Both the position numbers and the translations under genes were made by a program. Positions 1 to 27,582 of a DNA stretch of 27,582 nucleotides are shown here, piece after piece (the first letter of the stretch is position 1; each line of letters begins with the position of its first letter). Below the pieces are notes generated by a model that saw only the letters and a list, made by a program, of their open reading frames with translations, was not told where the DNA came from and made no database searches. Origin of the DNA: a virus; the IMG/VR virus record IMGVR_UViG_3300009183_000305, positions 1 through 27,582 of that record. One strand, given 5' to 3'.

Positions 1-141
1 GTTAAGGACTCTGAGTGCCTAGGCATCACGGAGTTCAAGTCTGGCGGCAAGGCTCACACCCTGCTTGAGATCATCACCAAGCCTACAAAGGCTGAACTGA
101 AGGCTGAACTCAAGGCCCGGAACATCTCCCTCCCTGCCTAA
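1..141 (+). CDS. C-terminal end of an unrecognised phage protein (partial)
   Basis: An open frame enters from the left edge and stops at TAA 139-141, giving 46 residues that end in ISLPA. The tail is rich in lysine and glutamate, with a short repeated KAELKAEL segment that should form an amphipathic helix. Too little is present to name a family. It lies immediately upstream of the nozzle-like gene in the late operon, so a virion or assembly role is plausible from context only. The next gene begins one base after its stop. Confidence 0.6.
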   Translation, partial: VKDSECLGITEFKSGGKAHTLLEIITKPTKAELKAELKARNISLPA

Positions 142-142
142 T

Positions 143-250
143 ATGATTACTATTATCCTTCTCTCACTCTCCTTCCTTGGCGGTGTCTATGTCGGCGCTC
201 GCTTCTCCGACAAGTTGCTCGCCATCTGGCACTCCATCACAGGTAAGTAA
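143..250 (+). CDS. Small membrane peptide (35 aa)
   Basis: ATG at 143 lies one base after the upstream stop, and its TAA (248-250) shares a base with the ATG of the next gene (TAATG), which is the coupling style used throughout this genome. The product begins MITIILLSLSFLGGVYVGA, a single hydrophobic segment over about residues 2-19, followed by a short basic/amphipathic tail ending ITGK. It looks like a one-pass inner-membrane peptide. No function can be assigned. Small holin-like or ejection-related membrane peptides are possible, but this is inference from topology and position alone. Evidence that it is a real gene is the packing between two genes and the strongly hydrophobic composition. 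Confidence 0.5.
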   Translation: MITIILLSLSFLGGVYVGARFSDKLLAIWHSITGK

Positions 251-2445
251 TGCCAGCCAGAGAGTACGCAGTCGATGGTGACGAAGGGTTCATCGGCTTG
301 AACTCTAGGGACAACCCGGTCAATCTGGGTAAGAACTTTGTCTCCAAAGCCGTCAACATCCGTATGGATCGTGGAATCGCCACCGTCCGCAAGGGTGCTG
401 AACGCCTTACTACTGGCGCTCTTATTGGTGAGACAATCTTTGGGTCGTGCGTATACACAAAAGACGATGGAACTGAACTTATCATTCTTTCAGTTGCTGA
501 AGGACTCTATGCCTACAACCCGGATACAGAATCCGTATCTTCAAAGATTCTATTCCCGGGTGCTGTCAATAGCGCCACATTCACTTCCCCTGATGGGATC
601 ACGGCTGTAGTTACAAAGGCCGCCCACGGACTTACAGTTGGAACTAAAGTTCACATCACTGCTACAGTTGCTGCTTACGGTGGTACTGTGACTATTACAG
701 CAGTAACGACTAATACATTCTCATATACTCTCTTTACCCGTCCCGGCATCCAGACAGGAACTTGCAGTTATAACGCCACTAATATTATTGTAAGCGGAGA
801 TGAAGTGCAAATGTATCAGGCTACCGGAATCGGCTATGTATACATCCTGCGTGGCTTCCTAAAGACAACGCTTCGATGGGATGGTGCTTCTACCATTGCC
901 GTCCCCGGTGTTGGCGTACATCATAACTATCCGAACAGCCGTCACGCTATCTACTACGGCAACCGCCACATCGTCCAGACGGATCGTAATAGCATCAGCA
1001 TCAGCCACTACTTATCTGACAGCACTTGGTCGGCGCTGGATGTGTTCACCATTAATGACGGAAGTTCCGATACGCTCGTAGCCGTTGCACCTTGGACTCT
1101 CAATGAGTTCGTGGTTTTTATGCGTAACAGCATTTTCTATGCTGCTGCCGGTGTCGGTGCTAATGCCTCTGGGGATGCGGCTCACGAAGCCGACTCCTAC
1201 ATCAAGTCGCTCGCCAGTGATATCGGTTGTATCGCTAAGGGGTCTATTGTTCAGGCTGGCGGTGGCATCCTGTTCCTGTCGGATAACGGGGTCTATATGC
1301 TTAACCCTGCTGGCGCTGGCAATGGATCGGCTAACACCCCTGAAGGGATGCGACTACTAACGCTCGCAGAGCCTCTGTCTTCGCCAATCAACGATATTAT
1401 CGCTCGTATCAACTATAACTATGTTGATCGTGCCGTAGCATCCTACTGGGATAATCGTTACTATCTTTCTGTTCCGCTTGATGACAGCACCCGGAATAAT
1501 GCCACGCTTGTATACAACTTTGTGAACAAGGCTTGGGAGTCTGTTGATTCATATCCTATCAACGCATCGATGGATAATCCCATTACTGCTGATGTTTGGG
1601 TTGTGTCTACATCTGGATACGACTATCCGAATAGTACTGACGATTTCATTAAGATCCGAATTGATAGGACTGCCAGTCCGTACCACGGTCTTGCGCTTAA
1701 TGACTATGCAAACTTTGTATTTGGGCCTGCAAGTTGGAATGGCTCTTCTCTTGGAGACTACGGAAGTCCTCCTAGTGGAACCTATAAAGTAACCAATGAC
1801 CTTGGATACTCTAATACTTATTTTACAATCCGTATTCCTATTAGTGCATTTAAAATACTTCCATATTCCGGATCTTATCCATCTGGTACTTGGAACTATA
1901 CGCTTGGATATCAGTGTTCATTCTCAAAGGCAGACTCGTTCTCTTTCCAAAGTTTCTGTGTAGCAAAGCGTGGTAATCGCCGCCGTATGTTTATGGTTAA
2001 CGATTCTCAAGGCGTATTTATGCTTGAGGAGTTAGAATATGATGAGTTTGGCGCTGGTAATGGAAGTCCAATTCTTCCGTTCAATATCCCGACAACGCTA
2101 AATCCTTTGTCTTTTACGCCAATTCCAATTCAGGCAGAACTGGTTACGCGGGCTTATTCATTCCAGACCAACCGTGAGAAACGGTTCTCTAGTATGCAGA
2201 CTGACTTGTCGCTACCGGCTGGAGGCTCGATCAGGACATCCTTTATCACAGTAAACCCAGATAACACTAATCTGGTTTCAGACTACGGCTCCCCGTTTAC
2301 CGAGGACTTTATTCTTCGTGTTCCAATTCGCAAGTCTGGCTATTATTCCCAAGTTAAATTTACCACATCTAATCTTCGCCCGTCCATCAGGTCTGTGACC
2401 GTAGAGGCCATCGTACCCGGACATATGACTCAATCCAAAAAATAA
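250..2445 (+). CDS. Tail nozzle / tail-tube-B-like virion protein (731 aa)
   Basis: The N-terminus (GFIGLNSRDNPVNLGKN, then a segment like NIRMDRGIATVRKG) followed by many short beta-strand repeats resembles podovirus tail nozzle proteins (T7 gp12, P22 gp10 type), which form a beta-propeller at the distal tail. Beta-propeller-like pieces include FMRNSIFYAAAG (about residue 290) and DNGVYMLNPAG (about 345). Residues 108-176 carry an inserted module with HGLTVG and a TFSY ending, and residues about 455-575 look like a second insertion with lower GC than the flanks. The length is close to the T7 gp12 size (794 aa). Location just upstream of the fibre and ejection proteins fits. The start ATG overlaps the previous stop. 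The family assignment is by pattern and synteny, not by alignment. Confidence 0.6.
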   Translation: MPAREYAVDGDEGFIGLNSRDNPVNLGKNFVSKAVNIRMDRGIATVRKGAERLTTGALIGETIFGSCVYTKDDGTELIILSVAEGLYAYNPDTESVSSKILFPGAVNSATFTSPDGITAVVTKAAHGLTVGTKVHITATVAAYGGTVTITAVTTNTFSYTLFTRPGIQTGTCSYNATNIIVSGDEVQMYQATGIGYVYILRGFLKTTLRWDGASTIAVPGVGVHHNYPNSRHAIYYGNRHIVQTDRNSISISHYLSDSTWSALDVFTINDGSSDTLVAVAPWTLNEFVVFMRNSIFYAAAGVGANASGDAAHEADSYIKSLASDIGCIAKGSIVQAGGGILFLSDNGVYMLNPAGAGNGSANTPEGMRLLTLAEPLSSPINDIIARINYNYVDRAVASYWDNRYYLSVPLDDSTRNNATLVYNFVNKAWESVDSYPINASMDNPITADVWVVSTSGYDYPNSTDDFIKIRIDRTASPYHGLALNDYANFVFGPASWNGSSLGDYGSPPSGTYKVTNDLGYSNTYFTIRIPISAFKILPYSGSYPSGTWNYTLGYQCSFSKADSFSFQSFCVAKRGNRRRMFMVNDSQGVFMLEELEYDEFGAGNGSPILPFNIPTTLNPLSFTPIPIQAELVTRAYSFQTNREKRFSSMQTDLSLPAGGSIRTSFITVNPDNTNLVSDYGSPFTEDFILRVPIRKSGYYSQVKFTTSNLRPSIRSVTVEAIVPGHMTQSKK

Positions 2446-3924
2446 ATGGCTCAAATCCAATCTCCAGAAACTTATGTTGACGGACAGCAGGTCACAGCAG
2501 CCCGACTGAATAATCAGACGAACGGCGCTACCCTGCTTCCCGGCGCTATCACAGACCAATCTGCCTTGGCCGCTAACACGGTTGATGTGGCTGACACGAT
2601 CCTAATTCACGATGCATCTGCTGGAGCCTTGCGTAAGGCAACAGTGAGCGACTTGATGAATAGTGGTATCAGTGGAACTACTGGAACTATTACTGGAAGT
2701 GCTGGAGTTGATATCAACATTACTCCTGCTGGCACTCAGAAGACTCAGATTAACAGTAACCTTACCGTTACTGGAAACGAGACTATCAATGGTAGCCTTA
2801 CGGTTACTGGCAATACAATCTGTGACGCTGCGCTTACGGTAAATGGCATTCCTACATTTACAACTACATCGGCTCTTAAGTTACCAGTAGGCACAACAGG
2901 TCAGCGACCCGGCACTGGAGTCCTTGGTCAAATCCGTTATAACACCACAACCTCCAATACCGAGGTTTACAATGGTACGACTTGGGAGGAAGTCGGCGGC
3001 GGCCCTTTTGACGCTACGGGCGGTAACAAGATTATCGCCCCGGATACGACTGTCGTAACCGCTTCCTTCACTTCCGTCAACGGTGAGTCTGTTGTCGTTA
3101 CCTCTGGCGGTCATTCCGTCAGCATCGGCCAGATCGTCCGCATCGTAACGGCTGTCGCTGGCTATTCTGGTGACTATCAGGTCATCGCTGCTGACGCTGG
3201 TACATTCACATACATTATGCCTGTGCTTGCTGTGGCTAACAGCGGTTCTTGCACATTCCAGAAGGCTGGTAACTTTAAGTGCCATATCTTTACGACTAGC
3301 GGCACATTTACAGTCACGGGCAAGGGTGGTAATGTTGAGATCCTTGCTGTTGGCGGTGGCGGTGGCGGTGGTTCTTCTGGCTCGTTCCCATACTCTGGTG
3401 GCGGTGGCGGTGGTGGCGCAGTTGTGTACTACCCTTATTACAGCCTAACACCCGGACAGATTATAAATATCACAGTTGGAACTGGAGGTGCTGCTTCTAC
3501 AAATGGCACTGCTTCTACATTTGGTACTATCAGTGCTGGTGGTGGTGGTGGTGCTTCTGGATTTACTGGTGGCGTTTCTGGTACTGGTACTCTAGGCAAT
3601 ACTGGAAACTCTGGAACTGTTGCAACTTGGACTGCTGCTGGTGCTTATACCGTATCGAGAGGAGGAGGCGGTGGAGGGGCTGGTGGCCCCCCTATCACAT
3701 ATCCCGGCAACTCTGCCTCTGGACTTGGTGGCCCCGGCAAGGGATCGTCTATCATTGGCATCCCGCAGAACTATGGTGGTGGTGGTTCTTGCCAAATTAA
3801 CCTTGTGGGAGCAAGTGATGGTGGCGGTGGTTATAATACTGCTACTTCTAATGGCGGGGGTGGAAGTAGTTATGGTGCTGGAGCCGCTGGCATCGTAATC
3901 GTCCGTTACCCATACTGGCTCTGA
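2446..3924 (+). CDS. Glycine-rich tail fibre / receptor-binding protein (492 aa)
   Basis: The start ATG directly follows the previous TAA. Layout: an N-terminal virion-attachment region (residues about 1-90); a repetitive beta stretch with NLTVTGN and SLTVTGN units (about 105-140); the common phage fibre module LPVGTTGQRPGTGVLGQIRY followed by a YNGTTWEEV strand (about 145-185); a module like the one in the upstream nozzle protein (about 200-274, ending FTYIMP); and a glycine-rich C-terminal domain from about residue 280. That last domain opens with FTTSGTFTVTGKGG, carries several runs of five to seven glycines, and closes with AAGIVIVRY, the usual ending of Gly-rich adhesin domains. It most likely makes the host-binding tip. 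The runs of GGTGGC codons follow from glycine coding. Confidence 0.75.
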   Translation: MAQIQSPETYVDGQQVTAARLNNQTNGATLLPGAITDQSALAANTVDVADTILIHDASAGALRKATVSDLMNSGISGTTGTITGSAGVDINITPAGTQKTQINSNLTVTGNETINGSLTVTGNTICDAALTVNGIPTFTTTSALKLPVGTTGQRPGTGVLGQIRYNTTTSNTEVYNGTTWEEVGGGPFDATGGNKIIAPDTTVVTASFTSVNGESVVVTSGGHSVSIGQIVRIVTAVAGYSGDYQVIAADAGTFTYIMPVLAVANSGSCTFQKAGNFKCHIFTTSGTFTVTGKGGNVEILAVGGGGGGGSSGSFPYSGGGGGGGAVVYYPYYSLTPGQIINITVGTGGAASTNGTASTFGTISAGGGGGASGFTGGVSGTGTLGNTGNSGTVATWTAAGAYTVSRGGGGGGAGGPPITYPGNSASGLGGPGKGSSIIGIPQNYGGGGSCQINLVGASDGGGGYNTATSNGGGGSSYGAGAAGIVIVRYPYWL

Positions 3925-4343
3925 TGCTCCTATCCGAACTAACCTCCTTTATTGATGCGAACCGCTACAAGGGTCGCAGGGAGGCGTTCTTGGATAGCAG
4001 CATTGAGAACTACCTACGCTGGGCTTTTTTACATAACTATTTGTTTGTAACCTATAACGATGACAGCATCTCAGGTGTTGGGGTTGTCTATCCTATTGAA
4101 TCGTCTTACGAGGGTGACGAGTCTGTATTCTATCTTTTTGAGCGTGTCCGGGCAGAAGACCAAGATAACAAGGAAATCTGCATTATGGATATGTGTTCTA
4201 CCTCTGCCAAAAGCCGATCCAGCCTTGTGTCACAGTTCAAGAAACGCTATCCAAATTGGGAAAACCAGCGTAAATGGGCTATCCAATTTGATAAAGTTAA
4301 CGAAATCTCTAATAAATACATCAACTTAATCCACGCACTCTAA
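3924..4343 (+). CDS. Putative ejection-associated protein, T7 gp13-like by position (139 aa)
   Basis: The start overlaps the fibre stop (TGATG). The protein is 139 residues, almost the size of T7 gp13 (138 aa), and precedes three genes in the order expected of gp14, gp15 and gp16. The mixed alpha/beta pattern (SFIDANRYKGRREAFLD; YLFVTYNDDSISGVGVVYPI; ICIMDMCSTSAKSRSSLVSQF; YPNWENQRKW) is compatible with a GNAT-like fold of the type seen in gp13 relatives: a central 'function-display' strand, a helix after it and a C-terminal YP-containing strand. I see no clear acetyl-CoA loop. Assembly or internal-protein maturation is inferred from synteny only. Confidence 0.4.
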   Translation: MLLSELTSFIDANRYKGRREAFLDSSIENYLRWAFLHNYLFVTYNDDSISGVGVVYPIESSYEGDESVFYLFERVRAEDQDNKEICIMDMCSTSAKSRSSLVSQFKKRYPNWENQRKWAIQFDKVNEISNKYINLIHAL

Positions 4344-5185
4344 TGGGAAAATCCGCCAAAGCACCAGCCCCTAATCCACAAGCAGACTACCAACAGTATC
4401 TGTCCGAGGGTACTAATGCCCTTAACGCCCAGTCTGCCCTGCTTCCTCTGCAGGCTTCGCTTGAATCCCGGCTCCAGCCGATGCTCACCCAGCAGCAGAT
4501 GGCTGGACTTCAGGGTCAGGCTCAGGGGATGCTTGGTCTCTACGGTAACCTGTACGCCCCGGCGCAGGCATTCCAGCAGCGTTACGCCAATGACCAGATT
4601 TCGATGCTTGGCGGCCTTGGCGCTCAGGCTACCAATGCGGCTATTGGCTCCCTTGATTCTACGACCCGTGGTATTTATTCTGCCTTTGGTCAGCAGGCGC
4701 TTACTGACCTTCAGGCCGGATCTAGCCTAAATGCACAAGAAACTAACCAAGCCCAGCAGGCTGCCCGGGCTGCCGCCCAGTCCCGTGGCCTCAATTTCAG
4801 CCGTCAGGGCACTGATATGGAAATCCTGAACACTTATGGTATGGGTCAGCAGCGCCTCCAACAGCGTCAGGCCACAGCCCAGCAAGCCTATCAGATGGGT
4901 GCTGGACAGCAGCAGGTTGGCCTTCAGGGCTTCCTAGCCCCTGCCTATGCCGCTTCCCAGCAGTACGGCCTTGGCGGCCTTGTACAGGGCGCACAGGCTG
5001 GCTATGGAAACCTTGGGAACTCATTCCTTCAGCCGGAATCCCAGTATATGGCTAATATCCGCGCTAACCGCATCCAGATGGAAACCTCTATTGCGGCTGC
5101 CAATGCCCAGCAGCAGGGTGCTATTACTGGCAGTCTTATTGGTGCTGCTGGTTCTATGATGGGCGGCTACTTTTCCCGTAAATAA
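4343..5185 (+). CDS. Internal virion / ejection protein, gp14-like (280 aa)
   Basis: The start overlaps the previous stop (TAATG). The protein is dominated by Ala, Gln and Gly in long predicted helices (e.g. LTQQQMAGLQGQAQGML, AQQAARAAAQSRGLNFSRQG), with no enzymatic motif. It ends in a glycine-zipper-like hydrophobic segment (GSLIGAAGSMMGGYFSRK, residues about 261-280) with a basic end, as expected for an ejection protein that inserts in a membrane. T7 gp14 forms the outer-membrane part of the DNA-ejection conduit; composition, position between gp13- and gp15-like genes and terminal hydrophobic segment match that role. Similar Ala/Gln-rich proteins of other podoviruses are usually just called virion structural proteins. 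Confidence 0.55.
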   Translation: MGKSAKAPAPNPQADYQQYLSEGTNALNAQSALLPLQASLESRLQPMLTQQQMAGLQGQAQGMLGLYGNLYAPAQAFQQRYANDQISMLGGLGAQATNAAIGSLDSTTRGIYSAFGQQALTDLQAGSSLNAQETNQAQQAARAAAQSRGLNFSRQGTDMEILNTYGMGQQRLQQRQATAQQAYQMGAGQQQVGLQGFLAPAYAASQQYGLGGLVQGAQAGYGNLGNSFLQPESQYMANIRANRIQMETSIAAANAQQQGAITGSLIGAAGSMMGGYFSRK

Positions 5186-5188
5186 TTT

Positions 5189-7585
5189 ATGGCTTCTCCC
5201 TTCGCTAAGTATCAGTCTGAACAGGTTCAACAGATGGCCCCGGGCTTCGTTGAAGCCTACGGCCGTGCAGGCGCTTCTATTGGACAGGGTATTGCTACGG
5301 CAGGTGCTGCTATAAATCAAGGTCTTGCTGAAGCCGATAAACGCAGGAAGGAAGAGATTGCTACCAAGGCATCCCTTGCCCCGTACATCCGCAATGATGA
5401 TCGTATCACGGCTACGGAAGGAATGATTAAGTCTGGCCTGCTAACAAAGGCTGATGACGGTACTGTTGTTGTTTCCGCTAAGTGGGCAAATTACGCCGAC
5501 ACAAAGGGTCTCAAGAAATACTTAGATTTCTACAACGAGACTGGCGGCGATGGCAGTAAATTATCTGGTGATAAACTTATCGAGTTTGCTAGCCGTTTTG
5601 AAGGTGAGCAGAAGTACATTGCCCAGCAGGCTTCCAATGCTAAGGCTAAAACCGCTACACGACTTCAAGAGGCTCAGATTGCAAAGTTGACAGCCGAGGC
5701 TGCAGCCAAGGCTAGTGAGACTGGCCTTGTAACACAACTTCTTTCAGGAATTGGTGGAGCAGGATTCGGAGGAAGCATTACTCCTTACACCAATGAGTCT
5801 CCTACTGCTGGCATTAATATCACGCCTTCGCAGTTTGCCGGAACAGGCATTACATCTATAGAGACTCTTACTGCTGTACCTCCTACGGTTACTAAGGTTG
5901 ATGCTACAGTTCCTGCTGTTGCAGCCCCTGCCGCAGCCCCTGTTTCTGCTGCGCTTACCGCTGGCACTGCTCCGACTGTTGCCGCTACCGCTGCTACGGC
6001 AGCCAAGGCCGCAGAGCCTGCCAAAGATCCTGACGCTATTGATAAACTTGCTCAACAGGTTGGCCTAACCCGTGAGAATCTTATCGAGTCTTCCAATTCT
6101 GCCGGAGTAACTCCTGAAGCATATGTTGAAAACCTACTAGGTGTTGCCAAATATAATGCTTCTCCAAAAAGTGTTTCACTTGAGGATCCAACATATAGTG
6201 TTCCTCCTGCAAGTCCTCAAGAAATGCGTAGGAATACAAAGGCTGCTAAGTCTGCTTTTGAAAAAGAACAAAAGGCTACGGCTGCTGCTCCTGCTGGAAG
6301 TGCCCCTACTCAGGCTGCCGCTCCGGCCGCTTCTGCTCCGGCCGAGGCTCCTCCTGAGCCTACCACTTCCCCAGTTGGAACAGAAGAAGCCACTGCTGCT
6401 GCTAAAGTATATGATGTCCCGGCTGAAAGCGCTAGGGTTACACAAAAACTTTCTGATGTAAATGCTGAACGAGAAAGTGTTCGTAGCAAATATGCTGCTA
6501 TCAGAACTAAGAATGCTGCTGCTAGGTCTAGTCAGCGCCAACAGGCTTTAGGTCTTAGCATTGTTGCTCCTGCTAAAGGCACTGGATTTACATCCTATCT
6601 GGACAATATTAAGAAGTTTGAAGACGAGGCTGAAGCCCGTGAACTTAAGGCTATTGACGATAAGGAGTCTACTATTAATCGAAACTTCGCAAATTATCAG
6701 GCTGCTGCTACTGCTCAAAAAGAAGGCCGTTCAGAAGACCGTGCTAATCGTGCCGAGCAGCGGGCTGTTCAAGCAGCAAGTGCGACTGGAACAAAGGATG
6801 CAACAAAGGCTCTTGCTGACATTCGTGCTGCAAAGAGACAGCGACTTCTGGATTATCCTATGTATAGCATTTGGAACCATTTAGGTTCTAATATGGCAAT
6901 TGATCCTAAGAGCGGACAACAATACGACCCAGTTGAATTTGGCATTAAACCTCTTTCTCCCAGCGCGCAAATTGCAGTTAATGAAGCCCACGAAGGGTGG
7001 AGTAAGACTGTTGATTTTATGGTCAATATGGACAAGACGCTTGCTGCGCGAGTTAAGGATAATGACCGTTGGCTTGGCAGTTTCCGTTCTACTGCAAAGA
7101 ATATGCAGAATTATTTCGAGGGTGAACTCTCAAGTGTGTTCGGTGTTGCTACATTCCGAAGAGGCATTGTTTCCGGTGGCAACTTCTCTGACGCTGACCG
7201 AGAGTTTGTTAAGTCTGCTATTACCTATCTTAACTCCGCTGCTCCTGATTTGTCCGCAGAAGACCTTAAGGCTTCACTTAATGCCCTTGGCGTATTTGTG
7301 AACAATATGTATATCAGGACGCTTGAAGCCAATGATATGGTGTATGATCCTAAGAACGCTAAGGCTTTTGCTGACAAACTTGAAGGCGCTGGAATGCCTG
7401 ATAAGGCTAATGCTGCCCGTGAAGGTGTTACCCGTGCTGGAATTTTCTATAGCCGATTTGGCATCAAGCCTCCGGGCGGAACTACCCAAGCCTATGACCC
7501 AGCAGCAGCCAAGAATGCATTTGAATTGCTTTATCCTAAGTTGAAGGCTAAGGGTCTTCTTCCTGACGGTATGAAAATTAAATAA
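5189..7585 (+). CDS. Internal virion / ejection protein, gp15-like (798 aa)
   Basis: The start lies three bases after the upstream TAA; there is no Shine-Dalgarno site. Length 798 is near T7 gp15 (747 aa), and the gene lies between gp14-like and gp16-like genes. The N-terminal 180 residues are helical and charged (ADKRRKEEIATKASLAPYI, KTATRLQEAQIAKLTAEAAA). Residues about 230-280 and 365-405 are long Ala/Pro linkers (PAAAPVSAALTAGTAP, PAASAPAEAPPEPTT), separating helical blocks. From about 410 the protein is helical again (LSDVNAERESVRSKYAAI) with a conserved-looking C-terminal domain (DRWLGSFRSTAKNMQNYFEG; ADREFVKSAITYLNS). No catalytic motif is seen. The likely role is building the periplasm-spanning ejection channel; assignment rests on order, size and helix content. 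Confidence 0.5.
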   Translation: MASPFAKYQSEQVQQMAPGFVEAYGRAGASIGQGIATAGAAINQGLAEADKRRKEEIATKASLAPYIRNDDRITATEGMIKSGLLTKADDGTVVVSAKWANYADTKGLKKYLDFYNETGGDGSKLSGDKLIEFASRFEGEQKYIAQQASNAKAKTATRLQEAQIAKLTAEAAAKASETGLVTQLLSGIGGAGFGGSITPYTNESPTAGINITPSQFAGTGITSIETLTAVPPTVTKVDATVPAVAAPAAAPVSAALTAGTAPTVAATAATAAKAAEPAKDPDAIDKLAQQVGLTRENLIESSNSAGVTPEAYVENLLGVAKYNASPKSVSLEDPTYSVPPASPQEMRRNTKAAKSAFEKEQKATAAAPAGSAPTQAAAPAASAPAEAPPEPTTSPVGTEEATAAAKVYDVPAESARVTQKLSDVNAERESVRSKYAAIRTKNAAARSSQRQQALGLSIVAPAKGTGFTSYLDNIKKFEDEAEARELKAIDDKESTINRNFANYQAAATAQKEGRSEDRANRAEQRAVQAASATGTKDATKALADIRAAKRQRLLDYPMYSIWNHLGSNMAIDPKSGQQYDPVEFGIKPLSPSAQIAVNEAHEGWSKTVDFMVNMDKTLAARVKDNDRWLGSFRSTAKNMQNYFEGELSSVFGVATFRRGIVSGGNFSDADREFVKSAITYLNSAAPDLSAEDLKASLNALGVFVNNMYIRTLEANDMVYDPKNAKAFADKLEGAGMPDKANAAREGVTRAGIFYSRFGIKPPGGTTQAYDPAAAKNAFELLYPKLKAKGLLPDGMKIK

Positions 7586-7588
7586 TTA

Positions 7589-10500
7589 ATGGAATCTCCT
7601 ACAACGCTTAAAGCCCAGTCTACTGATGGGGCTTATCCGATTGAACCATTTGCTTACAAGTTGCCCGATGGCTCTCCAGCCGGGGCAATGTACTCCGATG
7701 CTCAGTTCCAGCCCGGAACTCCTGAGTACACGCTGCGTAGCAATGATCAGTTTAAAGCCGTAAATAGCAGGCTATTTGAATCGTTTGCTGACCTTGAACG
7801 GCCAAGCAGCGTAAGTGGTACTGGGGATGCCTATGGCGGTGGAGGCAATACTTCTTCCCCTCAGTTAGTAAACTTCTATCAAAATATTCGTGGCGCTCTT
7901 CCTGAGGGTGCAAATTCGACTCAAGACGCGGCTTGGTATGTTCTTAATACATTGCGTCCGCAGGTTAAGCACGATGCCAAATATGTGTTTGGCAAAATCC
8001 GTCCTATCATCGAAGCCAAGATGGCTGAAGCCGAAAAGAACAATAGTATGTTCTACCCGGGAGATATGACTACGGAGGACATTATCGGCCTATCTAAACA
8101 GGCTGGCGTTGATCCGTGGGTTGTTGCCCGTATGGTTGGCGAGGAAGGTGAACAGAGTGTTCGTAAGGCTACCAAGACCTATACGATGGGTCTTCTTCGT
8201 CCAATGGTTGATATGCTAGATGTCAATTCTCAGTATGGTCAGCAGGTCTATAATGATCCGCTAAAAGAACTTGGAACGCTTACTGGTCAACCTCGCCGAG
8301 ATGCATTTCTTGCTGCCGTTCGATGGAAAGAAAAGCACGGAAAATCATTCCTAGGTGGTCTTGCTGAAGGCATTGGGACTCTTGTTCTAGATGCTGGATA
8401 TGCTGTTGGAGGCTTTGTTGAAGGAGGCGTTGGTACAATTGTAGCAGCCGGGTCTGGTGGCACTGTTATGATGGAGAATGGTCGTACTGTTTTATCTGAT
8501 GATTGGCTTGCAAAACCCAAGGAATACCACGATGAGGCTAACTCCGTTCTCCAGCGCGCCCACGAACTAGCAAGCAAATACGGCCCTGAACTTGCAGCCG
8601 CAAATGGCGATGATGAAAAATTTGCTGCCATTATTAACGGACGCTTTGGTGAATATGCAGATCCTGACGATCTTCGTACATTCCGAAGGCTCTCAGAATT
8701 AAAGGCTGCTGGCGCTTTCCGTCCTCAAGTAAGGGCCGAGCGTCTGGCTAATTTTGGTGAAGGCGTTCTTAACGCTGCTCCGAATATGGTTAAGTTGTTT
8801 AACCAATCTGTAGACCCTCACGCCTTTATGTTTAAGACAGAGGCAATGTTTAAGGGATTGGCTGGAGACCCGGTCGATGCTACGATTGAATGGCTTAGGG
8901 GAACTAAGGCATATCAGACAATGGAGACGGCAACATTGGATAAGCAAATCGATTTGTATTTGGAAAATGTTCGTGATGCCAAGGGTGACGGTGAATCTAT
9001 TGTTGGTATGTTCTACCGCCACGGCGCTCAAATGACAGAGGCTTTAGGAGGGAATCCTGTTATAGACCCATTTGCAAAAAGTCTTGGACTTGGAAGCGCT
9101 TCTGAAATCTTCAGAGCAGGTGAGAAAGCGGCCAAGGGACAGTTGCAGGAAACTGAATTGATTCAGGCTGCTGCGCTTGCTGACCCTGTTACAGTAATCA
9201 TTGGATCAATGAAGTTGCTTGGTGTTGGCGCTAAGGCTGCTGCTGCACAGAAAGCAATTGCTAGTGTCCGTGCTGGCCTTCAAGAAGTAACAGCCGAGGC
9301 TGTTTCTATTCGTGCTGGTGCGAATACAACAAGCAAAGCATTTGACACTGCAATTGCAGAACTTCGTACCAAACTTGAGGCTGCATTACCCGGCGCTAAG
9401 TTTACTGATGACGATATCATCGGTTTAGCAATCGGTGATCGAAAGTCCATTATCGGACAGTCCGCTTCCGCTCAGGTAGTTCGTAAGGAAATTGGAGGTA
9501 CTATTGCCAAGAACAAGGGATTGGCAGAGCGAGTTGGAAAACTAACTAAGCAGTTGGACGAACTTCCTGATGACATCGCTGGAATTGAAAAACTACGCGC
9601 TCGTCCAGTTGGTGGATCCGTTGTAAAGGGTGCTGGTTATGCTGCTCAAGGCGTATCTGTCCCATTCAATGCTGTCGCTGATTTCCTAGATGTTGAACGA
9701 AGCACTGCAAAGGGTTACACATTCCGTAGATTGCTTGGATTGGCTTCTCGTAAAGTTTTAACTGGGCCTGTTATTGGAACCGCTACTAGCGCTGCATTTA
9801 TTGGTGCTGCACTTGTATCCGGAGAAATTGCTACAGCCTCATTGGCTGCACTTAGTACAGGCTTAGGAACATCTAGTGTTGGCCTGCTGCTTAGACCTGA
9901 TACTCTTCGCCTAATTGGTGGTAAGATTGCTCAGGCTGGACGGCTCAATAAAGCCATTGGTGCAAATGTAGCAAAGGGACAACAGTATGGAGAATCTACA
10001 TTCCTTCGCAGTGCGATGGATATGGAGGTTGAGGCAAAGAAACTATTTGAAACAGTACCGCAGTTGCCGGGTGTTGTTCGTACCGCAGAACAGGAGGCGG
10101 CTTTGGCTAAGGCTGCTATGTTAGCAGAAGACGCTCAGGCTCTTCGCCGTCTACATAAAGCCGGAATAGAGGAATCAATGATGACGGCATCGCGTGTTAT
10201 TTGGGAAGACGGTCTTATCGCTGGTGGAACTGGCGCTCTTATCGCTGGCCTTAATGATAGTGATGCCTATGGCGCTGGCGCTGGTATGGGCATTGGAGCA
10301 TCGTCTATCCTTACATCATTAAATCGTCTTTACAAGGTAACGCCTAAGGGTGCAGATCCTTATCACGCCCGTGTAATCCTAGGAGATGTTGTAACGATTG
10401 CACAGCAAATCAAAGACCCATTGCAGCGTTCAAATATGCTGGCGTTCCTTGGTGATGCTGGCGCTGGTTCTGCAGACTATATTCGCCGTGCTGGAATTGT

Positions 10501-13500
10501 TCGTGATTTATATATGTCTACCCGTGGACAGATCAAATTCCATCGAGGCACTGAATTTGAAGCAGCAACAATTCTTTCTTCGTCTCCAGAAGCAGAAGCC
10601 AATATGGTTGCTTCAGAGGCTGCCGGGATTCACCCCGGAGATCCTGTAAAGGCTAGGGCTTATGCCGAACAGCGTTTGGCTGCACTAAAGGCATCCCGTG
10701 AGGCCAAGGATAGGGCTACTCACCTAAAGACAAAAGTAGAAGAGAATAAGGCAAACATCGATAACCTTAATCGTTCGATGACTGCTTTGGATTCAGAAAT
10801 CGCTAAACAGCAGGCTATCGTTGACGATGAAAAAGTTAACTTTACTGACATCAAGAAGGCTGATGCAAACAAGATTAAACTTGATAAATTGCTACAGCAG
10901 AAATCGGAACTTAAGGCAAACCTTGAGGTAGCAGGCAATCAGACTACAGTCCTTGAAGGTGACCACGCTGCTGCACTTGGAGAATCTAAAGTCGATGTTC
11001 CGTTCCGACCTTACGAGTCTCGACTTATGCCTGATGGCTCCACGGCTCGTTCTGTTGCTAGTGGTTTCTATATTGTAGATGGGCCTCAAGGAAAAAGCGT
11101 AGTAGTTAATATTGATACGATTGATAATATTGCTGCAGTCTCTGAAGGTATGCACGCGCTCCTTTCAGATCACGCTGCTGAAAGCCTGATGCCTGATATG
11201 GTAAAGATGCTTCTTGATGCCAATAAGGGAGAGCCGGGAACACGGGGAGTTCCTGCTCAGGTAACTGAATCTATTCTTCAGGCTTACGGAGATTCGCTTA
11301 CACCAGCACAGCGAGCAAGGTTTATGGCAGAAGGAAAGAATGGTTTGGATCTGTATTATAAATCTGGAGGCAAAGACATCTCTGCCGTTGTTGATCCTCT
11401 CCGTGAGGCTATGACTTGGATGCTTGCTGCCGTAGACCTTAATAAGCGTCCGGGCTATCGTCCGGGTCTCGCTACGGTTCCGGGCCGGATGGCTCCTACT
11501 ACTGGTTTTGCTATGGGTGAAACTGGAGGAGGATGGGATGCTGTCCGCAAAACATTGTTTGGTGAACGCACATTGTCTGACAGCGTTAACACGGCGCTTA
11601 AGAATATGTTTGACCCTGTGTATGGTCAGTTCACACGAAGAAACGCAGCAAGCATCGTAGGACAACTTGAGGCTTCTGGAATGCGATTTGTTGAATCCGG
11701 AGACGGTACTCTTCGTGGTTACTTCCTTAACGAAAACAATGAGATTGTTCGTTCTGCAGTTCTGGACGCATTCTATGAAAAACTAATCGTCAAGACTGGC
11801 GGCCAAGGCTCAAGCAGAATCCGTCCTATCAATCTGTATGATCCTATGATTCCTGTTGAGCAGCGAATCGACTTCATTAAGCGCAATGGTATGGACTGGG
11901 TTCTAGACGAAAAGGGAAACATTATGTCCCCGGAAGCCGTTGGTGCTAAGTCTGACGGATTTGTTCGTTCTATTGAAGATGGCTTGAATGCTATCCCTGA
12001 GTCTGATCGCGGTATGCAGGTTTATACTGATGAACGCGGAGGAACTATTCGTACTGGAGTTCCGTCTCAAATCGAGATTGCCGCTATCGCAAACAATCCA
12101 AATGTACCGCAATCTTATAAGGATAATATCCTTAAGATTATGAAGACTATCGGATCCGGTGAAGTTAAATCCGTCCTTACTGCCGAATATAGTAATATCT
12201 TTTCAGTAAATACTGAGGCGCTTACTGCCCACCGATTGCGTATTGGTAAGGACATTGCTGGAAAAACTGAGACACGCAATATCATCCCACTTGCATTCAC
12301 GATGGGTGAGGCTCCAATCTACGGTGCAGATGGAAAGAAATTGAGGGTAATGGATCCTGCTAGCGGAAAAATGGTAGATGCCACGCAGCGCGTTGTGCGG
12401 GTTCGTGCGTTTGATAGTCAGGCATTCCAGCGTTCCGTTAACCAGTCTTTCTCTGGTGGCCTATATGTTCTTGATGAAGCCGGGAAACGCTCATTCTTAA
12501 AAGACCCAGAGGGTAAGGAATACACTGCAACATATCTTCGTTCTCTCTTTGGCACAGATGCCGACTTCCATAACGCTGCTGCCTTGTGGATGAAGAACTA
12601 CCATCGCTATGGCGCGCTTGATCCAACGGCTCCTATTCCAATGAAAGATGGTGTTCCGCGTGAGAATAATCCTATCTCCGCAGAACTTCTAGACCCTATC
12701 AATCCTATCAGGGGTGCTGCTATGCGTGATGCACTCCGTGTTATCTTCCAACTTGAGTCCGGCAAGAAGCGTCTTGGATGGGTTGAAGACAATCGTCAGA
12801 CAAATACTGCTAACGGTTTTGCCATTCGTGGCACTAATTTCCCCATCTCTGATTTCCGTTTAGATCAGTTTGGCCCACTTAAGGAGAACGGACAGTCTAT
12901 GCCTATTGACCTTACTGGCACTACTAGTGCTATGTTTGCAATGGGCGTTAAGGGCTGGGGCAGCCACAAGCCGCAGATTATCAATGGTGTCCCCGGTATG
13001 GTTGTTAAGACTGTCTTTGAGGCTGGCACTGATAAGTTTCTCCAAGGCAACGATATCAATGTGACTGAGGTTCGCGTTCACCCTTCTCTACCTGATGTAA
13101 AGGTGTTTATGGGATACGAAGTAAAAGCAGGCACTAAACAGAAAATTAGTACAATTGCTTACACAGTTGGAGATGGAAAGATCATCAACTCCAACTCTAG
13201 CGATATGCGGTTAGTGATGCAGGAGATTAAAAAGAAGGTATATGGTCGTGAGGATGCTAACTACATCGATTCTATTTTGAATCAGTGGCGCTATGACTCG
13301 CAGAAGCCTTTGCCGGGTACTCTGGCAGTACCCGCTAAAGCAACTGGCCCGACAAATGTTAATGTCGTTCCTAAGTCTGGCGCTGATATGATTGATACAT
13401 TGAATGGTCTTTATGCTGCCAATGCTGGCGGCAAGGACATCCCTCCGTCTCTTCGTAAGTACTTGAACGAACAGAATGTAGAAGCGGACATCGCTAACGG

Positions 13501-15646
13501 AAAGTCGTTGTTTATGATTCTGAACGACCTTAAAACTAATCTAAAGGGCGAGATGGATCGTACAAGTTCCCGGTACTCAACTACAGAGAAGGATCGCCTT
13601 CGTGGTATTATTGACCACCTTGACACTGCCACCTCTCTTGTTGGCGCTAGCAGCAGAAAGTACCGGGCAGCCTACGAAGTACCTACGAGGGATCTTAAAA
13701 CTGACACAATCCGAACTGTGTTTGAACTTGGTAGTCCTACCAATGGGAACGGTGGATGGTCGGCTGACGGTCTTATCGCCAACGAATTATTCAGGGTCAG
13801 CAAGGAATTTCCGTCTGACCAATTCAAGAACAATAAGGAATACCTTGAGGCAGTTGTCGCAAAGTTAGACGAAGAGATGTTCAACGCAGCAGATCTTGAG
13901 GGCGAGCCTTTCAGAAAAGAAATGGATAGGCTAAAGCCTGCAAAGGAAAAGGCCGAGCGGGCGCTTGAGCAACTGAAGAAGAACTCTCCTGAACTCTGGG
14001 AGGCTGCTCCTGCTGATACTAAAGCATCAATCACAAATATTAATGATATTATCGCTAATGGAGGCGGTAAGGCAGAAGTGTCTATTGGTGGGAAGAATAT
14101 TCCGTTTGATAAATTCGGTGTAAGTATTGATGGAGACATTGCAACTGTTGCTTATGTCGAACTTCAAGACAAGACACAGACACAGAAAGGAATTGGCAAG
14201 CAGGCTTACATTGCGCTTGGAACGGAATTGGCTAATAACGGAATCACGCTTTCATCTAGCGGATCACTCTTAGGTGAAGGAAATAAATTGTGGCTTAGTT
14301 TAGTGCGTGATGGATATGCCGTCCGCGTTGGCAAGGACTATCGTTTTACAACAAAGAATACTACTGCCGCTGCTCCGGAAACGGCTACTGCTCAGGGTCG
14401 TGATATCACTCCTCGCGCTGGTGGCCCGGGCGATGAGACTACTGGACGCACACCTGCTATTAGTCCGAAAGAGCAGGCTAGCCAGTTCACGGAAGGTACT
14501 GGCCGTGATGCTCCGTATATGACACCTGAGGAAATCGCTCGCACTGCGGAGTTCCGTGTCGGCCCTGACGGCAAGATTACCCGTATCACTGAGCCAGAGA
14601 AGACTGAGCGTCAACGCTGGCAGGAACGCTACAAGGCTATCCTTAACAAGCAAAAGGAAGAAGCCGCACAGGCCAAAGACACGCTGAATGAAAACGAGAA
14701 GAAGCGCCGGGCTATGGTGAACCAAGTCCGCGATAGGGCTGCTGCTGAGATTGATGCTATCGAGAAGCGGGCTGCCTATTGGCGTAGCGAAGCCCAGAAG
14801 CAGGCTCAGGCTGATGCCAAGGCTGCTAAGGCGGCCCAAAAGGAGGCTGATCAACTTCAGGCTCAGGCTGATGCCCGCCGGATCGCCTTTGAGCGCGGCA
14901 TTGGTGATGCCCGAGCAACGGCTGATGCGAAGAACGCCCAGACGAATAAACTCCTAGAAATTGCCCTGTCCTCTAATCAGCCGCTTATCGCTCCCGGCCT
15001 GCTGCTTGTCGATGCGAACCGTCTCACGGTGCAGCCTTTCCGTATGGCAGTTCCTACGGATACGGCCGTCACTCCATCTGCAACTACCCGTACTGGTATC
15101 CTATACCTACGGAATGTCTCTGGATTTGAAAGCAATGTACAGGCTAGCCAGCAGGCATTCTTTAACTATCTGTACGGTGAACAGATTGGTCGCGGTAAGG
15201 CTATTGCCGGGGAAGCCTTCCGAGGCCCGATGGCTGCCCAGCAGGGTATCAATCTTGTCAACAGCCGTATGTGGGTAGCCGAGAAGTCGGGAGGCCGACT
15301 GCTCCGTGAATATCGAAATGCTGATAAGGCTGCTGGTCGTGACATCGTTACCTATAAGGTGTACGGCGCTAACGGTATGCTCATCAAGCAGAGCAACGAT
15401 GCGGCTGATGCTATCGAGGCTATGGAAAATCTTGAACGCCGATTTATGAATACCGTGGGTATCGGCGTTCTTAAACCTGATTCTACCGAAGCGGCTGGTC
15501 TTGCCCTCGATGCCTATAATGTTAAAAAGCCAGCCACGGCTCGTCCTAAGTCTAGAGTTCAGACTGAAGAAGAAAACATTATGCGGATCCAGAATATGGA
15601 ACAGTACCGTGGAGTCCAGCCTTCCGGGCCTCAACCACTCCGATGA
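7589..15646 (+). CDS. Giant internal virion / ejection protein, gp16-like position (2685 aa)
   Basis: This one gene takes 29% of the window and encodes about twice the length of T7 gp16 (1318 aa). It starts three bases after the gp15-like stop. Visible blocks are: helical N-terminus; glycine-rich hydrophobic segments near residues 254-294, 725-768 (GPVIGTATSAAFIGAALVSG) and 874-908, able to cross or enter a membrane; a long coiled coil near 1036-1129; an alpha/beta segment near 2161-2254 resembling a GNAT acetyltransferase (QKGIGKQAYIALG as the acetyl-CoA-loop-like motif); and a second, strongly charged coiled coil near 2339-2463. No lytic-transglycosylase motif (Glu in an ES context followed by GxxQ) was found, unlike T7 gp16. 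Likely the large component of the DNA ejection machine. The antisense frames across it are shadows. Confidence 0.6.
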   Translation: MESPTTLKAQSTDGAYPIEPFAYKLPDGSPAGAMYSDAQFQPGTPEYTLRSNDQFKAVNSRLFESFADLERPSSVSGTGDAYGGGGNTSSPQLVNFYQNIRGALPEGANSTQDAAWYVLNTLRPQVKHDAKYVFGKIRPIIEAKMAEAEKNNSMFYPGDMTTEDIIGLSKQAGVDPWVVARMVGEEGEQSVRKATKTYTMGLLRPMVDMLDVNSQYGQQVYNDPLKELGTLTGQPRRDAFLAAVRWKEKHGKSFLGGLAEGIGTLVLDAGYAVGGFVEGGVGTIVAAGSGGTVMMENGRTVLSDDWLAKPKEYHDEANSVLQRAHELASKYGPELAAANGDDEKFAAIINGRFGEYADPDDLRTFRRLSELKAAGAFRPQVRAERLANFGEGVLNAAPNMVKLFNQSVDPHAFMFKTEAMFKGLAGDPVDATIEWLRGTKAYQTMETATLDKQIDLYLENVRDAKGDGESIVGMFYRHGAQMTEALGGNPVIDPFAKSLGLGSASEIFRAGEKAAKGQLQETELIQAAALADPVTVIIGSMKLLGVGAKAAAAQKAIASVRAGLQEVTAEAVSIRAGANTTSKAFDTAIAELRTKLEAALPGAKFTDDDIIGLAIGDRKSIIGQSASAQVVRKEIGGTIAKNKGLAERVGKLTKQLDELPDDIAGIEKLRARPVGGSVVKGAGYAAQGVSVPFNAVADFLDVERSTAKGYTFRRLLGLASRKVLTGPVIGTATSAAFIGAALVSGEIATASLAALSTGLGTSSVGLLLRPDTLRLIGGKIAQAGRLNKAIGANVAKGQQYGESTFLRSAMDMEVEAKKLFETVPQLPGVVRTAEQEAALAKAAMLAEDAQALRRLHKAGIEESMMTASRVIWEDGLIAGGTGALIAGLNDSDAYGAGAGMGIGASSILTSLNRLYKVTPKGADPYHARVILGDVVTIAQQIKDPLQRSNMLAFLGDAGAGSADYIRRAGIVRDLYMSTRGQIKFHRGTEFEAATILSSSPEAEANMVASEAAGIHPGDPVKARAYAEQRLAALKASREAKDRATHLKTKVEENKANIDNLNRSMTALDSEIAKQQAIVDDEKVNFTDIKKADANKIKLDKLLQQKSELKANLEVAGNQTTVLEGDHAAALGESKVDVPFRPYESRLMPDGSTARSVASGFYIVDGPQGKSVVVNIDTIDNIAAVSEGMHALLSDHAAESLMPDMVKMLLDANKGEPGTRGVPAQVTESILQAYGDSLTPAQRARFMAEGKNGLDLYYKSGGKDISAVVDPLREAMTWMLAAVDLNKRPGYRPGLATVPGRMAPTTGFAMGETGGGWDAVRKTLFGERTLSDSVNTALKNMFDPVYGQFTRRNAASIVGQLEASGMRFVESGDGTLRGYFLNENNEIVRSAVLDAFYEKLIVKTGGQGSSRIRPINLYDPMIPVEQRIDFIKRNGMDWVLDEKGNIMSPEAVGAKSDGFVRSIEDGLNAIPESDRGMQVYTDERGGTIRTGVPSQIEIAAIANNPNVPQSYKDNILKIMKTIGSGEVKSVLTAEYSNIFSVNTEALTAHRLRIGKDIAGKTETRNIIPLAFTMGEAPIYGADGKKLRVMDPASGKMVDATQRVVRVRAFDSQAFQRSVNQSFSGGLYVLDEAGKRSFLKDPEGKEYTATYLRSLFGTDADFHNAAALWMKNYHRYGALDPTAPIPMKDGVPRENNPISAELLDPINPIRGAAMRDALRVIFQLESGKKRLGWVEDNRQTNTANGFAIRGTNFPISDFRLDQFGPLKENGQSMPIDLTGTTSAMFAMGVKGWGSHKPQIINGVPGMVVKTVFEAGTDKFLQGNDINVTEVRVHPSLPDVKVFMGYEVKAGTKQKISTIAYTVGDGKIINSNSSDMRLVMQEIKKKVYGREDANYIDSILNQWRYDSQKPLPGTLAVPAKATGPTNVNVVPKSGADMIDTLNGLYAANAGGKDIPPSLRKYLNEQNVEADIANGKSLFMILNDLKTNLKGEMDRTSSRYSTTEKDRLRGIIDHLDTATSLVGASSRKYRAAYEVPTRDLKTDTIRTVFELGSPTNGNGGWSADGLIANELFRVSKEFPSDQFKNNKEYLEAVVAKLDEEMFNAADLEGEPFRKEMDRLKPAKEKAERALEQLKKNSPELWEAAPADTKASITNINDIIANGGGKAEVSIGGKNIPFDKFGVSIDGDIATVAYVELQDKTQTQKGIGKQAYIALGTELANNGITLSSSGSLLGEGNKLWLSLVRDGYAVRVGKDYRFTTKNTTAAAPETATAQGRDITPRAGGPGDETTGRTPAISPKEQASQFTEGTGRDAPYMTPEEIARTAEFRVGPDGKITRITEPEKTERQRWQERYKAILNKQKEEAAQAKDTLNENEKKRRAMVNQVRDRAAAEIDAIEKRAAYWRSEAQKQAQADAKAAKAAQKEADQLQAQADARRIAFERGIGDARATADAKNAQTNKLLEIALSSNQPLIAPGLLLVDANRLTVQPFRMAVPTDTAVTPSATTRTGILYLRNVSGFESNVQASQQAFFNYLYGEQIGRGKAIAGEAFRGPMAAQQGINLVNSRMWVAEKSGGRLLREYRNADKAAGRDIVTYKVYGANGMLIKQSNDAADAIEAMENLERRFMNTVGIGVLKPDSTEAAGLALDAYNVKKPATARPKSRVQTEEENIMRIQNMEQYRGVQPSGPQPLR

Positions 15647-16356
15647 AACACGCAATCCTACTAGCCTTGCTGGCTCTTGTGGGCTGTTCTAGCAGCAGCC
15701 CTACACAACCCCCTCCTGTTGAGGTTCCGGCCCCACAGAGCCTAGGATCGCTTGGTAAGACTATTGATAAGGGGGATTCACGGGTGGCTGCTGCCGTAAC
15801 GGTTATGGTTGAAAACAACAGTAAACCTATTGTGGTTCAATCTGAAGGTAAGGTGGCGCTGGCTCACTTGCCTCGGCCAGACGATGAGGATCTAAAACAC
15901 GCCCGGGCGCGGGCTGCTGCCGGGGATGCCAAGGCTTATGAGTCTGAGATTATCCGGGCTGCTGCTTGGCTAGTTGAGATGGAGACCGAATGGAATCTGG
16001 CTGTCAATGAGTCCAAGAAAAACTCAGAGGAGTTAATCCTGACTCGGAAAGAAATCACAAAAGCCAATGCTCAGATTGCAGAACTCAAGGCCGAGGTCGA
16101 GAGTGCCACCAAGAACCTCTGGACTATGGCTGGGGTGGGTCTCTTCGTGGTGGGGGTTCTAGCCGGGGCTACACTAGGCTGGAGGATTGGAGGCTCTATC
16201 GTGGCCTGCGCCCCGTTGGCAGCCGCCGTCCCAGTAATCCTATCCTCTGAGTACTTCGCTTGGATCATAGGGGTGACCTTAGGAATCGCTGCCTGCCTAT
16301 TGCTATGGCGCGCCTTTGACTATATAAAAGATAAGAACAATGAGCAGTCCAAGTGA
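15643..16356 (+). CDS. Lipoprotein with coiled coil and C-terminal membrane segments; candidate unimolecular spanin (237 aa)
   Basis: The start overlaps the giant gene's stop (ATGA). A lipoprotein signal is clear: basic start, hydrophobic core and lipobox LVGC with Cys15, followed by Ser at +2 as in outer-membrane lipoproteins. A proline-rich linker follows (PTQPPPVEVPAPQ), then a periplasmic region with a helical coiled coil at about 115-158 (ILTRKEITKANAQIAELKAE). Hydrophobic segments follow at about 160-179 and 206-224, with a weaker one at 186-201. An outer-membrane lipid anchor plus a C-terminal inner-membrane anchor is the topology of unimolecular spanins (phage T1 gp11), which fuse the two membranes in lysis. 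Two or three terminal membrane segments instead of one are unusual. It sits next to holin-like genes. The alternative is a virion-exclusion lipoprotein. Confidence 0.45.
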   Translation: MKHAILLALLALVGCSSSSPTQPPPVEVPAPQSLGSLGKTIDKGDSRVAAAVTVMVENNSKPIVVQSEGKVALAHLPRPDDEDLKHARARAAAGDAKAYESEIIRAAAWLVEMETEWNLAVNESKKNSEELILTRKEITKANAQIAELKAEVESATKNLWTMAGVGLFVVGVLAGATLGWRIGGSIVACAPLAAAVPVILSSEYFAWIIGVTLGIAACLLLWRAFDYIKDKNNEQSK

Positions 16357-16693
16357 CCCATTAGACTACAACCAATTGGCTAAGGACGGAGTCATCTCCA
16401 GCGCTCTTGGTTCGTCTGCTGCCGTTGCCCGTGCGTTGCTATCTCCACAGCCCGTTGGATTCCTGTGGATGGTCAGGAGCGCCTTCTCGGCTGCCGTGGT
16501 GGCAGTCATCGTCGGTCTGGCTATTACCGACTATGTGTCCTCCTATACCCTGCGTCTGGCCGTTGCCGGACTTGCCGGATTCGCAGCCCCTGAAGTTACG
16601 GACTTTGCCCTTTCGTACCTAGACAAGCAGTTCAAGAAGAAACTCAACGAGGTAAAGCCCAATGGAAAATCCAAGTCAAAGAAGCGCCGCTGA
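16340..16693 (+). CDS. Holin-like two-span membrane protein (117 aa)
   Basis: The start ATG lies 17 bases inside the upstream gene. Two hydrophobic segments are visible at about 46-66 (RSAFSAAVVAVIVGLAITDY) and 71-90 (LRLAVAGLAGFAAPEVTDFA), and the C-terminus is a strongly basic tail (KPNGKSKSKKRR). Small size, two spans, basic cytoplasmic tail and a G-x-x-x-A-P-E element after the second span are typical of phage holins (LydA-type and relatives), which open the inner membrane for lysis. The position between the spanin candidate and another small membrane gene supports a lysis role. The endolysin itself is not here but on the other strand at 21363-21827. Confidence 0.5.
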   Translation: MSSPSDPLDYNQLAKDGVISSALGSSAAVARALLSPQPVGFLWMVRSAFSAAVVAVIVGLAITDYVSSYTLRLAVAGLAGFAAPEVTDFALSYLDKQFKKKLNEVKPNGKSKSKKRR

Positions 16694-16988
16694 GAATAAC
16701 CTGCTGATTGCCGTATGGTTTATCCTCGGCATCTCAGGTGGCTGTGCGTTGTACACCTCGTATGTGATCCAGACCACGCTCGCCACCCTGTCCAGTTCAC
16801 AGGCGATGGCTTTGATTATCGTGGATGCTGGTACGAACTTCGTGTCTGATGACGGTAAACTCGGGGACAAGTTGAGCGATGCCACTCGGGCGCTCATCAA
16901 TACTTGTGATGTTGCCTATGCGGTTGCTATCGGATGCTTAGGTATTGCTAGTGCTTTGCTTTGGCGTAAGATTAAGAACAGGCTGTGA
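16662..16988 (+). CDS. Small two-span membrane protein, possible second holin or antiholin (108 aa)
   Basis: The start lies 32 bases inside the holin-like gene, in a different frame. Hydrophobic segments at about 14-36 (LLIAVWFILGISGGCALYTS) and 84-101 (VAYAVAIGCLGIASALLW) flank a 45-residue polar region (SDDGKLGDKLSDATRA), and the end is basic (RKIKNRL). Two spans and position suggest a partner of the holin-like protein, such as an antiholin, but no family is recognised. It is the last gene of the rightward late operon; its TGA is followed by the structured convergent junction. Confidence 0.45.
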   Translation: MENPSQRSAAENNLLIAVWFILGISGGCALYTSYVIQTTLATLSSSQAMALIIVDAGTNFVSDDGKLGDKLSDATRALINTCDVAYAVAIGCLGIASALLWRKIKNRL

Positions 16989-16989
16989 A

Positions 16990-17078
16990 CCTAAGAGCCG
17001 CTTGACTGGCGGCATATTTGCGGAGACCATTACTCATTCGCAGAGAGATGGTCGGTTGCCGTTGTGCGTGGCTCTAGG
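16990..17078. other. Nested inverted repeat / possible structured RNA at the convergent gene junction
   Basis: The 141-base gap between the ends of two converging operons holds three nested stems. The outer stem pairs 16990-16999 (CCTAAGAGCC) with 17070-17078 (GGCTCTAGG), with one bulged A. The middle stem pairs 17010-17014 (CGGCA) with 17057-17061 (TGCCG), extendable by three G-U pairs on the + strand. The inner stem pairs 17025-17030 (GACCAT) with 17048-17053 (ATGGTC). Also, GACTGGC (17004-17010) is complementary to GCCAGTC (17121-17127), just before a T-run on the + strand; that would be a pseudoknot or an alternative fold. The outer stem lacks a U-tract on either strand, so it is not a textbook intrinsic terminator. 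It may be a two-way terminator of another type or a small RNA. Confidence 0.35.
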
Positions 17079-17129
17079 AAGTTTCCTGCGATATGGCCCC
17101 CGTACCCGACCTACCGGGAGGCCAGTCTT

Positions 17130-17411
17130 TTACTTCTTACTGACCTCTTTGAGCAAGGACTCATCTATGGCATAGTAGTTCATCACATAGATATGATTGC
17201 CATTCATCCGGCGCAATTTCAATTGCTTTACCTTCTTGGTCTTTACCAGCGAAGCGAGAATGATGCCCCACATACGGCGGCTACATCCAAGTTCCTTGCA
17301 CCATTCCAATATGCTCTTGTATCCGGGCGGGGGCTGCTGCTCCCTGTCGTTCCTCCGGATATAATTAAGGATCTTGTCTGCTAGGGTCGGGCTTGCTGGT
17401 TTCTTTTTCAT
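17130..17411 (-). CDS. Small winged-helix-like protein, unrecognised (93 aa)
   Basis: The last gene of the leftward operon. It starts MKKKPASPTLADKILNYIRR. The segment YKSILEWCKELGCSRRMWGI followed by ILASLVKTKKVKQLKLRR reads as a helix-turn-helix with a following basic hairpin, like a small winged-helix DNA-binding domain, and the protein is strongly basic. Its stop lies in the T-rich stretch at the convergent junction. It overlaps the preceding gene by 47 bases, the longest overlap in this operon, with no good in-frame start further downstream, so the start is less certain than elsewhere. Function is unknown; regulation is a guess from the fold. Confidence 0.45.
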   Translation of the reverse strand: MKKKPASPTLADKILNYIRRNDREQQPPPGYKSILEWCKELGCSRRMWGIILASLVKTKKVKQLKLRRMNGNHIYVMNYYAIDESLLKEVSKK

Positions 17412-17577
17412 TGGCGTAGTTAGGAATAAAGTATTGGCACTGACCGTTGCTCTTCATCGATGGGGTGAGCCACGACTGGAGCAGGTCATCAGCCTTGATG
17501 GTATAGCGTAGGCAGTTGTCTCGGTTGGCGCACAAGACCTTGCGGATCCAACCATCGCATTTAGAGATATCGGTCAT
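17365..17577 (-). CDS. Small Cys-rich protein (70 aa)
   Basis: The ATG at 17577 is chosen over the GTG five codons upstream because it gives a 4-base ATGA overlap with the preceding small gene's stop, the operon's usual junction. The product begins MTDISKCDGWIRKVLCANRD and continues with NCLRYTIKA and a later GQCQYF, giving four or five Cys in a spacing that could bind a metal (C7, C16, C21, about C48). Small phage proteins with a Cys-x-Arg-Tyr-Thr core and a late Cys-x-Tyr-Phe are widespread but have no defined role. The C-terminal tail is polar and disordered-looking (SKPDPSRQDP). Confidence 0.5.
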   Translation of the reverse strand: MTDISKCDGWIRKVLCANRDNCLRYTIKADDLLQSWLTPSMKSNGQCQYFIPNYANEKETSKPDPSRQDP

Positions 17578-17735
17578 TTGATTAGTACCCACTTGTTAAG
17601 TGAGAAAAGTTGTTCCCAGCGTTTCTTGTTTTCCGCTAGGTCGTGTTGGATTCTTTTCTGCTCAGTGGGAGTCAGGCCAAGTTTAGGGATGGCGTTCTTG
17701 CCACACTGACCACGCTTGCTGGGTATTTTACTCAC
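17574..17735 (-). CDS. Small basic protein (53 aa, GTG start)
   Basis: The GTG at 17735 overlaps the stop of the upstream coiled-coil gene (GTGA), and its own TGA overlaps the ATG of the Cys-rich gene (ATGA). The frame is open throughout, and this double 4-base coupling is the main reason to call it. The product starts MSKIPSKRGQCGKNAIPKLG and continues with a helix rich in Lys, Gln and Glu (TPTEQKRIQHDLAENKKRWE). It fits many small phage proteins that resemble an RNA- or DNA-binding helix. Function is not known. Confidence 0.5.
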   Translation of the reverse strand: MSKIPSKRGQCGKNAIPKLGLTPTEQKRIQHDLAENKKRWEQLFSLNKWVLIK

Positions 17736-18112
17736 GGCTGCTTGCCCTCCTTGGCGGCGAGCCAGTCAATAACGGATGTCCAATCATTTATGCTACCCGA
17801 TTTCGCATCGTTTTGTGTAACGCATTTGCTTAAAGCGGTGTAATGAACAGCAAGCAAATCCCCTGCCTTGGTCAGCCGCTCGACCTGACCGCAAAGCATT
17901 GCGGATGTGTCTAGTTCCTCGTCCAGTTTGGTGTCGAGGTAGTCACAGTTATTCTTCAGCCGCTCGACCTCGGCTTGCAGGACTTCATTCGGGATAATGG
18001 TACGGGTGGTGAAGGCAGTCAGCCGCTCGACCTCGGCCTTGAGCCGGGCGTTCTCGGCTTTGAGTTCGCCGATAATTTTCATCATAGTCACCTCAAGAGA
18101 TACCTTGCTCAC
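17732..18112 (-). CDS. Coiled-coil protein with repeated heptads (126 aa)
   Basis: The GTG start at 18112 overlaps the upstream stop (GTGA). Almost the whole N-terminal two thirds is coiled coil: KAENARLKAEVERL, then LQAEVERLKNNCDYLDTKLD, then GQVERLTKAGDLLA. The near-repeated AEVERL/QVERL units explain the three CAGCCGCTCGACCT repeats seen in the + strand at about 17873, 17958 and 18020. It probably dimerises or trimerises. The C-terminal part (NDWTSVIDWLAAKEG) is short and globular-looking. No enzymatic motif and no named family. Confidence 0.6.
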   Translation of the reverse strand: MSKVSLEVTMMKIIGELKAENARLKAEVERLTAFTTRTIIPNEVLQAEVERLKNNCDYLDTKLDEELDTSAMLCGQVERLTKAGDLLAVHYTALSKCVTQNDAKSGSINDWTSVIDWLAAKEGKQP

Positions 18113-18459
18113 GACTGCTCCTCCTTCTGAAGACGAATCTTCATATACTTACAGGCGCTACGGATGCTAGACATACGAAACCCGGTGCGAGCCTGCACTT
18201 GCTTTATCGTCTCACGGCCTACCAGTGCCTCAAGCACGGCTTGCTTAACAGATCCGTAGGCAGGACGGCCCGGCTTGCCCTGAAGGGGTATCTGCTGGCG
18301 ATACGCAGCCTGTCGGATGGATGTCTCGGCTACACCAGTAGCAATCGATGTTTCCTCAAGTGTCCACTTGTTGTCGTACATCTTGAAAGCAGCGTCACGG
18401 GCTTTACCCCATCGCTTCTTCCAGATGGAAGGGTCGGTTATATTATATGTGCGGGTCAT
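18109..18459 (-). CDS. Helix-turn-helix DNA-binding protein (116 aa)
   Basis: Two helix-turn-helix-like segments are visible: WTLEETSIATGVAETSIRQA (about residues 31-50) and ETIKQVQARTGFRMSSIRSA (about 82-101). They are joined by a basic linker with an AT-hook-like GRP (GKPGRPAYG). The protein is basic overall and likely binds DNA. The start is the ATG at 18459, six bases after the upstream stop and preceded by TTTCCT, the recurring start context. Its stop overlaps the coiled-coil gene by 4 bases. It may regulate the phage operons; targets cannot be deduced. Confidence 0.6.
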   Translation of the reverse strand: MTRTYNITDPSIWKKRWGKARDAAFKMYDNKWTLEETSIATGVAETSIRQAAYRQQIPLQGKPGRPAYGSVKQAVLEALVGRETIKQVQARTGFRMSSIRSACKYMKIRLQKEEQS

Positions 18460-18465
18460 AGGAAA

Positions 18466-18663
18466 TTATTGGTCACGAATTCCGAATGTGTCGTTACGCA
18501 CAAACTTGAATTGGTCTGTAGCCATATGCCGGATGATGCCATCGCTGTCGAGTACTATAGCAAACACATCGTTAGAAAATGTGCCGCCATCCCTGACATA
18601 GATTAGCATCCCGTAGCCCAAGGGTGTCTCCACGGGCATAGGGTTACGGAACTCGTAGATCAT
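18466..18663 (-). CDS. Small unrecognised protein (65 aa)
   Basis: The ATG at 18663 shares a base with the stop of the phosphoesterase gene (TAATG). The protein has a beta-rich look (ETPLGYGMLIYVRDGGTFSN, then VFAIVLDSDGIIRHMATDQF), ending FGIRDQ. This resembles small beta-barrel proteins that often follow phage nucleases or phosphatases, but no family is recognised. Coupled translation with the phosphoesterase suggests the two are made together. Confidence 0.5.
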   Translation of the reverse strand: MIYEFRNPMPVETPLGYGMLIYVRDGGTFSNDVFAIVLDSDGIIRHMATDQFKFVRNDTFGIRDQ

Positions 18664-19397
18664 TAGGCTGGGAAGTACCAGCCCTTACCGAAGCGGTGGG
18701 CCTGCTTGCCGATGTAGTTATCACCGTCCACTTGGTAATACATAAACCCGTTTTGCCAACGCAGGGTGGAAGCGTGACGCATCGCATATTCGGCCTCGTC
18801 AATACGCATAGCACAACCGCACAGCCAAGACGCGCCACCTTCATAGGACTCGTTGTTTAACTGCTCTAAACGGTGCAGGTGACCCATCGTGAAGCCGCCA
18901 CCCGGAGATCCAAATGCCCGGGCATCTTTTAGCAGGGCGTTCATACCGTGGCTGAAGCCGTGGATAAAAGTCAGAGGGCCAATGACGATACGGCCGTGCT
19001 TAACGCTGTAAGGCTTGATGACCTTGCAGCCCACCTTACGCAGCGTCCGCATAATCTTGTCCTGAATCTCCTGCATATCTTCCTTGGTCTTGATGGAGTC
19101 AGTACCTTGGATGATCTGCCGGATGCGGTCATCGTGGTTACCAAATAGAAAATGAGTAGGCTTGTATCGCTCAATCCACTTGATGCCAGCCTCTAGGTCT
19201 TCCTCAAAGCCTTCCCGGGCTTCAGAAGAACTCTTGTCAATGCCACGCCTTGCCCAACGAAAATCCCAATTATCGCCTAGGTGTACCCTGTACTTAGGCT
19301 TCACCCGGTTCACCATCGACATCACTTGGTCAAGGGTATCACTGCAGGCCAAGTCACCGTGATTATCACCCATCGCAATAATGTCGTATTTACTCAT
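18663..19397 (-). CDS. Calcineurin-like metallophosphoesterase (244 aa)
   Basis: All five metal-binding blocks of the family are present in order: GDNHGD (residues 10-15), GDNWD (41-45), GNHDD (86-90), FIHG (144-147) and GHLH (172-175). They should hold a two-metal centre that hydrolyses phosphate esters. The catalytic core is complete and the length is normal for phage members of the family. The substrate (phosphoprotein, nucleotide or nucleic acid end) cannot be told from the sequence. It starts with an ATGA overlap to the upstream gene and is followed by two or more small genes in the replication operon. A nucleic-acid processing role is an inference from that context. Confidence 0.8.
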   Translation of the reverse strand: MSKYDIIAMGDNHGDLACSDTLDQVMSMVNRVKPKYRVHLGDNWDFRWARRGIDKSSSEAREGFEEDLEAGIKWIERYKPTHFLFGNHDDRIRQIIQGTDSIKTKEDMQEIQDKIMRTLRKVGCKVIKPYSVKHGRIVIGPLTFIHGFSHGMNALLKDARAFGSPGGGFTMGHLHRLEQLNNESYEGGASWLCGCAMRIDEAEYAMRHASTLRWQNGFMYYQVDGDNYIGKQAHRFGKGWYFPA

Positions 19398-19864
19398 CGG
19401 GTTCTTCGCTCGGATCGTTCAGGGGTTGGCAGGTTGTACCTGTCACAGTAATAATAAATACCACGCCTGCAAACCTTGAGACGGCGGCAAGCGGCGCTGA
19501 CCCCAATCTTCAGGGCTAGTTCATAGGCTACACGCTGCTTCAATCCGCGAGGAATGTTTTGCGTATGCGACCCTGAATCGATGATGGCCTTGGCCTTGGC
19601 ATCAAGTTCCCAAGGCTTATGGACAACAGCGATGTTGTTAGCCTTGGCATATGCTAGGATACTTTTGGTAGACACACGCCAAGACTGAGCGGCCGCTGGA
19701 ATAGAACAAGATGTCTTCACGATCATCATACAGGCGCTCTCAATCTTGCTGCGATTGTTTCGCTTAACAGCCATAGCCTTGTCCTGCAGCACACCTTCAG
19801 GCTGCATTGCAGCCATCAGAGCGCGAACACGACCCGGGTCGATGATCTTATTTGCCTTGATCAT
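19394..19864 (-). CDS. Helix-turn-helix-type basic protein (156 aa)
   Basis: Helical, basic protein. Two segments look like helix-turn-helix units: SCSIPAAAQSWRVSTKSILAYAK (about residues 52-74, where the motif reads SIPAAAQSWRVSTKSILAY) and ALKIGVSAACRRLKVCRRGI (about 116-135). The C-terminus is Arg-rich (PERSERRTR). It resembles the 116-residue protein in architecture but not closely in sequence, so it may be another DNA-binding regulator. The ATG at 19864 lies inside the preceding small gene (17-base overlap), and the stop overlaps the phosphoesterase start. Confidence 0.5.
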   Translation of the reverse strand: MIKANKIIDPGRVRALMAAMQPEGVLQDKAMAVKRNNRSKIESACMMIVKTSCSIPAAAQSWRVSTKSILAYAKANNIAVVHKPWELDAKAKAIIDSGSHTQNIPRGLKQRVAYELALKIGVSAACRRLKVCRRGIYYYCDRYNLPTPERSERRTR

Positions 19865-20015
19865 CTTCGTACTTCTTGAGTCGAGCCTTTAGGTCATCAT
19901 TCTCTACCTGAAGACATCCGACTACATCACTGGCACACTTAAGTTGATTCTTAAGAGATTCAATTTCGCTGGCAACAGCCTCAAAGAATGCTTCAATGGT
20001 TTTGGCGCTGGTCAT
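19848..20015 (-). CDS. Small coiled-coil protein (55 aa)
   Basis: An open frame of 55 residues starting with ATG at 20015, which overlaps the stop of the preceding small gene (ATGA). The product is almost one continuous helix with heptad spacing (TIEAFFEAVASEIESLKNQL, then VENDDLKARLKKYEDDQGK). It probably forms a coiled-coil dimer. It overlaps the start of the next gene by 17 bases. The coding call rests on frame, coupling and composition. Function is unknown. Confidence 0.55.
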   Translation of the reverse strand: MTSAKTIEAFFEAVASEIESLKNQLKCASDVVGCLQVENDDLKARLKKYEDDQGK

Positions 20016-20182
20016 CGCATCATAAGGCCAAGGCCGTAGTTAAGGATTTCAAGTACCTCGTCATCCGAGATATCCACCGTCTGATTAACGATGGATACCT
20101 CAAATGAGTTGTTAGTTCCAGTGACCTCATCGAGGAGGTTAGGTTCCTCCTGAGGGTCATAGATGTTGTGCGTGTCTTTCAT
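20012..20182 (-). CDS. Small acidic protein (56 aa)
   Basis: The ATG at 20182 is preceded by the recurring TCCT and lies four bases after the stop of the Rad52-like gene (TAA TCCT ATG). A longer frame upstream is a frame read through the Rad52-like gene and is not the gene. The product begins MKDTHNIYDPQEEPNLLDEV and is very acidic, with a segment VDISDDEVLEILNYGLGLMM resembling a short amphipathic helix. It is expected to be translated with the annealing protein. No function can be assigned. Confidence 0.5.
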   Translation of the reverse strand: MKDTHNIYDPQEEPNLLDEVTGTNNSFEVSIVNQTVDISDDEVLEILNYGLGLMMR

Positions 20183-20186
20183 AGGA

Positions 20187-21095
20187 TTAGAACGGAACTT
20201 CGTCGATGATGGTATCGATAGTCTGCGGCTCAGACTTAGGGGCGAACCCGGAGGTGGCAGCGGCGTACATCTCTTCAGCGCGCTGCTTGAGAGCGATGTC
20301 CTTAGGCGAGATCGAACCCTTGTATTCCTTAGGGGTATAGACCTTAGCCCAATAGTACAGGTCACCACACTTGACACCCTTCTCACCCTTCATCGGAAGG
20401 CTTGAGAGCGGCTGGCCCTTACGGTCACCAAATGGAACGATAGGGTCATTGCCATTGGAGGCAAAGGCAGGTGCAGCAGCGGCCGGAGCCGGGCGATACA
20501 CAGGAGCAGCAGTCTCAGTCGGAGCATTGTCGCTAACAAAGTAGTCGGCGTTGGTCACGATGTTCTGAACGGAGGCAGCACCGCCGCCAGCCCAACCCGG
20601 GAGTTGCGGAGGATTCCAGCGGAAGCGGTTACCCTGCTTGGTCTTGCCGTCATACTTACCCTTAGGGTCGATGACTGCCCACGCCTCGGGGAGATCGTAG
20701 AGGTAGCGGCCTATGCCGAGATTGACCACGGCGCGCTTCATAGCGCCAGAGGCAGCGGACTTGAAGGGGTCGATGTCACCGTTGGCTTCCACGCAGCAGG
20801 AGCCAGTGACGGTGCGATAGGGGAACAGGGCCACGCCTTCGATGCGGGACTCGATGGTGATCGTCACGGTGCAAACGGCCTGAGCGCCGATCTGCTTGAA
20901 CTCTTCGCTGTGCGACCAGTTCATTCCGTACACCTCATCGAGGCGTTCCATCGCAGCGCGGTTGTCAATGTAGGCGAGGCAGCGCGCCCAGACGGAACCG
21001 TCTGACTTTTCGCCGCAGGATCCGACACGCCATTCGATGCGGTCAGGCCCGAAAGGTGCGCGGAGTTTATTAATCATTTCTTGGTGGTTACTCAT
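20187..21095 (-). CDS. Rad52-family single-strand annealing protein (302 aa)
   Basis: The ATG at 21095 (MSNHQEMINKLRAPFGPDRI) is chosen because it overlaps the preceding stop; upstream extension reads through that gene. Residues about 1-150 match the Rad52/Rad22 annealing domain, seen in phages as a recombinase that anneals complementary single strands: I-x-W-R-V-G, WARCLAYIDNRAAMERLDEV, GMNWSHSEEFKQ, TGSCCVEANGDIDPFKSAAS, MKRAVVNLGIGRYLYDLPEA. A Pro/Ala linker follows. The C-terminal part has VPFGDRKGQPLSSLP and ends IIDEVPF, close to the tip of SSB proteins. Together with the exonuclease (23632-24441) and RusA resolvase it forms a recombination set of Red type. No SSB gene is seen in the window. 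Confidence 0.75.
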   Translation of the reverse strand: MSNHQEMINKLRAPFGPDRIEWRVGSCGEKSDGSVWARCLAYIDNRAAMERLDEVYGMNWSHSEEFKQIGAQAVCTVTITIESRIEGVALFPYRTVTGSCCVEANGDIDPFKSAASGAMKRAVVNLGIGRYLYDLPEAWAVIDPKGKYDGKTKQGNRFRWNPPQLPGWAGGGAASVQNIVTNADYFVSDNAPTETAAPVYRPAPAAAAPAFASNGNDPIVPFGDRKGQPLSSLPMKGEKGVKCGDLYYWAKVYTPKEYKGSISPKDIALKQRAEEMYAAATSGFAPKSEPQTIDTIIDEVPF

Positions 21096-21366
21096 TGGTG
21101 TTGGTAGGGAGATTGTTTTGCTGGTAAGACTGCCAGATGTCAAAGGAAGATTCGTGGTTTCGCCAAGCCAAGTTGAATGCGTCAAGCACATCCGGGTCTA
21201 GGTCACGGCCGTGCGTCTCATTGAACTGGCGCAGCGAGTGGAAGACCTTGGCAAGTTTGTCGGCGAGATAGATTACCTGCTCGTTAGAGGTGTTGATCTC
21301 TCCGTCTAGGCGGGTCGCTTCTTCTTGGGCGATCCGGAGTATGGACTGGATGCTTCGTGCGCTCAT
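21088..21366 (-). CDS. Small helical protein (92 aa)
   Basis: The ATG at 21366 gives a 4-base overlap with the lysozyme stop; the further upstream in-frame start would run through the lysozyme gene. The product is helical and polar: SARSIQSILRIAQEEATRLD, then IYLADKLAKVFHSLRQFNET, then VLDAFNLAWRNHESSFDIWQ. There is no recognisable domain. Its stop overlaps the start of the Rad52-like gene by 8 bases, so it is probably made just before it; a partner of the annealing protein is one possibility but is only inferred. Confidence 0.5.
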   Translation of the reverse strand: MSARSIQSILRIAQEEATRLDGEINTSNEQVIYLADKLAKVFHSLRQFNETHGRDLDPDVLDAFNLAWRNHESSFDIWQSYQQNNLPTNTNE

Positions 21367-21827
21367 TTGGAAAGGATGATCTTGGCTCGGGTAAGGATAG
21401 CCTTGCGGAAACCCCAAGTCTTATTGATGTCAAAGTTATGTTGAGCGCCTCCGACCCAACCCATATTGTAGGCCATATAAAGTTTAAAGGCAGTAGGCTT
21501 GATGCGGTTCTTAATCATCCGCTCTTCGTGCATCTGCAGAATAAAGGTGGCAGCCCGTTGAGACATCTCAAAGTCGTGAGCGTGTCCCTTCCAGTCTTCC
21601 GGCAGGGTGCAATCGTGCGGCCCTGCAACGAGGCGGCTGTATGTCACAGCGTCAGCCCAAGCCCGGCGGCTTATCTGGAACGCGCCAAGACTATCGCCGT
21701 CATCTCCAACAGCGTCAGGCTTGAGGTTAGACTCGATGATGCCGACCCTGTGAACAAGATCTTCAGTGACGATAGACTTTGCCTGACAGGTGGATAATGC
21801 CAACAGGAGTGATAGGATGCGTTTCAT
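21363..21827 (-). CDS. Secreted lysozyme / lytic transglycosylase (154 aa), endolysin candidate
   Basis: An N-terminal export signal is seen (MKRILSLLLALSTCQA), with possible signal-peptidase cleavage after CQA or, less likely, lipidation at Cys14. The mature protein has the hallmark of the SLT/GH23-type lysozyme fold: catalytic-type Glu32 in GIIESNLKP, then a GDDGDSLGAFQI segment at 41-52, and a later MAYNMGWVGG loop. This should cleave peptidoglycan between MurNAc and GlcNAc. It is small (about 136 residues mature), complete and preceded by ATCCTATGA. An export signal means it may reach the periplasm without a holin. Its place in the replication operon, rather than by the membrane lysis genes, is notable. 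Confidence 0.7.
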   Translation of the reverse strand: MKRILSLLLALSTCQAKSIVTEDLVHRVGIIESNLKPDAVGDDGDSLGAFQISRRAWADAVTYSRLVAGPHDCTLPEDWKGHAHDFEMSQRAATFILQMHEERMIKNRIKPTAFKLYMAYNMGWVGGAQHNFDINKTWGFRKAILTRAKIILSK

Positions 21828-21867
21828 AGGATGTGTATCTTCTGGGGATGTATAATCGTTATGTCAA
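21828..21867 (-). promoter_or_regulatory. Putative promoter element upstream of the lysozyme gene
   Basis: The 31-base gap between the SWIM gene and the lysozyme gene is one of few true gaps in this operon. On the - strand a TTGACA occurs at 21867-21862, about 40 bases before the ATG, and a TATACA follows 8 bases further on; the spacing is too short for a normal -35/-10 pair and no good -10 stands at the usual distance. The same TTGACA/T core recurs at about the same distance before other genes with gaps. Treat as a candidate for an internal promoter. Confidence 0.25.
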
Positions 21868-22104
21868 TAAGTTTTTCTCTTGGGCGATAAAAGAATCTAG
21901 CAACCGCGTCCGGGCAATGTTGATGTGCTTACAGCGCCGGGCTGCCCCCTCGCTTTTAGCCAGCCTGTAAACCCAATGGCTGCAGGTGCAGGAGTCATCG
22001 GCGAGATTAACGGCATAGCCATCCTTATCCGACTCCACCTTCCAGCGGAGGGGGAACGGCCGGAGATCCAGACCCTTAACCCTGTACTGCGGTGCTGAAC
22101 TCAC
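21859..22104 (-). CDS. Small SWIM zinc-finger protein (81 aa, GTG start)
   Basis: The GTG at 22104 (MSSAPQYRVKGLDL) gives a 29-base overlap with the helicase-loader gene. Starts further upstream would run deep inside that gene in another frame. After a beta-like stretch (RWKVESDKDGYAVNLADDS) the protein shows CTCSHWVYRLAK, then CKHI at about residues 60-63: Cys-x-Cys, a spacer of about 17, Cys-x-His, the spacing of the SWIM zinc finger. SWIM domains bind DNA or proteins and occur in Rad51 paralogue-associated factors and transposase-related proteins. In this position a DNA-binding role with the replication or recombination proteins is plausible. Confidence 0.6.
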   Translation of the reverse strand: MSSAPQYRVKGLDLRPFPLRWKVESDKDGYAVNLADDSCTCSHWVYRLAKSEGAARRCKHINIARTRLLDSFIAQEKNLLT

Positions 22105-22765
22105 GGATGCGCCGGACGAATGCTTGCCCGGTTTCTTGGTTGTTAAATCTCTCAAGGAGGGTAGTCCCATTATAATTCGTGGTGATAATTGTAGCCCGCA
22201 GGTGCTGGCTGCGTTCATCGATGATGCCGAACAAGTCGGTCTCCATCCGGGCAGTCAGGCGTTCCTTGCCTAGGTCATCCAGAACAAGGAGCGGGACTGT
22301 GCAAAAGTAATCAAGTACCTGCCCGTGCTTGTGGTCATCAAAGCCCTTCTCAATTGCCATCTCTAGTTTCCGCATCGGAAGCCACACGGCCTTGTCGGGG
22401 AACTGCCTTGCCCAGATTCGATTGAAGATCAGCCAAGCAGTCCGGCTCTTGCCTGCGCCTGTCGTGCCGTGCAGAAGCAAGAAGGGCTTCTCGGACGGCT
22501 CCCAGTTGGTGGCCGTGCGGAGTCCTCCACCTAGCCTGCTGATGTCCGTGTCGAAGAACCCGCTTGGATAATCGGGATGCCGCTCTGCCCATACCAGACC
22601 CATCTTCTCCAAGACCTTTGGGATGTCAAACGGATGCTCCCAGTGGCTGGTCTTCCCAATCTCGGCACAGACCTTGCAGGTATAGAAGTTGCGATAAGTT
22701 CCACGCGCTGGGTTAAAGGCTGGGACGATTTGCCCTCCGCAGCCAAGGCACTTCCCCTTGCTCAT
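22076..22765 (-). CDS. DnaC/IstB-like AAA+ helicase loader (229 aa)
   Basis: An N-terminal four-Cys zinc finger (C6, C9, C30, C33) is followed by an AAA+ ATPase core: Walker A GTTGAGKS at 100-107, Walker B LLVLDDLG with Asp163/Asp164, a sensor-1 strand ATIITTNYN near 190-197, and an arginine region close to the C-terminus. This is the layout of bacterial DnaC and phage helicase loaders, which place the replicative helicase at an origin. The upstream initiator-like gene and the iterons support that role. The start overlaps the preceding stop (ATGA). The replicative helicase is not in the window and may be the host's. Confidence 0.75.
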   Translation of the reverse strand: MSKGKCLGCGGQIVPAFNPARGTYRNFYTCKVCAEIGKTSHWEHPFDIPKVLEKMGLVWAERHPDYPSGFFDTDISRLGGGLRTATNWEPSEKPFLLLHGTTGAGKSRTAWLIFNRIWARQFPDKAVWLPMRKLEMAIEKGFDDHKHGQVLDYFCTVPLLVLDDLGKERLTARMETDLFGIIDERSQHLRATIITTNYNGTTLLERFNNQETGQAFVRRIREFSTAVQG

Positions 22766-22986
22766 CGCTTCAACTCCTTCTCGTATTCCTTCCAGCCTTC
22801 AAAAGTGTACACCCGGATGAAGCAATAGATCATCGCATCGTCCCACTTGAGTATGACAAAGCAGTCCATCCCCTCGATATTAATCTTGCCGTGGCCGGGC
22901 ATCACAAAGTTCTCGACCATATTGACGAACTCATTGTCTGCCCAAGCATCAAAGCCAAGGCGCTGGATGTCTTCTTTAGAAACCAT
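22762..22986 (-). CDS. Small unrecognised protein between initiator and helicase loader (74 aa)
   Basis: The ATG at 22986 lies inside the 3' end of the initiator-like gene (11-base overlap), and the stop overlaps the helicase loader start. The product begins MVSKEDIQRLGFDAWADNEF and contains beta-like strands with aromatic residues (CFVILKWDDAMIYCFIRVYT), then a basic end. No family is recognised. The translational coupling on both sides suggests it acts with the replication proteins, which is inference. Confidence 0.5.
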   Translation of the reverse strand: MVSKEDIQRLGFDAWADNEFVNMVENFVMPGHGKINIEGMDCFVILKWDDAMIYCFIRVYTFEGWKEYEKELKR

Positions 22987-23635
22987 TAGCGTGATCCTTC
23001 GGAGTTAGGATTTTGCGAAAAGGTTTACTATTACCTGCCTTCTCGGGGAACAGTCCCTGCCAGTCGTTAGCGATAGATCGATTGATACAGGCCACGGCCT
23101 CATCCTCGGTCAGCCCCAAGAGTATGGCAAGTTGCTTTTCCTGTGCGAAAGCAGAAAGACGCTTCTTGGTCTTAGTCCGGTAATTGACCCATTCGCCCCA
23201 AGCCCTTTTAAAATTCTCACCGTGAGGAAGGGGTAGGGGTTCTGTATCTATCTCATTGTTATTCTCTTTTCTACTCTTGGACGCCAACTTGGCGTGAGGG
23301 TCACGACAGACTGGCGTGAGGGGGGTGACAGATTGGCGTGAGGGGGTGGAGGCCGAGTAAGACCCAATAGTCTGCACCCGGCGCTGGTTACCTGCCGCCT
23401 CGTTGATCACCTTGATGACCAGACCTACCTCCTCCAGCCGGGCAAGGTATCGCTGCACTGCCCTCTCGCTGACGCTCAGGCGGCCCGCAAGCCAGTCGTT
23501 GGACGCCCAGCACCCTTTACCCCCATCAAGCACCTCCAGCAGACCGTAGAGGCATTTCTCCTCTAGGCTGATGTCGGTGCGTGAAAGTACTGCCCCCGGA
23601 ATCCAGAGGCCAAACCCTTCCTTAGGCTCGCTCAC
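22976..23635 (-). CDS. Winged-helix replication initiator-like protein (219 aa, GTG start)
   Basis: The GTG at 23635 overlaps the exonuclease stop (GTGA). Residues about 40-80 form a winged helix: WLAGRLSVSERAVQRYLARL followed by EEVGLVIKV, the typical recognition helix and wing start. The middle (about 91-125) is a polar linker with many Ser, Pro and Thr, and the C-terminal region (about 135-219) is helical (RAWGEWVNYRTKTKKRLSAF; EDEAVACINRSIANDWQGLF). Such two-domain proteins are the phage analogues of lambda O or DnaD. The linker-coding DNA contains three 22-bp direct repeats, as in lambda, and the helicase loader follows downstream. Replication initiation is the best reading. Confidence 0.65.
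   Translation of the reverse strand: MSEPKEGFGLWIPGAVLSRTDISLEEKCLYGLLEVLDGGKGCWASNDWLAGRLSVSERAVQRYLARLEEVGLVIKVINEAAGNQRRVQTIGSYSASTPSRQSVTPLTPVCRDPHAKLASKSRKENNNEIDTEPLPLPHGENFKRAWGEWVNYRTKTKKRLSAFAQEKQLAILLGLTEDEAVACINRSIANDWQGLFPEKAGNSKPFRKILTPKDHANGF
23281..23354. repeat. Three 22-bp iterons plus one inverted core, probable replication origin
   Basis: The 12-base core (T/C)TGGCGTGAGGG starts at 23289, 23311 and 23333, an exact 22-base period; the first two units also share GACAGA at their ends. A seven-base inverted copy, ACGCCAA (23281-23287), sits one base before the first core, giving ACGCCAACTTGGCGT. Because 22 is not a multiple of three, the repeats fall in different reading frames and cannot be a by-product of a protein repeat. 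AT-rich DNA follows on the + strand's left side (about 23238-23278), where unwinding could start. Location inside the linker of the initiator-like gene parallels the lambda origin in gene O. Confidence 0.7.
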
Positions 23636-24441
23636 GACAGGTTATCCCCGAGGGTTAGGGTCAGCGGATTACCGAAGTTAAAGCCCGGAAACACGCCAGA
23701 CTCCTGACACTCGTTGTAGATCCGATAATACTCGTCCAAGCGATGCTCGGCGTGGGCAAGCCAGCCTTCATCAAGGGTGATCTTGGCGCAGTCGTGAGCC
23801 TTGGTCTCGCTTTCCACAAAGTACAGAGCCATCTCATCCGGACTGCGGTTCTCGATGATCTGGAGACAGCGGCGGTAATGCACCAACTGGATGTCATAAC
23901 CCCGGTCACGCACATCCCAAAACAGAGTCTTCTTGGTCAGCGGCTTGCCATATGATTTGACATCTCCGATAATGATCTGGCCGTTCTTAGGGTTAGCCAA
24001 GATATCGATGCGCGCCTTCATCGGGAAACCATACTTAGGGTGCTTGCAGAACAGCGATACCTCGGTATCAATGCCCTCAGTGGACATTAGGTCAGCGAAG
24101 TGTCGATTGGCCTTGAGAGCAGCGGCGGTGGCCTTGCCGTTCTCCATCGCAGACGGAGACAGCAGTACACCCTCAGGGTTCTCGGCGCGCCAAGCGTCAC
24201 GGGCTTTCTTGCTGCCTTCACCAGTGGTGGGCATACAGGCGAAGTCCTTGAGACTGTCGGGGTCGATGGTCAGAGCGTGGATGTAAGATCCAAGATCTGT
24301 GGCTGCGGAGGACTCGAAATCGTCATTGGCCGCATAGAGCGGGCTGATGGCGAACTTCTTCAAAAACGAGGCGTTGGCCCCGGGACGGGAGCGGTAGTCC
24401 TTTGCAGGAAGACCGCTGATGATGGCGTTATTATTGCTCAT
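23632..24441 (-). CDS. PD-(D/E)XK exonuclease, recombination type (269 aa)
   Basis: The ATG at 24441 is preceded by ACGCATCCT, matching other starts; a GTG 10 codons earlier is less likely. The nuclease core is visible: Glu127 in DTEVSLF, KARIDIL with Asp146, GDVKS with Asp160 and Lys162, and QLVHY (Gln185, Tyr189). This Asp, Asp-x-Lys, Gln-x-x-x-Tyr series is typical of RecE/exonuclease-VIII-like PDDEXK phage nucleases that resect one DNA strand. The helical N-terminus (KKFAISPLYAANDDFESSAA, TDLGSYIHALTIDP) also fits. Resection would feed the Rad52-like annealing protein. The stop overlaps the initiator gene's start. Confidence 0.75.
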   Translation of the reverse strand: MSNNNAIISGLPAKDYRSRPGANASFLKKFAISPLYAANDDFESSAATDLGSYIHALTIDPDSLKDFACMPTTGEGSKKARDAWRAENPEGVLLSPSAMENGKATAAALKANRHFADLMSTEGIDTEVSLFCKHPKYGFPMKARIDILANPKNGQIIIGDVKSYGKPLTKKTLFWDVRDRGYDIQLVHYRRCLQIIENRSPDEMALYFVESETKAHDCAKITLDEGWLAHAEHRLDEYYRIYNECQESGVFPGFNFGNPLTLTLGDNLS

Positions 24442-24458
24442 AGGATGCGTAGTGCGAG

Positions 24459-24902
24459 TTAGGTATCCCACTCCTTGTGGGTGATGTCAATAGTAACCAT
24501 CTCAGTATCTGAATAATATTTTGCAAGGGTAAGCCGGGAGATCAGACCATCATCTTTCAACACCCCAGCATCAACCATACAGTCCAGCACTCCCTTGACT
24601 AGATTGTCAAGATCAGGGCGGGTAGCCTTTTCCACAAACTGCAACTTCTCCCGGTCAGACACGCGCTTAGAGTCCTTGGTATGTGAGTAATAAAAGTTGA
24701 CCCGGACATAACAGCCACTCTCGATGGTCTTGTGATCCTGCTTGGCAACCTCGGCCTTTAGCAGCAGGGTGGCGGCCTTGCCCCATTTAGCGGCCTTGGA
24801 ACTAGCCATCTTGCCAACAAACTGGCGGCCGTCACGGGTTTTTAGGATACGCAGCGCCGCTTGGTGCGTGGGAGGAGGCGGTAGGTGTAAGATGAATTCC
24901 AT
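24459..24902 (-). CDS. RusA-type Holliday-junction resolvase (147 aa)
   Basis: The product begins MEFILHLPPPPTHQAALR and has the RusA signature RPDLDN (residues 95-100), then a helix LVKGVLDCMVDAGVLKDD that carries the catalytic-type acidic residues Asp111, Asp117 and Asp118, then a beta-hairpin with KYYSDTEMVTI. Lengths and order match the RusA family, which cuts four-way DNA junctions. It is the first gene of the leftward operon, so it is probably the most strongly expressed from the divergent promoter region. The start ATG follows GGCGGAT with no Shine-Dalgarno sequence. Confidence 0.85.
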   Translation of the reverse strand: MEFILHLPPPPTHQAALRILKTRDGRQFVGKMASSKAAKWGKAATLLLKAEVAKQDHKTIESGCYVRVNFYYSHTKDSKRVSDREKLQFVEKATRPDLDNLVKGVLDCMVDAGVLKDDGLISRLTLAKYYSDTEMVTIDITHKEWDT

Positions 24903-24953
24903 ATCCGCCAGTATCTTGCTTGCTATTGTAAGTCAACCAGTTACTATTGGTGT
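24903..24953. promoter_or_regulatory. Divergent promoter / control region between the two operons
   Basis: This 51-base gap is the only place where transcription must start in both directions in the window. On the - strand, TTGACT occurs about 34 bases before the RusA start, with GATACT 15 bases further on (weak -10 match). On the + strand, TTGCTA and TACTAT are 16 bases apart before the next gene (4 of 6 matches each to the usual consensus). ACCA (24936-24939) and TGGT (24948-24951) make a weak stem that ends two bases before the + strand ATG. Evidence is position plus weak matches. Confidence 0.4.
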
Positions 24954-25433
24954 ATGGATTCAGAACCGAAGTATGAGCGCCTTGACAGTACCTCCCCGGG
25001 TGCTGGTCAGAAACTGCCGCCTGCTACAAAACGCCGCATTGAAAGTCTTCTTAAGCAGGGTACACCTCCAGCCGAGACGGCTAAACTGGTAGCCGCTGAT
25101 CCTGATACTGTTCGTGAGATGCGAAACAACCTTGCGGATAGCGGCCAGTTGGATATGCTGGCATTCAAGCGGCGCACGGCAGGCCGTCTCGCCTCCTTCA
25201 TCGACAAGTCTCTAGCACGCCTAGATAACGAAGTAGAAGACATCCCCATTGGGCAACTGATGCTCCCGGTTGCCATTGCAATCGACAAAATGGACAAACT
25301 TGTTGACCCTACCCCCACGGTACAGGTCAAGGCCGAACTCAGGATCTCGGCCGATGACATCAATAAACTTCTCGGGTTTGGTGGGCCAATTATTGATGTT
25401 ACGCAGCCCGGCGAAGAAAACGCAAAAGGCTAA
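24954..25433 (+). CDS. Helix-turn-helix protein, possible small terminase subunit or regulator (159 aa)
   Basis: Layout: a polar N-terminus, a helix-turn-helix at about residues 25-58 (IESLLKQGTPPAETAKLVAA then DPDTVREMRNNL), a long helical middle (RRTAGRLASFIDKSLARLDN; MLPVAIAIDKMDKLVDPTPT), and a tail ending GEENAKG. A DNA-binding helix-turn-helix followed by an oligomerisation helix is the layout of many small terminase subunits, and terminase genes often open a packaging operon. It may equally be a transcriptional regulator next to the divergent promoter. No large terminase is in the window, so the assignment is open. The start has no Shine-Dalgarno site. Confidence 0.45.
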   Translation: MDSEPKYERLDSTSPGAGQKLPPATKRRIESLLKQGTPPAETAKLVAADPDTVREMRNNLADSGQLDMLAFKRRTAGRLASFIDKSLARLDNEVEDIPIGQLMLPVAIAIDKMDKLVDPTPTVQVKAELRISADDINKLLGFGGPIIDVTQPGEENAKG

Positions 25434-25440
25434 AATTAGC

Positions 25441-25483
25441 AGTTGACTGTGGCTCGGGGTATGGAAGGCTATCTGTCCTTCCT
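25441..25483 (+). promoter_or_regulatory. Gap with a GTTGACT element and a hairpin abutting the next start codon
   Basis: Between two genes, GTTGACT stands at 25442-25448. A perfect 6-bp stem GGAAGG (25463-25468) / CCTTCC (25477-25482), loop of 8 bases, ends one base before the ATG of the next gene at 25484. The stem masks the only purine-rich sequence near this start and would place the start codon at the edge of the hairpin. It may act as a translational operator or as a bridge bringing GGAAGG close to the start codon. Confidence 0.4.
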
Positions 25484-25771
25484 ATGAACAACCCTACTGA
25501 TACGCTATCCAAGAAAACCTACGCCCTTGTCATTAAGCGCAAAGGCAAGTCTGGCCTTACATCCAATACGCTGTTGTTCTACAGCGAACGGCAGGCCGCC
25601 GAGGAGTACGCAACCAAAATCCTGACACCCGATGAAGAGATTTACCTTTCCATTGAATGCGTCATCTTTGAGTGCGACCTGTACCACTGCGGTAACCCTT
25701 TGGCCTTTATTTCTAACAACGAAACCTGTTTCGGCGTTCCTAACTTCACTCTCACGGCTAAGGCCGAGTAA
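25484..25771 (+). CDS. Unrecognised small protein (95 aa)
   Basis: The product begins MNNPTDTLSKKTYALVIKRK and alternates strands and helices (TLLFYSERQAAEEYATKILT; LSIECVIFECDLYHCGNPLA; CFGVPNFTLTAKAE). The YALVIKRK...SERQAAEEYATKI layout resembles small alpha/beta proteins of the type used for modifier or inhibitor roles, but no named family is recognised. The start is preceded by TCCTTCCT. The gene is in the rightward operon, after the HTH gene and before another small gene; the 16-base gap after it holds only TACAAAGTTTTACCCT. Confidence 0.5.
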   Translation: MNNPTDTLSKKTYALVIKRKGKSGLTSNTLLFYSERQAAEEYATKILTPDEEIYLSIECVIFECDLYHCGNPLAFISNNETCFGVPNFTLTAKAE

Positions 25772-25787
25772 TACAAAGTTTTACCCT

Positions 25788-26156
25788 ATGACCATCAAGA
25801 CCACAAAACCCAAGTCCGTTCAAGAAGCAGTCGAGTACTTCAAACTGCTGCCCCGCGCTGCCGAGCGTTTCAATGACGCTGTCGGAGATGACACCATTCC
25901 GGAACTTGCTTGGAACACTCTACGCTGCCTCGCCTTTGCTTGCCGCGATCCTAAGACCACAGCCAAGGAAATCACCCTGTCCCAGAAGGTGATTATGTAC
26001 CGCAGGTACGACAAACTATGGGCTTCTATCGCCGAGGCCACCCGCCTGTACGGCAGCAAGATTAACGATGCCAAGGTACAGCCTGATCTCGGTGAAGATG
26101 TCATCGAGTTTCGCACCCGCTATCTCAAGTCCATCCTAGGCATTGAAAGTAATTGA
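25788..26156 (+). CDS. Unrecognised helical protein (122 aa)
   Basis: The ATG at 25788, preceded by ACCCT, is preferred to upstream in-frame starts, which lie inside the preceding gene. The product begins MTIKTTKPKSVQEAVEYFKL and is mainly helical: LPRAAERFNDAVGDDTIPEL, LAFACRDPKTTAKEITLSQK, MYRRYDKLWASIAEATRLYG. Basic at both ends with an acidic middle. It overlaps the methyltransferase start by 14 bases. No family is recognised. Confidence 0.5.
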   Translation: MTIKTTKPKSVQEAVEYFKLLPRAAERFNDAVGDDTIPELAWNTLRCLAFACRDPKTTAKEITLSQKVIMYRRYDKLWASIAEATRLYGSKINDAKVQPDLGEDVIEFRTRYLKSILGIESN

Positions 26157-26778
26157 TCTATTCTGCGGCCTTGGTGGCTGGAGTGCTGCGTTCAGAAAGC
26201 GCGGCCACGATGTACTTACCTTAGACAAGGAGCAAAGGTTCGTGCCGGACATCTGTATGAACATACTTGATGCCAAGGCTTCCGACTTCCCATTCAAGCC
26301 AGACATCATACTCGCTTCCCCACCTTGCGAGGGCTTTAGCCGTCTGAGGTACGCATTTAATTGGAATACCTCCGAGGTAGGAGATCCTATTCCGATCAGC
26401 GTGAAGGCCAAACTCGGCATCAAGATCCTCGAAAAGACTGTGGCGTTAATCAACGAACTGCAGCCGAGGTACTTCATAATTGAAAACCCGGTGGGCAAGA
26501 TGCGGCATATGGTTGCGGTACGCGATCTGGAACGGCGCACGGTCACCTATTGCAGGTACGGCAGCGATGCCCAGAAGCCCACGGATCTCTGGGGCGGCTT
26601 CCCTCCCTCGCTGATCCTGCGCGAGCCGTGCAAGACCGGGGCATCCTGCCACACCTCGGCGGCCGGAGATCTGAAGGGTGCTATCGTCAAGGCCAATGAC
26701 GCGGCGGCCAGATCGCTAGTCCCCTACGCCCTATCCGAGGAGGTATGCATCGCGGCCGAGGCTGATCTTTATTCCTAA
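26143..26778 (+). CDS. DNA cytosine-C5 methyltransferase, short form (211 aa, TTG start)
   Basis: The TTG at 26143 begins MKVIDLFCGLGGWSAAF, which is motif I (DLFCGLGG, residues 5-12, the S-adenosylmethionine site). Motif IV is SPPCEGFS at 59-66 with the catalytic Cys62, and motif VI is ENP at 114-116. A KPTDLWG segment lies at 145-151. Usual C5 methyltransferases exceed 300 residues and carry a target-recognition domain with motifs VIII-X; those are not obvious here. It therefore may act with limited target choice, or need a partner. No restriction enzyme gene is beside it, so a self-protection role is more likely than a restriction system. GC is higher from its middle onward than in the late operon. 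Confidence 0.75.
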   Translation: MKVIDLFCGLGGWSAAFRKRGHDVLTLDKEQRFVPDICMNILDAKASDFPFKPDIILASPPCEGFSRLRYAFNWNTSEVGDPIPISVKAKLGIKILEKTVALINELQPRYFIIENPVGKMRHMVAVRDLERRTVTYCRYGSDAQKPTDLWGGFPPSLILREPCKTGASCHTSAAGDLKGAIVKANDAAARSLVPYALSEEVCIAAEADLYS

Positions 26779-26781
26779 CCT

Positions 26782-27072
26782 ATGAACATCAAACTTGAAC
26801 CCCACGCCCAATTTAAGCGGGCGATCCAAACCGTCCGGCCTAGCGGTAGGCTGGTATACAACTACTGGAGGCTGATTGAGGTCTGCCAAGATCTGTACGA
26901 GATGTCCCCGGACGATGCGGTCGAATGGGTCGATTATAATATCTGCGGCCTTGCGGTCAATGGGTTCGATATTCGCTATGCCCGGCTTCCGGCCGGATCA
27001 GGCCACGCCGAGACCACGCCCACCGGACGCGCCCGGAAGCCCCGCAAAGGGAAACTGAAAAAAGTTAAATGA
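26782..27072 (+). CDS. Small protein with basic tail (96 aa)
   Basis: The ATG at 26782 is preceded by TAACCT, three bases after the methyltransferase stop. Sequence features: an N-terminal helix (EPHAQFKRAIQTVRPSGRLV), then YNYWRLIEVCQDLYEMSPDD, then VDYNICGLAVNGFDIRYARL, then a low-complexity basic tail (GRARKPRKGKLKKVK). The basic tail suggests nucleic-acid contact. No family is recognised. It may be a partner of the methyltransferase given the close spacing, but that is inferred. Confidence 0.5.
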   Translation: MNIKLEPHAQFKRAIQTVRPSGRLVYNYWRLIEVCQDLYEMSPDDAVEWVDYNICGLAVNGFDIRYARLPAGSGHAETTPTGRARKPRKGKLKKVK

Positions 27073-27115
27073 TAGGTTGACTCGCTGTGCGCCCGGCCAG
27101 AGAAAGATCGGGCTT
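27073..27115 (+). promoter_or_regulatory. Gap with a GTTGACT element and a hairpin near the next start codon
   Basis: GTTGACT stands at 27076-27082. GCCCG (27091-27095) pairs with CGGGC (27109-27113) to form a five-base all-GC stem with a 13-base loop, ending two bases before the ATG at 27116. The pair of motifs is laid out as in the gap before 25484, with GTTGACT about 40 bases before each start. No convincing -10 box is seen. Confidence 0.35.
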
Positions 27116-27571
27116 ATGCACAACCCAGACCAACACGATATCACGCTTCCGGCCTTCTCCGTCAAGGCTTTGGAGGCTCTTTCTAATGTCATTGTTACCG
27201 CCACGGAGGGCGGTCACTACACCCGGGAGGACTTCAGCGAGTGGAAGAATTACAAGCACGGCGATACGCTGCTGGCCTCGATGGTCAACGGATCGCTCGT
27301 CTCCGAGAAGTACTTCCGCGCCGAGGTGACTGTCTCGCCCAGCCCGGACGCACACCCGGAGAATGCCCAACTGCCGGACATCCGGCTTACCCCGGAGGAA
27401 CTCGGCCGCCGCCTGTATCTCCACTTGCTTGATCCCAAGATTGTCGGCCACCACCGCGCCTTCATCGCCCGCCTCATCGCCGGGGACGAGGATGTCGCAG
27501 GCGATATGGATGTGGTCGATTCCGGCGCGATCCTCCAGATCGCTGTCTACGGCGAAGTCGTCTTTGGCTAA
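27116..27571 (+). CDS. Unrecognised protein (151 aa)
   Basis: The ATG at 27116 (MHNPDQHDITLPAFSVKALE) is preferred; a TTG 13 codons upstream would lie on the gap elements. Visible features: helix and strands (SNVIVTATEGGHYTREDFSE; WKNYKHGDTLLASMVNGSLV), a polar middle, and a helical, acidic C-terminus (LTPEELGRRLYLHLLDPKIV; AGDEDVAGDMDVVDSGAILQ). No family is recognised. It ends 11 bases before the window edge, so the operon probably continues beyond. Confidence 0.5.
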   Translation: MHNPDQHDITLPAFSVKALEALSNVIVTATEGGHYTREDFSEWKNYKHGDTLLASMVNGSLVSEKYFRAEVTVSPSPDAHPENAQLPDIRLTPEELGRRLYLHLLDPKIVGHHRAFIARLIAGDEDVAGDMDVVDSGAILQIAVYGEVVFG

Positions 27572-27582
27572 TTTCCAACCCA

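Follow-up and report, generated by a model that had tools for sequence, protein, structure and literature searches.

The window analyzed here, meaning the whole stretch of DNA under study, comprises 27,582 bases and corresponds to a virus record in IMG/VR, a 27.6 kb fragment of a phage that has been seen solely in environmental DNA. The genes surrounding the locus of interest are as follows:

22076-22765, minus strand: DnaC-like helicase loader (phrog_50, E 2e-23; Pfam IstB_IS21, 27.7 bits)
22762-22986, minus strand: small open reading frame of 74 aa between initiator and loader (open reading frame list)
22976-23635, minus strand: replication initiator gene, 219 aa (HTH_36, PF13730; phrog_678 'replication initiation O-like')
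23632-24471, minus strand: exonuclease VIII-like gene, the upstream neighbour of the initiator (phrog_412, E 6e-33)

The initiator matches Pfam HTH_36 with 32.4 bits (cut-off 25) over residues 21-73, and phrog_678 with an E-value of 4e-17. No Pfam match up to E 0.1 was obtained to either the lambda O family (PF04492) or the RepA_N family (PF06970), and BLASTP similarity to lambda O was not significant. Gene order runs from the initiator through the 74-aa reading frame to the DnaC-like helicase loader, and a RusA gene accompanies the exonuclease VIII-like gene on the upstream side. The loader likewise follows the initiator in loci L004, L012, L019, L020, L055, and L069, and the exonuclease VIII-like neighbour is also found beside the initiator in L019, L036, and L069. 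Cumulative GC skew was discarded as evidence of an origin; it is uninformative because the coding strand changes near 17.1 kb. A single 2685-aa open reading frame occupies 7589-15646, in what is presumed to be the structural half of the record.

Anatomy of the repeat array

On the plus strand, TTGGCGTGAGGG occurs at 23289 and 23333 and CTGGCGTGAGGG at 23311, i.e. at an exact spacing of 22 bases, and these share an 11-base core, TGGCGTGAGGG, found without mismatch at 23290, 23312, and 23334. Of 17 arrays that Tandem Repeats Finder reported in the window, this one (23289-23346) scored highest, at 81. The longest identical run across three equally spaced copies was 11 bases, compared with a maximum of 8 in 2000 synonymous shuffles that kept the initiator protein; with none of the shuffles (0/2000) reaching 11, the three repeats of exact 22-base period at 23289, 23311, and 23333 reported in a preliminary description of this DNA are confirmed. 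The exact core has no further copy in the whole record, and candidates for independent extra sites were rejected, given that only singletons with one mismatch or weaker, at chance level, were found elsewhere.

In gene orientation, the consensus of the relatives defines a full unit of 22 bp, CCCTCACGCCAA-NN-TGTCGTGA, which is larger than the 12-base core. The units and the adjoining stretch, numbered in the direction of the gene, are:

23323-23344, minus strand: putative iteron unit 1, CCCTCACGCCAATCTGTCACCC (repeat search and alignment of relatives)
23301-23322, minus strand: putative iteron unit 2, CCCTCACGCCAGTCTGTCGTGA (repeat search and alignment of relatives)
23279-23300, minus strand: putative iteron unit 3, CCCTCACGCCAAGTTGGCGTCC (repeat search and alignment of relatives)
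23237-23278, minus strand: AT-rich, purine-rich stretch (AAGAGTAGAAAAGAGAATAACAATGAGATAGATACAGAA), probable unwinding element (composition, stability, and conservation)

The right arm of unit 1 is degenerate in the record and reads TCGTGA or ACGTGA in most relatives. Unit 2 forms an imperfect 19-bp inverted repeat (TCACGCCAGTCTGTCGTGA, 23301-23319), the right arm of which, TGTCGTGA, is identical in 15/15 aligned sequences. Unit 3 contains an inverted repeat with perfect arms, ACGCCAA-g-TTGGCGT, at 23281-23295; the inverted ACGCCAA that the preliminary description had singled out at 23281 is thus present, but as the right arm of this unit rather than as a separate element. The TTGGCGT arm is peculiar to the record (relatives have TTGACGT, TTGTCAC, or CTGTCGT there), and the 19-bp inverted repeat is, after unit 2, clearest in unit 3 of the record (ACGCCAAGTTGGCGT) and in L018 (TCACGACAAGTTGTCGTGA). 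Dyad symmetry of the group consensus is significant (p 0.0065), units 2 and 3 showing the dyad and unit 1 of the record lacking it. In the wider family, clear dyad symmetry was detected in only 7/45 cases at p<0.05 and is not general; a family-wide dyad rule is therefore not supported, and we claim the symmetry for the group of this record and a few others only.

Conservation of the array in close relatives

Close relatives in IMG/VR comprised sixteen sequences at 74-89% protein identity, plus L020 at 51%. Synonymous variation, assessed codon by codon against codon-usage expectation in 14 relatives, was 0.074 across the iterons and AT-rich stretch compared with 0.568 in the remainder of the gene; it was 0.103 for the iterons alone, and 0.014 for the AT-rich stretch compared with 0.515 in the remaining gene. 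Windows of 10 codons across both features ranged from 0.00 to 0.20, and the two features together form the lowest window of such length in the gene, with 0/20000 random column sets as low. Amino-acid difference over the same region was higher than elsewhere in the gene (0.26 vs 0.17). Because synonymous variation is low where residues vary, it is the DNA, and not the protein, that is under conservation, as the preliminary description had proposed to check by aligning relatives. The three units furthermore lie in three reading frames with their core unchanged, so protein constraint cannot be the cause. A protein repeat or low-complexity coding region, for which one could cite the disordered linker encoded by this segment, is contradicted by these frames and by codons frozen while residues vary; such an origin of the repeats, already dismissed in the preliminary description, can hardly be entertained.

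Repeat loss in relatives that retain the linker, which had been named as a possible objection, is mild: in L017 and L019, whose initiator sequences are identical, unit 1 has decayed but the other two are intact, and each of the three cores of L018 carries one mismatch, the 22-bp phase being preserved in every case.

DNA-level conservation might also reflect a conserved RNA element in the initiator mRNA, acting as a hairpin or in processing or translation control, and the nearly invariant unit 2 is indeed able to form a hairpin. However, in none of the 15 predicted pairs have both partners changed in a compensating way (covariation term -0.11), sequence differences in the right arm of units 1 and 3 are not mirrored in the left arm, and the link to the recognition helix described below would go unexplained. 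We consider this explanation very unlikely.

A second, smaller synonymous dip (0.16-0.19) is located at 23006-23047, close to where the initiator gene ends, over codons for NSKPFRKIL. Its AT-rich sequence, AATAGTAAA(C/T)CTTTT...AAAAT(C/T), is retained in the 51%-identical L020 and could represent a second DNA or RNA element.

The AT-rich stretch and the domains of the initiator

The 36-nt core of the AT-rich stretch is 69% AT, its duplex ranks among the weakest 0.4% of all 36-mers of the record, and its purine asymmetry is in the top 0.08%. On the basis of composition, stability, and conservation, the stretch is probably the unwinding element. In the wider family, a 36-nt stretch beginning <=60 nt after the repeats and ranking in the top 5% AT of its own gene was found in 43/45 cases. 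Internal repeats of ~12 bp are common in the AT-rich stretches just past the iterons in L020, L053, L117, and L145 (ACAGAGGATAAC, TGAACCAGTCAT); these recall tandem elements of other unwinding regions, and could also represent four-residue protein repeats.

Two domains flank the segment of the initiator that is encoded by the repeats:

23369-23605, minus strand: N-terminal winged-helix DNA-binding domain, aa 11-89 (AlphaFold2 helix/strand pattern)
23069-23218, minus strand: C-terminal helical domain, aa 140-189 (AlphaFold2 helices 140-156, 162-172, and 177-189)

The AlphaFold2 model of the whole initiator is modest (mean pLDDT 65). In the winged-helix domain, whose recognition helix lies around SERAVQRYLAR, most values are 77-87 as far as residue 70 and about 60 after it. 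In the PDB, the best-scoring structures are 4pql (Z 10.6) and 4pt7 (Z 10.4), which bear the titles 'DNA binding protein' and 'initiator', with other winged-helix-turn-helix (wHTH) proteins within 1 Z of them; 4pta was also matched, and all three are winged-helix domains of initiators, from RepA_N proteins. The model is disordered over residues 92-132, for which the repeats and the AT-rich stretch code. The C-terminal domain likely contacts the helicase or its loader. In phiES15, an O-like protein with Phage_rep_O as its N-terminal domain has a C-terminal part that is 34% identical to it. Placement of the repeats between a winged helix and a C-terminal domain, beside an AT-rich stretch and upstream of a loader gene, as first described, is thus upheld by Pfam and phrog matches together with the AlphaFold2 model.

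Recurrence in the wider HTH_36 family

The layout, in the order wHTH, repeats, AT-rich stretch, C-terminal domain, and loader, recurs in relatives with other repeat sequences. L020, L036, L038, and L053, which form a group at 51% identity, carry 23-bp units of different sequence in the same place, and L055 and L069 have yet other unit sequences. In the group of L020 (group B), the lowest synonymous windows (0.116 from aa 104) cover the final portion of the repeats and the AT-rich stretch; its preset region overall is modestly low (0.226; 42/20000 random sets as low). The lowest synonymous window of the Cruim01 group (0.055, at aa 88) coincides with its repeats.

In cultivated phages whose initiators belong to HTH_36, the layout is the same and repeat periods are 22-24; in-gene repeats were found in Pseudomonas phages HU1 and Cruim01, Flavonifractor phage Cormatin, Lactobacillus phage PMBT4, Oceanospirillum phage GJ44, Butyrivibrio phage Ceridwen, Leuconostoc phage LLC-1, and Lysinibacillus phage LspM-01. 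Significant repeats of period 19-25 were detected in 56/66 deduplicated related initiator genes compared with 0/252 other open reading frames of the same loci, in a sample (relatives of Pseudomonas phage Cruim01 and Leuconostoc phage LLC-1, and prokaryote-genome loci) that is dominated by Cruim01 relatives and includes one subfamily whose period of 21 could partly reflect protein repeats. Genes in which the repeat test failed were kept in the counts, among them ten loci of the survey and, outside it, genes such as L071, L076, L078, L080, L085, and L086. In L085 (Leptospira phage LE1), where the in-gene repeat was not significant, the HTH protein matching the initiator of the record lies between ParA-like and ParB-like genes.

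The same C-terminal domain also occurs on unrelated N-terminal domains (L158, 1105-1890, with DUF1376; L161, 1126-1929; L164, 1063-1845). Iteron-type repeats were not significant in these three genes, and AGAGAAG runs precede the C-terminal domain.

Linkage between repeat sequence and recognition helix

Across loci, the repeat sequence tracks the N-terminal domain and not the C-terminal domain (partial rank correlation 0.38 vs 0.02, from locus pairs that are non-independent, as in all helix-repeat comparisons here). Many initiators have C-terminal domains more than 55% identical joined to unrelated winged helices, and their repeats are then unrelated; where winged helices are alike and C-terminal domains unrelated, the repeats stay alike. 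Within the scaffold PSYQHIADQCEI, the helix RSTVR occurs with repeat TGTAGGCCCAAACAGCAC, RSTVK with TGGGGCAGGAG, and KRSVM with GTAGTGCAGCAGCTGCACC. Units of the same helix type have a similarity of 14.7-18.8. Between RSTVR and the other two types it is 5.5 and 5.9, the background being about 5.4; between KRSVM and RSTVK there is partial likeness (10.6). RSTVR and KRSVM scaffolds are 83% identical, yet their repeats are at background similarity. These sequence comparisons are most simply read as binding of the repeats by the recognition helix, although hitchhiking could account for part of the linkage, given that the repeats are physically close to the DNA encoding the wHTH.

Specific reading of the repeats by the wHTH would fit equally well if the units were operators through which the initiator represses or times transcription of its own and the loader gene, replication starting elsewhere, and plasmid initiators often autoregulate. 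The units lie, however, about 300 bp inside the gene, a consensus scan of 22900-23700 found no promoter-like site, and operators would leave unexplained why the AT-rich stretch downstream of the units is conserved. We regard operators in place of an origin as unlikely, and an operator role may coexist with origin function. The finding that alike C-terminal domains carry different wHTH and repeat cassettes could also point to a recombination hotspot or packaging signal serving exchange of the initiator module; a generic site of this kind would be expected to be identical across cassettes, whereas the repeats differ between them, making this a highly improbable explanation. Initiator-binding iterons plus an unwinding element are the best reading of the sequence data.

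On balance, we favour the more general proposal that HTH_36 phage initiators carry the origin in their own linker DNA, and that helix and iteron co-evolve and move as an exchangeable wHTH-plus-origin cassette. If true, origins, and the code by which helices read iterons, would be predictable for many uncultivated phages and prophages, and the link would offer a route to predicting origins from sequence and to grouping phages by replication compatibility. In the open-licence literature we found no description of a link between recognition helix and iteron across the HTH_36 family and little on HTH_36 phage origins with iterons, an absence that is no proof of novelty.

Proposed origin and comparison with known systems

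The ~110 bp at 23237-23347 very probably constitute a lambda-type phage replication origin inside the initiator gene, working as follows: (i) the winged-helix domain, probably as a dimer, would bind each 22-bp unit, a length of about two helical turns that places neighbouring units on one face of the double helix; (ii) the resulting complex would strain and open the AT-rich stretch adjoining unit 3; and (iii) the C-terminal domain would help bring in the host replicative helicase via the DnaC-like loader encoded downstream. Since the protein segment encoded by the putative origin is a disordered linker, the DNA is free for selection as a binding site.

In the lambda origin, iterons that are 19-bp imperfect inverted repeats lie in the middle of gene O with an AT-rich region adjoining, and the smallest fragment that suffices for unwinding holds two iterons plus this region (PMC7466680). 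The preliminary description had likened the present locus to lambda with another initiator family, and the architecture does match: iterons in mid-initiator gene just past the DNA-binding domain, 19-bp inverted-repeat units, an AT-rich, purine-rich stretch on the downstream side, which in lambda too is A-rich and purine-rich on the same strand, a helicase loader gene next, and a protein in which a linker separates N-terminal DNA binding from a C-terminal domain (P-binding in lambda). The systems differ in that lambda has four units at 20-24 bp, of other sequence, rather than three at exactly 22 bp, a P-like rather than DnaC-like loader, and a Phage_rep_O (PF04492) rather than HTH_36 winged-helix initiator.

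Origins inside initiator genes are thus already known, from lambda and from RepA_N plasmids such as pSK41. In pSK41 Rep, an N-terminal winged helix binds repeats central in its own gene, and the origin-encoded linker is dispensable as protein (PMC5703833). The present initiator likewise has in-gene repeats and an N-terminal winged helix, possibly of similar fold, whereas the pSK41 C-terminal domain contacts primase and the neighbouring gene here is a helicase loader. The chimeric Rep of pPR9 combines an HTH_36 N-terminal domain with a pSK41-type C-terminal domain, its DNA-binding domain having been exchanged in nature together with the origin, and the mini-replicon works (PMC5703833); it has a wHTH of PF13730 as here but belongs to a staphylococcal plasmid, and the comparison with it covered the protein family. 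For Francisella phage KIRK, a lambda-like origin with four iterons inside an AT-rich region has been predicted from one genome (PMC7924643). It lies in a replication gene with Phg_2220_C, the C-terminal family that is paired with HTH_36 in phage Ceridwen.

For the single record, an in-gene origin is expected biology, and its value lies in providing a concrete predicted origin for a group of uncultivated phages; of greater interest is the general pattern, in which the lambda design of an origin inside the initiator gene would recur in a different initiator family and in phages of many hosts.

The same iterons, with an 80%-identical initiator, are present in L087 (contig JAURFH010000162.1, 9.5 kb), which is binned in a Verrucomicrobiota metagenome-assembled genome and provides a weak hint of the host.
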